The position numbers and the translations under genes are program-made. This document shows, in pieces, positions 1 to 64,000 of a stretch of 64,000 nt of DNA (position 1 is its first letter; each line of letters opens with the position of its first letter). Source of the stretch: Pseudomonas sp. RIT-PI-S (lineage in GTDB: Bacteria; Pseudomonadota; Gammaproteobacteria; Pseudomonadales; Pseudomonadaceae); assembly GCF_025642975.1 (NCBI RefSeq), contig NZ_JANZKJ010000002.1:310001-374000 (forward strand), read 5' to 3'. The notes beneath the pieces were generated by a model, which worked only from the letters and a program-made list of their open reading frames with translations, was not told the DNA's origin and did not search any database.

Positions 1-162
1 GTAGGCGGCCCGGCGGACCTGGTGCTGTTCGACCCCGCAGCGACCACTGTCGCCGGCGAACACTGGTATTCGCGCGGCGAAAACAGCCCGTTCCTCGGCC
101 ACTGCTTGCCGGGAGCGGTGCGCTATACGCTGGTTGAGGGGAGGATTAGCCACCAGGGGTAA
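1..162 (+). CDS. Dihydroorotase-like protein, C-terminal end (partial)
   Basis: Only the last 53 codons are in the window; the frame is open from base 1 to TAA at 160-162. The fragment contains ADLVLFDP, then SRGENSPFLGH, and ends in a short beta segment, YTLVEGRISHQG. This is the usual C-terminus of dihydroorotase-type amidohydrolases. In Pseudomonas the copy beside pyrB is usually the non-catalytic PyrC' partner of aspartate transcarbamoylase. The catalytic residues lie outside the window, so I cannot tell the active from the inactive form. The position beside pilT-yggS-proC fits the pyrR-pyrB-pyrC' end known in the genus. Confidence 0.75.
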   Translation, partial: VGGPADLVLFDPAATTVAGEHWYSRGENSPFLGHCLPGAVRYTLVEGRISHQG

Positions 163-305
163 CCCTGGGGCGCTCGTAGCGGCAGGCATGTCGAGCCACA
201 GCCTGTTGCCACAAAGTGTATCCGCGCTAAAACCATGAAGACGCACGGAGCCTATACGCGCACCGTTAAATAAGCGGCATGTTCGTTTTCTAGTGTGTCT
301 TTGCC

Positions 306-1109
306 ATGTCGCGGCAAACTGGTTTCAGTCGCTGTTTTTCAGCCTGCCAAAATACTCATCGGGGCCCAGTGATCATTCTGGCATCAGGGCCCTCCGCTGG
401 GGATTTTCCAGTCGAGGAGTTTGCAGCGGTCCCCATAATCACTATGAACGGGGCCATTGCGGCTCTGCTGCATACCGATATCCGCCCGCTATTTTACGTC
501 AGTACCGACCGTGGCTTTTGCAGGGAACAGCCTGCCTTGTATCGGGCGGCCATTGCCCGGGCGCAGAATCTCGCCCTCTGGCCTGACCAGATCGCTGAAT
601 TGGAACCCGCGTACACGGAACGGGCTTACCCATTGCGAAAGGCGCCCGCCACTGGCGTCAGGCATTTGTTCGGCCAGGACCGAGAGCTCGCCACGCGGGC
701 ACGCAATGTATTGAGTAAGCGCGCCCGTAGCATCGGCTTCAGTAAGGACATGGGCTACGGTTTTTTCGACGCTAGAACGATCGCATATGTCTGTCTGCAG
801 CTCGCCTATCATTTGGGCTTCGATCAAATATTCATGGTCGGTGTGGATCTTAACGGCAAGGCTCAGCGATTCTACGACGCCAGCGTGCCAGCCCCCTCCC
901 CCTGCGGCCTTGACGATTACTTCCACTCTCGCATCCTGCCTAGTTTCAAAGTATTGAAAAGAGCCCTTAGCACTTCCGGAAGGCAGGTAATGAACTTATC
1001 GGGTGTCAGCAAGCTGCCGGGCTCTTTGATTCAGCGTGCAGACCTCTCGGCGCTGCGCTGCGCCTCGGCATCCGCCATCAACTGCTCAAGCATGAAGTCC
1101 GGGGAATAA
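306..1109 (+). CDS. DUF115/GT42-like protein, probable LPS-related
   Basis: This 267-residue protein starts its conserved part with VIILASGPSAGDFP, followed by an acidic/aromatic stretch (YVSTDRG) and FMVGVDLNGKAQRFYD near residue 180. The glycine-rich ASGPS loop and the GVDL...RFY block resemble DUF115 (MptE-like) and family-42 glycosyltransferase-like proteins, which act on surface glycans. No signal peptide or membrane segment is visible. ATG 306 is the first start after an in-frame TAG at 291 and has no convincing ribosome site, so the N-terminus is uncertain. The last 26 or so codons overlap the 3' end of the opposite gene. Function is inferred from motif shape only. Confidence 0.5.
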   Translation: MSRQTGFSRCFSACQNTHRGPVIILASGPSAGDFPVEEFAAVPIITMNGAIAALLHTDIRPLFYVSTDRGFCREQPALYRAAIARAQNLALWPDQIAELEPAYTERAYPLRKAPATGVRHLFGQDRELATRARNVLSKRARSIGFSKDMGYGFFDARTIAYVCLQLAYHLGFDQIFMVGVDLNGKAQRFYDASVPAPSPCGLDDYFHSRILPSFKVLKRALSTSGRQVMNLSGVSKLPGSLIQRADLSALRCASASAINCSSMKSGE

Positions 1110-2017
1110 CGGTAAAGAACACCTTCTGGCAACGCCTGCAACGGGCACTTGAGAAAGCTTTCCAGCTGGTTGACGTTCGAAGCGCCTTGGCTCTCCAGCA
1201 CGAATACATTGGCCGGGTGATAGAGCTCGAGCTCCTTTACTGCTGGATTGTTGGTAATCAACTTCTTGCCAAAATAGGCGGCTTCCAGTGCCCGCAATGT
1301 GGCGCCGACCTGGCCAGGTTGGTTGATTTCCACTAACACCTCTGCCTGCTGGGCGCGCTTCAGATTTTGCTCATAATCCATTCCCTGACTTACGTGGTAT
1401 GGGGAGGGCAAAGTGGTTGTCGCGTCCTGCACAATATGGAAATCCGCTTCGCAGTGGTTCGCTTTCAAGTTCTGCGCGAGGGCGCAAAGCATCGCCGCTC
1501 GGCCTTTGTCCCGGCCCAGGAAAAAGCATTTCTTGGCCCTGCCACCCGCCGGAGGGCTACCCAAGCCTTGGCGAACCTCGTCGAACCCCAGCGGGAAGAA
1601 CTGGTTGAGCGGCCGCATGCCCAACTGAGCGCACTGCTGCGCATCGAAGCTGTAGATGCAGTCGAACAGCGGCTTCATTTCTGCGAGGAATGCGGCATCT
1701 ATCAGGTCCCGAACCAGCAGCACCCTACGCCCGGGAAACGCCCGCACAATCGCCGGGTTCACATGCCTGCGGACCTGCCCTTCATTGCAAACAAGAAGGT
1801 CGCATGGCCGCGCCTGTCGTAGGCAGCACACCATTCGGCCCAGCCAGTCTTCGCTGATGCGCATGGCGCCAAGGCGCTTATTGAGGGAATTGAGCTTGCG
1901 CTGAGCGCGCTGGGCCAGCTTGGGTGGAACTAGTGGCTCCACGGCGTAGGTGCTAGCCAAGTAGGCGATGAAGCGCTGCTCGTACTGTGCGGTCCAGCCA
2001 AGAAAAAACGCCCTCAC
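1031..2017 (-). CDS. Putative LPS-biosynthesis glycosyltransferase-like protein
   Basis: This 328-residue soluble protein has a probable GT-B-like layout: an N-terminal half with a basic helix (KLAQRAQRKLNSLNKRLG) and a C-terminal half with CFFLGRDKGRAAML, then INQPGQVGATLRALEAAYFGKKLITNN. The last block resembles the acceptor/nucleotide region of LPS-type glycosyltransferases that choose among stored structures (ALEA...GKKLITNN). It converges on the preceding gene and their coding ends overlap by 79 bp. The pair may modify the same surface glycan. The specific sugar and acceptor cannot be read from the sequence. Confidence 0.5.
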   Translation of the reverse strand: MRAFFLGWTAQYEQRFIAYLASTYAVEPLVPPKLAQRAQRKLNSLNKRLGAMRISEDWLGRMVCCLRQARPCDLLVCNEGQVRRHVNPAIVRAFPGRRVLLVRDLIDAAFLAEMKPLFDCIYSFDAQQCAQLGMRPLNQFFPLGFDEVRQGLGSPPAGGRAKKCFFLGRDKGRAAMLCALAQNLKANHCEADFHIVQDATTTLPSPYHVSQGMDYEQNLKRAQQAEVLVEINQPGQVGATLRALEAAYFGKKLITNNPAVKELELYHPANVFVLESQGASNVNQLESFLKCPLQALPEGVLYRYSPDFMLEQLMADAEAQRSAERSAR

Positions 2018-2104
2018 TCTATTACCCCTGCCCTATGCCCAAGGCAACCCCAGGCGAGCAGCGATTATCACAGTCGCGCTGATGCGCAATACGTGCATCA
2101 GGTA

Positions 2105-2530
2105 TCAGGGCCGATACGCTTCCCGGTTCCTCAGCGAAACCTGCTCATTGAGCGTCCAGAAGTCGTAGAGCACTCCTACCAGGCAAAACCCGCCTGTGAA
2201 GAAATACAACACGGCGGTGATCCATTTGCGTTGGTAAAGCCGGTGCACGCCGAACAGGCCAAGGAAGGTCAGCAGCAACCAGGCGATGTTGTAGTCCAGT
2301 GGGCCGCTGTGAAAGCGCAGATCGGCGTGGCGATCCATGGCGGGGATAAGGAACAGGTCGATCAGCCAACCGATGCCAAACAACCCAAATGTGAGGAACC
2401 ACAGGGTGCCGGTCACCGGCTTGCCGTAATAAAAACGGTGGGCACCAGTGAAACCGAAAATCCACAAGGCATAACCGAATACCACGCTATGGGTATCGTG
2501 CAGTTGAGGGTCCGTTCGATAGCTATTCAT
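2105..2530 (-). CDS. TM2-domain membrane protein
   Basis: This 141-residue integral membrane protein carries two TM2-type units. The first has the hallmark FGFTGAHRFYYGKP followed by two hydrophobic helices; the second has FLGLFGVHRLYQRKW, again followed by a helix pair. The G-x-x-G-x-HR-F/L-Y turn between helices defines the family, whose molecular role is not established. The charged N-terminus (MNSYRTDPQLHDTHS) lacks a signal peptide. It is transcribed away from the NlpC/P60 gene; the 246 bp between them hold a TATAAA box at 2741-2746 that may serve the latter, without a clear -35. Confidence 0.75.
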   Translation of the reverse strand: MNSYRTDPQLHDTHSVVFGYALWIFGFTGAHRFYYGKPVTGTLWFLTFGLFGIGWLIDLFLIPAMDRHADLRFHSGPLDYNIAWLLLTFLGLFGVHRLYQRKWITAVLYFFTGGFCLVGVLYDFWTLNEQVSLRNREAYRP

Positions 2531-2776
2531 AGGGGCGCTCTTGCCTCCCGATAATTAAATTTTGTTGAAGGCAGTGTGACTTTTAGACGGCGGTCCGACA
2601 AGCGGTCGGCTTCCGCAGGGGGAGGTCAAAGCCGGCTATTACGGGGCTTCGCTGGGCACATAGACAAAAAACACTGCATCAGGTTCGGCGCTGGCCGGTT
2701 TTACATCGACCAATGGCCGAAAAACAGGCAAAAAAGCTGTTATAAAGTTGCGCGCCACATCACAGAGCCCTGCCTA

Positions 2777-3406
2777 ATGCATCCAATTATCAAGACATGG
2801 CTGACAGTTTGCCTTTTATGTCCACTGGCCGCTTACGCCTCCAACCGTGAGCAACCCCTTCCAGCCAGCTTTTCTGGCTATACCGCCCGGGCTGGGGAAT
2901 CCATGCCGGCACCGCGCGCGCCGAGCCATGGCCCGCGCAAGACAGCGCCGCACTCTGCCCAAGTGGCCACTGCGCAGATGTCTGCCCGCCAGAGCAATGC
3001 AGTGCTCAGCCGCGCGGTGCAAGTGCTGGGTACGCCGTACAAATGGGGTGGCAGCAGCCCGAGCAAGGGCTTTGACTGCAGCGGCCTGGTGAAATATGCC
3101 TTCAACGACGTGAAGGCGGTCGACCTGCCGCGCACTTCCAACGCCATGGCCGACGGCCAAGGCATCAAGGTGGCTCGCGAAGACCTCAAGCCTGGCGATC
3201 TGCTGTTCTTCAATATCAAGGGCCGCCGCGTGAACCACGTGGCAATCTACATGGGCGACGACAAGTTCATCCATGCCCCGCGGCGCGGCAAGGCCGTGTC
3301 GATCGATACACTGAACAAGCCGTACTGGAACGACCATTACGTGGTCGCCAAGCGCGTGCTGCCCAAGCAGCAGCCCGCTGCCACTCTGCGGGTCAGCCAG
3401 CGCTGA
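2777..3406 (+). CDS. Secreted NlpC/P60 cell-wall peptidase
   Basis: A hydrolase predicted to cut peptidoglycan stem peptides in the periplasm. ATG 2777 gives a 209-residue protein with a clean signal peptide (hydrophobic TWLTVCLLCPLAAYA, cleavage after AYA); the longer frame from 2576 has no such signal. After a low-complexity linker rich in A, P and S, the NlpC/P60 domain runs to the end. Visible are the catalytic Cys in FDCSGLVKYAF, the His in RRVNHVAIYMGDDKF and a downstream HAPRRGK. GTPYKWGGSSPSKG just before the Cys is typical. It stands alone and converges on pilT, 11 bp away. Confidence 0.88.
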   Translation: MHPIIKTWLTVCLLCPLAAYASNREQPLPASFSGYTARAGESMPAPRAPSHGPRKTAPHSAQVATAQMSARQSNAVLSRAVQVLGTPYKWGGSSPSKGFDCSGLVKYAFNDVKAVDLPRTSNAMADGQGIKVAREDLKPGDLLFFNIKGRRVNHVAIYMGDDKFIHAPRRGKAVSIDTLNKPYWNDHYVVAKRVLPKQQPAATLRVSQR

Positions 3407-3417
3407 CCCGCCTCCCC

Positions 3418-4452
3418 TCACAAACCCTCAGGATTCTTCGCTTTCTCGCGCGCCGCGTCCTTGGCGATCAACCCCTTGCCGAGCAGGTCCTTGAGGCAAG
3501 CATCCAGGGTTTGCATGCCCAGCGCACCACCGGTCTGGATAGCTGAATACATCTGAGCCACCTTGTCCTCGCGGATAAGGTTGCGGATGGCCGGGGTGCC
3601 AATCATGATTTCATGCGCAGCTACCCGCCCGCCGCCGATCTTGCGCAGCAGCGTTTGCGAAATCACTGCCTGAAGCGACTCGGAGAGCATCGAGCGCACC
3701 ATGGCCTTCTCCTCCGCAGGAAATACGTCCACTACCCGGTCGATGGTCTTGGCGGCCGAAGTGGTATGCAGCGTGCCGAACACCAGGTGGCCGGTTTCTG
3801 CTGCAGTTAGCGCCAGGCGAATGGTTTCCAGATCCCGCATTTCCCCTACGAGGATCACATCCGGGTCTTCCCGCAAGGCCGAGCGCAGCGCATGGGAAAA
3901 CCCCAGGGTGTCGCGGTGCACTTCGCGCTGGTTGACCAGGCACTTCTTGGATTCGTGAACGAATTCGATCGGGTCTTCGATCGTCAGAATATGGTGATGC
4001 TTGTTGTTGTTCAGGTAGTCGATCATCGCTGCGAGGGTGGTGGACTTGCCCGAGCCGGTTGGCCCGGTCACCAATACCAGGCCCCGCGGCACATCAGTGA
4101 TGCGCTTGAACACATCGCCCATGCCCAGGTCGTCCATGCTCAGCACTTTGGAGGGAATGGTCCGGAACACGGCCCCCGCGCCGCGGTTCTGATTGAATGC
4201 GTTGACCCGGAAGCGCGCCACGCCCGGTACTTCGAAGGAGAAGTCAGTTTCCATGAACTCTTCGAAGTCCTGGCGCTGCTTGTCGTTCATGATGTCGTAG
4301 ATCAGCCCCTGCACCGCCTTGTGGTCCAGCGCAGGCAAGTTGATCCGACGCACGTCCCCGTCCACCCGGATCATCGGTGGCAGGCCGGCGGAAAGGTGCA
4401 GGTCCGAAGCGCCTTGTTTCGCGCTGAAGGCCAACAACTCGGTAATGTCCAT
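3418..4452 (-). CDS. pilT: Type IV pilus retraction ATPase PilT
   Basis: A 344-residue ATPase that powers pilus retraction from the inner-membrane base. ATG 4452 begins MDITELLAFSAKQGASDLHLSAG, the PilT start; a longer open frame upstream is not family-like. Walker A is GPTGSGKSTT, the Asp box and Walker B region LREDPDVILVGEMRD, and the PilT-specific AIRNLIREDK lies near the end. Length matches the family. No pilU follows it here, unlike in P. aeruginosa. It is divergent from yggS with 66 bp between the starts, which must hold both promoters. Confidence 0.95.
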   Translation of the reverse strand: MDITELLAFSAKQGASDLHLSAGLPPMIRVDGDVRRINLPALDHKAVQGLIYDIMNDKQRQDFEEFMETDFSFEVPGVARFRVNAFNQNRGAGAVFRTIPSKVLSMDDLGMGDVFKRITDVPRGLVLVTGPTGSGKSTTLAAMIDYLNNNKHHHILTIEDPIEFVHESKKCLVNQREVHRDTLGFSHALRSALREDPDVILVGEMRDLETIRLALTAAETGHLVFGTLHTTSAAKTIDRVVDVFPAEEKAMVRSMLSESLQAVISQTLLRKIGGGRVAAHEIMIGTPAIRNLIREDKVAQMYSAIQTGGALGMQTLDACLKDLLGKGLIAKDAAREKAKNPEGL

Positions 4453-4518
4453 GAGGCTCCCCAAAAACAGACAAGCAGGTAGAATGCCGCAGACCCCTAG
4501 AGCCGCTGGCGCCAAGTT

Positions 4519-5217
4519 ATGTCCACCATAGCAGACAACCTTTCCTCGGTGAGCGCGCGGATAACCGCGGCCACGGCGGCCGCCGGGCGGGATGCGGCCA
4601 GCGTGAACCTGCTGGCGGTCAGCAAGACCAAACCGGCCCAGGCGGTACGCGAAGCGCATGCCGCGGGCCAGCGACACTTTGGCGAGAACTACCTGCAAGA
4701 GGCCCTGGCCAAGCAGGCGGAACTGGGCGACCTGGACCTGACCTGGCATTTCATCGGGCCTATCCAATCCAATAAAACCCGGCCCATTGCCGAGCATTTC
4801 GACTGGGTACACTCGGTCGACCGGCTAAAGATCGCCGAACGCCTGGCCGAGCAGCGTCCCGCCGGAAAGCCCCCGCTTAACATTTGCCTGCAAGTGAACA
4901 TCAGCGGCGAAGCAAGCAAGGCTGGCTGCGCGCCTGCGGACCTCCCGGCCCTGGCCAAAGCCGTGGCCGCCTTGCCGGGGTTACGACTGCGCGGCTTGAT
5001 GGCCATCCCTCAACCAAGCACTGATGTTGCCGAACAGAACGCCGTGTTCGCGCAGGTAAACGCCTTGCGCGACAGCCTCGATCTCGACCTGGACACTTTG
5101 TCCATGGGCATGAGCGATGACCTCGAAGCTGCGATTGCCCAGGGTGCGACCTGGGTTCGCATCGGTACCGCGCTGTTCGGCGCCCGCGACTACAGCAAGC
5201 CTGAACCCTCAGCTTGA
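4519..5217 (+). CDS. yggS: PLP homeostasis protein YggS/PLPBP
   Basis: A PLP-binding protein of the alanine-racemase fold that buffers pyridoxal phosphate rather than acting as an enzyme. Its 232 residues include the PLP lysine in LLAVSKTKPAQAV, HFGENYLQEA, WHFIGPIQSNKTR and the C-terminal phosphate-cup region LSMGMSDDLEAAIAQGATWVRIGTALFG (given here in parts: MGMSDDLEAAI, then RIGTALFG). It heads a run yggS-proC-yggT, a neighbourhood conserved across proteobacteria. ProC begins 23 bp after its stop, so they are probably co-transcribed. Confidence 0.95.
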   Translation: MSTIADNLSSVSARITAATAAAGRDAASVNLLAVSKTKPAQAVREAHAAGQRHFGENYLQEALAKQAELGDLDLTWHFIGPIQSNKTRPIAEHFDWVHSVDRLKIAERLAEQRPAGKPPLNICLQVNISGEASKAGCAPADLPALAKAVAALPGLRLRGLMAIPQPSTDVAEQNAVFAQVNALRDSLDLDLDTLSMGMSDDLEAAIAQGATWVRIGTALFGARDYSKPEPSA

Positions 5218-5240
5218 CTACACGATCACAGGAAACCTCG

Positions 5241-6059
5241 ATGAGCACACCACGAATCGCCTTTATCGGTGCCGGCAACATGGCCGCGAGCCTGATCGGC
5301 GGCATGCGCGCCCAGGGCGTCGACGCCAGCCGGCTCACCGCCAGCGCTCCTGGGGCGGATACCCGGCAGCGGATCAGCGACGCCTACGGCATCGCCACTT
5401 TTGAAGATAACGCCGCAGCCGTGGCCAACGCCGATGTCATCGTGTTGGCGGTCAAGCCTCAAGCCATGAAGGCGGTTTGCGAAGCGCTACGTCCCGCGCT
5501 ACACCCCGCCCAACTGATTGTTTCCATTGCCGCCGGCATCACCTGCGACAGCCTGGTGGCTTGGCTTGGCGAGCAACCGATAGTGCGCTGCATGCCCAAC
5601 ACCCCCGCCTTGGTTCGCCAGGGCGCCAGTGGCTTGTACGCCACGGCGAGGGTCACTGCCGAACAGAAGGCCGCGGCCGAGCAGCTGTTAGCGGCCGTTG
5701 GGCTGGCGCTGTGGCTGGATAGCGAAGCGCAGCTCGACGCGGTGACGGCGGTGTCTGGCAGCGGCCCGGCTTACTATTTCCTGCTGATGGAGGCCATGAC
5801 CCAGGCCGGCGAGGCCCTGGGCTTGCCACGCGAAATCGCTGCCCGGCTGACCTTGCAAACCGCGCTCGGCGCCGCGCAAATGGCCAGCAGCAGTGACGTG
5901 GATGCCGCTGAGCTGCGTCGCCGGGTAACCTCGCCGGCAGGCACCACGGAGGCTGCGATCAAAGCCTTCCAGGCCGGCGGCTTCGAGGCACTGGTTGAAC
6001 AGGCCCTGGGTGCGGCGGCGCACCGCTCGAAAGAACTGGCCGAACAACTTAGCCACTAG
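5241..6059 (+). CDS. proC: Pyrroline-5-carboxylate reductase
   Basis: Catalyses the last step of proline synthesis, NAD(P)H-dependent reduction of pyrroline-5-carboxylate, in the cytoplasm. ATG 5241 is chosen because it has AGGAAACC just upstream and begins directly at the Rossmann fold, MSTPRIAFIGAGNMAASL; the frame opens further upstream without a ribosome site. Other family marks are MPNTPALVRQGASG, the AVSGSGPAYYF block and RRVTSPAGTTEAAI. Length is 272 residues, normal for ProC. It follows yggS and precedes yggT by 19 bp. Confidence 0.96.
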   Translation: MSTPRIAFIGAGNMAASLIGGMRAQGVDASRLTASAPGADTRQRISDAYGIATFEDNAAAVANADVIVLAVKPQAMKAVCEALRPALHPAQLIVSIAAGITCDSLVAWLGEQPIVRCMPNTPALVRQGASGLYATARVTAEQKAAAEQLLAAVGLALWLDSEAQLDAVTAVSGSGPAYYFLLMEAMTQAGEALGLPREIAARLTLQTALGAAQMASSSDVDAAELRRRVTSPAGTTEAAIKAFQAGGFEALVEQALGAAAHRSKELAEQLSH

Positions 6060-6078
6060 CCCCTAACGGAGCCCTTAG

Positions 6079-6669
6079 ATGATTGGATTGAACACTGCGT
6101 TGATTTACGTGCTGCAAACCCTGGGCAGCCTGTATCTGCTGATCATTTTGCTGCGCTTCGTGCTGCAACTGGTGCGGGCGGATTTTTACAACCCTTTGAG
6201 CCAATTCGCCGTGCGTGCCACACAGCCACTGCTGCGCCCACTGCGGCGAGTGGTACCCAGCCTGTTCGGGCTGGACATGTCCTCGCTGCTGTTGGCGATC
6301 GTGGTGCAGCTGGTGATCATGGCGCTGACCCTGTTGCTTGCTTATGGCACCACCGGTAACCCGGCGCAGCTGCTGATCTGGGCGATCATCGGCGTTACCG
6401 CGCTGTTCCTGAATATCTTCTTCTTCGCCATGATCATCAGCGTGATCCTCTCCTGGGTCGCGCCGGCCAGCCACAACCCTGGGGCCGAGCTGGTCAACCA
6501 GATCTGCGAGCCGGTGCTGGCGCCGTTCCGCCGCCTGCTGCCCAACCTGGGTGGGCTGGATATTTCGCCCATCCTGGCATTCATGGTGCTCAAGCTGTTG
6601 GACATGCTCGTGATCAACAACCTGGCAGCCATGACCGGCATGCCGCAGATCCTGCGTACGTTGATCTAA
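6079..6669 (+). CDS. YggT-family integral membrane protein
   Basis: A 196-residue inner-membrane protein with two YggT repeats, each a helix pair around an NPLSQF/NPGAEL turn: LRFVLQLVRADFYNPLSQF in the first half and SWVAPASHNPGAELVNQ in the second. Each repeat ends in PLLRPLRRVVP or PVLAPFRRLLP followed by a helix. The family is linked to osmotic or ion homeostasis in some bacteria, but the activity is not defined. It is the last gene of the yggS-proC-yggT unit; a GC-rich hairpin follows at 6700-6728. Confidence 0.9.
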   Translation: MIGLNTALIYVLQTLGSLYLLIILLRFVLQLVRADFYNPLSQFAVRATQPLLRPLRRVVPSLFGLDMSSLLLAIVVQLVIMALTLLLAYGTTGNPAQLLIWAIIGVTALFLNIFFFAMIISVILSWVAPASHNPGAELVNQICEPVLAPFRRLLPNLGGLDISPILAFMVLKLLDMLVINNLAAMTGMPQILRTLI

Positions 6670-6699
6670 GGTTGCGCGCGCCGCCAGGCAGTGCGTACT

Positions 6700-6728
6700 G
6701 GGGCAGCGCCTGAGATGGCGCTTGCCCC
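6700..6728 (+). terminator. GC-rich hairpin after yggT
   Basis: GGGGCAGCGCC pairs with GGCGCTTGCCCC around a five-base loop, with one bulged T. No T-run follows, so it is at best a weak or Rho-assisted terminator between yggT and metX. Confidence 0.35.
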
Positions 6729-6779
6729 CTCTGCCCCCCCTCCTTATCCTTACGCCTCATTTAAGTGAGAGCAGGGTCG

Positions 6780-7919
6780 ATGCCTACAGTCTTCCCCGAA
6801 GATTCCGTCGGTTTAGTCACGCCGCAGCTGGCGCAATTCAGCGACCCCTTGCCGTTGGCATGCGGGCGCTCGCTGGCGACTTACGAACTTGTCTATGAAA
6901 CCTATGGCCAGCTCAATAGCGACGCCAGCAATGCCGTGCTGATCTGCCATGCGCTCTCGGGGCATCACCACGCTGCCGGCTATCACAGCGAAGCCGAGCG
7001 CAAGCCTGGCTGGTGGGACAGCGCCATCGGCCCCGGCAAAGCGATCGATACCCGGCGTTTCTTCGTGGTGGCACTGAACAACCTCGGTGGCTGCAATGGC
7101 TCTACCGGCCCAGGGAGCGTGGACCCGGCTACTGGCAAACCCTTTGGCGCTAATTTTCCGGTGCTCACGGTCGAGGACTGGGTCAACAGCCAGGCCCGCC
7201 TGGCAGACCGTTTAGGCATCCGCCAATGGGCTGCGGTGGTGGGCGGCAGCCTAGGCGGGATGCAGGCCCTGCAATGGACCATCAGCTACCCCGAGCGCGT
7301 GCGCCACTGCGTGGCCATCGCTTCGGCACCCAAGCTCTCGGCGCAGAACATCGCCTTCAACGAAGTGGCGCGCCAAGCCATCCTCTCGGACCCGGAGTTC
7401 CACGGCGGCGATTTCCAGGCAGAAGGGGTCATTCCCAAGCGCGGCCTGATGCTGGCGCGCATGGTCGGCCATATCACCTACCTGTCGGATGACTCCATGG
7501 GCGAGAAATTCGGCCGTGAGCTCAAGCACGATCAACTGGCCTATGACTTCCACAGCGTGGCCTTCCAGGTGGAAAGCTACCTGCGCTATCAGGGCGAGGA
7601 ATTCTCCGGGCGCTTCGACGCCAACACCTACCTGTTGATGACCAAGGCGCTGGATTACTTCGACCCCGCTGCGGCCCATGGCGACAACCTGGCAAAGACC
7701 CTGGCAGGGGCGACGGCGGATTTCTGCATCATGTCGTTCACTACCGACTGGCGCTTCTCCCCGGCGCGCTCGCGGGAAATCGTCGATGCCTTGATGGCCG
7801 CACGCAAGAACGTGTCCTACCTGGAAATCGACGCGCCACAGGGCCACGACGCGTTCCTGATCCCGATCCCGCGCTATTTGCAGGCGTTTAGCAGCTACAT
7901 GAACCGTATAGCGATTTGA
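6780..7919 (+). CDS. metX: Homoserine O-acyltransferase (succinyl type in Pseudomonas)
   Basis: Activates homoserine for methionine synthesis; Pseudomonas MetX proteins use succinyl-CoA by family knowledge. ATG 6780 gives 379 residues starting [16 protein letters not shown], as in relatives; a start 15 bp earlier is open but unlikely. The alpha/beta-hydrolase core shows [17 protein letters not shown], the nucleophile elbow [14 protein letters not shown] and the final catalytic His in [25 protein letters not shown] is a family signature. metW follows 7 bp after the stop, so the two are one operon. Confidence 0.95.
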
Positions 7920-7926
7920 GGTGCCC

Positions 7927-8547
7927 ATGAGAGCCGATCTGGAAATCATCCAGGAATGGATACCGGCCGGCAGCCGGGTACTCGACCTGGGCTGCGGCAA
8001 CGGTGAACTGCTGGCGTGGCTGCGCGACCACAAGGGCGTGACTGGCTATGGGTTGGAAATCGACCCCGCCAACATCAACGAATGTGTGCGCAAGGGTATA
8101 AACGTCGTCGAGCAGAACGTCGATAAAGGGCTGGGCAGCTTCGCCAGCAACAGCTTCGACGTGGTGGTGATGACGCAGGCGCTGCAAGCGATGGAATACC
8201 CCGACCGCATTCTCGAAGAGATGCTTCGGGTCGGCCGGCAATGCATCATCACGTTCCCTAACTTCGGCCACTGGCGCTGCCGTTGGCACCTGGCGACCAA
8301 AGGGCGTATGCCGGTTTCCGAGTTCCTGCCTTATACCTGGTACAACACGCCGAACATTCACTTCTGCACCTTCGAGGACTTCGAAGCCCTGTGCCGCGAA
8401 CGCAACGCCCAGGTGTTGGACCGCCTGGCAGTGGATCACCTCCATCGCAACGGTTGGGCCAGCCGGGCGTGGCCGAACCTGCTGGGGGAAATCGGCATTT
8501 ATAGGGTCACTAGCCCCCAACTGCGGCCGGAACACGTCGCCGTCTGA
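7927..8547 (+). CDS. metW: MetW methyltransferase-like methionine protein
   Basis: A 206-residue class-I SAM-binding protein that always pairs with metX in Pseudomonas and is needed for, or supports, homoserine acylation. The SAM site is VLDLGCGNGELLAWL, followed by GYGLEIDPANI and FDVVVMTQALQAM. ATG 7927 has GAGG eight bases upstream and begins MRADLEIIQEWIP; a GTG two codons earlier is open but lies against the ribosome site. Its 7-bp gap to metX argues for translational coupling. A palindrome-rich 99-bp gap separates it from rdgB. Confidence 0.93.
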   Translation: MRADLEIIQEWIPAGSRVLDLGCGNGELLAWLRDHKGVTGYGLEIDPANINECVRKGINVVEQNVDKGLGSFASNSFDVVVMTQALQAMEYPDRILEEMLRVGRQCIITFPNFGHWRCRWHLATKGRMPVSEFLPYTWYNTPNIHFCTFEDFEALCRERNAQVLDRLAVDHLHRNGWASRAWPNLLGEIGIYRVTSPQLRPEHVAV

Positions 8548-8581
8548 CCACTTGGCTGCTGCACTTGCCGCAGCACGCCCC

Positions 8582-8621
8582 CGGGAGCATGCTCCCGCTA
8601 TTTCCGGCGCCTCGGCGCCGG
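8582..8621. repeat. Two adjacent perfect palindromes between metW and rdgB
   Basis: CGGGAGCATGCTCCCG (8582-8597) is a perfect 16-bp palindrome. Six bases later CCGGCGCC-TC-GGCGCCGG (8604-8621) forms an 8-bp stem with a two-base loop. Placed after metW they could act as a bidirectional RNA stabiliser or terminator; no T-run is present. Confidence 0.6.
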
Positions 8622-8646
8622 CCGCTCATAAAGTCGTTATTTACCC

Positions 8647-9243
8647 ATGATGAATATCAGCCAATTGGTACTCGCCAGCCACAACGCCGGCAAACTCAAA
8701 GAACTCCAGGCCATGCTCGGCGACCGCGTACACCTGCGCTCGGTCGGTGAGTTCAGCCGTGTCGAGCCGGAAGAAACCGGCCTTTCGTTCGTTGAAAACG
8801 CCATCCTCAAGGCACGCAATGCGGCACGGCTGTCCGGCCTGCCAGCCCTGGCCGACGACTCGGGCCTGGCAGTGGATTACCTCGGTGGCGCACCGGGTAT
8901 TTACTCGGCACGTTATGCCGATGGTCAAGGCGACGCAGCGAACAACGCCAAGCTGCTGGCCGCGCTGGAGGGTGTAGCCGAAGCCGAGCGTGGTGCTCAG
9001 TTCGTCTGTGTGCTGGCGCTGGTGCGCCACGCCGACGACCCGCTACCAATCTTGTGCGAAGGCCTGTGGCACGGGCGCATTCTTCCAGCGGCCAGCGGCA
9101 CCAACGGCTTTGGGTACGATCCATTGTTCTGGGTGCCGGAGCGCAGCTGCTCCAGCGCTGAACTCTCCCCGGCCGAGAAAAACCTGCTCAGCCACCGGGC
9201 CCGCGCCATGGCCCTGCTGCGCCAGCGCCTGGGTATTGAATGA
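8647..9243 (+). CDS. rdgB: XTP/dITP diphosphatase (Ham1/RdgB)
   Basis: Removes deaminated purine nucleotides (ITP, XTP, dITP) from the pool, preventing their incorporation. The 198-residue protein starts [20 protein letters not shown], the Ham1 N-terminal signature, followed by [15 protein letters not shown], the metal/substrate region [27 protein letters not shown] (cited in parts) and [13 protein letters not shown]. Its stop overlaps the hemW start by four bases (ATGA), so translation is coupled to hemW. Confidence 0.95.
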
Positions 9244-10388
9244 GCCCGCTGCCCACACTGCCGCCGCTGGCGTTGTATATCCACATTCCCTGGTGCGTGC
9301 GCAAATGCCCCTACTGTGATTTCAACTCGCACGCAGCGGGCCCGGATTTGCCCGAAGACGCGTACGTAAGCGCGTTGCTCGATGACCTGGACCGCGAGCT
9401 GCCAGCGGCGCTTGGCCGCCCGCTGACGTCGATATTCTTCGGCGGCGGCACCCCCAGCTTGTTCAGCGCAGCCGCGCTCGGCCGGCTGCTCGATGGCATC
9501 CGAGCACGCATCGCTCTGGCGGCGGATGCGGAAGTAACCCTCGAGGCCAACCCCGGCACCTTCGAGCAGGACAAGTTCATTGCTTATCGGGAAACCGGGA
9601 TCAACCGGTTATCCATTGGCGTGCAAAGTTTCCAGGCTGACAAGCTCGCGGCGCTCGGGCGCATCCATAATGGTGACGAAGCGCTGCGCGCGGCAGAGAT
9701 GGCCCGCCGCGCCGGCTTCGATAACTTCAATATGGACCTGATGCACGGCCTGCCGGGGCAAAGCCTGGAGGAGGCGCTCGGCGACCTGCGTCAAGCTATC
9801 GCCTTGGCCCCGACTCATTTGTCTTGGTACCAGCTCACCCTGGAGCCGAACACGGTGTTCTGGAATCAGCCGCCGCTGCTTCCCGAGGACGATATCCTCT
9901 GGGATATCCAAGAGGCTGGCCAGGCCCTTCTCGCCAGCGCAGGGTTCGCCCAATACGAGGTATCGGCCTATGCCCGCCCAGGACGGGCAGCTCGGCACAA
10001 CCTCAATTATTGGAGCTTCGGGGACTTTATCGGCATCGGCGCTGGCGCTCACGGCAAGCTGACGGCTGACGACGGCACGATCCGCCGGACTTGGAAAACC
10101 CGCCTGCCCAAGGATTACCTCAACCTGGCCAAGCCTTTCACCGCGGGAGAGAAGCTCCTCGCGCCGGACGAGCTACCGTTCGAGTTCCTGATCAATGCGC
10201 TGCGCCTGACCGAGGGCGTGCCGGCTACGCTGTTCACTGAACGCACCGGGCTGCCGCTGTCCGCACTGGAGGAGGGCCGCCGCGCCGCCGAACAAAGAGG
10301 GCTGTTGCGGGTCGAACCAGCGCAGCTGGCGGCGACGGAGCGAGGCCAGCTATTCCTTAACGACCTTTTGCAACTGTTTTTGACCTGA
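9240..10388 (+). CDS. hemW: Radical SAM heme chaperone HemW
   Basis: A 382-residue radical SAM protein related to coproporphyrinogen dehydrogenase HemN; family studies assign it heme-chaperone activity rather than HemN enzyme activity. The cluster motif is [14 protein letters not shown] (C-x3-C-x2-C). [24 protein letters not shown] and [13 protein letters not shown] follow in order, with the HemN C-terminal domain at the end. It lacks the N-terminal extension of true HemN. It overlaps rdgB by 4 bp and DUF3392 begins 10 bp downstream. Confidence 0.93.
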
Positions 10389-10397
10389 GGACCCTGG

Positions 10398-10721
10398 ATG
10401 GATCAGCTCCTGGATGTGCTTTCAACGGTGTCACGCTGGTGCCGAGGCAACCTCTCTGAAATCGCCCTGGCCTTGGTAGGCTGCGTATTAGTGCTGTTCG
10501 GCGCGCAGATCAAGGGTTTCGTAGAGCAGAAAGTGGGCAGTTTGGGCGGCGCATTGCGGGTTCCGATGATGGCGCTGGCCTGCACCCTGGGCAGCGGCGC
10601 CGCGCTTATCTATGCAACGCCATGGGTGCTCAAGGGGCTGGGCCAGTTCAACAACTACAGCCTGGCACCGGTGCTGTTGGTGGTGCTGGTATTGATCGGC
10701 GTGGTTGCCGACCGGAAATAA
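10398..10721 (+). CDS. DUF3392 small membrane protein
   Basis: A 107-residue protein with three hydrophobic segments: IALALVGCVLVLFG, MMALACTLGSGAALIY and APVLLVVLVLIGVVA. The pattern and length match DUF3392, a family of unknown function kept beside hemW in Pseudomonas. A GAGGACC ribosome site precedes ATG 10398. It ends the rdgB-hemW run; a repeat follows immediately and trmB lies on the other strand. Confidence 0.8.
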   Translation: MDQLLDVLSTVSRWCRGNLSEIALALVGCVLVLFGAQIKGFVEQKVGSLGGALRVPMMALACTLGSGAALIYATPWVLKGLGQFNNYSLAPVLLVVLVLIGVVADRK

Positions 10722-10727
10722 ACAGCC

Positions 10728-10769
10728 GTAGCGCTGGCGAAGCCTGCGAACAGGAGCGCCAGCACCTAC
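10728..10769. repeat. Degenerate REP-like inverted repeat
   Basis: GTAGCGCTGGC (10728-10738) is mirrored by GCGCCAGC-AC-CTAC (10756-10769), with GAAGCCTGCGAA between. It shares the GTAG...CTGGC...GCCTGCGAA wording of the REPs at 13829, 55994 and 63402 and sits, like them, between gene ends. Confidence 0.6.
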
Positions 10770-10793
10770 ATTTCACACCTTGCGGCCGGGCGG

Positions 10794-11516
10794 TTATTCC
10801 ACCCGCTCGAACTTCAAATCCCATACCCCATGGCCGAGACGCTCGCCGCGGCGCTCGAACTTGGTCACCGGGCGCTCGCTCGGGCGCTCGACCCAACGGC
10901 CATCGTCGGCCAGGTTACGGTAACCCGGGGCAACGTTCATGACCTCCAGCATGTGCTCGGCATAGGGCTCCCAGTCGGTGGCCATGTGCAAGATGCCGCC
11001 AGGCTTGAGCTTGCTGCGCACCAGTTCGGCAAACGCCGGCTGGACGATACGCCGCTTGTGATGGCGGCTCTTGTGCCAGGGGTCGGGGAAAAACAGCAGC
11101 AGCCTGTCGAGGCTTGCGTCGGCAATGCAGCGCTTGAGCACTTCAATAGCGTCGCAGTCGAACACCCGCACATTGCTCAGGCCCTGGCCCAGCACGCCAT
11201 TGAGCAAGGCCCCCACGCCAGGGCGGTGCACTTCCACGCCGATAAAATCCTGCTCGGGCGAGGCGGCGGCCATCTCGAGCAGGGAATGGCCCATGCCAAA
11301 GCCGATCTCGAACGTGCGGGGTGCCGAGCGGCCAAACACCTTGTCGAAATCGACCGGCGCATCGGCCAATGGCAGGACGAACCGAGGCCCACCCACGTCC
11401 AGGCCGCGTTGCTGGCCTTCGGTCATGCGCCCGGCGCGCATCACGAAACTCTTGATGGTGCGCAGGTGCGGCTGAGTGCCTTCGGCTTGGGCCGGGGTGG
11501 AGTTTGAATCAGTCAT
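10794..11516 (-). CDS. trmB: tRNA (guanine-N7-)-methyltransferase
   Basis: Methylates N7 of G46 in the tRNA variable loop using SAM. The 240-residue protein shows the SAM loop [26 protein letters not shown], and the TrmB hallmark [20 protein letters not shown]. The C-terminus keeps the family's [17 protein letters not shown]. It lies directly downstream of thiG with 8 bp between, so thiS, thiG and trmB probably share a transcript. Confidence 0.96.
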
Positions 11517-11524
11517 GGGAGCTC

Positions 11525-12319
11525 TTACTTGATCAGGCCATCGAGCGGCGAAGACGCACTGGCATAGAGTTTTTTCGGCATGCGACCGGCCAGCCAGGCC
11601 AAGCGGCCGGCAATGATCGCGTGTTTCATGGCTTCGGCCATCTGTACGGGGTTCTGCGCGTGAGCGATCGCCGAGTTCATCAACACGGCCTCGCAGCCCA
11701 GCTCCATGGCGATAGCGGCATCGGAAGCGGTACCCACACCGGCATCTACCAGCACCGGGACCTTGGCTTCCTCAAGGATGATCTGCAGGTTGTACGGGTT
11801 GCAAATACCCAGGCCTGTGCCAATGAGGCCGGCGAGCGGCATGACGGCGATACAGCCTATTTCCGCCAGCTGGCGAGCAATGATCGGATCATCGCTGGTG
11901 TACACCATCACGTCGAAACCTTCCTTGACCAGCACCTCGGCGGCCTTGAGGGTTTCGATCACGTTGGGGAACAGGGTTTTCTGGTCGGCCAGCACCTCGA
12001 GCTTCACCAGCTTGTGGCCGTCGAGCAGCTCCCGCGCCAGGCGGCAAGTACGCACGGCTTCGGTGGCATCGTAGCAACCAGCCGTGTTGGGCAGGATGGT
12101 GTACCGGTCCGGGGGGAGCACATCGAGCAAGTTGGGCTCTCCCGGGTTCTGGCCGATGTTGGTGCGGCGCACCGCCACCGTCACGATCTCGGCACCAGAC
12201 GCTTCGATGGCCTGACGGGTTTCTTCCAGGTCACGGTATTTGCCGGTGCCGACCAGCAAGCGGGACTCATAGGTGCGGCCGGCCAGAACGAACGGCTTGT
12301 CGCTGCGGGATGTGCTCAT
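11525..12319 (-). CDS. thiG: Thiazole synthase
   Basis: Builds the thiazole phosphate of thiamin from deoxyxylulose phosphate, dehydroglycine and the ThiS thiocarboxylate. The 264-residue TIM barrel shows [16 protein letters not shown], the Schiff-base lysine region LVKLEVLAD, and the phosphate-binding [20 protein letters not shown]. It lies 42 bp downstream of thiS, its sulfur donor. Length and all blocks are normal; the ThiH or ThiO partner is not in the window. Confidence 0.96.
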
Positions 12320-12361
12320 GGGTGGTCCTCGTAATTGAGTGGAAGCGCTGCGCCGACGGCT

Positions 12362-12562
12362 TCAGCCGCCACCGATGGCCTGCACGACTTCAACCTGGTC
12401 ACCATCGTTCAGCCGCGTGCTCGCATGCTGTCCACGCGGCACGATGTCCAGGTTCAACTCGACCGCAACTCGGCGCCCGGCCAGCTCCATACGAGCCAAT
12501 AGGCCTTCGACGGTTTCGCCGTCAGGGAGCTCGAAGGTGTCTCCGTTCAACTGAATGCGCAT
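12362..12562 (-). CDS. thiS: Sulfur carrier protein ThiS
   Basis: A ubiquitin-fold sulfur carrier whose C-terminal Gly-Gly is converted to a thiocarboxylate for thiazole synthesis. ATG 12562 gives 66 residues, MRIQLNGDTFELPDG at the start and VQAIGGG at the end, as in relatives; the longer frame adds six unlikely residues. AVELNLDIVPR is the second family block. It is the first gene of the thiS-thiG-trmB run. Confidence 0.94.
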   Translation of the reverse strand: MRIQLNGDTFELPDGETVEGLLARMELAGRRVAVELNLDIVPRGQHASTRLNDGDQVEVVQAIGGG

Positions 12563-12641
12563 GTGGGGCGCCATTAGCAAGTGGGGGCGTGCATTCTAGC
12601 CCGATCGCCGACGCCGACCAAGGCGCCGGCGACAGCCTGGC

Positions 12642-13013
12642 TCAACCCAGGCGCCAGGCGGCCAGACCAAGGCAGGCCCAGCCCGCTAGAAATGCCAGGC
12701 CGCCGAAGGGCGTGACGATGCCCAAGCGGGAAACCCCGCTAAGCGTCAGCGCATAGAGGCTTCCGGAAAACAGCACGATACCGACGCAAAACAATATGCC
12801 GCCCCAGCCTACCAGCCTTCCGGGCAACACGTTGGCCAGCACCGCCACACCTAGTAACGCCAGCGCGTGCACCAGTTGATACTGTACCCCGGTTTGGAAA
12901 ATGCTCAGGTACTCAGCTGAAAGCCGGCCCTTGAGGCCGTGGGCCGCGAATGCGCCTAAGCCAACGCCGGTGAAGCCGAAGAAAGCGGCTAACATCAGGA
13001 AACTACGCAACAT
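12642..13013 (-). CDS. DUF423 membrane protein (YgdD-type)
   Basis: A 123-residue protein with four hydrophobic segments and the family marker FGFTGVGLGAFAAHGLKGRLS at the N-terminus, then YQLVHALALL and FGGLAFLAGWACLGLAAW. DUF423 proteins are small inner-membrane proteins of unknown activity. It is divergent from mtgA, with 72 bp between the start codons, and is convergent with nothing; thiS follows 79 bp downstream on the same strand. Confidence 0.85.
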   Translation of the reverse strand: MLRSFLMLAAFFGFTGVGLGAFAAHGLKGRLSAEYLSIFQTGVQYQLVHALALLGVAVLANVLPGRLVGWGGILFCVGIVLFSGSLYALTLSGVSRLGIVTPFGGLAFLAGWACLGLAAWRLG

Positions 13014-13085
13014 GGGGTGTCCGTCCGGGTCGACCTGCTCAGGGTCTGTATAATGGCCCGCTCTTCCGGCCGGGCCAAGCTCACT

Positions 13086-13808
13086 ATGCTAGGTACTTTA
13101 CTGCAGCGCATTCGCCGCTTCCTGATGTGGTTCGCCATAGGTAGCGTGGCGTTGGTGCTGCTGTTTCGCTGGGTGCCGCCACCCGGTACGGCGCTGATGG
13201 TGGAGCGCAAGCTGCAATCCTGGGCCGACGGCCAGCCCATCGACCTGCAGCGTTCATGGCAGCCCTGGGACCGTTTACCCGCCGACCTTAAAGTCGCGGT
13301 GATCGCCGGCGAAGACCAGAAATTCCCTCTGCATTGGGGCTTCGACCTGCCCGCCATCCGCGCCGCCTTCAGCCACAACGAGCGCGGCGGCTCCCTGCGC
13401 GGGGCCAGCACCCTTAGCCAGCAGGTGGCAAAGAACCTGTTCTTGTGGTCCGGGCGCAGTTACCTGCGTAAAGGGTTGGAAGCCTGGTTCACGGTATTGC
13501 TGGAAGTGCTCTGGCCCAAGCAGCGCATCCTCGAGGTATACCTCAATAGCGCTGAATGGGATGACGGCGTTTTCGGCGCTGAAGCCGCGGCGCGGCATCA
13601 CTTCAACGTCAGCGCGGGCAGCCTTACGCGACAACAGGCGAGCTTGCTGGCGGCGGTACTGCCCAGCCCTCGGGAGTGGAGCGCATCGCGGCCCAGCCCG
13701 TACGTACTGCGCCGGGCTGCATGGATTCGACAGCAGATGAGCCAATTGGGCGGGGATGACTATCTCGCCACGCTAGGGCAGGCACGGCGGCCGCCCTGGG
13801 CGGATTAA
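13086..13808 (+). CDS. mtgA: Monofunctional peptidoglycan glycosyltransferase
   Basis: A family-51 glycosyltransferase that polymerises lipid II into glycan strands at the outer face of the inner membrane. ATG 13086 gives 240 residues starting MLGTLLQRIRRFL, followed by one membrane anchor (WFAIGSVALVLLF). Catalytic motif 1 is AGEDQKFPLHWGFD; motifs 2-4 are GGSLRGASTLSQQVAKNLFLW (in parts), RKGLEAWFTVLLE and ILEVYLNSAEWDDGVFG. No transpeptidase domain is present, as expected. The start 69 bp further upstream lacks family support. Confidence 0.94.
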   Translation: MLGTLLQRIRRFLMWFAIGSVALVLLFRWVPPPGTALMVERKLQSWADGQPIDLQRSWQPWDRLPADLKVAVIAGEDQKFPLHWGFDLPAIRAAFSHNERGGSLRGASTLSQQVAKNLFLWSGRSYLRKGLEAWFTVLLEVLWPKQRILEVYLNSAEWDDGVFGAEAAARHHFNVSAGSLTRQQASLLAAVLPSPREWSASRPSPYVLRRAAWIRQQMSQLGGDDYLATLGQARRPPWAD

Positions 13809-13828
13809 TGCGCGGTTCGCGGGTTTGG

Positions 13829-13865
13829 CCAGCTCCTGCAGCCCTTTGAACTCTGCAGGAGCTGG
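13829..13865. repeat. REP-type inverted repeat between mtgA and rpoH
   Basis: CCAGCTCCTGCAG (13829-13841) is exactly mirrored by CTGCAGGAGCTGG (13853-13865) with an 11-base loop, followed by GCGATAGCCTGCGAACC. It lies between two convergent gene ends and matches the REP family at 55994 and 63402. Confidence 0.75.
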
Positions 13866-13906
13866 CGATAGCCTGCGAACCTGATGCCTGGATCGCATCG
13901 ATCAGA

Positions 13907-14761
<855 letters not shown>

Positions 14762-14811
14762 TCAAAAACCTCCAACAAACAAATGTGCGCCTTGTGAGCG
14801 CCGACCCAATA

Positions 14812-14848
14812 GACCGCGCCTCCCGGGATGAGTTCCGGGCGCACGGTC
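14812..14848 (-). terminator. Hairpin between ftsX and rpoH
   Basis: On the minus strand GACCGTGCGCCCGG pairs with CCGGGAGGCGCGGTC around a short loop, followed by TATT. It may end the ftsYEX transcript or lie in the rpoH leader. The following T-run is short, so termination is uncertain. Confidence 0.45.
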
Positions 14849-14867
14849 TTTGGCGCCAAAAATACGA

Positions 14868-15893
14868 TTAGCGTGGCGCCAGCTCCCTGAGGTGCCTCGC
14901 CACGGCGATCCACGCACCGATATACCCCAACAGCACAGCCCCAAGCAATAGGGAAAGTCCGTCTGCGGCGGGCACACCACCCAGGGCAAAGTCACTTCCG
15001 TAAAGCCCCGCTAGGTTCACGACCGCGCCGTTGAGCCAATCCAGGCCAAAGGCCAGCACCGCCCAGGCCAACAGCCCCGCGCCGAAGCCATACAGCGCGC
15101 CCATATAAAGGAACGGCCGGCGTACGTAGGCGTCGGTTCCCCCGACCAGCTTTATGACCTCGATCTCGTTGCGGCGGTTCTCGATGTGCAGCCGAATGGT
15201 ATTACCGATCACCAAGAGCAAGGCGGAGATCAGCAGCACCGCAAGGCCAAAGACGAAACGGTCGCCTAGCTTGAGGATCGCCGCCAGGCGCTCCACCCAG
15301 ACCAGATCGAGCTGGGCCTGCTCTACATTAGGCAGCTGGGCCAATTGCTCGCGCAGGGCTTCGAGGGCCGGCTTGTCTACCTCCAGGGGCGTAACCACTA
15401 CTACCCCCGGTAGCGGATTATCCGGAAGCTCCTTGATCGCCTCGCCGAGGCCGGACTGCTGCTGAAAAGCCTCCAGGGCCTTCTCTCGGCTGATGAACTC
15501 AGCATCGCCCACGCCGGCCAGCGCCTTGGCCTGGCTAACGAGCGCTTCGCCTTCACGGCTGCCCGCCTCCATGCGCATATAAAGGGAAATCTGTGCCGCT
15601 CGCTGCCAAGAGCCGCCCAACCGCTCCACGTTCTTGAGCAGCAGGGAAAGCCCCATGGGCAAGCTCAGCGCTACCGCCATCACCAGGCAAGTGAAAAAGC
15701 TGCCGAACGGTTGTCGGCCGAGGCGTTTGAGGCTGTCGACGAAGCTCGCGCGGTGGCTTTCCAGCCAGGCATGAAAGAGCGTGCTGAAGTCCGGACCGTC
15801 GTCGTCATCCTTACGGCGGGGCTTTTTCGGGGCCGCATCGGCGGGTTTGGGCGCCACTCGGTCCGATACCTTGGGGCTGCGCGTCGCGCTCAT
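14868..15893 (-). CDS. ftsX: Cell division ABC-type permease FtsX
   Basis: Membrane partner of FtsE; together they regulate septal peptidoglycan hydrolases through the periplasmic loop. The 341 residues begin with a charged cytoplasmic tail (KPRRKDDDDGPDF), then a first membrane helix (CLVMAVALSLPMGLSLLL), a periplasmic domain of about 110 residues, and three C-terminal helices. RNEIEVIKLVGGTDAYVRRPFLYMG (in parts) is the FtsX signature before helix 3. It overlaps ftsE by four bases, so the two are translationally coupled. Confidence 0.95.
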   Translation of the reverse strand: MSATRSPKVSDRVAPKPADAAPKKPRRKDDDDGPDFSTLFHAWLESHRASFVDSLKRLGRQPFGSFFTCLVMAVALSLPMGLSLLLKNVERLGGSWQRAAQISLYMRMEAGSREGEALVSQAKALAGVGDAEFISREKALEAFQQQSGLGEAIKELPDNPLPGVVVVTPLEVDKPALEALREQLAQLPNVEQAQLDLVWVERLAAILKLGDRFVFGLAVLLISALLLVIGNTIRLHIENRRNEIEVIKLVGGTDAYVRRPFLYMGALYGFGAGLLAWAVLAFGLDWLNGAVVNLAGLYGSDFALGGVPAADGLSLLLGAVLLGYIGAWIAVARHLRELAPR

Positions 15894-16561
15894 TGGCCAG
15901 CCTCCCCGTCGCCGATCAACCGGCCACGTTGCAAAGTGAGCATGCGGTGGCGCATGCGGGCGATCAGTGCCAGGTCATGGCTGGCGATCAGCACGCTGGT
16001 GCCGAGCCGATTGATGTCTTCGAACACACCCATGATCTCCGCAGCCAGCCGGGGGTCCAGGTTGCCGGTGGGTTCGTCCGCGAGCAACAACGCAGGTTTG
16101 TGGACGATCGCACGGGCAATGCCGACTCGCTGCTGCTGGCCCGTGGACAGGTCGCCAGGGTACAGCTCGCCCTTGTCGCCCAGGGACACTCGTTCGAGCG
16201 CGGCATCGACCCGCTGAGTGATCTCGGCCTTAGATAAGCCGAGAATTTGCAGGGGTAAGGCGATGTTGTTGAACACCGTGCGATCGAACAGCAATTGGTG
16301 ATTCTGGAAGACCACGCCGATCTGCCGGCGCAGGAAGGGAATTTGCGCGTTGCTGATCTGGCCTAAGTCCTGCCCGGCTAGCAACAACTTGCCGCTGGTG
16401 GGGCGCTCCATGGCGAGCAACAGGCGCAGCAGGGTGCTTTTGCCCGCGCCCGAGTGGCCAGTAACGAAGAGAAATTCGCCCCGCCGCACGCGAAAACTCA
16501 GCTCATGTAGCCCTACGTGGCCATTGGCATAGCGCTTGCCAACCCCCTCGAAGCGAATCAT
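15890..16561 (-). CDS. ftsE: Cell division ATP-binding protein FtsE
   Basis: ATPase of the FtsEX complex. The 223 residues carry Walker A GHSGAGKSTLL, the Q-loop VVFQNHQLL, the signature LSTGQQQRVGIAR and Walker B ALLLADEPTGNLD, then a switch His in ASHDLAL. Both ends overlap neighbours by 4 bp (ftsY upstream, ftsX downstream), giving a tight ftsY-ftsE-ftsX operon. Confidence 0.96.
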   Translation of the reverse strand: MIRFEGVGKRYANGHVGLHELSFRVRRGEFLFVTGHSGAGKSTLLRLLLAMERPTSGKLLLAGQDLGQISNAQIPFLRRQIGVVFQNHQLLFDRTVFNNIALPLQILGLSKAEITQRVDAALERVSLGDKGELYPGDLSTGQQQRVGIARAIVHKPALLLADEPTGNLDPRLAAEIMGVFEDINRLGTSVLIASHDLALIARMRHRMLTLQRGRLIGDGEAGQ

Positions 16562-17898
16562 GAGTGCTCCCGCTCGGCGAACAGTGCGCTGACGAACGGC
16601 TCAGCCTCGAACGTGCGCAGGTCGTCAATGCCCTCGCCCACGCCGATATAGCGAATCGGCAGGCCGAATTGCTTCGCAAGGGCGAAGATCACGCCGCCCT
16701 TGGCCGTGCCGTCCAGTTTGGTCAGGGCCAGGCCGGTGAGCGCAACCGACTGGTTGAAATGCTTGGCTTGGTTGATGGCGTTCTGCCCGGTGCCGGCGTC
16801 TAGCACCAGCAGTACCTCGTGTGGGGCCGCCGCATCCAGCTTGCCGATGACCCGGCGGACCTTTTTCAGCTCCTCCATGAGGTTGTCCTTGGTATGCAGC
16901 CGGCCAGCCGTATCGGCGATCAACACGTCGATGCCCCGGGCCTTGGCGGCCTGCACGGCATCGAAGATCACCGAGGCGGAGTCGGCGCCGGTGTGCTGCG
17001 CGATAACGGGCACCCCATTGCGCTCACCCCACACCTGCAGCTGTTCCACCGCCGCGGCGCGGAAGGTATCGCCGGCCGCCAGCATCACCTTCTTGCCTTC
17101 ACGCTGGAAGCGCGCGGCGAGCTTGCCGATGGTGGTGGTCTTGCCCGCACCGTTGACGCCGACCACAAGGATCACAAACGGTGCGTGCTGGTTATCGATC
17201 AGCAGGGGGCGCTCCACTGGGCGGAGCATATCCGCGAGCTCGCCTTGCAGCGAGGTGTATAGCGCCTGCGCGTCAGTCAGTTGCTTGCGCGCGACCTTCT
17301 GGGTCAGGTTGCGAATGATCACGGACGTGGCTTCGACGCCAACATCCGCAGTCAGCAGGCGGGTTTCGATCTCGTCGAGCAGGTCGTCGTCGATGGCCTT
17401 CTTGCCCAGGAACAGGCTGGCCATGCCCTCGCCGATGCTGGCGCTGGTTTTGCTCAGCCCCTGCTTTAGGCGCGCAAAGAAACCAGCCTTGGCAGGCTCT
17501 TGCGGGACTGGGACGGCAGCCTCGGCCACTGGTGCGGGCGCCTCGAACAGCGCCGCCGCCTGGGCCGCCTGCGCGACCGTCGGGGGTGGCAGCGGCGCGG
17601 GCTCGGGTTCGGGATCGATACCTACCGGCTCCTCGGGAACCGGCAGCTCGAGCCGTGGCACAGGCGCGGCGGCCGGCACGTGTTCGATCACCGGCTCCGG
17701 CGCCAACACTGGCTCGGGCGCCAACGCTACGGCTAGCTCGGCCGCGCTTTGAGCGGCGGCAGGCGGCTCGGGCTGTGCGGTGGGCTCGGCTTCGGGCTGG
17801 GCGGCCGGCTCTTGCGGCTTCTTGCGCAGCCAGCCGAACAGGCCTTTTTTCTCTCCGGCCGGGGCCGGGGTCTTCTTATCGTCACTGGAACCAAACAT
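16558..17898 (-). CDS. ftsY: Signal recognition particle receptor FtsY
   Basis: GTPase receptor that brings SRP-ribosome complexes to the membrane. The 446 residues have a long N-terminal tail (about 1-150) rich in Ala, Pro and Glu, such as PEPVLAPEPVIEHVPAAAPV, typical of the acidic A-domain. The NG domain follows: G1 VGVNGAGKTTTIGKLA, DTFRAAAVEQL, G3 IADTAGRLHTK, and G4 LTKLDGTAKGG. The Pro/Ala/Glu tail creates long open frames on the opposite strand that are not genes. It is the first gene of ftsY-ftsE-ftsX. Confidence 0.95.
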   Translation of the reverse strand: MFGSSDDKKTPAPAGEKKGLFGWLRKKPQEPAAQPEAEPTAQPEPPAAAQSAAELAVALAPEPVLAPEPVIEHVPAAAPVPRLELPVPEEPVGIDPEPEPAPLPPPTVAQAAQAAALFEAPAPVAEAAVPVPQEPAKAGFFARLKQGLSKTSASIGEGMASLFLGKKAIDDDLLDEIETRLLTADVGVEATSVIIRNLTQKVARKQLTDAQALYTSLQGELADMLRPVERPLLIDNQHAPFVILVVGVNGAGKTTTIGKLAARFQREGKKVMLAAGDTFRAAAVEQLQVWGERNGVPVIAQHTGADSASVIFDAVQAAKARGIDVLIADTAGRLHTKDNLMEELKKVRRVIGKLDAAAPHEVLLVLDAGTGQNAINQAKHFNQSVALTGLALTKLDGTAKGGVIFALAKQFGLPIRYIGVGEGIDDLRTFEAEPFVSALFAEREHS

Positions 17899-18130
17899 GG
17901 AAGGCGGCTATCTCAAGGTAGCGAAGCGCCAGCCGGGGCGCTTCGGGAAATCTGGAGGTCGCAGAACAGACCCTTTTTTGCCCGGCGCGTTCGTGCAACA
18001 TTTTGAGCCGAGACACCAGGCAAACCGCTGCCACAGGCGTGGCCGTAGGCCGGGCGGATCAGTATCCTAGCACCTCCTCGCCCACCGACGCTAAGGCCAA
18101 GGGGGCATCCGTACAGGTTCCACAACGAAA

Positions 18131-19486
18131 ATGACTGTTCTCCCACGCCGCCTCGCCAGGTTGCTGGCAGGCTTGGCCTGCTACTCGCTGACCTCCATCT
18201 CGCTTGCCGCGCAACCCACCCATGAATACGTTCTGGCCAACGGGCTCAAGGTCGTTGTGCGCGAAGATCACCGCGCACCTGTGGTGGTATCGCAGCTTTG
18301 GTACAAAGTGGGCTCCACCTATGAGGGCCCCGGCCAGACCGGCCTGTCCCATGCACTCGAGCACATGATGTTCAAGGGCAGCAGCAAACTCGGCCCGGGC
18401 GAAGCCTCGCGCCTGCTGCGCGACCTGGGCGCCGAAGAAAATGCCTTCACCAGCGATGACTACACCGCCTTCTACCAGGTACTGGCGCGCGATCGGTTGC
18501 CAGTTGCGTTTGAAATGGAGGCCGATCGCATGGCTACCCTCGCCTTGCCGGAAGCCGAGTTCACCCGGGAAATCGAGGTCATCAAGGAAGAGCGCCGCCT
18601 GCGCACCGACGACAAACCCTCGCAAAAGGCATTCGAGCTGTTCAAGGCAGCGGCCTACCCTTCCAGTGGCTACCGCACGCCCACTATCGGCTGGATGGCC
18701 GACCTGCAACGCATGACTGTAGGCGACCTGCGGGACTGGTACCGCACCTGGTATGCACCTAACAATGCCACGCTGGTAGTGGTCGGGGACGTCGAGCCCG
18801 AGGCGGTGAAGGCGCTAGCTCAGCGCTTCTTCGGCGCCATCCCACAGCGTCCGGTACCCGCGGCCAAGCGTCCTCTGGAGCTGGCGGAGCCAGGCGAGCG
18901 ACGGCTGACGCTGCAGGTACGCACGCAACTGCCGAGCCTGTTGATGGCCTTCAACGTACCCAGTGCCGCCACTGCCAGTGACGCCCGCAGCATTCAGGCT
19001 TTGCGCCTGACCGTGGCCCTGCTCGATGGCGGCTACAGCGCGCGCATGGCATCGCGCCTGGAGCGCGGCTCGGAGGTCGTGTCCACCTCCTCCGCCAGCT
19101 ACGATGCGTTCGACCGGGGCGACAGCCTGTTCATCCTTTCCGCCACGCCCAATACCGAAAAGCACAAAACCCTCGCAGACACAGAAAAAGCGCTCTGGGG
19201 GCTGCTTGATGACCTCAAGCGCACGCCGCCCTCGGCCGAGGAACTCGACCGGGTGCGTGCCCAGTACGTGGCGGGCCTGGTGTATGACCGGGACTCGATC
19301 ACCGCCCAGGCTACCGCTATCGGCCAGCTCGAAACTGTGGGGCTGTCCTGGATGCTGCTCGACGGCGAAGTGGATGCCCTTAGCCAGGTAACACCTGAAG
19401 ACATCCGCCAGGCCGCACGTACCTGGTTCACCCCGAGCCGACTCACCGTTGCCCATATCCTTCCAGAGGCTTCGCCCCATGACTGA
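18131..19486 (+). CDS. Periplasmic M16 zinc peptidase (catalytic member)
   Basis: A 451-residue pitrilysin-family peptidase with an N-terminal signal (LLAGLACYSLTSISLAA). The inverted zinc motif is intact: LSHALEHMMFKG (H-x-x-E-H), with the third ligand expected in FTREIEVIKEERR. R-x(n)-Y residues of the substrate half occur in the C-terminal domain. It overlaps the next M16 gene by 8 bp. The pair probably forms a heterodimer in which this subunit supplies zinc; the substrate is unknown. Confidence 0.88.
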   Translation: MTVLPRRLARLLAGLACYSLTSISLAAQPTHEYVLANGLKVVVREDHRAPVVVSQLWYKVGSTYEGPGQTGLSHALEHMMFKGSSKLGPGEASRLLRDLGAEENAFTSDDYTAFYQVLARDRLPVAFEMEADRMATLALPEAEFTREIEVIKEERRLRTDDKPSQKAFELFKAAAYPSSGYRTPTIGWMADLQRMTVGDLRDWYRTWYAPNNATLVVVGDVEPEAVKALAQRFFGAIPQRPVPAAKRPLELAEPGERRLTLQVRTQLPSLLMAFNVPSAATASDARSIQALRLTVALLDGGYSARMASRLERGSEVVSTSSASYDAFDRGDSLFILSATPNTEKHKTLADTEKALWGLLDDLKRTPPSAEELDRVRAQYVAGLVYDRDSITAQATAIGQLETVGLSWMLLDGEVDALSQVTPEDIRQAARTWFTPSRLTVAHILPEASPHD

Positions 19487-20939
19487 GCACCGCCCGCTTG
19501 CAGGTTTGCTGCTGGCCTTGCTTGCCATCGCCAGCGGCCCAGCCCACGCAGCCGAACCTGCCCAAACACCTTCCCCGGCCACCAGCCGCCTGGAAACCCT
19601 CGCCAGCGCCGAGGCCGCGAGCCCTACTTACCGCCAACTGAATGTGCAGCGTTGGGTGACCAGCGGCGGCGCGCGAGTGCTGTTCGTGGAAGCGCATGAG
19701 CTGCCGATGTTCGACCTGAGGGTGACCTTCGCCGCCGGCAGCGCCCAGGACGGTAGCGCTCCCGGGCTGGCCCTGCTGACCAACGCCATGCTCAATGAGG
19801 GCGTACCCGGTAAGGACGTCGACGCCATCGCTCGTGGGTTCGAGGGGCTGGGCGCGGACTTCGGTAATGGTTCCTATCGGGACATGGCAGTGCTCAGCCT
19901 GCGTAGCCTCGTGGACGAGCGCATGCGCGAGCCGGCCCTGGCGCTGTTCAGCCAGGTGGCAGGCCAGCCGACATTCCCGGCAGCATCGGTCACGCGCATG
20001 AAGAACCAGCTCCTGGCCAGCTTTGAATATCAAAAGCAAAGCCCGGCACACCTGGCCAACCAGGCATTCATGGCCGGTCTCTATGGGGATCATCCCTATG
20101 CGCATGCCAGCGAGGGCGACGCCAAGTCCGTTCAGGCGATCACCGTGCAGCAGATGCGGGCTTTCCATAAACGAGCCTATGCGGCAGGTAACGCCGTCAT
20201 TGCACTGGTTGGTGACCTCGATCGCGCCCAGGCTGAAGCCATTGCCGAGCAGGTGTCCCATGCTTTGCCCACGGGCCCCGCGCTGCCCGCCGTGCAGCCG
20301 GCCAGGGTCAACCTGGCGACGACGACTCATATCGAGTTCCCATCGAAGCAGAGCCACCTGCTGCTTGGCCAATTGGGCATCGACCGCAACGATCCCGACT
20401 ACGCCGCGTTGTCCATGGGAAACCAGATTCTTGGGGGTGGCGGCTTTGGGACCCGCCTGATGACTGAAGTCCGTGAGCGTCGAGGCCTGGCTTACGGGAT
20501 CTCTTCCGGCTTCTCCCCGATGCAGGGGCGGGGCCCGTTCAGCATCAGCCTGCAAACCCGCGCACCCGTTAGCCAGGGCACCCTGGAACTGGTACGTCAG
20601 GTGCTTCGCGACTACCTGCGCGATGGCCCGACCGAAGCGGAACTTGCAGCAGCGAAGAAGGAACTTGCGGGAAGCTTCCCGTTGTCCAATGCCAGCAATG
20701 CGAGCATCGTTGGGCAACTGGCAAGCATGGGGTTCTACAACCTGCCGCCGTCCTATCTGGAGGATTTCATGGCGCAGTCCCAGCAGTTAACCGCCGCGCA
20801 GGTGAAGAGCGCTTTGAACCGGCACCTGGATGCCGACAAGATGCTCGTGGTCACCGTAGGGCCTACCGTGGCCCAGGACCCCTTGCCCCCTCCCACTGAC
20901 AACCCCACCGAGCCACCGCTCGGTACCCCGGAGCACTGA
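19479..20939 (+). CDS. Periplasmic M16 peptidase-like partner (zinc site lost)
   Basis: A 486-residue M16-fold protein with a signal peptide ending SGPAHAAEP. ATG 19479 is used because it yields the signal peptide and overlaps the first M16 gene. Where the catalytic member has HALEH, this one reads LALLTNAMLNEG, so no zinc site is present. The C-terminal half keeps the R/Y loop region FGTRLMTEVRERRGLAYGISSGF (in parts). This fits the known catalytic/non-catalytic M16 pairs. It overlaps rsmD by one base. Confidence 0.88.
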   Translation: MTEHRPLAGLLLALLAIASGPAHAAEPAQTPSPATSRLETLASAEAASPTYRQLNVQRWVTSGGARVLFVEAHELPMFDLRVTFAAGSAQDGSAPGLALLTNAMLNEGVPGKDVDAIARGFEGLGADFGNGSYRDMAVLSLRSLVDERMREPALALFSQVAGQPTFPAASVTRMKNQLLASFEYQKQSPAHLANQAFMAGLYGDHPYAHASEGDAKSVQAITVQQMRAFHKRAYAAGNAVIALVGDLDRAQAEAIAEQVSHALPTGPALPAVQPARVNLATTTHIEFPSKQSHLLLGQLGIDRNDPDYAALSMGNQILGGGGFGTRLMTEVRERRGLAYGISSGFSPMQGRGPFSISLQTRAPVSQGTLELVRQVLRDYLRDGPTEAELAAAKKELAGSFPLSNASNASIVGQLASMGFYNLPPSYLEDFMAQSQQLTAAQVKSALNRHLDADKMLVVTVGPTVAQDPLPPPTDNPTEPPLGTPEH

Positions 20940-21532
20940 TGGCTATTCAACCTGCCAAATCCGGCCCGCATGGTGGCCAAGGTCAATTGCGCATCATCGG
21001 CGGCCAATGGCGAAGCCGACGGGTCACCTTCCCAGACGGCCCAGGCTTGCGTCCCACTCCGGATCGGGTGCGAGAAACGCTGTTCAACTGGCTGGCCCCC
21101 TACGTGGCCGGGGCCCGGGTGCTGGACCCCTTCGCCGGCAGCGGCGCGCTCTACCTCGAAGCGTTGTCGCGGGGCGCGGCCATGGGCCTGGCGCTGGATA
21201 ACAACGCGATGGCCATCGCCAGCCTGCGCGACAACCTGGACCTGCTCAAGTGCCCAGTCGGCCAGCTGTTGCAGGGCGATGCCATTCGCTACCTGGAGAA
21301 CCAGCCGGCGCATCCCTTCGACCTCGTGTTTCTAGACCCCCCATTCCATCAAAACTTGCTCGAGCCGGTGTGTGACTTGCTCGACACCAAAGGGTGGCTG
21401 GCTGAGCAAGCCTGGATCTACACCGAAAGCGAAACCCCGCCGTCCGCCCTTGGCATGCCTGCCAGCTGGCGCCTGCATCGGGAAAAACAGGCAGGGCAGG
21501 TCTATTACGCACTTTGGGCCAAAGGCTATTGA
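20939..21532 (+). CDS. rsmD: 16S rRNA (guanine-966-N2)-methyltransferase
   Basis: Modifies G966 of 16S rRNA with SAM. The 197-residue protein shows LRIIGGQWRSRRVTFPD, RPTPDRVRETLFNWL, the SAM loop VLDPFAGSGALYLEALSRGA, and the N6/N4-type catalytic LVFLDPPFHQ. ATG 20939 shares a base with the preceding TGA. It probably belongs to the transcript of the M16 pair. Confidence 0.95.
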   Translation: MAIQPAKSGPHGGQGQLRIIGGQWRSRRVTFPDGPGLRPTPDRVRETLFNWLAPYVAGARVLDPFAGSGALYLEALSRGAAMGLALDNNAMAIASLRDNLDLLKCPVGQLLQGDAIRYLENQPAHPFDLVFLDPPFHQNLLEPVCDLLDTKGWLAEQAWIYTESETPPSALGMPASWRLHREKQAGQVYYALWAKGY

Positions 21533-21540
21533 ACCCTGCC

Positions 21541-22614
21541 ATGACCACGCCCGGCTTCCAGCCCGCTCGAGGCCTGCGTAACCCGCACCTGCAGACGCTA
21601 TGGGGGCCGCTGTGGCGAAAGCCCCTCGCGTTGGCCAGGACCCGCGAGCGGCTATGGTTGGCCGATGGTGACTTCATCGACATCGACTGGCACGGCCCGC
21701 ACCAGGCGCAAGCGCCGCTGGTGATTGTGCTGCACGGGCTGACCGGTTCCTCCCTATCGCCTTATGTACTGGGCATGCAACGCGCCTTGGCGGGCAAGGG
21801 GTGGGCCAGCGTGGCGTTGAACTGGCGCGGCTGCTCGGGTGAGCCGAATCTACTGCCGCGCAGTTACCATTCCGGCGCCAGCGAAGACCTTGCCGAGGTG
21901 ATCGAGCTGCTACGCGCACGCAGGCCCCTGGCACCGTTGTATGCAGTCGGTTACTCGCTGGGCGGCAATATCCTGCTCAAGTATTTGGGCGAAACCGGCG
22001 ATGCCTGCCCCTTGCAAGCCGGCGTCGCAGTATCCGTGCCCTTCCGTCTCGATCAGTGCGCCGACCGTATCAGCCTGGGCTTTTCGCGGATCTACCAAGC
22101 GCATTTCATGAAGGAAATGCTTGGTTACCTCAAGCACAAGCAGCAACGCTTCGAGCGGGAGGGCCATGGGCAACACTTGGCCGCACTGGCCGCGCTGGGG
22201 CCTTTGAAGGGTATCCGCACGTTCTGGGACTTCGATGGGCGAATCACCGCGCCACTGCATGGGTTCAACGATGCTCAGGACTACTACCGGCGCTCATCGA
22301 GCCGTTATTACCTCAAGCAGATAAAGCGGCCCTGCCTGATGATCCAGGCAGAAGACGACCCTTTCGTTTTCCCCCATAGCCTCCCGGAAGCCGATGAACT
22401 GGCCCCCGGTACGCTCTTCGAACGCCATGCCGGGGGCGGTCACGTGGGGTTCGTCGAGGGCAGCCTGCGCAACCCAGAGTACTACCTGGAGCGGCGCATC
22501 CCGCAATGGCTCAGCGGCCTTGAGGCACTAACACCGGCGGCAGTGGCTGCGCCAAGGCAGGACGGCCCGTTGACGGAGTCGGCCCAGTGGCCACCGGGCG
22601 TTGTGGGTCGGTGA
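21541..22614 (+). CDS. YheT-type alpha/beta hydrolase
   Basis: A 357-residue hydrolase of the YheT/ABHD family. ATG 21541 begins MTTPGFQPARGLRNPHLQTLWG, the family start. The oxyanion region is VIVLHGLTGSSLSPYV, the nucleophile elbow YAVGYSLGGNILLKYLGE (Ser in GYSLGG), and the catalytic His lies in AGGGHVGFVEG. Activity in bacteria is undefined (esterase or lipase-like). The coding end runs 104 bp into the opposite sulfurtransferase gene, and its last 30 or so residues after WLSGLEAL look non-conserved, suggesting a lost ancestral stop. Confidence 0.85.
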   Translation: MTTPGFQPARGLRNPHLQTLWGPLWRKPLALARTRERLWLADGDFIDIDWHGPHQAQAPLVIVLHGLTGSSLSPYVLGMQRALAGKGWASVALNWRGCSGEPNLLPRSYHSGASEDLAEVIELLRARRPLAPLYAVGYSLGGNILLKYLGETGDACPLQAGVAVSVPFRLDQCADRISLGFSRIYQAHFMKEMLGYLKHKQQRFEREGHGQHLAALAALGPLKGIRTFWDFDGRITAPLHGFNDAQDYYRRSSSRYYLKQIKRPCLMIQAEDDPFVFPHSLPEADELAPGTLFERHAGGGHVGFVEGSLRNPEYYLERRIPQWLSGLEALTPAAVAAPRQDGPLTESAQWPPGVVGR

Positions 22615-23434
22615 TCCACTCACTCCAGGAACCGGCATACAGCTTTGCCAGCGGAAGGCCTGCCAAGCACATCGCCAGCAGGTTGTGGCAAGCAGTGACC
22701 CCAGAACCGCAATACGCCACGACCTGCGTATCCGCCCCTGCGGTTGGCAGGTAGGGCGCAAAGCGCTCACGCAGCTGTTCGGGCGGCAGGAAGGTACCGT
22801 CCGGCTGAAGGTTCTTGGTGAAATCCAGGCAGTACGCCCCGGGGATGTGCCCGGCGACAGGGTCGATCGGTTCCGCGTCGCCGTTGAAGCGTGCCTGTGC
22901 CCGGGCGTCCAGCAGGGTAAGCCGGTCGTCACTCAGGTGCTCATGGATCTGGTGCGCGGTAACCGTCAAGTCGGCGTCCGGTTTGCCGCCAAAGTGCCCC
23001 CGTTCGCCCGGCGGCGGGTTGAGGCTCAACGGCAAGCGCGCCTCATGCCAGGCTTTGAGCCCACCATCGAGGATGTACACCCCGCTGCGCTTGCCCAACC
23101 AGACCAACAGCCACCAGGCCCGCGCCGCGTAAGCACCAGGGCCGTCGTCGTAAAGCACCACATCGGAGCCGGCGTTGATACCCCAGGTCTGCAGGCGATC
23201 GAGCAGATGCCCCGGGCTTGGCAATGGATGACGCCCGGTCACGCCCTTGACGACCTTTCCACTCAGATCACGCTCCAGGTCTGCAAGGCTCGCCCCTTCG
23301 ATATGCCCCTGGGCATAGCTGCGACGGCCATAATCCAGATCCTGCAGCGAGGCACGGCAATCCAGTATGACCAAGCCTGGCTCTTCGAGCCGCTGGTACA
23401 GTTGCGTGGGCGTGATCAGTTGGGCGATGGGCAT
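22511..23434 (-). CDS. sseA: Thiosulfate/3-mercaptopyruvate sulfurtransferase
   Basis: A tandem-rhodanese sulfurtransferase of 307 residues. The N-terminal inactive domain has VILDCRASLQD and YAQGHIEGA; the C-terminal catalytic domain has LLDARAQARF, HIPGAYCLDF and the persulfide loop AYCGSGVTACHN. CGSGVT is closer to mercaptopyruvate than to thiosulfate types. The tail after DPQRPVATG (about 24 residues) lies in the overlap with the YheT gene and is longer than usual. Confidence 0.9.
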   Translation of the reverse strand: MPIAQLITPTQLYQRLEEPGLVILDCRASLQDLDYGRRSYAQGHIEGASLADLERDLSGKVVKGVTGRHPLPSPGHLLDRLQTWGINAGSDVVLYDDGPGAYAARAWWLLVWLGKRSGVYILDGGLKAWHEARLPLSLNPPPGERGHFGGKPDADLTVTAHQIHEHLSDDRLTLLDARAQARFNGDAEPIDPVAGHIPGAYCLDFTKNLQPDGTFLPPEQLRERFAPYLPTAGADTQVVAYCGSGVTACHNLLAMCLAGLPLAKLYAGSWSEWITDPQRPVATGPTPSTGRPALAQPLPPVLVPQGR

Positions 23435-23471
23435 GTCAGGTTCCCCGGGAAATGGAGGATTGATCCGCAGG

Positions 23472-24167
23472 TCAGGCTGAAGTTCCGGAAACCGGCGCCA
23501 TGGCCCGGGGGCTTGTCTCGGCGCGGTCGCCCCCCTTGAATTCGGCCATCAATGCCGCCACCGCGGAACTCGCTTGTGGTGTGGCGAAGCCTTGCAGCAG
23601 GCTCAGCGCCTGCCAGGCTCCCCGGCGTACTGCGGCAGGCGTAATGGCGGGCGCCGGCAGCGTTGTATAGAGATAACGAACCCATGATGTGAGAATCAAC
23701 CAGGCGTTGATCGCCACGGCCTGCTGCGCTTGCGCGGTCATGTCGAGCATGCCGCACCCGCACAAGCCTTCGAGCAAGTTGCGCGCTTCTCGCAGGCAAT
23801 CGACGGAAAACGCCTGGTGATCGGCGGCAAGGGCCGGGTCGGCTTGTATCAGATGCTCCAAGTCGCGGTAGATGAAGCGATAGTCCCATATGGCGGTGAT
23901 CACGCCACCAACGCAATCGCGCAAGCGCTCTATCCCGGATGCGGCCCCTACAGGAGGCAGCAATACTTGACTGACGCTGCCTTGGTATCGGGCGAACAGC
24001 ACGGCAACGATCTGTTGCTTGTTAGCGAAATGATAGTAGAGATTGCCTGGCGAGATGTCGGCCGCGGCTGCGATATGGTTGGTCGAGATGCTGCGCTCGC
24101 CATGCTCGTTGAACAGCGCGAGGCTGATGCTTACGATGCGCTCGCGGGTTTTAGACGCCGCCTTCAC
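23472..24167 (-). CDS. TetR-family transcriptional regulator
   Basis: A 231-residue regulator with an N-terminal TetR helix-turn-helix: TRERIVSISLALFNEHGER, then ISTNHIAAAADISPGNLYYHFANKQQ (in parts). The C-terminal ligand domain is all-helical with two Cys (GLCGCGML). It is divergent from the stand-alone carrier protein, and the 236-bp gap contains a dyad suited to a TetR operator. In P. aeruginosa, by memory, the equivalent regulator sits by aldehyde dehydrogenase and oxidoreductase genes, absent here. Confidence 0.88.
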   Translation of the reverse strand: MKAASKTRERIVSISLALFNEHGERSISTNHIAAAADISPGNLYYHFANKQQIVAVLFARYQGSVSQVLLPPVGAASGIERLRDCVGGVITAIWDYRFIYRDLEHLIQADPALAADHQAFSVDCLREARNLLEGLCGCGMLDMTAQAQQAVAINAWLILTSWVRYLYTTLPAPAITPAAVRRGAWQALSLLQGFATPQASSAVAALMAEFKGGDRAETSPRAMAPVSGTSA

Positions 24168-24318
24168 TGTGCGCGCTCCTTGGCCTGTACGGGCCAGGCA
24201 TTGTCATTGTGTGCGCGATAGTGACACACAGCGCGCAGAATCGGCAGTTTGGCCCTAAAGACGCTGCAATAAGACGAGGCGTTTTTGCCAAGCAGCGCAT
24301 GGATGATTACGGATTTGC

Positions 24319-24347
24319 TTGACGTGGCGCTGTGCCACCACTAGCGT
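24319..24347 (+). promoter_or_regulatory. Candidate promoter and operator for the carrier-protein gene
   Basis: TTGACG (24319-24324) is spaced 17 bases from TAGCGT (24342-24347), a possible sigma-70 pair with a weak -10. Between them lies a dyad, GTGGC-GCTGT-GCCAC (24324-24338), placed where a bound repressor would block RNA polymerase. The adjacent divergent TetR gene is the obvious candidate regulator. This is inference from position. Confidence 0.35.
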
Positions 24348-24403
24348 TTATACACAGGGCGCTGACAGCCGTAAGCCGACGCCCTCACGCCAGTGAGGCT
24401 GTA

Positions 24404-25559
<1,156 letters not shown>

Positions 25560-25564
25560 ACCGT

Positions 25565-25906
25565 TCAGTTACGCCGGTTATAGCCGCTTTCGGTGCAGCC
25601 CAGGCAGCGCACGAAGGCCGCCTTGCCGGGATCTACCACCAGTGCCTTGCCGGCCGCCCCAACGTTACCCCCCAACGCGGTAAAGGGTAGCGACACCACG
25701 AACACACCAGCACCTATCACCGTGGCGGCAATCAGCAAAGGCCGCGCGACCAGCAGGTCGCCAATCATGGCGTAACCGGGCGGGGCCTGGACGTCATACA
25801 CCGGGTCGCCACTGCTGTTGGTCTGCGCCACTTCAAGATCGGCGGACAGGCACGGCAGCGCTACAACCAGGGCCAGGATGAACGCTAGGACACGGAACGG
25901 CTTCAT
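25565..25906 (-). CDS. Conserved small secreted or membrane protein, unknown
   Basis: ATG 25906 has an AGGA site at suitable spacing and gives 113 residues with a signal peptide ([19 protein letters not shown]). The mature part has a hydrophobic central segment ([24 protein letters not shown]) and ends with a two-Cys tail, [15 protein letters not shown] do not recognise a characterised family; such proteins are sometimes labelled multidrug transporters without support. It converges on the ferredoxin gene, 5 bp away. Confidence 0.7.
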
Positions 25907-25987
25907 GTGGCTTCCTTTTTCCCACCGGGAAAACGACTGCGAGGTCAATTGACTATATCAGCGCATGGCTGGATGTCAGGCGGCGAA

Positions 25988-26800
25988 TTATTTCTGACAT
26001 CCCGGGCAATATACGCTGGCCCGCTGCCCGAGGCGTGTTTCTCTTAGTATCTTCCCGCATACCTTGCAGTACTCGCCGCCTCGGCCATAAGCGAACAGTT
26101 CTTGCTGGAAGTATCCGGGTTGCCCATCGCCGCCGATGAAATCCCGTAGTGTCGTGCCGCCGCGCTCGATGGCATAAGCCAGGATGCGCTTGATTTCGAC
26201 CGCCAACCGGAGATAACGCCCCCGAGAAATGCCACCGGCGGGGCGGCGTGGGTCAATGCCGGCGGCAAACAGGGCTTCGGTGGCGTAGATGTTGCCAACG
26301 CCCACTACCACCGAGTTATCCATGATGAATGGCTTGACCGCTGCGCTACGGCCGCGCGACAGCGTGAACAGGCGGTCGCCGTCGAAAGCATCCGTCAACG
26401 GCTCAGGACCAAGACCGCTGAGCAGCTCGTGAGCGTGCGGATCATTGCTCCAGAGCATCGCGCCGAAACGCCTCGGGTCGGTATAGCGCAGCGCCAGGCC
26501 GCTCTCCAGTTCGATATCCACATGTTCATGCTTTAGTGGAGCTTGCCCGACAGGCACCAGCCGCAGGTTGCCGGACATCCCCAGGTGCGCGATAAGGGTG
26601 CCGACTTCAGCGTTGATCAGCAGGTATTTAGCCCGCCGCTCCACCGCAAGGATGCGCTGCCCGGACAACCGTGCGTCGAGATCGTCCGGTATCGGCCAGC
26701 GTAGCCGCCGATCTCGAACGATAACGCGGGAAACGCGCTGCCCTTCCAGGTGAGGCGCGATACCTCGGCGGGTGGTTTCAACTTCTGGCAGTTCAGGCAT
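25988..26800 (-). CDS. mutM: Formamidopyrimidine-DNA glycosylase
   Basis: Base-excision glycosylase/AP lyase for 8-oxoguanine and ring-opened purines. ATG 26800 gives 270 residues with [14 protein letters not shown], which leaves Pro2 as the catalytic N-terminus after Met removal; the frame upstream would bury it. The helix-two-turn-helix contains [13 protein letters not shown], and the zinc finger is [24 protein letters not shown] (C-x2-C...C-x2-C). It is divergent from rlmI. Confidence 0.96.
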
Positions 26801-26961
26801 GCATTGGCTCGGTAGCGGCGTCCATTCGGACAATCGTTAATGGGTGCCGAAAGCGTATTCGCTCAGCGCCACATAATCGAGCCTTAGCGCCTGGGCTGGG
26901 TTCCCTCCATCGCCTGCGCCGCTGCATGTCGGCCACTCGGGCCTTGGGGCTCGCTCCCGGG

Positions 26962-26967
26962 TATAAT
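26962..26967 (+). promoter_or_regulatory. Consensus -10 box upstream of rlmI
   Basis: A perfect TATAAT lies 25 bases before the ATG of rlmI. No clear -35 is seen at 17 bp. GGAG at 26981-26984 supplies the ribosome site. The implied leader is only about 20 nt. Confidence 0.55.
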
Positions 26968-26992
26968 CGCGCTCTTTTCTCGGAGCGACCTG

Positions 26993-28189
26993 ATGTCCCT
27001 GCCCAGCCTTCGCCTTAAAGCCAACGCCGACCGCCGGTTGCGCGCCGGTCACCTATGGGTGTTCAGTAACGAGGTGGACGTTGCCGCGACACCACTGCAT
27101 GGCTTTCAGGCAGGCGACCAGGCCATACTCGAAGCCGCTGGTGGCAAGCCGCTGGGAGTGGTCGCGGTTAGCCCGAACAACTTGATTTGCGCGCGGCTGG
27201 TGTCACGCGATCCACGCCTGGCGCTGGACAAATCCTTACTGGTGCATCGGCTTAATGTCGCGCTTTCGCTACGCGAGCGGTTGTTCGACAAGCCGTTCTA
27301 TCGTTTGGTTTATGGCGACTCTGACCTACTCCCGGGCCTGGTGGTGGATCGTTTCGGCGACGTTGTGGTGGTGCAACTGGCTTCCGCCACGATGGAAGCG
27401 CACAAGGACGACGTGCTGGCGGCACTGATCCAGGTGCTCAAGCCTAGCGGCGTGTTGTTCAAGAACGATTCCTCGGCGCGGGATGCCGAGGGCTTGCAGC
27501 GCTATGTGGAAACGCCTTTTGGCGTGGTACCGGAATGGGTGGCCTTGGAAGAAAACGGCGTGAAGTTCGAGGCCCCGGTGATGCAAGGGCAGAAAACCGG
27601 TTGGTTCTATGACCACCGCATGAACCGCGCCCGCCTGGCGCCTTATGTAAAGGGCAAGCGTGTGCTGGACCTGTTCAGCTATATCGGTGGCTGGGGGGTG
27701 CAGGCCGGGGCGTTCGGCGCCAGTGAAGTGTTCTGCGTCGACGCCTCGGCCTTTGCGCTCGATGGGGTTGAGCGTAACGCTGCCCTTAACGGCTTCGCGG
27801 AAAAAGTCACCTGCATCGAAGGCGACGTATTTGAAGCCATGAAGGAGCTCAAGGCAGCTGAAGAGCGCTTCGACGTGATCATCGCCGACCCGCCTGCCTT
27901 CATCAAACGCAAGAAAGACCTGAAGAACGGCGAAGGGGCCTACCGCCGCTTGAATGAACAAGCCATGCGCCTGCTCGGCAAGGACGGCATCCTGGTCAGC
28001 GCGTCTTGCTCGATGCACCTGCCTGAAGACGACCTGCAAAACATCCTGCTCACCAGCGCCCGCCACCTGGACCGTAACCTCCAGCTACTCGAACGCGGCG
28101 GCCAGGGCCCGGACCACCCGGTACACCCAGCCATTCCAGAAACCCGTTACATCAAGAGCATTACTTGCCGGTTGTTGCCTAATAGCTAA
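26993..28189 (+). CDS. rlmI: 23S rRNA (cytosine-1962-C5)-methyltransferase
   Basis: A 398-residue SAM enzyme with an N-terminal PUA domain (LRLKANADRRLRAGHLWVFSNEVD, in parts), a central EEHEAD-like domain, and a Rossmann domain: VLDLFSYIGGWGVQAGAFGA, then IEGDVFEAM and IIADPPAFIKRKKD. VSASCSMHL near the end carries the Cys of the C5-methyltransferase type. It is the last chromosomal-type gene before the AT-rich segment. Confidence 0.94.
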   Translation: MSLPSLRLKANADRRLRAGHLWVFSNEVDVAATPLHGFQAGDQAILEAAGGKPLGVVAVSPNNLICARLVSRDPRLALDKSLLVHRLNVALSLRERLFDKPFYRLVYGDSDLLPGLVVDRFGDVVVVQLASATMEAHKDDVLAALIQVLKPSGVLFKNDSSARDAEGLQRYVETPFGVVPEWVALEENGVKFEAPVMQGQKTGWFYDHRMNRARLAPYVKGKRVLDLFSYIGGWGVQAGAFGASEVFCVDASAFALDGVERNAALNGFAEKVTCIEGDVFEAMKELKAAEERFDVIIADPPAFIKRKKDLKNGEGAYRRLNEQAMRLLGKDGILVSASCSMHLPEDDLQNILLTSARHLDRNLQLLERGGQGPDHPVHPAIPETRYIKSITCRLLPNS

Positions 28190-28193
28190 CGAA

Positions 28194-28229
28194 GGCTCCA
28201 TATTTCTCCAAATTGAGAGAAATGAAGCC
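28194..28229 (+). terminator. Hairpin just after rlmI
   Basis: GGCT and ATTTCTC pair with GAGAAAT and AGCC as two stacked stems with a small internal loop. It starts 5 bases after the rlmI stop. No T-run follows. It may end rlmI transcription or stabilise its 3' end. Confidence 0.4.
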
Positions 28230-28892
28230 GCCCCTCGCCTGCGCGGCGCCCCTTTGTGACGTGGACGACTTGTTATCCTGAGCACGTAGTGGCGCTGGCG
28301 CGGCGCCCTCTTCTGCCAGCTTTCATTCGCGAGCAAGCTCGGCTATCTACGGCACCTGTTTGACAATAACTTTACCCATGGAATCTCCATCTCGCCTCAC
28401 AGCCCGCCCACAGCTACCCTTAACGCCAATCGACTAAACCCTGTACGAAATCGTTTGGAACGAAGGTCAGGCGAGAAGGCAGACTGGGCCTGCATTCAGG
28501 TTTACTTGGCGTAAATAAGCATTCCGAACCGATTTTCAACGCAGCATCGTCGAGTACCAAAATATTTCAGTTCTAATCCGTGTGGATGACGCTTGGTAGC
28601 GATCGCTTGGGCTCCCGAGCGGCAAGAGCTTGATGAGTTACACCCTAGCGCGTTTAAGTTCCATCCCCTAATACGTAACATTCGGAAACTTAACCAACCA
28701 GCGCTGGACTATCCTTGCCTAGAAATTGCCATGCACTAGCCTCCATGCCGGCATGTCGACCAGCTAAAAAAATTAAAACTGGCCTAAATCCGTTCTGACG
28801 CGGTTTTCAAAGCAAACAGTAAAGTTTCCTACAGTATTTTCAGCCCTTCGCGCCCTACCAGACCCTTGATTATAAAATTCCTGCCATTACTC
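28230..28892. other. Non-coding AT-shifting stretch upstream of the accessory operon
   Basis: About 660 bp without an ORF that has a ribosome site. It opens chromosome-like, with CGAGC-AA-GCTCG (28330-28341) of the kind common in Pseudomonas intergenic repeats, and becomes visibly AT-richer after about 28,380. Other marks are a TTGACA at 28360-28365 with no matching -10, a perfect palindrome CATGCCGGCATG at 28744-28755, and TATAAA at 28871-28876, a possible -10 for the accessory operon about 59 bases before its first ATG. I see no recognisable gene remnant, but decayed sequence cannot be excluded by eye. Confidence 0.5.
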
Positions 28893-28915
28893 TGTGACTG
28901 TCACATGTCGTGACT
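28893..28915 (+). promoter_or_regulatory. GTGAC/GTCAC dyad cluster before the tiny ORF
   Basis: TGTGAC-T-GTCACA (28893-28905) is a perfect 13-bp dyad, and its right arm forms a second inverted repeat with the next GTGAC: GTCAC-ATGTC-GTGAC. It lies just downstream of the TATAAA box and directly before the ribosome site AAGGAG (28918-28923). It could be a repressor operator or a 5' mRNA hairpin. No regulator gene is nearby in the accessory segment. Confidence 0.4.
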
Positions 28916-28929
28916 TCAAGGAGAAAATC

Positions 28930-28995
28930 ATGAAAAAGGTAAGTCTTGAGAATCGCAAAATGGAAAATCTGCACTGCGTAGTAATTGTTTCCTAA
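28930..28995 (+). CDS. 21-residue peptide: candidate precursor or leader peptide
   Basis: ATG 28930 is preceded by AAGGAG with six bases between, the best ribosome site in the segment. The product begins MKKVSLENRK and ends LHCVVIVS: a polar, basic N-terminal part followed by a short hydrophobic tail with a single Cys (position 16) and a C-terminal Ser. It is followed after 26 bases by a perfect stem-loop, then by genes for a SagB-type dehydrogenase, an AurF-type oxygenase and an exporter. That layout matches RiPP operons of the pqqA type, where an abundant tiny precursor is separated from its enzymes by a hairpin. The alternative is a regulatory leader peptide controlling the hairpin. Conservation could not be tested. 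Confidence 0.55.
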   Translation: MKKVSLENRKMENLHCVVIVS

Positions 28996-29021
28996 GAACA
29001 TCCAACTAGGTGCAAAGTTCA

Positions 29022-29049
29022 AGGTGGTAGCAGAATCCTGCTACCACCT
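29022..29049 (+). other. Perfect 12-bp stem-loop between the tiny ORF and the dehydrogenase gene
   Basis: AGGTGGTAGCAG (29022-29033), loop AATC, CTGCTACCACCT (29038-29049): all 12 pairs match. It ends 14 bases before ATG 29064. No T-tract follows, so it is not a standard intrinsic terminator; it is better read as a processing/stability element or an attenuator that hinders translation start of the dehydrogenase gene, whose own ribosome site (AGGG at 29051-29054) is weak. Confidence 0.85.
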
Positions 29050-29063
29050 CAGGGCCCATCCAT

Positions 29064-30131
29064 ATGAATATCAATACCGACTTTATACTGCTATCAAAAG
29101 ACAACGCCATAATTGCTTGGAACTACGTCGAACACACACAATATCAGCTTTCTACATCTTATAGCCTGCGCTATGTAGAACTGATGTGTAAACCGCAAAT
29201 GTACGACCCGCACAACCCTATAGACAAAGATCTCGCGGACTACGGCTTGGTCAAAGATTTTTCATCTTGTACCCGCGATTGGGGCTGGGACATTTTGTCT
29301 GAAATATTTCATTACGGCACCAAAGATCTTGATACATCCAACTGCCCCGCAGATGAAGAAGCCTGGGCCGAGGCCTATATTGCCCACTGCGAAGAAATAC
29401 TCGTAAAAACCAATCAAAAACCGCCCACAACATCCATTCTAGAATTAGAAAAAATTCCGCTTCCGACAAGCCCCATGCCTATAATTACACTCGAAGATGC
29501 TTTCCTATTACGAAAGACATGTCGAGACTTCCACGCGATGCCGGTAAACTTGCAGCAGCTAAGCGTAGTATTGAAGGCGACCCTTGGCTTCCGTCAGGCA
29601 GAAAACAACCAAAATATACCTTTAGAATTTTCGATCCGTCGCTATAGCCCGAGCGGCGGTGGCATGAACGCCACTAATGGGTATGTCTACATAAATTCGG
29701 TAGGTGAACTAAAGCGAGGCTTCTATAAATATGATCCAAATGACCATAGCATCATCTTAATAAAGTCTACGGGACGAGATCTGGGGAGCATAACGAATGG
29801 TCAGCATTTCTCGGATACCGCCGCTTTTGCCATATTATTGACGTCTCGCCTAAATAGGCTGTGGTGGAAATACAGCCATTCTAGAGCATACAGAATGGCG
29901 CTCATTGAGCTCGGGCATCATTCACAAACTGCGCTTTTATCAATAGCTGCGACAGGCTTAAAGAGTTGGATTACGGGGGCTCTAGAAGACACGATTATTG
30001 AAACAGAACTTGGTATAGCCGGCACTCATGAGCAAGTTTTCTTTTGTATTGCTGCTGGTCATGGCACCGATTCACCAATTTCCAAAGCGCTATTGCAAAG
30101 GTTGAATGGAAATGAAAATAATTCCGTGTAA
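29064..30131 (+). CDS. SagB/ThcOx-type FMN-dependent dehydrogenase
   Basis: A 355-residue flavoprotein predicted to oxidise (dehydrogenate) a peptide or small molecule with FMN. An N-terminal part of about 140 residues, without a recognised motif, precedes the nitroreductase fold. FMN-contact signatures are LLRKTCRDFHAMP (149-160), YSPSGGGMNATNGYVYI (194-210), and the dimer helix YRMALIELGHHSQTALLSIAATGL (in parts, 277-299); the order and spacing match SagB-like azoline oxidases. No YcaO cyclase gene, the usual partner, is in the window. The gene is AT-rich: a hand count of 60 bases at 29101-29160 gives 24 G/C against 41 at 27001-27060. Its end overlaps the next gene by 26 bp. Confidence 0.85.
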   Translation: MNINTDFILLSKDNAIIAWNYVEHTQYQLSTSYSLRYVELMCKPQMYDPHNPIDKDLADYGLVKDFSSCTRDWGWDILSEIFHYGTKDLDTSNCPADEEAWAEAYIAHCEEILVKTNQKPPTTSILELEKIPLPTSPMPIITLEDAFLLRKTCRDFHAMPVNLQQLSVVLKATLGFRQAENNQNIPLEFSIRRYSPSGGGMNATNGYVYINSVGELKRGFYKYDPNDHSIILIKSTGRDLGSITNGQHFSDTAAFAILLTSRLNRLWWKYSHSRAYRMALIELGHHSQTALLSIAATGLKSWITGALEDTIIETELGIAGTHEQVFFCIAAGHGTDSPISKALLQRLNGNENNSV

Positions 30132-31017
30132 AAAAGGGTACCAATGGGAAACCCATTCCTGCGTAAGGGCGAGAGCTTATAGATATGACTTAACCATATC
30201 GGACTTTAAAAAAGATCTATTTCCAAGGGAAATGACCGGTTATTTTGATAGCCCCGTAATATCTGCTTTACCATTGCAAAACCAAAGAAGGCTGTTAGCA
30301 TATCATCTCCAAGATTTCTTAGAATACACCGTAACTTTAGAGCACACTATCGTAAATCCTGCTCTACAGCTCGTAGTAACATCAGAGCTATTTCAAGACT
30401 TTCCATCCAAACTAAAAGATCAAGCCTATCAATTTTATACTGACGAAGGATACCATGCGTACTTTTCACACCGACTATCATCTACGGTCGGATTAAATTA
30501 TTGCTTGAAAAAGTCGTTGACCGCCTCTCGCCGAATAACGCGATTAGCAGGCCTCTCATCGTCCCAAGAAATTTTTGTTCCGAATGAAATTATTTGCTTT
30601 TTAAAGGCTTTTGCATCTGAGACGCTAATCTCCAAAGAGCTTGCAAACCTGCAACTTCCTTCAATCTCAAAGCCCGTACTTGCCATGTTTAAGGATCATA
30701 TGTATGACGAGGCGAGGCACTGTGAATTTTTTTGCGAGCTATTTGTAGAACTTCACAAGAAAATTTGCTTGACCCCTATGATCCCTGTCCTTCTCGACAT
30801 ATTAGATATTTTTTTCGAAGTCGATGAGCCAAATATGACACACCGCCTATTACTTTCGGAAGGCAACGAAGAGGATGTGAATGGACTAATAGCCTCTGCT
30901 AGAACCAACCTCATAGCGGCCAAGAAAGAACGTTGTACTACTCCGCTGCGCGTTTTGAAAAGGCTAGGTCTATTTTCTACCGCGGAGGCTGACATCATTA
31001 ACCGAGGATACGCATGA
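30106..31017 (+). CDS. AurF-like diiron oxygenase
   Basis: A 303-residue helical protein with a ferritin-like diiron site. Both copies of the AurF signature E-x(28-37)-DExxH are exact: Glu79 with DEGYH 113-117 (33 residues between), and Glu172 with DEARH 201-205 (28 between). AurF-family enzymes oxidise aryl or alkyl amines to hydroxylamines, nitroso or nitro groups; other chemistry is known for relatives, so the substrate is open. Start is ATG 30106 or, with better spacing from AAAGG, ATG 30112. It overlaps the dehydrogenase gene by 26 bp and the exporter gene by 4 bp (ATGA), so the three are translationally coupled. Confidence 0.82.
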   Translation: MEMKIIPCKKGYQWETHSCVRARAYRYDLTISDFKKDLFPREMTGYFDSPVISALPLQNQRRLLAYHLQDFLEYTVTLEHTIVNPALQLVVTSELFQDFPSKLKDQAYQFYTDEGYHAYFSHRLSSTVGLNYCLKKSLTASRRITRLAGLSSSQEIFVPNEIICFLKAFASETLISKELANLQLPSISKPVLAMFKDHMYDEARHCEFFCELFVELHKKICLTPMIPVLLDILDIFFEVDEPNMTHRLLLSEGNEEDVNGLIASARTNLIAAKKERCTTPLRVLKRLGLFSTAEADIINRGYA

Positions 31018-32207
31018 AGACTAATTTTTTTGATAGTCTTAAGTCGAAACCATCTCTTGCATTCCTACTAATTTTGATGAGTGCTTTAGGAGTTATCCCA
31101 CTAGACGTGATACTTCCATCCATTTCTTCTATCTCAGATGAGTTCCGAATCACAACATCTGAAGCATCCGCTGGAATCGCACTCTTCACAGTAGGCGTGG
31201 CGATAGCCCAAAGTATTATTGGGCCAATATCTGATCAAATCGGAAGGAAGCGAACTTTTCTATTCTGCCTAACAATGGCCATATGTGGCTCTTGGGGATG
31301 TGCACTGGCAGACAGTACGGAAAAATTTTATGCCTTCCGGGCAATGCAGGCTATTGGATGCGGCGGATTCGTATTATCTCAGGCATTTATTCAAGATATT
31401 TTTTCACCTTACGAGAGAATGAGACAGCGTATTCTACTCACATCAGCAAGCGGAGTCTTCATTTCTATCTCGCCTGCTTTTGGAGTTCTTCTCCAAAATT
31501 ATTATGGCTGGAAAGGCAGTTTCTATGCCTTCGCCGCGCTGGGTTTAGTAGTCGCCATGATTGCTGCAATGGCACTCCCAGGAAAAACTACTAAACCCCC
31601 TATTTTAGCCGGCAGCGCAGCTCTTTTCACAGTTGATACTATCCGCTTCATACACGGCGGCCTTATAGCGACGATCACATTTGCAAGTCATTTTTCCTTC
31701 ATCATTCTGTCGCCCGTGATTTTCATTGAAATGCTTCAACTCAGCTTGGAACAATATGGTGCAATTATGCTGCTATATGGAACTTCCTACGTCGCAGGTG
31801 GTTTTGCTGCCAACTTTTTAAGCAGAAGAATAAGTAACCGCACCCAAATTTTTATCGGCCTCTGGCTCATAGTCGCAGGCAGTCTCAGCATGGCCATCTT
31901 GCACACGCTCTTAGGCATGACGAGCCTCACGGTCATAAGCTCCATAATCATTTCTAGTTGCGGCGTGACCCTGGCCAGGCCGGCCGCAACAACTATCGCT
32001 ATGGAAGCCATGCCTCAACGAGCTGGCACGGCGGCATCTGGACTGAATACGTTGATGTTCGTCGGTGGGGGTGCGATCAGCTTTGGCCTTGGGCTGTTCG
32101 CACCGTTCGCACAATGGCTGTTGCCCACTGCCCTATTCTTAATGGCAGTGACCGGCCTTTTACTTTGCACATTCCGCCCATTGTGCGTTCACCTAAGCCC
32201 TCATTAG
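31014..32207 (+). CDS. MFS exporter, Bcr/CflA type
   Basis: A 397-residue, 12-helix major facilitator transporter. Motif A is GPISDQIGRKRTF between helices 2 and 3, and the Bcr/CflA-type opening MSALGVIPLDVILPSI follows a short polar N-terminus. AMQAIGCGGFVLSQAFIQDIF is helix-4 wording of drug/H+ antiporters. As the last gene of the operon it probably exports the product and gives self-protection. Composition changes inside the gene: hand counts of 60 bases give 24 G/C at 31801-31860 but 37 at 31981-32040 and 34 at 32041-32100. The last 80 or so codons therefore look chromosomal, suggesting a hybrid gene. Confidence 0.88.
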   Translation: MKTNFFDSLKSKPSLAFLLILMSALGVIPLDVILPSISSISDEFRITTSEASAGIALFTVGVAIAQSIIGPISDQIGRKRTFLFCLTMAICGSWGCALADSTEKFYAFRAMQAIGCGGFVLSQAFIQDIFSPYERMRQRILLTSASGVFISISPAFGVLLQNYYGWKGSFYAFAALGLVVAMIAAMALPGKTTKPPILAGSAALFTVDTIRFIHGGLIATITFASHFSFIILSPVIFIEMLQLSLEQYGAIMLLYGTSYVAGGFAANFLSRRISNRTQIFIGLWLIVAGSLSMAILHTLLGMTSLTVISSIIISSCGVTLARPAATTIAMEAMPQRAGTAASGLNTLMFVGGGAISFGLGLFAPFAQWLLPTALFLMAVTGLLLCTFRPLCVHLSPH

Positions 32208-32254
32208 TTGCCGAACACATAAAGAGCCTGCGGGCAGTCTTGGTGCGGGCGTAT

Positions 32255-33583
32255 CTAAAGCTCCAACACCTGGCTGGCGATGGCGAAGTACACCAGCACC
32301 CCGGCCGCGTCGGCAATGGACGTGATCAAGGGCCCGCTGGCGGTAGCGGGGTCCATCCGCAGGCGGCTCAGCAGGAACGGCAGGCTCATGCCGATCACGC
32401 TGCCTACCATCACGATAATGACCATGCTGCTGGCCACAATCACGGCAATGTCTGGGCCGCCTCGCATTACCCCAAGCAGCGCCACCGCGGCAGCCATGGT
32501 AATGCCCAGGGCCAGGGCGACGAGGCATTCGCGCCCAAGCAGCTTGACCCAATCGCGCAGCACCACTTCCCCCGTCGCCAACGCGCGCACCATCAGGGTC
32601 GCAGACTGGGCACCGGCATTGCCACCGCTGTCCACCAGCAGTGGCAGGAAGAATACCAAGGCGATATTGGCAGCGATCACATCCTCGAACGCGGCGATCC
32701 CGGCTCCAGAGAACAGGTTGCCGAACACCAGCAGCACCAGCCACAGCACCCGCTTGCGGTACAGCAAGCCCACGGTGGCGTCGCGCAAATTGCCAATGTG
32801 CGTGGCGATGGAGGCACCTTTGTGGAAGTCTTCGGTCGCCTCGTCGACCACCACGTCCATCGCGTCGTCGCACGTGACAATCCCCACCAGTTGCTGGTCG
32901 TCATTGACGATGGGCAATGCCAACAGGTCATAGTCGCTGATAAGCCGTGCGACTCGCTCCTGCGGGCAGCCTACTGGCGCGCTCACTACCTGGTCGCTAG
33001 CGAGGCTGGCAACGCTGGCGCCTGGTTCGGCCAGCACCAGATCACGCAGGGATAGCACCCCGGCCAACCGCCGTTGCGCGTCCAGCACATAGGCCTGGTA
33101 AATGGTCTCGGCCTCTGGCGCGCTACGGCGCAAGGAAGCAATGGCGTCGGCCACGCTCATGGCAGCGTCGACCGTGCAGTATTCGCTGGTCATGATCGCG
33201 CCGGCAGTTCCTTCGCGGTGCGCGCTGAGCTTGAGCAGATCATCCCGCTCCGCCTGGGCGAGCGCGGTGAGCAACGTGCCGCGCACGCTCTCCCCCAAGC
33301 GCTGGAAGAGGTCGGCGCGCTCGTCGGCGGACATCGCGCTGACCAGCCGCGCCAATTGTACCCGAGGCATCTGCGCGGTCAGTTCGACCTGGCGCGCCAG
33401 CGGAAGGTAGCCGAACACCTCGGCGCGCTTGGCAAGGTCTACCCTGCCGAGGGTTTCGAGGGCCGCCTCGCAGTTCATGAGGGCAAGGTAGCGGGCGATG
33501 TCCGCGGCCAATTGAGCCTTGGCGGCGGTCGCCACGTTTGGCTGGTCCAGCGGTGCGGTGGAAGGGAAAAGGGTATGGGTCAT
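32255..33583 (-). CDS. mgtE: Magnesium transporter MgtE
   Basis: A 442-residue Mg2+ channel. ATG 33583 (GGAG upstream; MTHTLFPST) is chosen over the open frame 36 bp earlier. Order: N-terminal superhelical domain (about 40-140, SADERADLFQRLGESVRG), a CBS pair (about 145-265, AIMTSEYCTVDA and VVSAPVGCPQERVARLI), the plug-linker LRDATVGLLYRKRVLWL, and five membrane helices with the pore GNAGAQSATLMVRALATGEV. The gene is chromosomal in composition and converges on the exporter gene. Confidence 0.93.
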   Translation of the reverse strand: MTHTLFPSTAPLDQPNVATAAKAQLAADIARYLALMNCEAALETLGRVDLAKRAEVFGYLPLARQVELTAQMPRVQLARLVSAMSADERADLFQRLGESVRGTLLTALAQAERDDLLKLSAHREGTAGAIMTSEYCTVDAAMSVADAIASLRRSAPEAETIYQAYVLDAQRRLAGVLSLRDLVLAEPGASVASLASDQVVSAPVGCPQERVARLISDYDLLALPIVNDDQQLVGIVTCDDAMDVVVDEATEDFHKGASIATHIGNLRDATVGLLYRKRVLWLVLLVFGNLFSGAGIAAFEDVIAANIALVFFLPLLVDSGGNAGAQSATLMVRALATGEVVLRDWVKLLGRECLVALALGITMAAAVALLGVMRGGPDIAVIVASSMVIIVMVGSVIGMSLPFLLSRLRMDPATASGPLITSIADAAGVLVYFAIASQVLEL

Positions 33584-33634
33584 AAGGTTCTCCGGGCGCA
33601 TTGGCGCGGCCGGGAACATGCGACGCTTAGCCGC

Positions 33635-33904
33635 TCAGCTCACCGGGCCAGGCGCCAGCACGCCTGTATCGTCGAGTAGTGGTAGGTCAATGACCTGGGA
33701 AGGTCCATTCAGGGGCTCTCTGATCACCGCATATGCGGCGGAGGGGATAGTAGGGAGGCAGACGGAGCGAAACCAGCCCAACCAGGCCTGCTGAAACGTT
33801 TCTCCGAACATTCCTACAGCCGTTGTCTGTTCCTGGCGAGAAACGCCCACCGTCAGCAATCGCGTTCCTTCGGGCCGCCAGCGGTGTAGAATCGAGCTAT
33901 TCAT
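33635..33904 (-). CDS. Possible small protein in the mgtE-ilvD gap
   Basis: An 89-codon frame from ATG 33904, beginning [20 protein letters not shown] and ending [12 protein letters not shown]. It occupies most of the 480 bp between mgtE and ilvD, which otherwise shows only a 12-bp palindrome CCGCATATGCGG at 33727-33738. The ribosome site is poor (GGGGGA too far upstream) and I recognise no family. It may be real or chance. Confidence 0.3.
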
Positions 33905-34063
33905 CGCCAAACATCCCCCGGCGGGTTTATGAGCCAGGCCCGAGCTTGCGGCGATCCCGCGCAGCTGTCGGCCACTTCCGCGAGGGCAGCCCAACGGCTA
34001 CCTGGCCCGGAACCGCATAAGGCTCAATTTCCCTGGAACCTGATTTGCCGCCCGGAGTGCTCC

Positions 34064-35902
34064 ATGCCTGATTACCGCTCGAAAACGTCCACCCATGGCC
34101 GCAACATGGCCGGCGCCCGCGCCCTGTGGCGTGCTACGGGGATGAAAGACGACGACTTCAAAAAGCCGATCATCGCCATCGCCAACTCCTTTACGCAGTT
34201 CGTGCCTGGCCACGTACACCTCAAGGACCTGGGCCAACTGGTCGCCCGGGAGGTAGAGCGCGCAGGTGGCGTGGCGAAGGAGTTCAACACCATCGCGGTG
34301 GACGACGGCATCGCCATGGGCCATGACGGCATGCTCTATTCCCTGCCCAGCCGCGAGATCATCGCCGACTCGGTGGAGTACATGGTCAACGCCCACTGCG
34401 CGGACGCCATCGTTTGTATCTCCAACTGCGACAAAATCACGCCCGGGATGCTCATGGCGGCCCTGCGCCTGAACATCCCGGTGATCTTCGTCTCTGGCGG
34501 CCCGATGGAAGCCGGCAAGACCAAGCTGGCCAGCCACGGACTGGATCTGGTCGACGCCATGGTCATCGCTGCTGACAGCACCGCTTCGGACGAAAAAGTC
34601 GCCGAGTACGAACGCAGCGCCTGCCCCACGTGCGGCTCATGCTCAGGAATGTTCACCGCCAACTCGATGAACTGCCTGACCGAAGCCCTGGGCCTGGCCC
34701 TGCCAGGCAATGGCTCGATCGTTGCAACCCACTCCGACCGTGAACAATTGTTCCTACGCGCTGGCCGTACCATCGTGGAGATCGCCAAACGCTATTACCA
34801 CGACAACGACGAATCGGTGCTGCCACGCTCCATCGCATCGTTCAAGGCCTTCGAGAACGCGATGACCCTGGACATCGCCATGGGCGGTTCCACCAACACC
34901 ATTCTCCACCTGCTGGCGGCGGCCCAAGAGGCCGAGCTGCACTTCGACCTGCGTGACATCGACCGCCTTTCCCGCCTGGTGCCGCAGCTGTGCAAGGTGG
35001 CGCCCAACACACCCAAGTACCACATGGAGGACGTGCACCGCGCAGGCGGCATCTTCGGCATCCTGGGGGAGCTGGCGCGTGCGGGCCTGCTGCATACCGA
35101 CGTGCCCACGGTGCATAGCCCGAGCATGGCCGCGGCCATTGCCCAATGGGACATCACCCAGACCTCCGACGAAGCCGTGCGTGAGTTCTATCGCGCGGGC
35201 CCGGCGGGCATCCCCACGCAGGTAGCGTTCAGCCAGAGCACCCGCTGGGAAAGCCTGGACGATGACCGTGCCGAGGGCTGTATCCGCAACCTGGAACACG
35301 CCTACTCGCTCGAAGGCGGCCTGGCGGTACTCTACGGCAACCTGGCGGTGGATGGCTGCGTGGTCAAGACAGCGGGCGTGGACGAGTCCATCCACCGCTT
35401 CGAGGGCAACGCTAAGATTTTCGAAAGCCAGGACAGCGCCGTGCGGGGCATCCTCAACGATGAGGTGAAAGCCGGCGACGTGGTGATCATCCGCTACGAA
35501 GGGCCGAAAGGCGGCCCGGGCATGCAGGAAATGCTCTACCCCACCTCGTATTTGAAGTCCAAGGGGCTGGGCAAGGACTGCGCGCTGCTCACCGATGGCC
35601 GTTTCTCTGGTGGCACCTCGGGATTATCCATCGGCCACGCTTCGCCAGAAGCTGCTGCCGGCGGGACCATCGCGCTGGCGCGCAACGGCGACAAAGTGCT
35701 GATCGACATTCCCAACCGCTCGATCAACCTGCTGGTGGATGACGGCGAACTGGCCGCGCGGCGCACCGACCAGGATGAAAAAGGCTGGAAGCCCGCCGAG
35801 GCCCGCCCGCGCAAGGTGACCACCGCGCTCAAGGCCTATGCCCTGCTGGCCACCAGCGCCGACAAGGGCGCTGTGCGCAACAAGGCCATGCTCGACGGCT
35901 AA
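34064..35902 (+). CDS. ilvD: Dihydroxy-acid dehydratase
   Basis: Dehydrates dihydroxy-acids in isoleucine and valine synthesis with an Fe-S cluster. ATG 34064 gives 612 residues starting [26 protein letters not shown] (in parts), the family start; the 45 upstream codons are not conserved in type. Cluster and active-site blocks are [20 protein letters not shown] (in parts) and [19 protein letters not shown], and [20 protein letters not shown] marks the C-terminal domain. A hairpin follows the stop. Confidence 0.96.
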
Positions 35903-35915
35903 CCCTATAGGCGAA

Positions 35916-35940
35916 GGCCGGCGTCGATCGGATGCCGGCC
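35916..35940 (+). terminator. Hairpin after ilvD
   Basis: GGCCGGC (35916-35922) pairs with GCCGGCC (35934-35940) around an 11-base loop, 14 bases after the ilvD stop. No T-run follows. It lies between two convergent genes and could serve both. Confidence 0.4.
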
Positions 35941-36028
35941 GCTATAGCAGCGCGGCTTGCCGGCGGCGAGGGTGCCCGGGCTGCGCCTAGTCCCATAGCG
36001 GCCGGGATGTCTTTATCCCAAGCCTAAA

Positions 36029-36541
36029 TCAGGCCCGCTCCCACACTTCGAAGTGATAAGCCGGGGCTGCGCCCTCTGCCGGGTTGGGTGTGTCCGTTAC
36101 TTTTTTCCAGGCCGTTCGGTCGAAAGCCGGGAAGAAGGCGTCGCCGTCCGGTTCGGCCTCAACTCGGGTCAGGTACAGCCGGTCAGCGTTCGGCAAGCCA
36201 AGCTCGTACAACTGGGCGCCGCCAATCAGCATCACCTCGCCCACACCCTGCTCACGCGCCCAGGCTTCGGCACGGGTCACAGCGGCCTGCAGTGACGGAT
36301 AGACCTCGGCGCCTTCCAGCCTGAGCCCTACCTGGCGGCTGACCACCAGGTTCAGACGGCCGGGTAGCGGGCGGCCGAGCGAGTCCCAGGTTTTACGGCC
36401 CATGATGATGGGCTTGCCTAAGGTAGTCGCTTTGAAATAGCGAAAATCCCCTGGCAAATGCCAGGGCATGCGGTTGTCGATGCCGATGACGCCGTTCGTG
36501 GCATGCGCGGCGATCAAGCTTAGAGTGAGGGTCTTATTCAT
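36029..36541 (-). CDS. folA: Dihydrofolate reductase
   Basis: NADPH-dependent reduction of dihydrofolate, working with thymidylate synthase, whose gene is 5.7 kb away. The 170 residues contain SLIAAHATNGVIGIDNRMPWHLPGDFRYFK (in parts), the substrate Asp-type loop before PGDF, IIMGRKTWDSLGRPLPGR and VMLIGGAQLYE. Length is normal. It is divergent from the DUF2868 gene. Confidence 0.95.
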   Translation of the reverse strand: MNKTLTLSLIAAHATNGVIGIDNRMPWHLPGDFRYFKATTLGKPIIMGRKTWDSLGRPLPGRLNLVVSRQVGLRLEGAEVYPSLQAAVTRAEAWAREQGVGEVMLIGGAQLYELGLPNADRLYLTRVEAEPDGDAFFPAFDRTAWKKVTDTPNPAEGAAPAYHFEVWERA

Positions 36542-36622
36542 GCCGGCGAGGATAACAGAGCGGCCAGCCTGGGGCAGCTGGGGTACGGTATGCTGGGCCC
36601 TTGCATTATCACAGGAGCGCGC

Positions 36623-37993
36623 GTGAACAAGCTGGACACCCTTTGGCTGACCGAGGCGATCAACCTGCGTGAGCGCCAGACAGGCCCCCTGGAAGATGGT
36701 GAAGCCAACCGCGAGGCCCGCCAGGCAGGCGGGGATTTTGCTCAGCGCGTGCAGGCGCGGGCGTTATGGCTGGCGCGGCGCGATGGCCTGACTGAAGCCT
36801 TGGCCCATTGGAAGCAGGGTGCGCGGCTGGGCTTGATAGCCCTGGTACTGCTCGCGCTGGCCAGCGGGGCGGGCATGGCAGCCACTGCGCTTGCCGGGGC
36901 GCCACGGCCGGTGAATGTGTTCTGGGCCACAGGTAGCCTGCTGGGGTTGAACCTGTTGCTGCTTACGGCCTGGTTGGCAGGGCTGGTGCTAGGCGGCGAC
37001 CACGGCCCATGGCTTGGGCGCCTCTGGCTGGGGCTGAGCCAGCGGCTCGCCCGGGACGCCAAGGCCGCTCACCTGGGTGCGGCGCTGGTAGTGCTGCTAC
37101 ACCGTCATCGGCTCAACCGCTGGCTATTCGGCGCAGCTGTCAACGGGCTGTGGGCGTTATGCCTGCTGACGACGCTGGCAACGCTGCTGTTGATGTTCGC
37201 CACCCGGCGCTACGATTTCGTATGGGAAACCACCCTGCTGCATAGCGATACCTTCGTGGCACTGACAGCGCAGCTGGGCAAGGCTCCCGGCTGGCTGGGC
37301 TTCCCGGTGCCCACCGAACTGCTCATCCGTGCCAGTGGCGAAGGCCCGGCTACGCTCGACGGCGCGCGTCAGGCCTGGGCCGGCTGGCTGGTCGGGGTGC
37401 TGGTGTGTTATGGCGTGATACCCAGGGCGCTGCTGGCAGTGCTTTGCTGGGCGCGTTGGCGCCATGGCGCGGCCCGCTTACAACTGGATCTGCCTGGCCC
37501 GCAAACCAGTTCACTGCGCGAGCGGCTGTTGCCCACGAGCGAACAATTAGGCGCGAGCGACCTGCCAGCCGAGCCCGACTGGGCCTTGCCCCTGCCTCGG
37601 CAGGCGACCCTTGGCAGCGGCGCGGTCATGGCCGGCATTGAACTGGATCGCGACCAGCCTTGGCCACCTGCCGCGAGCATCGGGGTAAGCGATGGCGGGA
37701 TACTCGATGACCGTGCATCCCGCCAGCGCCTGCTCGAAGCGCTCTCGACACGCCCGGCGCAGCGCCTGTTGCTGGTGTGCGACGTGCGTCGTTCGCCTGA
37801 TCGGGGCACCCAGGCGTTGCTGGCCGAGCTCTCACGCAACGCCTTGGAGACGAAAGTCTGGCTGATGCCGGCACCCGCTGGCCAAGCGGCCGATCCTTCT
37901 CGCCTCGCCGCCTGGCAAGAAGCCTTGGAGCACCTGCAATTATCCCAAGCGGCAGCATTTCCATTGGCCTGGCTGGAGTATGAGCATGCCTGA
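36623..37993 (+). CDS. DUF2868 membrane protein
   Basis: A 456-residue protein. GTG 36623 (MNKLDTLWLTEAI) is preferred because CAGGAG lies at good spacing; the track of the frame begins 33 bp earlier without a site. Hydrophobic segments occur at about 75-100, 112-135, 185-205 and 270-290, with a soluble C-terminal half. The family, always paired with a DUF3482 GTPase as here, has no established role. The next gene's start overlaps its end by 14 bp. Confidence 0.8.
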   Translation: MNKLDTLWLTEAINLRERQTGPLEDGEANREARQAGGDFAQRVQARALWLARRDGLTEALAHWKQGARLGLIALVLLALASGAGMAATALAGAPRPVNVFWATGSLLGLNLLLLTAWLAGLVLGGDHGPWLGRLWLGLSQRLARDAKAAHLGAALVVLLHRHRLNRWLFGAAVNGLWALCLLTTLATLLLMFATRRYDFVWETTLLHSDTFVALTAQLGKAPGWLGFPVPTELLIRASGEGPATLDGARQAWAGWLVGVLVCYGVIPRALLAVLCWARWRHGAARLQLDLPGPQTSSLRERLLPTSEQLGASDLPAEPDWALPLPRQATLGSGAVMAGIELDRDQPWPPAASIGVSDGGILDDRASRQRLLEALSTRPAQRLLLVCDVRRSPDRGTQALLAELSRNALETKVWLMPAPAGQAADPSRLAAWQEALEHLQLSQAAAFPLAWLEYEHA

Positions 37994-39344
37994 AGCGCTG
38001 AAGCTGGCCGTGGTCGGGCATACCAATGTGGGCAAAACCTCACTGCTGCGCACCTTGACGCGTGACGGGACCTTCGGCGAGGTGTCCCATCGCCCGGGAA
38101 CCACTCGCCATGTGGAAGGAGCGCGCCTGTCGGTGCAAGGCCAGGCGCTGGTCGAGCTGTATGATACGCCCGGGCTTGAGGATGCAGTGGCACTGCTCGA
38201 ATACCTCGAGCGCTTGGGCAGCGGCACCCAGCGGCTGGATGGGCCAGGACGAATCGAAGCCTTCCTGGCGTCGAGCGAGGCCCGCCAGCGCTTCGAACAG
38301 GAAGCCAAAGTGGTGCGCCAACTGGGAGCCTCGGACGCCGGCCTTTACGTGATAGACGCCCGCGAGCCGATACTGGCCAAGTACCGGGATGAACTGCAAA
38401 TCCTCGCCAGCTGCGGCAAGCCGCTGCTACCGGTGCTTAATTTCGTTAGCGCGGCCAGTGCCCGACGTGACGCCTGGCAAGCCGCGCTGGCCCGGCTTGG
38501 CCTGCATGCGCTGGTGTCCTTCGATACCGTGGCCCCGCCTGAAGACGGCGAACGCAGGCTCTATGAAAGCCTTGCGCTGTTGATCGAGCGGGCCCGCCCT
38601 GCATTACAGCGGTTGATCGAGGATCAACAGCGCCAGGCCGAGCAACGCTTGGCGGCGGGGCGCGCACTGATTGCCGAACTGCTGATCGATTGCGCGGCGT
38701 GTCGCCGGGCGGTCGCCGAAGATGCTGAAGCCGCACAAATCCAGGCGTTGCGCGAGACCGTACGACAACGGGAGCAGGCCTGCGTGAGCGCCCTGCTGGC
38801 GTTGTTCGGCTTTCGCCCCGGAGATGCTGACGCAGGCACCCTGCCGCTGCTCGATGGCCGCTGGAACGATGACCTGTTCAACCCCGAGACCCTTCGTCAA
38901 CTGGGAGTCAAGGTCGGCGGTGGGATGGCCGCGGGCGCGGCCGCCGGCGCAGGTGTCGACCTGATGGCTGGTGGCCTCACCCTCGGCCTGGCGACTTTGG
39001 CCGGCGCCCTTGCCGGCGGCGCGGTGCAAACAGCAAGAGGCTACGGCGGCCGCTTGCTGGGCAAATGGCGTGGCGAACATCTGCTTAGCGTCGACGATGC
39101 TGTGCTGCGCCTGCTGGCCCTCCGTCAGCAAGCCCTGTTGCAGGCCCTGGCGCGGCGCGGCCATGCTGCACAAGAAAGCCTGCTGCTGCCCGCGCAGGAC
39201 CCGCAGCAATGGCGCCAGGGCCGCCTACCCGCGGCCGTGAAGCGCGCCCGTGCGCACCCGGAATGGTCGGCGCTGAATCCAGGGTTTCGGCCTGGGCGTG
39301 CAGACCGCGAGCAGGCCCTGATCGCCTTGGCGAGTGAGCTTTAA
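37980..39344 (+). CDS. DUF3482 GTPase
   Basis: A 454-residue predicted GTPase of the Era-like class: G1 VVGHTNVGKTSLLRTLTRD, G2 region RPGTTRHVEG, G3 ELYDTPGLED. The C-terminal DUF3482 part has long helices and a glycine-rich hydrophobic hairpin (KVGGGMAAGAAAGAGVDLMAGG, in parts) that may insert into membrane. Start may be ATG 37980 or ATG 37986. It overlaps the DUF2868 gene upstream and shares its last four bases with the opposite cadA stop (TTAA). Confidence 0.85.
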   Translation: MSMPEALKLAVVGHTNVGKTSLLRTLTRDGTFGEVSHRPGTTRHVEGARLSVQGQALVELYDTPGLEDAVALLEYLERLGSGTQRLDGPGRIEAFLASSEARQRFEQEAKVVRQLGASDAGLYVIDAREPILAKYRDELQILASCGKPLLPVLNFVSAASARRDAWQAALARLGLHALVSFDTVAPPEDGERRLYESLALLIERARPALQRLIEDQQRQAEQRLAAGRALIAELLIDCAACRRAVAEDAEAAQIQALRETVRQREQACVSALLALFGFRPGDADAGTLPLLDGRWNDDLFNPETLRQLGVKVGGGMAAGAAAGAGVDLMAGGLTLGLATLAGALAGGAVQTARGYGGRLLGKWRGEHLLSVDDAVLRLLALRQQALLQALARRGHAAQESLLLPAQDPQQWRQGRLPAAVKRARAHPEWSALNPGFRPGRADREQALIALASEL

Positions 39345-41638
39345 CGCGGCAGGCGCAGCAGGCGCAGGCCGTTGAACACCACCAGCAGGCTCACTCCCAT
39401 ATCGGCGAATACAGCCATCCAGAGGGTGGCCATGCCAAGCATGGTCAAGGCAAGAAACACCGCCTTGATGCCCAGCGCCAATACGATGTTCTGAATCAAC
39501 AGGCTGCGGGTGCGCCGCGACAGGCCAATGAATTCGGCCACCTTGCGCAAGTCGTCATCCATCAGGGCAACATCCGCGGTTTCGATGGCCGTATGTGACC
39601 CCGCCGCGCCCATGGCAAAGCCTATGTGCGCTCGGGCCAGGGCGGGAGCGTCGTTGATGCCGTCGCCAACCATGCCCACCCACTCGCCTGCGTCGATCAG
39701 CGCCTCGATGGCGACGAGCTTGTCTTCCGGCAACAGGTTGCCGCGAGCCTGGTCAATGCCCACTTGAGCCGCGATGGCCGTTACCGCCACCTGGTTGTCG
39801 CCGCTAAGCATGAGTGTCTTCACACCCAGCCGATGCAAGGCAGCTATGGCTTCAGCACTGGTTTCGCGCAACGTATCGGCAACGCCGAACAAGGCCAAGG
39901 CGCGTTCGGCATCACACAGCACCACCACGCTCTTGCCCGCCTGCTCCAGCCGGGCCAGCAGCGCTTCAAGCTGTGGCCCGCATAGCCCCTGCTCCTCGAC
40001 AAGGCGGTGGTTGCCCAAGGTGTATAACTGCCCGTTTATACGGGCCCGGCTACCGCGCCCGGGAAGCGCCTCGAACTCAGCCAGCGCCATTTCAGCCGGG
40101 GCACCAAGGCCGGCGGCCAGTGCTTTCGAAACCGGGTGGTCTGAGCGCCTGGCCAGGTTGGCGGCAATGCCCCGGGCCCGTTCAGGGTCACCTTGCAGGG
40201 GGATAACGTCCGTCAGCATCGGCGCACCACGGGTCAGCGTGCCGGTTTTGTCCAGGGCCAGCCATTGCACCCGATGAGCCATCTCCAGGTACGCGCCGCC
40301 CTTCACCAGGATGCCCCGCCGTGCCGCTGCCGCCAAGCCACTGACCAGGGTCACCGGCGTGGAAATGACCAAGGCGCATGGGCAGGCGACTACCAGCAAC
40401 ACCAGGGCGCGATATAGCCATTCCAGCCAAGTGCCCAGGCCCAGCAATGGCGGCAATAAGGCAACGGCACACGCCAGGCCAATCACCGCAGGCGTGTAGA
40501 CGCGCGAGAATTGATCAACGAAGCGTTGCGTCGGAGCCCGGCTGCCCTGGGCCTGCTCTACCACCCGCAGGATGCGGCTGAGCGTCGAGTTGCTAGCCAG
40601 TTGGGTGGCGCGATATTCCAGCTCCCCGGCCTGATTGATGGTGCCAGCGAACACCGCGTCGCCGATGGTTTTTTCTACCGGTAGGCTCTCACCCGTGATG
40701 GGGGCCTGATCCAGGGTCGAGCGGCCAGCGGTGATTTCGCCGTCCAGGGCAATGCGCTCGCCGGGGCGGGCACGCAATAGGCTACCCACTGCGATATTGA
40801 CAACTTCCCGAACCTGCCACTGGCCGTCCTCACCGCGTACGGTGGCGGTTTCCGGGGCCAGGCGCATCAGCGCGCCAATCGCATTGCGCGCCCGCTCCAG
40901 CGAACGAGCCTCGATGCGCTCGGCAATCGCGAACAACACCATGACCATCGCCGCCTCAGGCCATTGCCCGATCAACGCCGCTCCGGTCACGGCAATGCTC
41001 ATCAGTGCATTGATGTTCAAGTTACGCTGGCGCAGGGCGATCCAACCCTTGCGATAGGTGCCCAGGCCGGTGATGAAGATAGCCACCAGGGCGAGGGCGA
41101 TCACCAGCCACGGCGGCCCCGCTTGGTACAAGTGGCACAGCTCCGCCGCCGCGGCTGCCAGCAGCCCTACCGCTAACGGCACCCTGCCCCGCTTGCTGGG
41201 GGCAGGCGCCTGCCCGGCCTCGGCCTGGGCCTGGGCGAGCGGCACGGCGGTCATGCCCAGCTCGGCAATGGCTGCCTCGATGGGAGCGGTACCCAGCAGC
41301 GAATGGCGCACGCCCAACACCCGATTGATCAGGTTGAATTCCAATCCATGAATACCCGGTAGGGCCCCCAGGCGTTTTTCCAGCAGCCTCTGCTCGGTGG
41401 GGCAGTCCATGGCCTCGATCCGAAAGCGGCTAAGGGTGCCGCCATCGGCTTCGCTGAAGCTGACACTGCTAGTCGCGTGCGCGTCGTGATCGTGATCGTG
41501 ATCGTGATCGTGATCGTGATCGTGATCGTGATCGTGATCATGATCATGATGATCATGACCATGGCAATGCGCGGCGGTATGCGTGCAGGGTGCGCTGGGG
41601 TTCGCGGGATCGCGCAATGGTTCAGTGGTTCGATCCAT
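39341..41638 (-). CDS. cadA: P1B-type Cd/Zn/Pb-exporting ATPase
   Basis: A 765-residue heavy-metal efflux pump of the inner membrane. Order: an N-terminal His/Asp tail (about 25-52, alternating HD), a metal-binding domain with the DCPTE motif (IEAMDCPTEQRLLEKRLG), membrane helices, TGES (PITGESLPVEK), the transport-site CPC (VVACPCALVIST), the phosphorylated DKTGT, and VGDGINDAPALAR. HP locus: RRSDHPVSKALA. The DCPTE and CPC combination fits Cd2+/Zn2+/Pb2+. It is divergent from cadR with a MerR-type promoter between. Confidence 0.94.
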   Translation of the reverse strand: MDRTTEPLRDPANPSAPCTHTAAHCHGHDHHDHDHDHDHDHDHDHDHDHDHDAHATSSVSFSEADGGTLSRFRIEAMDCPTEQRLLEKRLGALPGIHGLEFNLINRVLGVRHSLLGTAPIEAAIAELGMTAVPLAQAQAEAGQAPAPSKRGRVPLAVGLLAAAAAELCHLYQAGPPWLVIALALVAIFITGLGTYRKGWIALRQRNLNINALMSIAVTGAALIGQWPEAAMVMVLFAIAERIEARSLERARNAIGALMRLAPETATVRGEDGQWQVREVVNIAVGSLLRARPGERIALDGEITAGRSTLDQAPITGESLPVEKTIGDAVFAGTINQAGELEYRATQLASNSTLSRILRVVEQAQGSRAPTQRFVDQFSRVYTPAVIGLACAVALLPPLLGLGTWLEWLYRALVLLVVACPCALVISTPVTLVSGLAAAARRGILVKGGAYLEMAHRVQWLALDKTGTLTRGAPMLTDVIPLQGDPERARGIAANLARRSDHPVSKALAAGLGAPAEMALAEFEALPGRGSRARINGQLYTLGNHRLVEEQGLCGPQLEALLARLEQAGKSVVVLCDAERALALFGVADTLRETSAEAIAALHRLGVKTLMLSGDNQVAVTAIAAQVGIDQARGNLLPEDKLVAIEALIDAGEWVGMVGDGINDAPALARAHIGFAMGAAGSHTAIETADVALMDDDLRKVAEFIGLSRRTRSLLIQNIVLALGIKAVFLALTMLGMATLWMAVFADMGVSLLVVFNGLRLLRLPR
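41485..41550. repeat. CGTGAT hexanucleotide microsatellite in cadA
   Basis: Nine perfect copies of CGTGAT (41485-41538) followed by two CATGAT copies. On the coding strand the unit reads GATCAC, so each copy adds one Asp-His pair to the pump's N-terminal tail and copy-number change keeps the frame. Confidence 0.95.
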
Positions 41639-41673
41639 GATCGACTCCGGAAATTGACTGTTGCCCAGTCAAC

Positions 41674-41697
41674 ACCCTGTAGTCACTATAGGGTCAA
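41674..41697 (-). promoter_or_regulatory. CadR operator in the cadA promoter
   Basis: On the plus strand a 21-bp dyad has arms ACCCTGTAGT and ACTATAGGGT around a central C (41674-41694). Read on the minus strand it overlaps a TTGACC -35 (41697-41692) for cadA. A dyad between -35 and -10 with a long spacer is the hallmark of MerR-type activation, and the wording is close to known CadR sites in P. putida. The -10 is weak by eye. Confidence 0.75.
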
Positions 41698-41716
41698 GCA
41701 TATTCAGGAGTGAGCC

Positions 41717-42166
41717 ATGAAAATTGGCGCCTTGGCCAAGGCTACCGACTGTCAGGTCGAAACCATTCGCTATTACGAACGTGAGCAATTGTTGCCGGCG
41801 CCTTCGCGCACCGAAGGCAACTACCGGCAATACACCCAAGCGCACGTGGAGCGGCTGACGTTTATACGCAACTGCCGCACCCTGGACATGACGCTGGATG
41901 AGATTCGCGCGCTCTTGGCACTTAGAGACAGCGCCAGCGCCGCCTGCACCGAGGTGAACAGCCTGGTGGATGAACACATCGATCACGTACGCGCGCGCAT
42001 CCACGGGCTGCAGGCGCTGGAAGCGCAACTGGTCGCCCTGCGCGAGCGCTGTAATGCCAGCGACCCCAGCACCCAGTGCGGCATCCTCGAACGGCTGGAA
42101 GTCAACGGCGCGGTGGAGCTTCCCAATGCCGAGCCCAGCCATGTGGGGAGAAGTCACGGGCACTGA
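41717..42166 (+). CDS. cadR: MerR-family cadmium-responsive regulator CadR
   Basis: A 149-residue regulator. The winged helix starts MKIGALAKATDCQVETIRYYEREQLL (in parts). The metal-binding Cys set expected for CadR is present: AACTEVN (about position 77), ERCNAS (112) and QCGIL (119). The C-terminus is His-rich (SHVGRSHGH), also a CadR mark. It is divergent from cadA, its target, with the operator at 41674-41697. Confidence 0.93.
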   Translation: MKIGALAKATDCQVETIRYYEREQLLPAPSRTEGNYRQYTQAHVERLTFIRNCRTLDMTLDEIRALLALRDSASAACTEVNSLVDEHIDHVRARIHGLQALEAQLVALRERCNASDPSTQCGILERLEVNGAVELPNAEPSHVGRSHGH

Positions 42167-42259
42167 CTGGCGAACACTTCGCTAACTCTGGCCCGATTGT
42201 GCTAGAGCTGGCACCGCCCTGCGACCCGTAGCGCCTTGGGTCGCGGGCTTGCTCGCGCC

Positions 42260-43231
42260 TCAAACAGCCATCGGCGCTGTCAGTGGCGCGTGGTGCTGGT
42301 AACCCTCGAGCGAGAAGTCGCCAGGCTCGATCCGCTCCAGCCACTCCGGTTGGTATACCCCGGTCACGGCGAACTCCGGTACGCGGTCGGAAATTACCAA
42401 CCGCGGCGCCGGCAGCGGCTCGCGGCGCATCTGCTCGTTGAGCATGTCCAAGTGGTTCACGTACACATGGGCGTCGCCCACGAAATAGGTCAACCAGCGC
42501 GGTGTATAGCCGGTCAGGCGGCCGAACAGCGAGAGCATGGCCGCGCCTTCGGTGATGTTGAACGGGGTGCCCAGCCCTAGGTCGTTGGAGCGGATATACA
42601 ACGTCAGCGAAAGCTCGCGGGTTTGGGCGTTGGGGTGGAACTGGTACAACAGATGGCACGGTGGCAGCGCCATTTCATCGAGTTGCGCGCAGTTCCAGCC
42701 ATGGAAGAGGATTCGCCGGCTGCCCGGGTCATTGATGATCGTGTCCAGGCATTGGCGTACCTGGTCGATGGCCTTGTACAGCACTACGAAGGCTTCACCA
42801 CCTTCCTGATCCTCGGCGATGCGCCGGTACCCCTGAGCCAGGCAGGCCTCGATGGCCGCGCCGTTGCTCAGCGGCACCCGCTTGTAGGCGGGCCATTTAC
42901 GCCATTGCACGCCATAGATTTCGCCAAGGTCATCGGTACCCTGGCGGAACGGATTGTTCAGCCACTGGCTGTTTTCGTTGGCGTTCTGGTCCCACACCTT
43001 GCAACCCAAGGCACGGAAGTCCGCGGCGCTGTTGGCACCGCGCAGAAAGCCGACCATCTCGCCGATGGCCGATTTGAACGCCAGCTTGCGGGTGGTGATG
43101 GCGGGGAAACCGTTTTTGAGGTCGAACCGCAGCATCGCGCCCGGCAGGCTGATAGTGTCCACGCCAGTGCGATTGGCCTGGCGGGTGCCTTGCTCGATGA
43201 CCTGAGCAACGAGGTCGAGATATTGCTTCAT
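42260..43231 (-). CDS. thyA: Thymidylate synthase
   Basis: Makes dTMP from dUMP using methylene-tetrahydrofolate. ATG 43231 gives 323 residues, [23 protein letters not shown], the length seen in the P. putida group, with insertions relative to the 264-residue E. coli form. The catalytic Cys is in [24 protein letters not shown] and [14 protein letters not shown] are the substrate blocks. It is downstream of lgt by 42 bp, as in many bacteria. Confidence 0.95.
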
Positions 43232-43273
43232 GGGATACCTGAACGAGGCGGGGGACGGCCCCGCCAGCAAAAA

Positions 43274-44131
43274 TTAGGCGGCCTGCCGGGCGGCAGGATC
43301 ACGGCGATAAGCCCACCAGATCAGCCCGGCGCCGCCGAGGATCATCGGCAGGCAGAGCACCTGCCCCATGGTCAGCCAGCCGAAGGCCAGGTAGCCGATC
43401 TGCGCATCGGGCACGCGAACGAACTCCACCAGGAAACGAAACACCCCATAACACAAGGCGAACATGCCCGAGACGGCCATGGTTGGGCGCGGCTTGCGTG
43501 AGTAAAGCCACAGGATAACGAACAGCGCCACGCCTTCGAGCGCGAACTGGTACAGCTGCGACGGATGGCGCGGCAGCTGGGCGGGGTCGCTGAACGCCGG
43601 GAAGATCATCGCCCACGGCAGGTCGGTCGGCTTGCCCCATAACTCGGCGTTGATGAAGTTACCGATGCGCCCCGCGCCCAGGCCAAGCGGCACGAAAGGG
43701 GCGATGAAGTCCATCAGTTGGAAGAATGTCTTGTTGTTACGCCGGCCGAACCACCAGGTGGAAAGCATCACGCCGATCAGCCCACCATGGAATGACATGC
43801 CCCCCTTCCACACCTCGAAAATCAAGGCAGGCTGGGCGATATAAGCGGGCAAGTCATAGAACAGCACGTAACCCAGGCGGCCACCAAGGATGACCCCCAT
43901 GGCCACCCAGAACACCAGGTCCGAGAGCTTGTCAGTGTTCCAGGTAGGGTCGAAGCGCTGCAGCCGGGTAGGCGGCCAGCTACGGTCCCGCAGGCCCGGC
44001 AGGGAGCGCCACGCACCGCAGGCCAACAGCCAGGCGCTGCCGATACCCAGCAGGTACATCAGGCCGTACCAATGGATCTTCAGCGGCCCCAGCTCCAGGG
44101 CTACGGGGTCTATCTGCGGGTAAGGCAGCAT
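43274..44131 (-). CDS. lgt: Prolipoprotein diacylglyceryl transferase
   Basis: Attaches diacylglycerol to the lipobox Cys of prelipoproteins, in the inner membrane. The 285 residues include [29 protein letters not shown] (in parts), [11 protein letters not shown] and the signature [17 protein letters not shown], plus seven hydrophobic segments. Compared with relatives there is an extra stretch of roughly 17 residues after helix 1 ([20 protein letters not shown]), before [13 protein letters not shown]. Confidence 0.93.
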
Positions 44132-44144
44132 GTATCATCCTCGA

Positions 44145-44927
44145 TCAAAGCAGAAAACTCAGGCCTACGCTGAACAGCAGCAGGGCGAACAGCCGTTTCA
44201 ATAGCCGTGGCGACAGCCGATGGGCGAGCCGTGCGCCGTAGCGGGCGCACAGCATGCTGGTGATGGCGATGCCGACCAGCGCTGGCAAATAAACGAACCC
44301 GAAACTATGCGCTGGCAGGAGCGGGTCCTGCCAGCCCAATATGATGAAACTTGCGGCCCCCGAGAGCGCGATTGGCAGCCCGCAGGCCGAAGAGGTCGCC
44401 ACGGCCTGCTGCATCGGCACGCTGCGCCAGCTCAAATAAGGCACGGTGAGCGAGCCGCCGCCGATACCGAATATCGCCGACGCCCAACCGATGACCACGC
44501 CACCGGCGGTTAGCCCGGCCTTGCCCGGCACACCTCGGCTTGCCTTGGGCTTGAGGTCCAGGAACATCTGCACACTGACCAGCAGGGCAAACACACCGAT
44601 GATCTTCTGCAAGTGCGGGCCCTGGATCAGCGACGCTGTTTTCGCGCCCAACGCGCCACCGAGCACGATGCCTAGGGTCATCCAGGCGAAGATCGGCCAA
44701 CGGACCGCGCCCCGCTTGTGGTGCTCGCGAATGGCATTGAGCGAAGTGAACACGATGGTGGCAAGCGAGGTGCCCACGGCAAGGTGCGTCAGCACATCGG
44801 GCGAGAAGCCCTGCAAGCCGAAACTGAACACCAGCACCGGCACGATGATAATGCCACCGCCCACGCCAAACAGCCCGGCCAGCACACCGGCACAAGCCCC
44901 CAGGGCCAGGTAGAGCGCATATTCCAT
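44145..44927 (-). CDS. TauE/SafE-family membrane permease
   Basis: A 260-residue protein with about eight membrane helices. ATG 44927 (MEYALYLALGACAGVLAGLFGVGGG) is the family start. The two repeat signatures are GLFGVGGGIIIVPVL and AIFGIGGGSLTVPYLSW. TauE/SafE proteins are proposed anion exporters (sulfite or sulfonates); this member's substrate is unknown. It is upstream of lgt by 13 bp, probably the same transcript. Confidence 0.88.
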   Translation of the reverse strand: MEYALYLALGACAGVLAGLFGVGGGIIIVPVLVFSFGLQGFSPDVLTHLAVGTSLATIVFTSLNAIREHHKRGAVRWPIFAWMTLGIVLGGALGAKTASLIQGPHLQKIIGVFALLVSVQMFLDLKPKASRGVPGKAGLTAGGVVIGWASAIFGIGGGSLTVPYLSWRSVPMQQAVATSSACGLPIALSGAASFIILGWQDPLLPAHSFGFVYLPALVGIAITSMLCARYGARLAHRLSPRLLKRLFALLLFSVGLSFLL

Positions 44928-45046
44928 GTGAGATCCCTCGAGCGAGGCCGCATGGTACCGGATCCACCCCCTTGCGCTCCAGCCGCGGCGATGGAAGCGC
45001 ATTGCGCGGGGCGTGTACAGTGAACGAAAAAAGGAAGCCCTGCTTT

Positions 45047-45796
45047 ATGTGCCTGATCATTTTCGCCTGGCGCCCGGCGCACGCTCGCCCGCTGGTAGTC
45101 GCGGCCAACCGGGATGAGTTCTATGCCCGCCCGACCCAGGCGTTGGCGCCCTGGGCTGACGCACCCGGCGTGCATGCTGGCCGTGACCTTGAGGCAGGTG
45201 GTACCTGGCTGGGCATAGGCCCAGGCGGCCGTTTTGCCGCGGTCACCAACATCCGCGGTGGTGCTGCAGGGCCAGGGCGGCGGTCGCGAGGCGAGCTATG
45301 CGCAACTTACCTTGCGGGCAAGCAATCACTGGATGAGTTTGCCCGGCAGGTGTGCGCCCGAGCGGCGGATTATGCCGGCTTCAACCTCTTGCTCAGCGAT
45401 GGGCGGCAGCTGTATTACCTCAACAGCTACAGCGCCACGCCGGAGGCCTTGGGCGAGGGCATCTATGGGCTGTCCAATGCTGCACTCAACACCCCGTGGC
45501 CAAAGCTGCGGAAAGCCCGCAAGGCTTGCACCCCTCGCCTGGACGATAACCCCGCAGGCCTGTTCGACGTATTGGCCGACTCGACGCCCGCAAGCGATGC
45601 CGAGCTACCGGACACCGGTGTGGGGCTAGCGACCGAGCGCTTACTGTCGAGCGTGTTTATCGCCAGCGCCACCTATGGAACGCGTGTCAGCACAGTGCTG
45701 GTTGCTCATGCCGACGGCCGCCGCGAGGTAATCGAACGCAGCTTTGGGCCTGGCGGGGGGCACTTGGGGGAGGTCAGGTTTACGGTGCAGGAGTGA
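45047..45796 (+). CDS. NRDE/TANGO2-family protein
   Basis: A 249-residue Ntn-hydrolase-like protein. ATG 45047 yields MCLIIFAWRPAHARPLVVAANRDEFYARP (in parts), with Cys2 as likely nucleophile after Met removal and the NRDE signature. GTWLGIGPGGRFAAVTNIR follows. Relatives include human TANGO2, linked to metabolite or heme handling, so the role is uncertain. It stands alone, divergent from the TauE gene. Confidence 0.88.
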   Translation: MCLIIFAWRPAHARPLVVAANRDEFYARPTQALAPWADAPGVHAGRDLEAGGTWLGIGPGGRFAAVTNIRGGAAGPGRRSRGELCATYLAGKQSLDEFARQVCARAADYAGFNLLLSDGRQLYYLNSYSATPEALGEGIYGLSNAALNTPWPKLRKARKACTPRLDDNPAGLFDVLADSTPASDAELPDTGVGLATERLLSSVFIASATYGTRVSTVLVAHADGRREVIERSFGPGGGHLGEVRFTVQE

Positions 45797-45889
45797 GGGC
45801 CGGCCATTGAGCGAAGCCCGCGGACGGCGACCGGCAGTTCTATTGGTCAGCCCTGTTCCCGGGCTTACGCCGGATAGCCTGCCCCACTC

Positions 45890-48169
45890 TTACAAGGACT
45901 TCGGCGCCGCGGGGTTGATCATCCGTGCCAGGCCCTGGTTTTTCAGCGCCAGCTGCAATGAACTATGGATGACCTGCGGGTTATCGATCTTCATCAGTTG
46001 AGCCAAAAGTTCGCGGGATTTTTCCAGGCTGACCTGGCGCAGCATCCACTTCACCTTCGGCAAGTTGGTGGCGTTCATCGACAAACTGTCGAAGCCCATG
46101 GCCATCAACAGCACCGCCGCTGCCGGGTCGCCGGCCATTTCACCGCAGATGCTCACCGGTTTGCCTTCGGCGTGGGCCGCGGTCACCACATGCTGCAACG
46201 CCTGCAACACTGCCGGGTGCAAATAGTCGTAAAGGTCCGCTACGCGTGGGTTGTTGCGATCCACTGCCAGGAGGTATTGGGTCAGGTCGTTCGAGCCGAC
46301 AGACAGGAAGTCCACCTGGCGGGCCAGGTCGCGCGTCTGGTACACCGCCGCGGGGATCTCCACCATTACCCCGATCGGCGGCATGGGCACGTCCGTGCCT
46401 TCGTCACGCACCTCACCCCAGGCGCGGTGCAGCAAGTGCAAAGCCTCTTCCACTTCATGGGTGCCAGAGATCATCGGCAGGAGAATACGCAGGTTGTTCA
46501 ACCCCTCGCTGGCCTTGAGCATCGCCCGCGCCTGAACCAGGAAGATTTCCGGGTGATCAAGGGTCACGCGGATGCCGCGCCAGCCGAGGAAGGGGTTTTC
46601 TTCCTTGATGGGGAAGTACGACAGCGACTTGTCGCCACCGATGTCCAGGCTGCGCATGGTCACTGGCAATGGATGGAAGGCGGCCAACTGCTCTCGGTAG
46701 ATCGCCAGCTGCTCTTTTTCCGAGGGGAAGCGTTGGTTGATCATGAACGGCACTTCGGTGCGATAAAGGCCAACGCCTTCCGCTCCGCGTTGCTGTGCCC
46801 GGGCCACGTCGGCGAGCAGGCCGGTGTTGACCCAGAGCGGCATGCGGTGGCCGTCGAGGGTCACGCAAGGCAACTCGCGCAGGGCATCCAGGCCTTTGGC
46901 CAGTTCACGCTCTTCCTCGACCACCGCGGCGTATTGCTTGCTGAGGATCTCGCTCGGGTTGGTGAACACCTCACCGTGGTATCCGTCGACGATCATCTGG
47001 ATGCCGTCGACCTTCGAGTACGGCAGGTCGACCAGGCCCATCACCGTCGGGATGCCCATCGCGCGCGCAAGGATCGCCACGTGCGAGTTGCCCGAGCCCA
47101 TCACGGAGATCAGCCCCACCAGCTTGCCTTCGGGCACTTCGCCCAGCATCGCCGGGGACAGCTCCTCACTCACCAGGATGGTATTGTCCGGGTAGACCAA
47201 GGTTTGCTGCCGGGCTTGCTGAAGATAGGCCAGCAGCCGGCGGCCGAGGTCCTTCACATCGGCGGCACGTTCACGCAGGTAGGCGTCGTCCATCAGCTCG
47301 AAGCGGCTGACGTGCTCGCTCACCACCTGGCGCAGGGCACCTTGAGCCCATTGCCCGGTTTTGATGACGTTCTTGACTTCGCTGCCGAGCGAGGCGTCGT
47401 CGAGCATCATCAGGTAGACGTCGAACAGCGCCCGCTCCTCGGGGCGCAACTGGGTCGCGAGCTTGGCCGACAAGGTACGCATGTCGTTACGCACGCCCTC
47501 GAGCGCGGTTTCGAACAGCTGCACCTCGGCTTCGACATCGGTCACGGTGCGATCGGGCACCACTTCCAGGTCCGCCGGTGGCAACACCACTACCGCGGTA
47601 CCGACGGCGGCCCCCGGCGAACCGGGTACCCCAACGAAGCGCGCTTCCTGGGTCCCCTTTCCTTGCCGGCCCAGGCCGCGGATCGAGCCGGTGGCTTCGG
47701 CATGGGCGATTACCCCGGCCAGCTGGGCGCTCATGGTCACCAGAAAGGCTTCTTCACCTTCGTCGAACTGGCGCCGCTCCTTCTGCTGGATGACCAGAAC
47801 TCCCACCACGCGGCGGTGATGGATGATCGGGGCACCGAGAAATGAGGCATAGCGCTCCTCGCCGGTTTCGGCGAAATAGCGGTAGCGGGGATGATCAGCG
47901 GCGTTTTCCAGGTTCAACGGCTCTTCGCGGGTACCGACCAACCCTACCAGGCCTTCATTCGGCGCCATGCTGACGCGGCCGATGGAGCGTTTGTTCAGCC
48001 CCTCGGTGGCCATGAGCACGAAACGGTTGGTTTCAGGGTCCAGCAGGTAGACCGAGCAGACCTGGCTGCTCATGGCCTCCTGTACACGGATGACGATGAT
48101 CCCCAACGCCGTTTTGAGATCCTTGGCGGAGTTAACTTCCTGGACGATCTTGCGCAGCGTATTGAGCAT
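45890..48169 (-). CDS. ptsP: PTS(Ntr) Enzyme I, GAF-fused
   Basis: The 759-residue nitrogen-type phosphotransferase Enzyme I. An N-terminal GAF domain (about 1-150, VSMAPNEGLVGLVGTREEPL, in parts) precedes the EI N-terminal domain; the phospho-His is in GSGNSHVAILARAMGIPTV, and the PEP-binding barrel has VGLYRTEVPFM, FLSVGSNDLTQYLLAVDR and SICGEMAGDP. It feeds the NPr-EIIA(Ntr) regulatory chain. It follows rppH by 22 bp, a conserved pair. Confidence 0.96.
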   Translation of the reverse strand: MLNTLRKIVQEVNSAKDLKTALGIIVIRVQEAMSSQVCSVYLLDPETNRFVLMATEGLNKRSIGRVSMAPNEGLVGLVGTREEPLNLENAADHPRYRYFAETGEERYASFLGAPIIHHRRVVGVLVIQQKERRQFDEGEEAFLVTMSAQLAGVIAHAEATGSIRGLGRQGKGTQEARFVGVPGSPGAAVGTAVVVLPPADLEVVPDRTVTDVEAEVQLFETALEGVRNDMRTLSAKLATQLRPEERALFDVYLMMLDDASLGSEVKNVIKTGQWAQGALRQVVSEHVSRFELMDDAYLRERAADVKDLGRRLLAYLQQARQQTLVYPDNTILVSEELSPAMLGEVPEGKLVGLISVMGSGNSHVAILARAMGIPTVMGLVDLPYSKVDGIQMIVDGYHGEVFTNPSEILSKQYAAVVEEERELAKGLDALRELPCVTLDGHRMPLWVNTGLLADVARAQQRGAEGVGLYRTEVPFMINQRFPSEKEQLAIYREQLAAFHPLPVTMRSLDIGGDKSLSYFPIKEENPFLGWRGIRVTLDHPEIFLVQARAMLKASEGLNNLRILLPMISGTHEVEEALHLLHRAWGEVRDEGTDVPMPPIGVMVEIPAAVYQTRDLARQVDFLSVGSNDLTQYLLAVDRNNPRVADLYDYLHPAVLQALQHVVTAAHAEGKPVSICGEMAGDPAAAVLLMAMGFDSLSMNATNLPKVKWMLRQVSLEKSRELLAQLMKIDNPQVIHSSLQLALKNQGLARMINPAAPKSL

Positions 48170-48191
48170 GGCTCGGGGTCGGACTCCGTCG

Positions 48192-48671
48192 TCAGTCGCG
48201 CGATAAGAGGCGTGGCGCCAGTTCTTTCAAGGCCCGGCGATACACCTCGCGCTTGAAAGTCACCACTTGCCCCAGCGGATACCAATAGCTGACCCAGCGC
48301 CAGCCGTCGAATTCCGGTTTGCCGGTCAGGTCCATCCTTACCCGTTGCTCGTTGGACACCAGGCGCAGCAGGAACCACTTTTGCTTTTGGCCGATGCACA
48401 GGGGCTGGCTGTGGGTGCGAACGAGCCGCTGAGGTAGACGGTAGCGCAGCCAGCCCCGGGTGCAGGCAAGAATCTCGACATCTTCGCGATCCAGGCCGAC
48501 TTCTTCGTTCAACTCGCGGTATAAGGCCTGTTCGGGGGTTTCCTCGGGGTTGATACCGCCCTGAGGGAACTGCCAGGCGTCCTGATTGATTCGGCGCGCC
48601 CACAGCACCTGGCCGGCATCATTGGTGAGAATGATGCCAACATTGGGGCGGAATCCATCGGGGTCGATCAC
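48192..48671 (-). CDS. rppH: RNA pyrophosphohydrolase
   Basis: Removes pyrophosphate from 5'-triphosphate mRNA and starts its decay. The 159 residues begin at GTG 48671 ([18 protein letters not shown]). The Nudix box is [23 protein letters not shown] (in parts; G-x5-E-x7-REUxEE). [17 protein letters not shown] precedes it. It is the first gene of the rppH-ptsP pair. Confidence 0.95.
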
Positions 48672-48811
48672 GGCGGCAACCTCGCAAACGCATGTTCAGG
48701 CATTGTTCCACAAAGGCCGGCAGAGCGGCAACGAGGCTGGCAGCGTTATGTGCAGCATTGGTAAAAGGCCGTATTCTGTCGGCCATTTCTGCCGTTTATG
48801 CGAGTAATTTC

Positions 48812-49468
48812 ATGCGCCTGGCCCTTTTTGACCTCGATAACACCTTGCTTGGCGGCGACAGCGATCACGCTTGGGGCGACTATCTGTGCGCTCGAGGCAT
48901 CCTTGACCCGGTAGCCTACAAGCAGCGCAACGATGCGTTCTACCAAGACTACCTGGCTGGCCGCCTGGACCTGCAAGCCTACCTGGCGTTCAGCCTGGAA
49001 ATCCTCGCGGCCACCGAACCGGCCCAGCTCCAGCAATGGCATGCGGACTTCATGCGCGAGTGCATCGAGCCGATCATCCTGCCAAAGGCGCTAGCCTTGC
49101 TTGAGCAGCACCGCGTCGCCGGGGACAAGCTGGTGATCATCACCGCCACCAACCGTTTCGTGACCGGCCCGATCGCCGCGCGGCTGGGCGTAGACACCCT
49201 GCTGGCAACCGAGTGCGAGATGGATGGCGAGCGCTATACCGGCCGCAGCACGGACGTGCCGTGCTTCCGAGATGGGAAAGTCACGCGCCTGACACGCTGG
49301 CTGGAAGAAACCGGGTTGAACCTTGAAGGCAGCTATTTCTATAGCGACTCGATGAACGACCTGCCGCTGCTGGAGTGCGTTGAGCACCCGGTCGCGGTCG
49401 ACCCAGACCCCGTTCTCCATGGCGAAGCCATGCGCCGGGGCTGGAAGGTTATTTCGCTGCGGGATTGA
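48812..49468 (+). CDS. HAD-IB family phosphatase
   Basis: A 218-residue HAD hydrolase similar to SerB-like phosphatases. ATG 48812 starts [21 protein letters not shown]; upstream codons lack the motif. Motif I is FDLDNTLL, motif II VIITATN, motif III/IV the [13 protein letters not shown] block (SDxxND). The substrate is not certain; relatives act on phosphoserine, histidinol phosphate or phospholipids. It is divergent from rppH. Confidence 0.88.
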
Positions 49469-49536
49469 TAACGGGTACCTATTCGCGGCTTTGCCCGCTC
49501 CCACAACGTGGGGCGGGCAGAGGCTGCGAACAATCC

Positions 49537-51051
49537 CTAGCCAAGGAATAACTGATATGCCGGGTTGTCGGTTTCGTCCCAGAACGGGTAGCCGATATCT
49601 TCGAGCGCGGCGTAAACCTGGTCGCGCTCGGCAACAGGCACTTGCAGCCCCGCCACTACCCGCCCGTCGGCAGCGCCGTGGTTGCGGTAATGGAACATCG
49701 AAATGTTCCAACGCCCGCCCAGCTTGTTGAGGAAGTTGAACAATGCCCCCGGGCGCTCCGGGAACTCGAACCGCAGCACCATTTCGTCGCTGACCTGCAC
49801 GGCATGGCCGCCGACCATATGGCGGATATGCAGCTTGGCCAGCTCGTTGTCGGTCAGGTCCTGTACCGGGAAGCCCTGGGCGGTCAGGCTGGCGATCAAG
49901 GCGGCGCGCGGGTCGTTTTCGGGGTGAGTCTGCACACCCACGAAAATGTGCGCTTCGCCTCCGGTGTGGTAGCGGTAGTTGAATTCGGTGATCTGCCGCT
50001 TACCTACCGCCTCGCAGAAGGCCTTGAAGCTGCCAGGCCGCTCTGGAATGGTCACGGCGATGATCGCTTCCCGCCCCTCGCCCAGCTCGGCGCGCTCGGC
50101 CACATGGCGCAAGCGGTCGAAATTGACGTTCGCGCCCGATTCGATCGCGATCAGGGTTTGCCCGCTGACGCCGCGGGTTTCCACATACTTCTTGATGCCT
50201 GCAACGCCGAGCGCGCCCGCGGGCTCGGTGATGGAACGGGTATCGTCGTAGATGTCCTTGATGGCCGCGCAAATCTCGTCGCTGTTGACCGTGATGACCT
50301 CGTCCACATAGTGCCGGCAGATTTCAAAGGTGTGCTGGCCGATCTGCGCCACCGCGACGCCATCGGCGAACAGCCCCACTTGCGGTAACACCACTCGCTC
50401 GCCGGCGGCCAACGCCGCCTGCAGGCAATTGGAATCATCCGGTTCGACGGCAATGATCTTCACCTCGGGGCGCAGGTATTTCACATACGCGGCAATACCG
50501 GAAATCAGCCCCCCACCGCCGACCGGGACGAAGATAGCGTCCAGCGGCCCTTGGTGCTGGCGCAGGATCTCCATGGCCACCGTGCCTTGGCCGGCGATGG
50601 TGTCTGGGTCATCGTAGGGGTGGATATACACGTAGCCTTGTTCTTCCACGAGCTTGAGCGACCAGGCCAGCGCCTCGGGGAAAGAATCGCCGTGCAGCAC
50701 CACCTTGCCGCCGCGTGAACGCACTCCTTCGACCTTGATCTCGGGTGTGGTCTTGGGCATCACGATCACGGCTTGCACGCCCATTTCCCGCGCGGCCAGC
50801 GCCAGGCCCTGGGCATGGTTGCCGGCCGAAGCCGTCACCACGCCCCGGCCGCGCTCGCTGTCGGTCAGTTGCGAAAGCTTGTTGTAAGCGCCGCGTACCT
50901 TGAAAGAGAACACCGGCTGCAAATCCTCACGCTTGAGCAGCACGTGGTTGTTCAGCCGCCGCGACAGCTGGTTGGCAGGCTGCAGCGGGGTTTCGACAGC
51001 AACGTCATAAACGCGCGAAGTGAGGATCTTCTTTACGTACTGTTCGAGCAT
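49537..51051 (-). CDS. ilvA: Biosynthetic threonine dehydratase
   Basis: First step of isoleucine synthesis: threonine to 2-oxobutanoate. The 504 residues comprise a PLP fold with the lysine in [14 protein letters not shown] and the glycine loop [11 protein letters not shown], then two ACT-like regulatory domains (about 325-400 and 420-504; [15 protein letters not shown] and [14 protein letters not shown]), the allosteric isoleucine/valine type. It is divergent from rpiA with 143 bp between. Confidence 0.95.
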
Positions 51052-51194
51052 GGCGCCAAGTCACTGCGAAGAAACGGGGGCAACGAGTCTACCCCAGCGT
51101 TCTGCCTGGCCACCACATCGAGGACGGGGTTTTACCTGCCCATATGGCTATAATGCTGCCCCTTTTCGAACACAAGCCGCTTGCGGAGCCCAGC

Positions 51195-51866
51195 ATGACC
51201 CAGGATCAACTCAAACAGGCCGTGGCCCAGGCGGCCGTCGACCACATTTTGCCCGGCCTGAACGACAAGAGCATCGTCGGCGTCGGCACTGGGTCGACCG
51301 CTAACCTGTTCATCGACGCCCTCGCCCGCCATAAAGGCGCGTTCGACGGCGCGGTGGCCAGCTCCGAAGCGACCGCCGCGCGGCTCAAAGGGCACGGCAT
51401 TCCCGTGTATGACCTCAACACCGTCGGCGAGCTTGAATTCTACGTGGACGGCACCGACGAAACCGATGAGCGGCTGCACCTGATCAAGGGCGGTGGCGCG
51501 GCGCTGACCCGCGAGAAGATCGTGGCCGCGGTTGCGCGCTTCTTTATCTGCATCGCGGACGCCAGCAAGCTGGTACCTGTGCTCGGGCAATTCCCGTTGC
51601 CGGTCGAAGTCGTGCCGATGGCCCGCAGCCACGTGGCCCGCGAGCTGGTGAAGCTCGGCGGGGACCCGGTATACCGGGAGGGCGTCATCACCGACAACGG
51701 CAACATCATTCTGGATGTGCACAACCTGCACATCACCGACCCGGTGGCGTTGGAAGCGAGCATCAATCAGATCGTCGGCGTGGTCACCAACGGCCTGTTC
51801 GCCAGCCGCCCCGCCGACCTCCTGCTGCTGGGCACCACCGAAGGCGTGAAGTCCTACCGTCGCTGA
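51195..51866 (+). CDS. rpiA: Ribose-5-phosphate isomerase A
   Basis: Interconverts ribose-5- and ribulose-5-phosphate. ATG 51195 gives 223 residues starting [19 protein letters not shown]; the preceding 17 codons are not RpiA-like. Signatures are [42 protein letters not shown] (in parts) and [11 protein letters not shown]. The ilvA-rpiA divergent arrangement is conserved in Pseudomonas. Confidence 0.96.
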
Positions 51867-51869
51867 AGG

Positions 51870-52790
51870 TCAGGGTTGGCCAGAGGGCTGCGGGTCGAAC
51901 CGATAGAACAGGTTCGGCTCGCTTACCATATACAAGGCATTGTCGGCGCCCATGGCGATGCCTTCTGGTTGCGGCACCTTGTTCTTCAGCCCGGCGGCGC
52001 CGGCGACCAGCGAAAGGCTGCCGACCGGTTTGCCGTCACGGTCCAGCTCCACCACCACACGGGACTCGTCCGACACCACCAGCAAATGGCCGGTACGCGG
52101 GTCGAACTGCAGGCTGGACAAGTCCCGCACGAACAAGGCCCGATCCCGTGCCGGGTTCTCGAGCACTTCGATTGCAATCGGGCCTGCCTCTTTCCGGAGC
52201 GGGAAGCCGCGTATCTCGTAGATCCGTACCGGATCGCGCTCCTTGGCCACGAATAGGCGGCCGCCCGCACTGTCGTATGCGAGCCCTTCGAACCCCTTGT
52301 TACCGTTCTTGCCCAGGCCCAACGCGAACTGGTGCCCGTCTGCGGCGTTCAAGGCCATGGTAGCGTCGTCGACCTGCACCTGAACGAGCCGCTGCTCGCG
52401 CTCATCACTGATCACATAAGTGCCAGGTGCCACGTATTCCACAGCCTCGGGGTCAGCGAAGCCGACCAGCGGAATCCGCCGCAGCACCTCACCCTCCAGC
52501 GACAGCTCCACCAGCTCTGGGGTTTTGTTGGTTACGGTGAATAGTGTGGACCGATCGGGATCGTACGTAAGCGCGGACACATCTCCACTCAAACCGTCGA
52601 TAGGCCGGGCCTCGATCGTGGCTCGATAACCGCCCAGGCCCAGAGCAGAAATGCCGGGCGAGAAGAATTGGCTCAGCGCGAACCAGGCCCTGGCGGGGGC
52701 GTTCCAGGCCAGGGCGAGGCAACAGGCCAATATAAGGACAAGGGCTAGCAGCCCGAGGCGGGCCGGGCGGGGCAGAAGAGGCCAGAACAT
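51870..52790 (-). CDS. SdiA-regulated-domain protein, copy 1
   Basis: A 306-residue protein with an N-terminal membrane anchor (LGLLALVLILACCLALAW) and a beta-propeller-like SdiA-regulated domain. Family blocks are VSALTYDPDRSTLFTVTN, VEYVAPGTYVISDEREQRL, NKGFEGLAYDSAGGRLFVAKE, LSSLQFDPRTGHLLVVSDESR and PQPEGIAMGADNALYMVSEPNLFYRF. Function is unknown. It is followed downstream by the convergent rpiA (3 bp) and preceded by its paralogue. Confidence 0.85.
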   Translation of the reverse strand: MFWPLLPRPARLGLLALVLILACCLALAWNAPARAWFALSQFFSPGISALGLGGYRATIEARPIDGLSGDVSALTYDPDRSTLFTVTNKTPELVELSLEGEVLRRIPLVGFADPEAVEYVAPGTYVISDEREQRLVQVQVDDATMALNAADGHQFALGLGKNGNKGFEGLAYDSAGGRLFVAKERDPVRIYEIRGFPLRKEAGPIAIEVLENPARDRALFVRDLSSLQFDPRTGHLLVVSDESRVVVELDRDGKPVGSLSLVAGAAGLKNKVPQPEGIAMGADNALYMVSEPNLFYRFDPQPSGQP

Positions 52791-52859
52791 GTATTCACCA
52801 CCGATGGATAATCGGGCAATGAAAACACAACCTGCTGAATTCCAACTTAAGCCCCAGGC

Positions 52860-53789
52860 TTATTGTTTCTTGAAGGCGTAGAAAAGGTTGGGCTCACTGA
52901 CCATGTACAGGGTGCCCTGCTCGTCGATGGCCACACCCTCCGCCTGAGGAATGGTGTTTTTCAGCCCGTTCACCCCTCCCAGCAAGGCCATGAAACTTAC
53001 CGGCTCGCCCTGCATGTCGGCCTCCATAAGCATGTGGGAGTCCGCCGAGAGCAGCAACATATGGCCGGTGCGCGGATCGATGGTCATCGCTGACAGGTTA
53101 CGCATGTCCAGGGCATCGCTGGCCACCGGTGCTTTATCCGCCTCGAAGCTGCCGCTGTCGCCTAGTTTCATGCTGAACAACTTCGCTGGCCGCTCCAGCC
53201 CTAACAGCAACCGCTGATGCCGAGCATCCCAGGTAACGCCCTCGAAGCCTTTGTTCTGGTTCGCCGACATGCCGAGGTCCACCTTGGGGACCTCAGCGTA
53301 GTGGAGCGCTGTGGTGTCGGCTTGCACGGAGACCACCGCCAGGGTATGCAGGCGCTCATCGGTGATCGCCAGGCGCCCGTCGCCCAGCATGGCGACCCCT
53401 TCGGGGTTGCTCCAGCCTTCCAGCGGGATCTTGCGCAGCACGTCGCCCTGTAGGGTCAGCTGAGCGAGGAACGGGTGCTTGCCCATCACCGCGTAAAGGG
53501 TATGGGTAGCCGGGTCATACGTGAGGTCGGACGCCTCGTCGTTTTCCATGCCCGCCAAGGGCCTGGCATCGACTGTGACCCGATATCCGGGCAGCCATAC
53601 CGCTTGTGCCTGGGCCGCCGGCGAGGTGAAGCGCTCCTTGAGCCAAAGCAGCGCGCGGTCATCCCAATGCAAGATGGCTATAACCGCATAGGCCGCCAGC
53701 AACAGCAGGGCGCCGAGCGCGGTCCACCGCAGGCGATGCGGCACGCGGCGGCGGACACTGGCAGTGGGCAAGGCGGCTGTGCTGGGCAT
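52860..53789 (-). CDS. SdiA-regulated-domain protein, copy 2
   Basis: A 309-residue paralogue of the next gene downstream. ATG 53789 is the likely start. After a membrane anchor (ALGALLLLAAYAVIAILHW) the same propeller blocks recur: SDLTYDPATHTLYAVMGK, LAITDERLHTLAVV, NKGFEGVTWDARHQRLLLGLE, LSAMTIDPRTGHMLLLSAD, AEGVAIDEQGTLYMVSEPNLFYAF. The proteins plainly arose by tandem duplication and share spacing, but sequence has diverged substantially. Confidence 0.85.
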   Translation of the reverse strand: MPSTAALPTASVRRRVPHRLRWTALGALLLLAAYAVIAILHWDDRALLWLKERFTSPAAQAQAVWLPGYRVTVDARPLAGMENDEASDLTYDPATHTLYAVMGKHPFLAQLTLQGDVLRKIPLEGWSNPEGVAMLGDGRLAITDERLHTLAVVSVQADTTALHYAEVPKVDLGMSANQNKGFEGVTWDARHQRLLLGLERPAKLFSMKLGDSGSFEADKAPVASDALDMRNLSAMTIDPRTGHMLLLSADSHMLMEADMQGEPVSFMALLGGVNGLKNTIPQAEGVAIDEQGTLYMVSEPNLFYAFKKQ

Positions 53790-53870
53790 GCGTGTACCTG
53801 CGGGCGGAATCGAGGGCGAAGGTATTATCCGCAAGCAATGTGAAAAAAATGGCAAACCGCAGCGTGGCCT

Positions 53871-54536
53871 TTAGAGCACCCGCGTTTGCACGCGGAGCGT
53901 GCCAGGCAGCTCGAGCACCAGCTCGTCCCCCGAGGCCAGCGGACCGACACCCGCCGGGGTGCCGGTAAGAATCACATCACCGGCCAGCAGCGAGAACTGC
54001 GCAGCCATGTGCTGGATCATCGGCACGATCGGGTTGAGCATCAACGCGCTGCTGCCGTCTTGGCGCACTTCGCCATTGAGGGTCAGGCGTACCGGGATAT
54101 CGGTCAGGTCCGGGAAGGTGCCCGCGGCCACGAACGGAGCCAGCACGCAGGCGCCATCGAATGACTTGGCCAGTTCCCACGGCAAGCCCTTTTCCTTGAG
54201 CCGGGCCTGTACGTCACGCAAGGTCAGGTCCAGCGCAGGGGCAAAGCCTGAGATCGCATCGAGCACCTCTTCCTCGCTGGGCTGGGTGGACAGCGCCTTG
54301 CCCAGCAGCACGGCGATTTCCGTTTCGTAGTGCACCGCGCCCCGCTCGGCGGGGATCTTGAAGCCGCCATCGGCGGGCACCACGCAGCTGCCCGGCTTGA
54401 TGAACAGCAACGGCTCGGTAGGAATAGGATTGTTCAGTTCATGGGCATGCTCGGCATAGTTGCGGCCGATGCACACGACCTTCCCTAATGGAAAGTGGAT
54501 GTGGGTGCCGTCTGCATACTGGTGCTGGTAGCTCAT
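53871..54536 (-). CDS. Fumarylacetoacetate hydrolase-family protein
   Basis: A 221-residue FAH-superfamily protein of the YcgM/FAHD1 type. ATG 54536 begins MSYQHQYADGTHIHFP. Metal ligands lie in AVHYETEIAVLLGK (E-x-E) and LDLTLRDVQ; VVCIGRNYAEHAHEL and LAGDVILTGTPAGVGPL are the other blocks. Activities in the family include acylpyruvate hydrolysis and oxaloacetate tautomerisation or decarboxylation. The substrate is not decided here. It is divergent from serA. Confidence 0.9.
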   Translation of the reverse strand: MSYQHQYADGTHIHFPLGKVVCIGRNYAEHAHELNNPIPTEPLLFIKPGSCVVPADGGFKIPAERGAVHYETEIAVLLGKALSTQPSEEEVLDAISGFAPALDLTLRDVQARLKEKGLPWELAKSFDGACVLAPFVAAGTFPDLTDIPVRLTLNGEVRQDGSSALMLNPIVPMIQHMAAQFSLLAGDVILTGTPAGVGPLASGDELVLELPGTLRVQTRVL

Positions 54537-54725
54537 CGTCGACCCTCGAAAAGTACTGAAGCAGGCAAGCGAACCCGCGATTCGCTCATGCGGCGCCTGA
54601 GCCATATTCACGTCTCAGGGCGGGCGTCAAGGAAGGCGAACATGCTAGCATACGCCCCCGCCATGGCGCTGCCAGCGCAGCGGGCGCCCCTTCCCCGCCA
54701 TTTTCCGGAACCCAGGTTTAAGCAG

Positions 54726-55955
54726 ATGAGCAAGACTTCTCTCGACAAGAGCAAGATCAAGTTCCTTCTTCTCGAAGGCGTACACCAGACCGCCGTGGAT
54801 ACGCTCAAGGCGGCCGGTTACACCAATATCGAGTACCACTCCAGCTCCCTGCCCGAAGCAGACCTGAAGGAAAAGATCGCCGACGCACACTTCATCGGCA
54901 TCCGCTCGCGCACTCATCTGACTGAAGAACTCTTCGACAACGCCAGGAAGCTGGTCGCCGTCGGCTGCTTCTGCATCGGTACCAACCAGGTGGACCTCAA
55001 CGCCGCCCGCGAGCGCGGCATCGCGGTGTTCAACGCCCCTTACTCCAACACCCGCTCCGTGGCCGAGCTGGTATTGGCCGAGGCGATCCTGCTGCTGCGT
55101 GGTATCCCGGAAAAGAACGCTTCGTGCCACCGCGGTGGTTGGATCAAAAGCGCGGCGAACTCCTTCGAGATCCGCGGCAAGAAGCTGGGCATCGTCGGCT
55201 ATGGCTCGATCGGCACCCAGTTGTCGGTCTTGGCCGAGGGCCTGGGCATGCAGGTGTTCTTCTACGATCCGCTGACCAAGCTGCCGCTGGGCAACGCCAC
55301 CCAAGTACCGACCCTCAAGGAGCTGCTGGGGCTGGCGGACATCGTCTCGCTGCACGTGCCTGAGCTGCCATCCACCAAGTGGATGATCGGCGAGGAAGAA
55401 ATCCGCGCGATGAAAAAAGGCGGGATCCTGATCAACGCCGCCCGTGGCACCGTGGTTCGCCTGGAAGCCTTGGCCGAGGCCATCAAGGACAAGCACCTGA
55501 TCGGCGCCGCCATCGACGTGTTCCCGGTGGAGCCTCGCTCCAACGACGACATCTTCGAGAGCCCGTTGCGTGGCCTGGATAACGTCATCCTGACCCCGCA
55601 CATCGGCGGCTCGACTGCCGAAGCTCAGGCCAACATCGGCCTGGAAGTGGCCGAGAAGCTGGTCAAGTACAGCGACAACGGCACCTCGGTGTCCTCGGTC
55701 AACTTCCCCGAAGTCGCCCTGCCAGCGCACCCGGGCAAGCACCGCCTGCTGCACATCCACGAGAACATCCCGGGCGTGCTGAGCGAGATCAACAAGGTGT
55801 TCGCCGAAAACGGCATCAACATTTCCGGCCAGTTCCTGCAAACCAACGAGAAGGTTGGTTACGTGGTGATCGACGTCGACGCGGACTATTCGGACCTGGC
55901 CCAGGCCAAGCTTCAGCAGATCAAAGGCACCATCCGCAGCCGCGTGCTGTTCTGA
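54726..55955 (+). CDS. serA: Phosphoglycerate dehydrogenase
   Basis: First step of serine synthesis: 3-phosphoglycerate to phosphohydroxypyruvate with NAD. ATG 54726 (MSKTSLDKSKIKFLLLEG) gives 409 residues; the earlier open codons are not family-like. The NAD loop is LGIVGYGSIGTQLSVLAE, catalytic Arg in NAARGTVVRLEAL, catalytic His in LTPHIGGSTAEAQ, and a C-terminal ACT domain (HENIPGVLSEINKVFAENGI) binds serine for feedback. A REP follows the gene. Confidence 0.96.
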   Translation: MSKTSLDKSKIKFLLLEGVHQTAVDTLKAAGYTNIEYHSSSLPEADLKEKIADAHFIGIRSRTHLTEELFDNARKLVAVGCFCIGTNQVDLNAARERGIAVFNAPYSNTRSVAELVLAEAILLLRGIPEKNASCHRGGWIKSAANSFEIRGKKLGIVGYGSIGTQLSVLAEGLGMQVFFYDPLTKLPLGNATQVPTLKELLGLADIVSLHVPELPSTKWMIGEEEIRAMKKGGILINAARGTVVRLEALAEAIKDKHLIGAAIDVFPVEPRSNDDIFESPLRGLDNVILTPHIGGSTAEAQANIGLEVAEKLVKYSDNGTSVSSVNFPEVALPAHPGKHRLLHIHENIPGVLSEINKVFAENGINISGQFLQTNEKVGYVVIDVDADYSDLAQAKLQQIKGTIRSRVLF

Positions 55956-55993
55956 TCTACGCGACGCCGATATAACAGTGCCCCCGTGTAGGC

Positions 55994-56051
55994 GTGGGCG
56001 GAGCCTGCGAACTAGCGGAGCCATCGATTCGCAGGCTTCGCCAGCTCCCAC
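55994..56051. repeat. REP-type inverted repeat after serA
   Basis: GTGGGCGGAGCCTGCGAA (55994-56011) is mirrored by TTCGCAGGCTTCGCC...CCCAC (56028-56051), with one G-T wobble. It sits between convergent gene ends (serA and the DUF523 gene), as this repeat class usually does. Confidence 0.8.
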
Positions 56052-56085
56052 AAGCGCAGCGCCGATGCCGGGGCGTGGGATAGGG

Positions 56086-56568
56086 TCAGAGGTCCAGGTA
56101 CGCCTGGGCCTCGGCCAATTGCGTTTCGTTGAACACCCTCACCCCTGCCTGTTTCAGCAAGGCTGCGGTAACCCCCTCGCCCGCTATCCGAGTGCCTGTG
56201 AAGGTGCCATCGTAGGCCTGTTCGTTGCCGCATGATGGGCTATTGGCCTTGAGCACCGCCACGCCGATGCCCTCTGCCTGAACCAACGCCAGCGCGGCGC
56301 GTGCGCCAGCCAGAAAGGGGTCGGTCACGTCGCTGCCGGTGCTGGCGATGATCCGCGCTTCCCCCGTTAGTACCCGACGCCCCTGGCCGCCGACAATCTC
56401 CGCCGGCGGGCGCGGGGTTGGCAGGCCGCCAGTGACTTCCGGGCACAGCGCAACGACCCGCCCTTGGGCCTGCCAAGCCAGTAGCAGGTCCCAATGGCCG
56501 CTCGCCTGGCCGTCGTAGCGCACCCGGTCGCCGAGCAGGCAGCGGCTCACCAGCACCTTGGCGATCAT
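56086..56568 (-). CDS. DUF523 protein
   Basis: A 160-residue protein. Family signatures are VLVSRCLLGDRVRYDGQ, ALCPEVTGGLPTPRPPAEI and VAVLKANSPSCG. The Cys residues of CLLG, CPE and SCG are suited to an Fe-S or metal site. Role unknown, though relatives are associated with DUF1722 and thio-modification themes. It overlaps the 2OG oxygenase gene by four bases. Confidence 0.85.
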   Translation of the reverse strand: MIAKVLVSRCLLGDRVRYDGQASGHWDLLLAWQAQGRVVALCPEVTGGLPTPRPPAEIVGGQGRRVLTGEARIIASTGSDVTDPFLAGARAALALVQAEGIGVAVLKANSPSCGNEQAYDGTFTGTRIAGEGVTAALLKQAGVRVFNETQLAEAQAYLDL

Positions 56569-57188
56569 AGCGGCCGCTCGCCACGGCGGCGAAACCAGCC
56601 CGTCAGCGAAAGCCGCTCGCGCCGCGCTGGCAACACTTCATGAGGGATTTCGGCAGAAAGGAACACCACCAAGGCGCCGCCAGTGGGGACCACGTCGTGG
56701 GTGCGCTCGCCGGGCAGGTACAACCGCAGCTGCCCGCCGTCTTCGGGGAGCCAGGCTGAATTGAGGTACAGCACGGTCGACACGCTGCGGCGGTCGTCAT
56801 CATTGAAGCGGTCCAGATGACGCCGGTAATAAGCGCCCGGTGGATAACAGGCGTAGTGCCCTTCGAAATCCTCCAGCCCTAGGTACAACGCTTGGTTCAG
56901 CCCCTGCCGCAGGCTTTCCATGATCATCAGGTAACGGTCGCTGGCAGCGCCCTGGCCCGGCTCGACCCACTCGATGGCGTCGCCGCGGATGGCCTCACGT
57001 ACCTGCACACTGCCGCCTCGGCCGGTGGCGGCCGGAGTCAGGGCACCGGCGAGCGCGCGCTGGCGACAATCCTCGGCCAGCTCGCGGGTAAGCGCCTCCG
57101 GCAGGAAAATGTTTTGCTGCGACCAGCCGTGGTCGGCAAGGTCGGACGCGATGCGGGCGAACAGCGGATGATGGGGCGAAATGTTCAT
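56565..57188 (-). CDS. 2-oxoglutarate/Fe(II) dioxygenase (prolyl 4-hydroxylase-like)
   Basis: A 207-residue protein (from ATG 57188, MNISPHHPLFARIASDLAD). The iron triad is visible: YYRRHLDRFND (H-x-D) and AEIPHEVLPARRERLSLTGWF (in parts; distal His and the 2OG Arg). GHYACYPPGAYY precedes it. ATG 57260 would add 24 residues; neither start has a strong ribosome site, so the N-terminus is open. The substrate may be a protein side chain. It is coupled to DUF523 downstream by a 4-bp overlap. Confidence 0.87.
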   Translation of the reverse strand: MNISPHHPLFARIASDLADHGWSQQNIFLPEALTRELAEDCRQRALAGALTPAATGRGGSVQVREAIRGDAIEWVEPGQGAASDRYLMIMESLRQGLNQALYLGLEDFEGHYACYPPGAYYRRHLDRFNDDDRRSVSTVLYLNSAWLPEDGGQLRLYLPGERTHDVVPTGGALVVFLSAEIPHEVLPARRERLSLTGWFRRRGERPL

Positions 57189-57335
57189 TGGCACATGGTA
57201 GCCATCTGCCGCCCAAACCAACAGCACCGGCTGGCTGAGGCGCGCAAAGACGAGTTTCATCGGGGGCCGCCTCGCCTCTCTCGACAAATACCGCCCCCGA
57301 CACAGACAATAGCGCCCTGCTGACAGGAGTCCCCC

Positions 57336-58070
57336 ATGCGTCGTTTTATTTTCGTTGTGATGATGTTCTGCACCCTGCCGGCTTGGGCGGACATCCACGA
57401 CGAGCTCTATAAGGCCGCAGGCTGGCCAGAGCAACGCGTTCACTTCACCGACGCCCTGCGGGCTGCTCAGCAGCGTTACCAGAACAGCCTGCCGCCGGCG
57501 GTGTTCCAGGCTTTGGTACACAACAGCGATCAGCGCTTCGCCCCCCAGGCGGTCGACCAACGGGCTGAGGCCAGCCTGCGTCAGACGTTGGCCAACCCCC
57601 AACCGGCGCTGGCGTTCTTCCAGTCGCCCCTGGGGCGCAAGATAGTCGCCGCTGAATTGCTCGCCACCCGCTCGGACCAACTCGCCCGCAATGCCAATGG
57701 GCTACCCAAGATGCAGGCCAGCGACACGCGCCAGCTGCTTATCGGCCATCTCGCCCGGGCCTTGCCGGCCAAGGAAGCCGGGGCTGAGGTAAGCCTGGCG
57801 ATCGCCGGGGTCGCCGCCGATAGCCTTAGCTCGATGATTCCTGGCTTGCTCGGTGGTGGCTCGCCACAAGGGCTGCTCGATGGCCAGCGTGAACGCCTTC
57901 AGCAGCAGATTGGCACGGACCTGGATAACACGCTGCTGTATGTGTACCGCGACCTGAGCGATCCGGAGCTGGAAGAGTTCGTCGCCTTCGCCGAGTCCGC
58001 GCCCGGCAAGGCGTACTACCAAGCCGCGCTGGCGGCCGTGAAAGCAGGCTTGGCGGTCGGCGCGCGATAG
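57336..58070 (+). CDS. DUF2059-type periplasmic protein
   Basis: A 244-residue protein with a signal peptide (MRRFIFVVMMFCTLPAWA). The mature part has AALDELY-like opening helices, and a C-terminal helical region (YVYRDLSDPELEEFVAFAESAPGKAYYQA, in parts) typical of DUF2059, a periplasmic family of unknown role. AGGAG precedes ATG 57336. It is divergent from the 2OG gene, transcribed alone. Confidence 0.75.
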   Translation: MRRFIFVVMMFCTLPAWADIHDELYKAAGWPEQRVHFTDALRAAQQRYQNSLPPAVFQALVHNSDQRFAPQAVDQRAEASLRQTLANPQPALAFFQSPLGRKIVAAELLATRSDQLARNANGLPKMQASDTRQLLIGHLARALPAKEAGAEVSLAIAGVAADSLSSMIPGLLGGGSPQGLLDGQRERLQQQIGTDLDNTLLYVYRDLSDPELEEFVAFAESAPGKAYYQAALAAVKAGLAVGAR

Positions 58071-58172
58071 CAGCGCGCCCTTAGGGATGACTGCGTTTGA
58101 GTAGAAGATGGCGCCAACCTGCGAACTTGGTGCCGCCGGTGCTCAGGCTTCGCCGGATGGCCGCCCCCGCTC

Positions 58173-59111
58173 CTAAAGGTGCTTTTCCAGGAACGGCAGG
58201 TACAGCTCTCGAATATGCTCCGCCTCGTTGGCCAGGTGATGCCGGGCAAGGGGCAGGCGCAGCACCTGGGGCTGCTTGAACTTGGCATCGAGCACGCGCA
58301 GGTTGTGCCGCCAATCCACGGTCATGTCCTGCTCGCCCTGCACGATCAATGGCGTACGCAGCGAGGCAGGCGCCGCCTCGATGCGGTTGACCCAATTCAC
58401 CAACGCCCCCACCCATGCCGTGGGCAGCCGCAGCGGCTGTAGCGGGTCTGCCTGCAAAAACGGCAGGAAGGCCGGGTCGCTGCTGTTTTCGCTGAACCGG
58501 CGGGCTACGCCGTCAACGAACGGGCTGAGCACGCGGTAGCTGAGCCTGGACCAACCCCAGGCCCGTGGGCGTACCAGCGGCGCCAGCAACATCAGGTGGC
58601 CGTCTACCGGGCTCGCGCTACCGCTATGCAAGGCGTGGTCGATAATGATCGCGCCCCCCGTGCTCTGCCCGAGCAGGTGCCAAGGGCGTGGCAGGCCCAT
58701 GCTCGCCGCTTGGGCGAACAGCCCATCAAGGGTCGATTGGTAATGGGCGAAGTCCTGGATGCTTGCACGAGGCCCGCTGGACAAGCCATGCCCGGGTAGG
58801 TCACACGCGACCACCGCCAGGCCACAGCGCAGTGCCCAGCCGATTACATGGCGAAACAACCCCATGTGATCGTAGAAACCATGGAGCAGTACCAGAGTGC
58901 CGCGCGGCTGACGCGGTAGCCATGCCTGGCATACCAATTCGAAGCCCTCGGCCTCGAACCTGCCCAGGCGGGTTTCGAAAGGCACTTGGCAATCGGGCAG
59001 ATCGAGCCCGTAGAAGCGCTGATACGCCCTCCCCTGTTCACACAGGGGCGGCGCGTCGCTTAGAGAGCGAAGGCTGGCACGCAGCCGTTCGGGGTGAAAA
59101 GTGTCGGTCAT
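58173..59111 (-). CDS. Alpha/beta hydrolase (monoacylglycerol lipase/S33-like)
   Basis: A 312-residue hydrolase. Oxyanion region TLVLLHGFYDHMGLFRHV, nucleophile elbow HLLGQSTGGAIIIDHAL (Ser in GQSTGG), acid in VQGEQDMTVDW and His in LARHHLANEAEH. The HGF-x-DH-x-G wording fits serine aminopeptidase S33/lysophospholipase-like enzymes. No signal peptide. Substrate unknown. Confidence 0.85.
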   Translation of the reverse strand: MTDTFHPERLRASLRSLSDAPPLCEQGRAYQRFYGLDLPDCQVPFETRLGRFEAEGFELVCQAWLPRQPRGTLVLLHGFYDHMGLFRHVIGWALRCGLAVVACDLPGHGLSSGPRASIQDFAHYQSTLDGLFAQAASMGLPRPWHLLGQSTGGAIIIDHALHSGSASPVDGHLMLLAPLVRPRAWGWSRLSYRVLSPFVDGVARRFSENSSDPAFLPFLQADPLQPLRLPTAWVGALVNWVNRIEAAPASLRTPLIVQGEQDMTVDWRHNLRVLDAKFKQPQVLRLPLARHHLANEAEHIRELYLPFLEKHL

Positions 59112-59180
59112 GAGGGTTACCCAGGCTATGGGTAACCCTACATCTACTCACGGCTGGCAAACAAGGCTTGGCTGGCCCCG

Positions 59181-60077
59181 TTAAGCCGAGACCGCCTCGG
59201 CCTTGGCACGCCGAGGGTCAGGCTGCGAGGAGTTGGCCACAGCGGCTTCCTCGATCGCCAGCTGGATGGCGCGACGGCGGCGTTCTTCGGCGCGACGGCT
59301 GAAGAACCAAACCAGGAAGGTGAAGATCGACACCACCAGCAGAATCAAGCTGGCGATCGCATTGATCTCAGGCTTCACGCCCAAGCGAACCTGGGAGAAC
59401 ACCTCCATTGGCAGCGTGGTGGAGCCAGGGCCCGCCACGAAGCTGGCGAGTACCAGGTCGTCCAGCGACAGCGCGAAGGACATCATGCCCCCCGCCGCCA
59501 GGGACGGCGCGATCATCGGGATGGTGATCAGCAAGAACACCTTCCACGGCCGCGCGCCCAGGTCCATGGCCGCTTCTTCGATAGACAGGTCCAGCTCACG
59601 CAACCGCGCAGATACCACTACGGCGACATAAGCGGCGCAGAAGGTGGTGTGAGCGATCCAGATGGTCGGCACGCCACGTTCCTGCGGCCAACCGATCAGC
59701 TGCGCCATGGCTACGAACAGCAGCAACAGCGACAGGCCGGTGATCACTTCGGGCATCACCAGCGGCGCGGTAACCAGGCCGCCGAACAGCGTGCGGCCCT
59801 TGAACCGTGGCACCCGGGTCAGCACGAACGCCGCCAGGGTACCTAGCACCACCGAGGAGATCGCCGTGTAGGTAGCGATCTCCAGCGAGCGGAACACTGC
59901 GCTCATGAGCTGATCGTTGTGCATCAGGCCCACGTACCACTTGATCGACCAGCCTCCCCACACCGTTACCAACCGCGAGGCGTTGAAGGAGAAGATCACC
60001 AGGATCAGCATGGGGGCGTAGATGAAGGTCAGCCCCGCCCACAGCATGAAGGTGGAAAATCGGAAACGGGAATTCAT
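59181..60077 (-). CDS. potI: Putrescine ABC transporter permease PotI
   Basis: A 298-residue inner-membrane permease with six helices. The EAA loop is EEAAMDLGARPWKVFLLITIPMI (in parts). The C-terminal tail is Arg/Glu-rich (FFSRRAEERRRRAIQ). It overlaps potH by four bases. With potH, potG and two binding proteins it forms the putrescine/spermidine importer, equivalent to the Pseudomonas Spu system. Confidence 0.94.
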   Translation of the reverse strand: MNSRFRFSTFMLWAGLTFIYAPMLILVIFSFNASRLVTVWGGWSIKWYVGLMHNDQLMSAVFRSLEIATYTAISSVVLGTLAAFVLTRVPRFKGRTLFGGLVTAPLVMPEVITGLSLLLLFVAMAQLIGWPQERGVPTIWIAHTTFCAAYVAVVVSARLRELDLSIEEAAMDLGARPWKVFLLITIPMIAPSLAAGGMMSFALSLDDLVLASFVAGPGSTTLPMEVFSQVRLGVKPEINAIASLILLVVSIFTFLVWFFSRRAEERRRRAIQLAIEEAAVANSSQPDPRRAKAEAVSA

Positions 60078-60991
60078 ACCTTGCCCTCCATCTCTTTGGC
60101 CTGGCTACGGTTGAAGAGAAGAATGGGCACGATCAACAGGCCCAGCATCACCACCGCCAGGGCGGACGCTACCGGCCAGTCGCGGTTGTTGAAGAACTCC
60201 TGCCACAGCACCTTGCCGATCATCAGGGTTTCCGGGCCACCCAGCAGCTCAGGGATCACGAACTCGCCCACCACCGGGATGAACACCAGCATGCAGCCGG
60301 CCACGATGCCGTTCTTCGACAGAGGCACGGTGATCTTCCAGAAGTTGTTGAAGCGGCTCGAACCTAGGTCCGAGGCGGCCTCAAGCAAACTTTGGTCGTG
60401 CTTCACCAGGTTGGCGAACAGCGGCAGGATCATGAACGGCAGGTAGGAGTAAACAACGCCGATGTAGACCGCCAGGTTGGTGTTGAGGATCTGCAGCGGC
60501 TGGTCGATCAAGCCCAGGTACATCAAGAACCCGTTCAACAGCCCGTTATTGCTCAACAGCCCCATCCACGCGTACACCCGGATCAGGATCGCCGTCCAGG
60601 TCGGCATCATGATCAGCAACAGCAGTACCGTCTGGGTTTCCTTCTTTGCCACCGACATGGCATAGGCCATGGGATAGCCGATCAGCAGGCACAGCAAGGT
60701 GCTGAAGAAGGCCATTTTCAGCGAACCGAAGTACGCCGAGAAATACAGCTCGTCGTCACCCAGCAACAGATAGTTGGCCAGGTTCAGGGCGATGTCGATC
60801 TTGCCTTCGGCGTACTGCCAGATTTCCGTATACGGCGGGATGGCCACGTCCGCTTCGGCGAAGCTGATCTTCAAAACGATGAAGAACGGCAGCATGAAGA
60901 ACAGGAACAGCCAGACGAAGGGAATGCCGATTACGACCTGGCGACCGCCAGGCATCCAGCGGTTGTAGATGCGTTTGAGTTTCTTGTTCAT
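60074..60991 (-). CDS. potH: Putrescine ABC transporter permease PotH
   Basis: A 305-residue permease. ATG 60991 (MNKKLKRIYNRWMPGGRQVV) is the family start; a long open frame upstream is the shadow of potG. The EAA loop is LLEAASDLGSSRFNNFWKITVPLS (in parts). A large periplasmic stretch (DVAIPPYTEIWQYAEGKIDIALNL, in parts) follows helix 1. It overlaps both neighbours by four bases. Confidence 0.94.
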   Translation of the reverse strand: MNKKLKRIYNRWMPGGRQVVIGIPFVWLFLFFMLPFFIVLKISFAEADVAIPPYTEIWQYAEGKIDIALNLANYLLLGDDELYFSAYFGSLKMAFFSTLLCLLIGYPMAYAMSVAKKETQTVLLLLIMMPTWTAILIRVYAWMGLLSNNGLLNGFLMYLGLIDQPLQILNTNLAVYIGVVYSYLPFMILPLFANLVKHDQSLLEAASDLGSSRFNNFWKITVPLSKNGIVAGCMLVFIPVVGEFVIPELLGGPETLMIGKVLWQEFFNNRDWPVASALAVVMLGLLIVPILLFNRSQAKEMEGKV

Positions 60992-62130
60992 GAGCGCAGT
61001 ACCACGCCGCTGTCGTCTTCCCACCATACGAACACTTCGTCGTCCCAGGTTGGCCGCGCGCCACGGCGTTCGGCGTTGGCAACGAAGGACTGCACGATCT
61101 TGCCGCTGGGCAGTTGAACGTGGAACACCGAGTGGCCGCCCAGGTAGGCGATGTCGTGCACCTTGCCGCGCGACCAGTTGTGCTCGCAGGTCGGCTGCTC
61201 GGTGGTGACCAGCAGTTTTTCCGGGCGGATCGCGTAGGTGACGCTCTTGTCCTGAGCCGCGGTACTGATGCCGTGGCCCACGTAGATAGTGCGCTCCAGC
61301 TCTGGCGAGGCGATCAGTGCGTAGCCTTCCATGTCCTCTACCACCTGGCCATCGAAGAGGTTGACGTTGCCGATGAACTCGCACACCAGGCGGCTGGTTG
61401 GCGTTTCATAGATATCCACAGGGCTGCCGATCTGGGCGATCCAGCCAAGGTGCATGATCGCGATGCGCTGCGCCATGGTCATGGCTTCTTCCTGGTCGTG
61501 GGTCACCATCACGCAGGTCACACCCACCCGCTCGATGATTTCCACCAGTTCCAGTTGCATCTCCGAGCGCAGCTTTTTGTCCAGCGCGCCCATCGGCTCA
61601 TCGAGCAGCAGCAGCTTTGGCCGCTTGGCCAGCGACCGCGCCAGGGCGACCCGCTGGCGCTGGCCACCGGACAACTGGTGCGGCTTGCGCTTGGCGTACT
61701 GGGTCATGTGCACCAGCTTGAGCATTTCGGCGACGCGGGCGTCGATCTCGGCGCTCGGCATCTTGTCTTGCTTCAAGCCGAAGGCGATGTTCTGCGCAAC
61801 GGTCATGTGCGGGAACAATGCATAAGACTGGAACATCATGTTGATCGGCCGCTGGTAGGGCGGCATGTCCGTGATGTCTTCCCCGTCGAGGAATATCCGC
61901 CCTTCCGTAGGCCGCTCGAAGCCCGCGAGCATGCGCAGCAGAGTCGACTTGCCCGAACCCGAACCACCTAGCAAGGCGAAGATCTCGCCTTTGTGGATCT
62001 GCAAGGACACGTCGTCCACGGCGATCGTCTCGTCGAACTTTTTTGTTACCCGATCGATCTTGACCAACACCTGTTTGGGGTGTTGCCCGCCTTCGAGGGC
62101 TTTCTTATAGGCACTGGAGGCAACGGCCAT
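60988..62130 (-). CDS. potG: Putrescine ABC transporter ATPase PotG
   Basis: A 380-residue ATPase with a TOBE regulatory tail. Walker A GGSGSGKSTLLRMLAGFE, Q-loop MMFQSYALFPHMTV, signature LSGGQRQRVALAR, Walker B LLLLDEPMGALD. The C-terminal TOBE part starts after about residue 275. ATG 62130 is used; a TTG just before it is unlikely. It overlaps potH by four bases; the binding-protein gene lies 54 bp upstream. Confidence 0.95.
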   Translation of the reverse strand: MAVASSAYKKALEGGQHPKQVLVKIDRVTKKFDETIAVDDVSLQIHKGEIFALLGGSGSGKSTLLRMLAGFERPTEGRIFLDGEDITDMPPYQRPINMMFQSYALFPHMTVAQNIAFGLKQDKMPSAEIDARVAEMLKLVHMTQYAKRKPHQLSGGQRQRVALARSLAKRPKLLLLDEPMGALDKKLRSEMQLELVEIIERVGVTCVMVTHDQEEAMTMAQRIAIMHLGWIAQIGSPVDIYETPTSRLVCEFIGNVNLFDGQVVEDMEGYALIASPELERTIYVGHGISTAAQDKSVTYAIRPEKLLVTTEQPTCEHNWSRGKVHDIAYLGGHSVFHVQLPSGKIVQSFVANAERRGARPTWDDEVFVWWEDDSGVVLRS

Positions 62131-62184
62131 CAACGAACTCCCAACTTTTTCGCAAACCCGCCGTCACCGGCGGGCGTAGGTTAA

Positions 62185-63306
<1,122 letters not shown>

Positions 63307-63401
63307 TCAGACGGCAATCAACCGACCGGCATGCGAAACCGGCGCGCAACTTACCTTCGATATACCTGCTCGGCAAAATTAATTCGTTACAGCAGTGGTT
63401 C

Positions 63402-63459
63402 GCGGGCTGCGCCAGCTCCTACTTGAGCTATTGCGCTGTAGGAGCTAGCGGCAGCCTGC
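63402..63459. repeat. REP-type inverted repeat between the two binding-protein genes
   Basis: GCGGGCTGCGCCAGCTCCTAC (63402-63422) is mirrored by GTAGGAGCTAGC (63438-63449) then GGCAGCCTGC (63450-63459), imperfectly. It follows the upstream potF-like gene and shares the GTAGGAGCTGGC wording of the REPs at 13829 and 55994. Placed inside an operon it may lower expression of the genes below. Confidence 0.75.
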
Positions 63460-63465
63460 AAAGGG

Positions 63466-64000
63466 TTACTTGCCAGACTTGATCTTGGTCCAGCTGCGAG
63501 TCATCTCCCGCTGCGTAGCGGCGGGCAGGTCAGAGATCGCATAGAACTTGGCCTTGACCTCGTCGGACGGGTAGATGTTCGGGTCCGACGTAATGGCCTT
63601 GTCAACGAACTCGGTAGCGGCCTTGTTCCCGTTCGGGAATTGCACTGCGTTGGTGATCTGAGCCATGACCTTCGGCTCGAGCAGGTAATTCATAAACTTG
63701 TAAGCGGCTTCGGTGTTCTCGGCGTCCTTGGGAATGGCGACCATGTCGTAGAAGGTGCCAGCGCCTTCCTTCGGAATGGCGTAGCTGACTTTCACCTTGC
63801 CGCCAGCTTCCTCGGCACGCGACTTAGCCTGCTGCACGTCACCCGAGTAACCCACGGCTACGCAGATATTGCCGGTGGCCAGATCCGAGATGTATTTGGA
63901 GGAGTGGAAGTAGGTGATGCTCGGGCGGACCTTGAGGAACAGGTCTTCAGCCTGCTTGAGGTCTTCCTTCTTCTGGCTGTTGGTGGGCAGGCCCAGGTAG
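63466..64000 (-). CDS. Periplasmic putrescine-binding protein (first copy, partial)
   Basis: The C-terminal 178 residues of a PotF-like protein; the 5' end is past the window edge. Visible are [66 protein letters not shown] (in parts) and the C-terminal [20 protein letters not shown], all closely like its downstream neighbour. Together they match the paired SpuD/SpuE arrangement of Pseudomonas, which prefer different polyamines (putrescine and spermidine). Confidence 0.9.

Follow-up and report, generated by a model that had tools for sequence, protein, structure and literature searches.

A tiny conserved ORF ahead of SagB, AurF and MFS genes in Pseudomonas as candidate precursor of a small ribosomal natural product

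The window, a stretch of 64,000 nt from Pseudomonas sp. RIT-PI-S, harbors an operon in which a gene for a 21-residue peptide precedes genes for a SagB-type dehydrogenase, an AurF-type diiron oxygenase and an MFS exporter. We propose that it specifies a miniature RiPP pathway, in which the 21-residue precursor would be held on SagB, oxidised, oxygenated at Asn13 by AurF and exported by the MFS protein; we put the probability of this reading at roughly two in three. The product would be small, oxidised and exported; it is likely a ribosomal natural product, and our literature searches gave no description of its kind. The locus comprises the following elements:

28900..28914, unstranded, dyad GTCAC-ATGTC-GTGAC just 5' of the peptide gene (sequence)
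28918..28923, plus strand, Shine-Dalgarno sequence AAGGAG of the tiny ORF (sequence)
28930..28995 (stop included), plus strand, candidate precursor peptide gene, 21 aa, MKKVSLENRKMENLHCVVIVS (ORF recurrence, HMM, pN/pS)
29022..29049, plus strand, 12-bp stem-loop with a 4-nt loop between the peptide gene and sagB (folding)
29064..30131, plus strand, SagB-type FMN dehydrogenase, 355 aa (PF00881, TIGR03605, model, alignment)
30106..31017, plus strand, AurF-type diiron oxygenase, 303 aa (PF11583, alignments, model)
31014..32207, plus strand, Bcr/CflA-like MFS exporter, 397 aa (PF07690, TIGR00710)

A sequence-only reading of the window had reported the four ORFs and the stem-loop; these are present at the positions it gave, and its overlaps of 26 bp (sagB/aurF) and 4 bp (aurF/MFS) were confirmed. 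It had also claimed that the genes act together and had named a neighbourhood search as the way to refute this. In that search this aurF occurred at 53 places; the MFS gene adjoined it at all 53 and sagB at 52. The order SagB-type dehydrogenase, AurF-type oxygenase, Bcr/CflA-like MFS was found in 79 of 80 GTDB Pseudomonas loci, which are the best 80 of 142 matches from a scan of genome contigs with a SagB alignment; in the 80th locus a contig edge cuts off the operon. The trio was in identical order in 30/30 loci found by tblastn. A scan of genome contigs with a single AurF protein sequence gave no relative. Locus L054 (G247), with AurF and without SagB or MFS, was excluded from the counts, and L055 (50 bases) was not used. 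Since many GTDB loci and G genomes are the same strains, counts are given as distinct regions or peptides. The operon is genuine and better founded than originally described. Its genes include no YcaO homolog (Pfam and NCBIfam models), as had been stated, and no protease. PADLOC gave no match for the SagB, AurF and MFS proteins, and a reading as a defence system was dropped on this ground.

The tiny ORF had been proposed as a possible ribosomal scaffold, and its recurrence supports this. An ORF of 21-23 codons with a Shine-Dalgarno sequence lies 123-161 nt ahead of sagB in 80/80 GTDB loci (best 80 of 142), and it is the first gene of each intact locus examined. All 81 distinct peptides from AurF-type loci fit M-x-x-[IV]-x-[LM]-E followed by Asn13, with M1, E7 and N13 invariant; the peptide of L300, outside the Shine-Dalgarno filter, was read separately. 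Asn13 is followed by 8 to 12 residues, and across Pseudomonas operons the precursor has 21 to 26 residues. Thus, of the expectation that ORF and stem-loop recur with conserved tail residues, the recurrence held and the tail conservation did not: the invariant IxLE and Asn13 are in the first two thirds. When the window row was left out of the peptide HMM, the window ORF was still the top hit among 2,064 stretches (E 0.0063). The peptide alignment A5 comprises 27 chosen peptides. For 85 distinct ORFs of 23 codons from relatives, pN/pS was 0.41 in the reading frame of the peptide, compared with 1.04 and 2.49 in the two alternative frames, a pattern showing purifying selection on the peptide gene as a protein-coding sequence.

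A search with the peptide alone gave matches in 32 of 174 genomes, 31 of them at the operon. The remaining match (G232, E 0.0038) covers residues 8-21 only and looks like chance. By-eye comparison showed that the 31 genomes are the strong-AurF genomes among G000-G106, apart from G031 with its decayed locus. Among these 31 operon matches that of the window peptide is weakest; it has E12 instead of A12 and a tail, CVVIVS, without the usual KxR. In the 53 AurF places the peptide was located 48 times by script; the called SagB ORF is short in L031, L033, L038 and L048 and missing from L053. The peptide of L048 (G006) was recovered by the peptide-only search.

The oxygenase scored 45.3 bits with PF11583 (AurF; cut-off 29.6) and 21.7 bits with the 4-aminobenzoate N-oxygenase model NF045603, far below its cut-off of 620. 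Seven positions, E79, E114, H117, E172, H198, E202 and H205, are invariant in 36 AurF rows and are presumably the iron ligands, as judged by the AurF ligand set. The predicted structure matches CmlI and AurF with 16-18% identity in the structural matches, and the second AurF of the same genome is 23% identical to that of the window. The AurF alignments (A2, A4) consist of chosen rows and were built like those of SagB described below, rows under 300 aa being ineligible.

Seven loci lack aurF. Their peptides have the IxLE start in 7/7 cases and Asn13 in 0/7; in one of them there is an Asn9-Leu10 out of register, and the peptide of L269 has two possible starts. These loci form a single clade (100/99), and the covariation of Asn13 with AurF therefore counts as one event. 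Two further loci (L293, L294) are of a carbamoyltransferase type, with a longer peptide starting MKRVTIE, encoded by an ORF of 56-58 codons. The scan covered L293, whose MFS is by profile not of the operon kind; the carbamoyltransferase and MFS of L294 were deduced from the ORF layout. The start is thus conserved, as [IV]x[LM]E in 81/81 AurF-type and 7/7 AurF-less peptides and as VTIE in the two carbamoyltransferase-type ones, and the cores differ. Common to all variants are only M1, an aliphatic residue at positions 4 and 6, and E7. The background of ORFs with the leader pattern was four per 689 kb of strand, three of them true members. Because loci without it exist, AurF is an add-on to a core of peptide, SagB and MFS: it is a usual member of the set originally proposed, not an obligatory one.

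Behind the peptide ORF, at a median distance of 7 nt, a hairpin of at least 8 pairs was found in 105 of 106 distinct regions, the exception being L083. In the window, the 78-nt stretch 28993-29070 has a minimum free energy of -26.3 kcal/mol (z -4.0), and 0 of 200 shuffles were as stable. The 5' arms of the hairpins contain 32 different inner 6-mers, and in some relatives a short T-run was seen by eye behind the hairpin. The stem-loop may be a partial terminator or an mRNA processing element. This arrangement, a short ORF with a strong Shine-Dalgarno sequence closely followed by a hairpin, in some cases ending in T-runs, and located upstream of an exporter operon, is also what would be expected of a regulatory leader. 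Its translation, by nascent-chain arrest or attenuation, would open the hairpin and switch on an enzyme-exporter operon for the production or removal of some small molecule unrelated to the peptide. However, the invariant residues are N-terminal and central and not near the stop, with 8 to 12 residues following Asn13, the stems vary, and inspection of the tiny ORF by eye revealed no sequence with which the hairpin could pair alternatively. Moreover, Asn13 tracks AurF while IxLE stays with SagB, and the ORF of the carbamoyltransferase type is 56-58 codons long. We therefore consider a regulatory leader unlikely.

The dehydrogenase was recognised by PF00881 (above cut-off) and by TIGR03605 (SagB; 103.8 bits, cut-off 78.4). 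The best NCBIfam model by E-value (1.7e-35) was TIGR04511, a putative peptide maturation dehydrogenase, with a score of 122.8 against a cut-off of 240. Two alignments with 17 (A1) and 33 (A3) chosen locus or window rows plus six database proteins were used, rows under 345 aa being ineligible. In the tree, a long branch (2.46) leads to the SagB of the window. The C-terminal domain of this SagB has the nitroreductase fold with K269-Y270, which aligns with the WKY of ThcOx and the FKY of McbC. The N-terminus was modelled as beta-beta-beta-alpha-alpha (residues 1-60, block pLDDT 80-94). The model aligns with ThcOx from ThcOx residue 117 onward, the whole-length alignment having an rmsd of 17 Å, and its predicted N-terminal domain may resemble the peptide clamp of ThcOx. 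Pfam gave no PqqD/RRE match in any of 39 SagB rows.

As SagB belongs to the family of TOMM oxidases, a thiazole/oxazole-modified peptide could be considered, for which the YcaO cyclodehydratase, absent from the operon genes, would be borrowed from elsewhere in the genome; one YcaO match does exist in G000, on another contig. But the peptide has no conserved Cys, Ser or Thr: these residues are lacking after residue 10 in 40 of the 81 peptides and after residue 7 in eight. Among 14 control genomes the YcaO family also matches E. coli and four archaea, and the distant ycaO of G000 is thus likely a housekeeping gene. A TOMM is in our view highly improbable. Alternatively, the peptide could serve SagB as a structural micro-subunit or as a chaperone, and not as a substrate, in an operon for tailoring or detoxification of a small molecule. 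In line with this, the peptide was found only at SagB loci in the 174 genomes (with a short SagB ORF in G006), and all types retain the IxLE start. Yet the sequence after residue 7 differs according to which tailoring enzymes are present, which is the behaviour expected of a substrate core, and the substrates of solved SagB-type relatives are ribosomal peptides or carrier-bound chains. Such a role for the peptide appears very unlikely.

For the miniature RiPP, the following course can be envisaged. The hairpin behind the peptide gene would result in far more peptide mRNA than enzyme mRNA. The M-x-x-[IV]-x-[LM]-E start would serve as a leader, its alternating hydrophobic residues adding a strand to the clamp-like N-terminal domain of SagB, presumably to the sheet formed by residues 7-29. 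With its azoline-oxidase Lys-Tyr pair and no YcaO partner in the operon, SagB would dehydrogenate the core directly. Since Asn13 covaries with the presence of aurF, AurF may act at this residue, perhaps by N-hydroxylation of the amide. The product could be trimmed by housekeeping proteases such as TldD/PmbA, which are both encoded in the genome. Finally, the exporter may double as protection of the cell, since genomes without the enzymes retain it and purifying selection acts on it there.

The evidence for the last step comes from the chromosomal slot of the operon, which in the window is delimited by these genes:

26993..28189, plus strand, 23S rRNA methyltransferase, RlmI-like, left landmark (best matches; no model above cut-off)
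32255..33619, minus strand, mgtE, between the operon and ilvD
34064..35902, plus strand, ilvD, right landmark (gene call)

In the GTDB loci (best 80 of 142), rlmI is upstream in 72/80, ilvD is within reach downstream in 71/80, and mgtE was detected in 0/80. The G+C content of the operon is 44.7%. A horizontal island was nevertheless set aside as the main story, since the operon lies beside rlmI as in relatives, whose G+C ranges from 44 to 66%; replacement of the operon inside the slot may have occurred. We surveyed 80 slots without the full operon. One is that of G031; the others come from 79 of the 127 genomes of the genus in which AurF gave no strong match, chosen by rank of rlmI similarity and skipping G076 and G170. 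An operon-type MFS was seen in 37 of the slots and none in 43; slot L221, with 242 bases only, allows no call. The dN/dS values were 0.08-0.22 in six pairs of lone MFS genes and 0.07-0.16 in three operon pairs. On the MFS tree the label 'lone' changes at least 11 times, and some of these changes may be gains and not losses. The lone exporters in the slot suggest self-protection by the MFS, although they may have another efflux role. The protein itself is above the cut-off of PF07690 (MFS_1), and its best model, TIGR00710 (Bcr/CflA), is below cut-off (149.9 against 200.9 bits), for which reason we call it only Bcr/CflA-like.

The operon is common in Pseudomonas and usually found at this one chromosomal place. 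The AurF type was present in 52 of 179 sampled Pseudomonas genomes, one copy being decayed, and SagB in 108 of 398. P0242, P0002 and P0003 are close relatives, with 50-55% identity. In a class-wide search of 369 genomes, SagB was matched in G000 and in 41 others. Of the SagB neighbourhoods outside Pseudomonas, ten regions were inspected, a few of them truncated where the contig stops; they contain neither AurF nor an operon-type MFS, so that no member outside Pseudomonas was found in these ten. The only leader-like ORF in the ten regions starts with MWMLYIE, about 1 kb before SagB in L154.

Several known systems share parts of this make-up. SagB/McbC of the TOMMs (streptolysin S, microcin B17) and ThcOx/PatG of the cyanobactins are likewise FMN-dependent nitroreductase-fold oxidases with a Lys-Tyr pair, and a clamp-like N-terminal domain like that of ThcOx is also predicted in the operon SagB. 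In contrast to these systems, the operon has neither YcaO nor an E1-like partner, no conserved Cys, Ser or Thr, and a precursor of 21-26 aa. The diiron arylamine N-oxygenases AurF and CmlI have the fold and the seven predicted iron ligands of the operon enzyme, which however is only 16-18% identical to them and adjoins a short peptide gene. Proteins of TIGR04511 differ in that the operon SagB is below the cut-off of this model, and the ten non-Pseudomonas SagB regions are without AurF or the operon-type MFS. PQQ and mycofactocin are small cofactors cut from short precursors; a short conserved precursor, oxidative enzymes and a probably small end product recall them, but the operon has no radical SAM gene, other residues are conserved, and SagB and AurF are present instead. 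AurF-type enzymes, MgoC/PvfC, also occur in Pseudomonas small-molecule pathways in the NRPS-based mgo/pvf clusters.

It is tempting to speculate further that the operon represents a new RiPP class, a tentative proposal which we rate somewhat below an even chance. In this class a clamp-bearing SagB would be the sole common maturase, without YcaO, and would read M-x-x-[IV]-x-[LIM]-E, while second enzymes (AurF, carbamoyltransferase or none) would be exchanged together with the cores. N-oxygenation of Asn13 by AurF would yield an Asn-hydroxamate-like toxin or metallophore, the exporter being the immunity kept by strains no longer producing it. The proposed pathway, if real, is important for several reasons. 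More than a quarter of the sampled Pseudomonas genomes would carry a pathway to a ribosomal natural product, with a precursor gene which, at about 21 codons, is easily overlooked by annotation. Its AurF would be the first of its type to act on a ribosomal peptide; we know of no earlier one with such a substrate. One SagB with three tailoring states would provide a natural series that allows the leader code to be separated from the core and from the enzyme. Last but not least, the peptide offers a direct, low-cost test of the pathway.

The designation as uncharacterised stands: no curated model names the system, and the literature searched gave no match. In the accessible portions of the texts no such operon is described, the nearest being a different SagB cluster, OS3 of Pseudomonas sp. 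Os17, with an 85-aa helical precursor, a GNAT acetyltransferase, a HEXXH-type protein and a 650-aa SagB protein (PMC7726476). It shares with our operon a SagB-type dehydrogenase and a small precursor gene and is linked to antibiotic activity in Pseudomonas, but AurF or a diiron enzyme does not appear in the accessible part of that text (PMC7726476). In the part available of another paper an aurF gene is merely listed within a deleted region (PMC5594592).

Upstream of the peptide gene, CAAGGAG is present in 69 of 106 regions. A scan of 28200-29100 for promoters and terminators gave none above chance. In 60 of the 106 regions, the 90 nt preceding the ORF contain GTCAC and GTGAC at most 14 nt apart, whichever of the two comes first, against a shuffle mean of 0.05, and the dyad of the window is a possible operator or 5'-UTR hairpin.

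The operon lies in a genome of 4.9 Mb (G000) and has the following layout:

28930-32207, plus strand: four-ORF operon with a 21-codon ORF, a 12-bp hairpin, and ORFs for a SagB-type dehydrogenase, an AurF-type protein and an MFS protein

As described in the sequence-only reading, the four ORFs share one strand and the last three overlap, SagB and AurF by 26 bases and AurF and MFS by 4 bases. AAGGAG is located six bases 5' of the ATG of the 21-codon ORF. Pfam and NCBIfam searches assigned the dehydrogenase to PF00881/TIGR03605, the AurF-type protein to PF11583 and the MFS protein to PF07690. The database proteins nearest to the window SagB and AurF (P0242, P0002, P0003) show 50-55% identity. The two 2-kb steps over the operon have a G+C content of 48.1 and 43.5%, while the remaining steps of the window range from 56.6 to 65.9%; the A+T-rich stretch (28190-32207, 44.7% G+C) is found despite its position in the common chromosomal slot of the operon, between rlmI and ilvD. 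The sequence-only reading knew of no characterised system of this make-up; full-text searches of open papers in PubMed Central, which include few subscription papers and no preprints, retrieved no description of it. The nearest published case, cluster OS3 of Pseudomonas sp. Os17 (PMC7726476), also encodes a SagB protein but is a distinct cluster; its precursor, of 85 aa, has been linked to antibiotic activity.

The proposed linkage of the genes was borne out by their neighbourhoods. Among 293 relatives, the 52 genomes with an AurF match (E < 1e-20) all belong to one genus, which has 179 members in this sample; the matches lie at 53 places. MFS is present at all 53 places and some SagB sequence at 52, the only place without it being the decayed locus of genome G031. 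Scanning GTDB contigs with a SagB profile gave 142 relatives, and our analysis covers the best 80, every one named Pseudomonas. In 79 of these best 80, AurF and MFS are present in unchanged order; the remaining locus, L061, stops at a contig edge. All of the best 80 harbour a 21-23-codon ORF with a Shine-Dalgarno sequence, 123-161 nt 5' of sagB. Sequence comparison shows that a single inherited unit is made up of a conserved peptide gene, an exporter and two oxidative enzymes, whose families oxidise peptides and amines. Two operon copies were found in G053 (L027 and L034), one adjoining rlmI and the other on a different contig, and in P. farsensis SWRI107 (L059 and L061).

The pooled 128 loci, including the best 80 of 142 from GTDB, comprise 106 distinct regions and encode 81 different peptides, 21-25 residues long; 26-residue peptides occur in two AurF-type loci found later (L298, L299). 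In the consensus MKxIxLExxKIANLAxLVxxKxR, M1, E7 and N13 are invariant (81/81), K2 and A12 are each found in 80 peptides, and L14 in 79. The exception at position 12 is the window peptide, which has E instead of A. Eight to 12 residues follow N13. Across the related ORFs, pN/pS is 0.41 in the correct frame vs 1.04 and 2.49 in the others, so that substitutions favour synonymous sites in the right frame only. When 174 whole genomes were searched with the peptide profile alone, 32 were matched, 31 of them at the operon (G053 twice, owing to its two operons); the 32nd match, weak and partial, is in another family. A profile built without the window peptide still recognises it (E 0.0063).

Like the tiny ORF, the stem-loop recurs, a point the sequence-only reading had raised: a hairpin with 8 or more base pairs lies between the peptide gene and sagB in 105 of the 106 regions, its 5' arm beginning a median of 7 nt past the peptide stop. 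Since the inner part of this arm is represented by 32 different 6-mers, the structure is conserved and the sequence variable. With mononucleotide shuffles, z was below -2 for 60 of the 106 intergenic stretches. The hairpin may act as a partial terminator or processing element, and the peptide gene would then outrun the enzyme genes. The sequence GTGCCGGC is present in this stretch in 82 of 106 regions (L002, L008 and others), at the hairpin apex in the folds inspected, and is absent from the window. A GTCAC...GTGAC dyad (window 28900-28914) is found in 60 of 106 regions within 90 nt 5' of the peptide gene (shuffled control, mean 0.05) and could be either the operator of a regulator or a 5'-UTR hairpin. 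The Shine-Dalgarno context (window 28916-28924) reads ACAAGGAGT in many relatives, with CAAGGAG in 69 of 106 regions. It resembles a Gac/Rsm (RsmA) binding site, and the peptide would then share the regulation that is common in Pseudomonas secondary metabolism.

In the SagB model (39 rows, mean pLDDT 80), the nitroreductase domain is preceded by strands 7-12, 15-20 and 25-29 and helices 31-42 and 52-59. The solved structures of ThcOx and BmdC align with its full length, with a large rmsd that is probably due to differently placed domains. According to PMC5108345, ThcOx residues 7-86 adopt the fold of the leader-binding domain (peptide clamp) of TruD, and a second clamp is made up of residues 87-194. 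In the structure alignment of the model, residue 1 of the window SagB corresponds to ThcOx 117. In a separate alignment, K269-Y270 pair with WKY of ThcOx and FKY of McbC. Such a Lys-Tyr pair is catalytic in azoline oxidases. The model of the AurF-type protein (pLDDT 92) matches CmlI and AurF, and E79, E114, H117, E172, H198, E202 and H205 are invariant in 36 rows. In the mechanism we propose, the leader M1-E7 would dock on the SagB clamp, SagB would oxidise the peptide core and AurF would oxygenate at Asn13; housekeeping proteases would trim the product, and the MFS protein would export it and protect the producing cell. A trimming role of PmbA/TldD is known from microcin B17, and by this analogy one might guess at the use of the two PmbA/TldD-family genes of the window genome.

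Seven loci (G017, G818, G713, G021, G786, G873, G141) contain SagB and MFS without AurF in the operon. All seven have a short ORF at -123 to -140 that begins M-x-x-[IV]-x-L-E, if the later of two possible starts is taken in L269, and a hairpin 3' of it. In 689 kb of slot strand, four ORFs combine a Shine-Dalgarno sequence with this kind of start, and three of the four are true members. At position 13, the seven peptides have Ala (three), Gly (three) or His (one) and never Asn; one has Asn9-Leu10, out of register. All AurF-type peptides have Asn13, including the most divergent ones (L298, L299). In these variants the N-terminal motif tracks SagB and Asn13 tracks AurF. The uncorrected Fisher value for this association (1.6e-10) is not a fair probability, since the AurF-less SagBs form one clade (support 100/99) and the covariation thus represents a single event. 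In a sibling operon (L293:1770-5657 and L294), SagB is accompanied by a 56-58-codon ORF starting MKRVTIE, MKRVTIEPTLNNQSNDAYQTPHFSIKTVTVP...; carbamoyltransferase and MFS genes come next in L293, and L294 is laid out alike. Relatives of its SagB occur in G004, as a partial match, and in G040, with several stops.

In 72 of the best 80 of the 142 GTDB loci, the gene recognised 5' of the operon is rlmI, and ilvD lies 3' in 71. In the eight loci without a recognised rlmI, which may lie elsewhere or be cut by contig ends, it is outside reach. In the window, mgtE sits between the operon and ilvD; it was detected in none of these best 80. We also surveyed the slot in 80 genomes without a complete operon. 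An MFS protein matching the operon profile was found in 37 slots, five of them together with a complete or partial SagB; neither was found in the other 43, one of which is too short to judge. Among the full-length slot MFS proteins, 29 of 34 stand alone, and in a tree with 51 operon MFS proteins, in which some branches are long, at least 11 changes of the label "lone" are required. We take this to mean that the enzymes were lost several times independently and the exporter was retained, the alternative being gains. In sister pairs, dN/dS is 0.08-0.22 for lone vs 0.07-0.16 for operon exporters. Retention would fit the predicted immunity function, and a second efflux role would fit too. One slot without SagB (L203) has an ORF, MKVVNLEGPCRLGSLKPHMRRAE, near base 1084 of one strand, whose precursor-like start may be chance or a relic. 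Two operons are decaying: in L194 (G159) the peptide gene and MFS adjoin a SagB fragment without AurF, and in G031 (L053) an AurF remnant and MFS lie on a different contig from rlmI.
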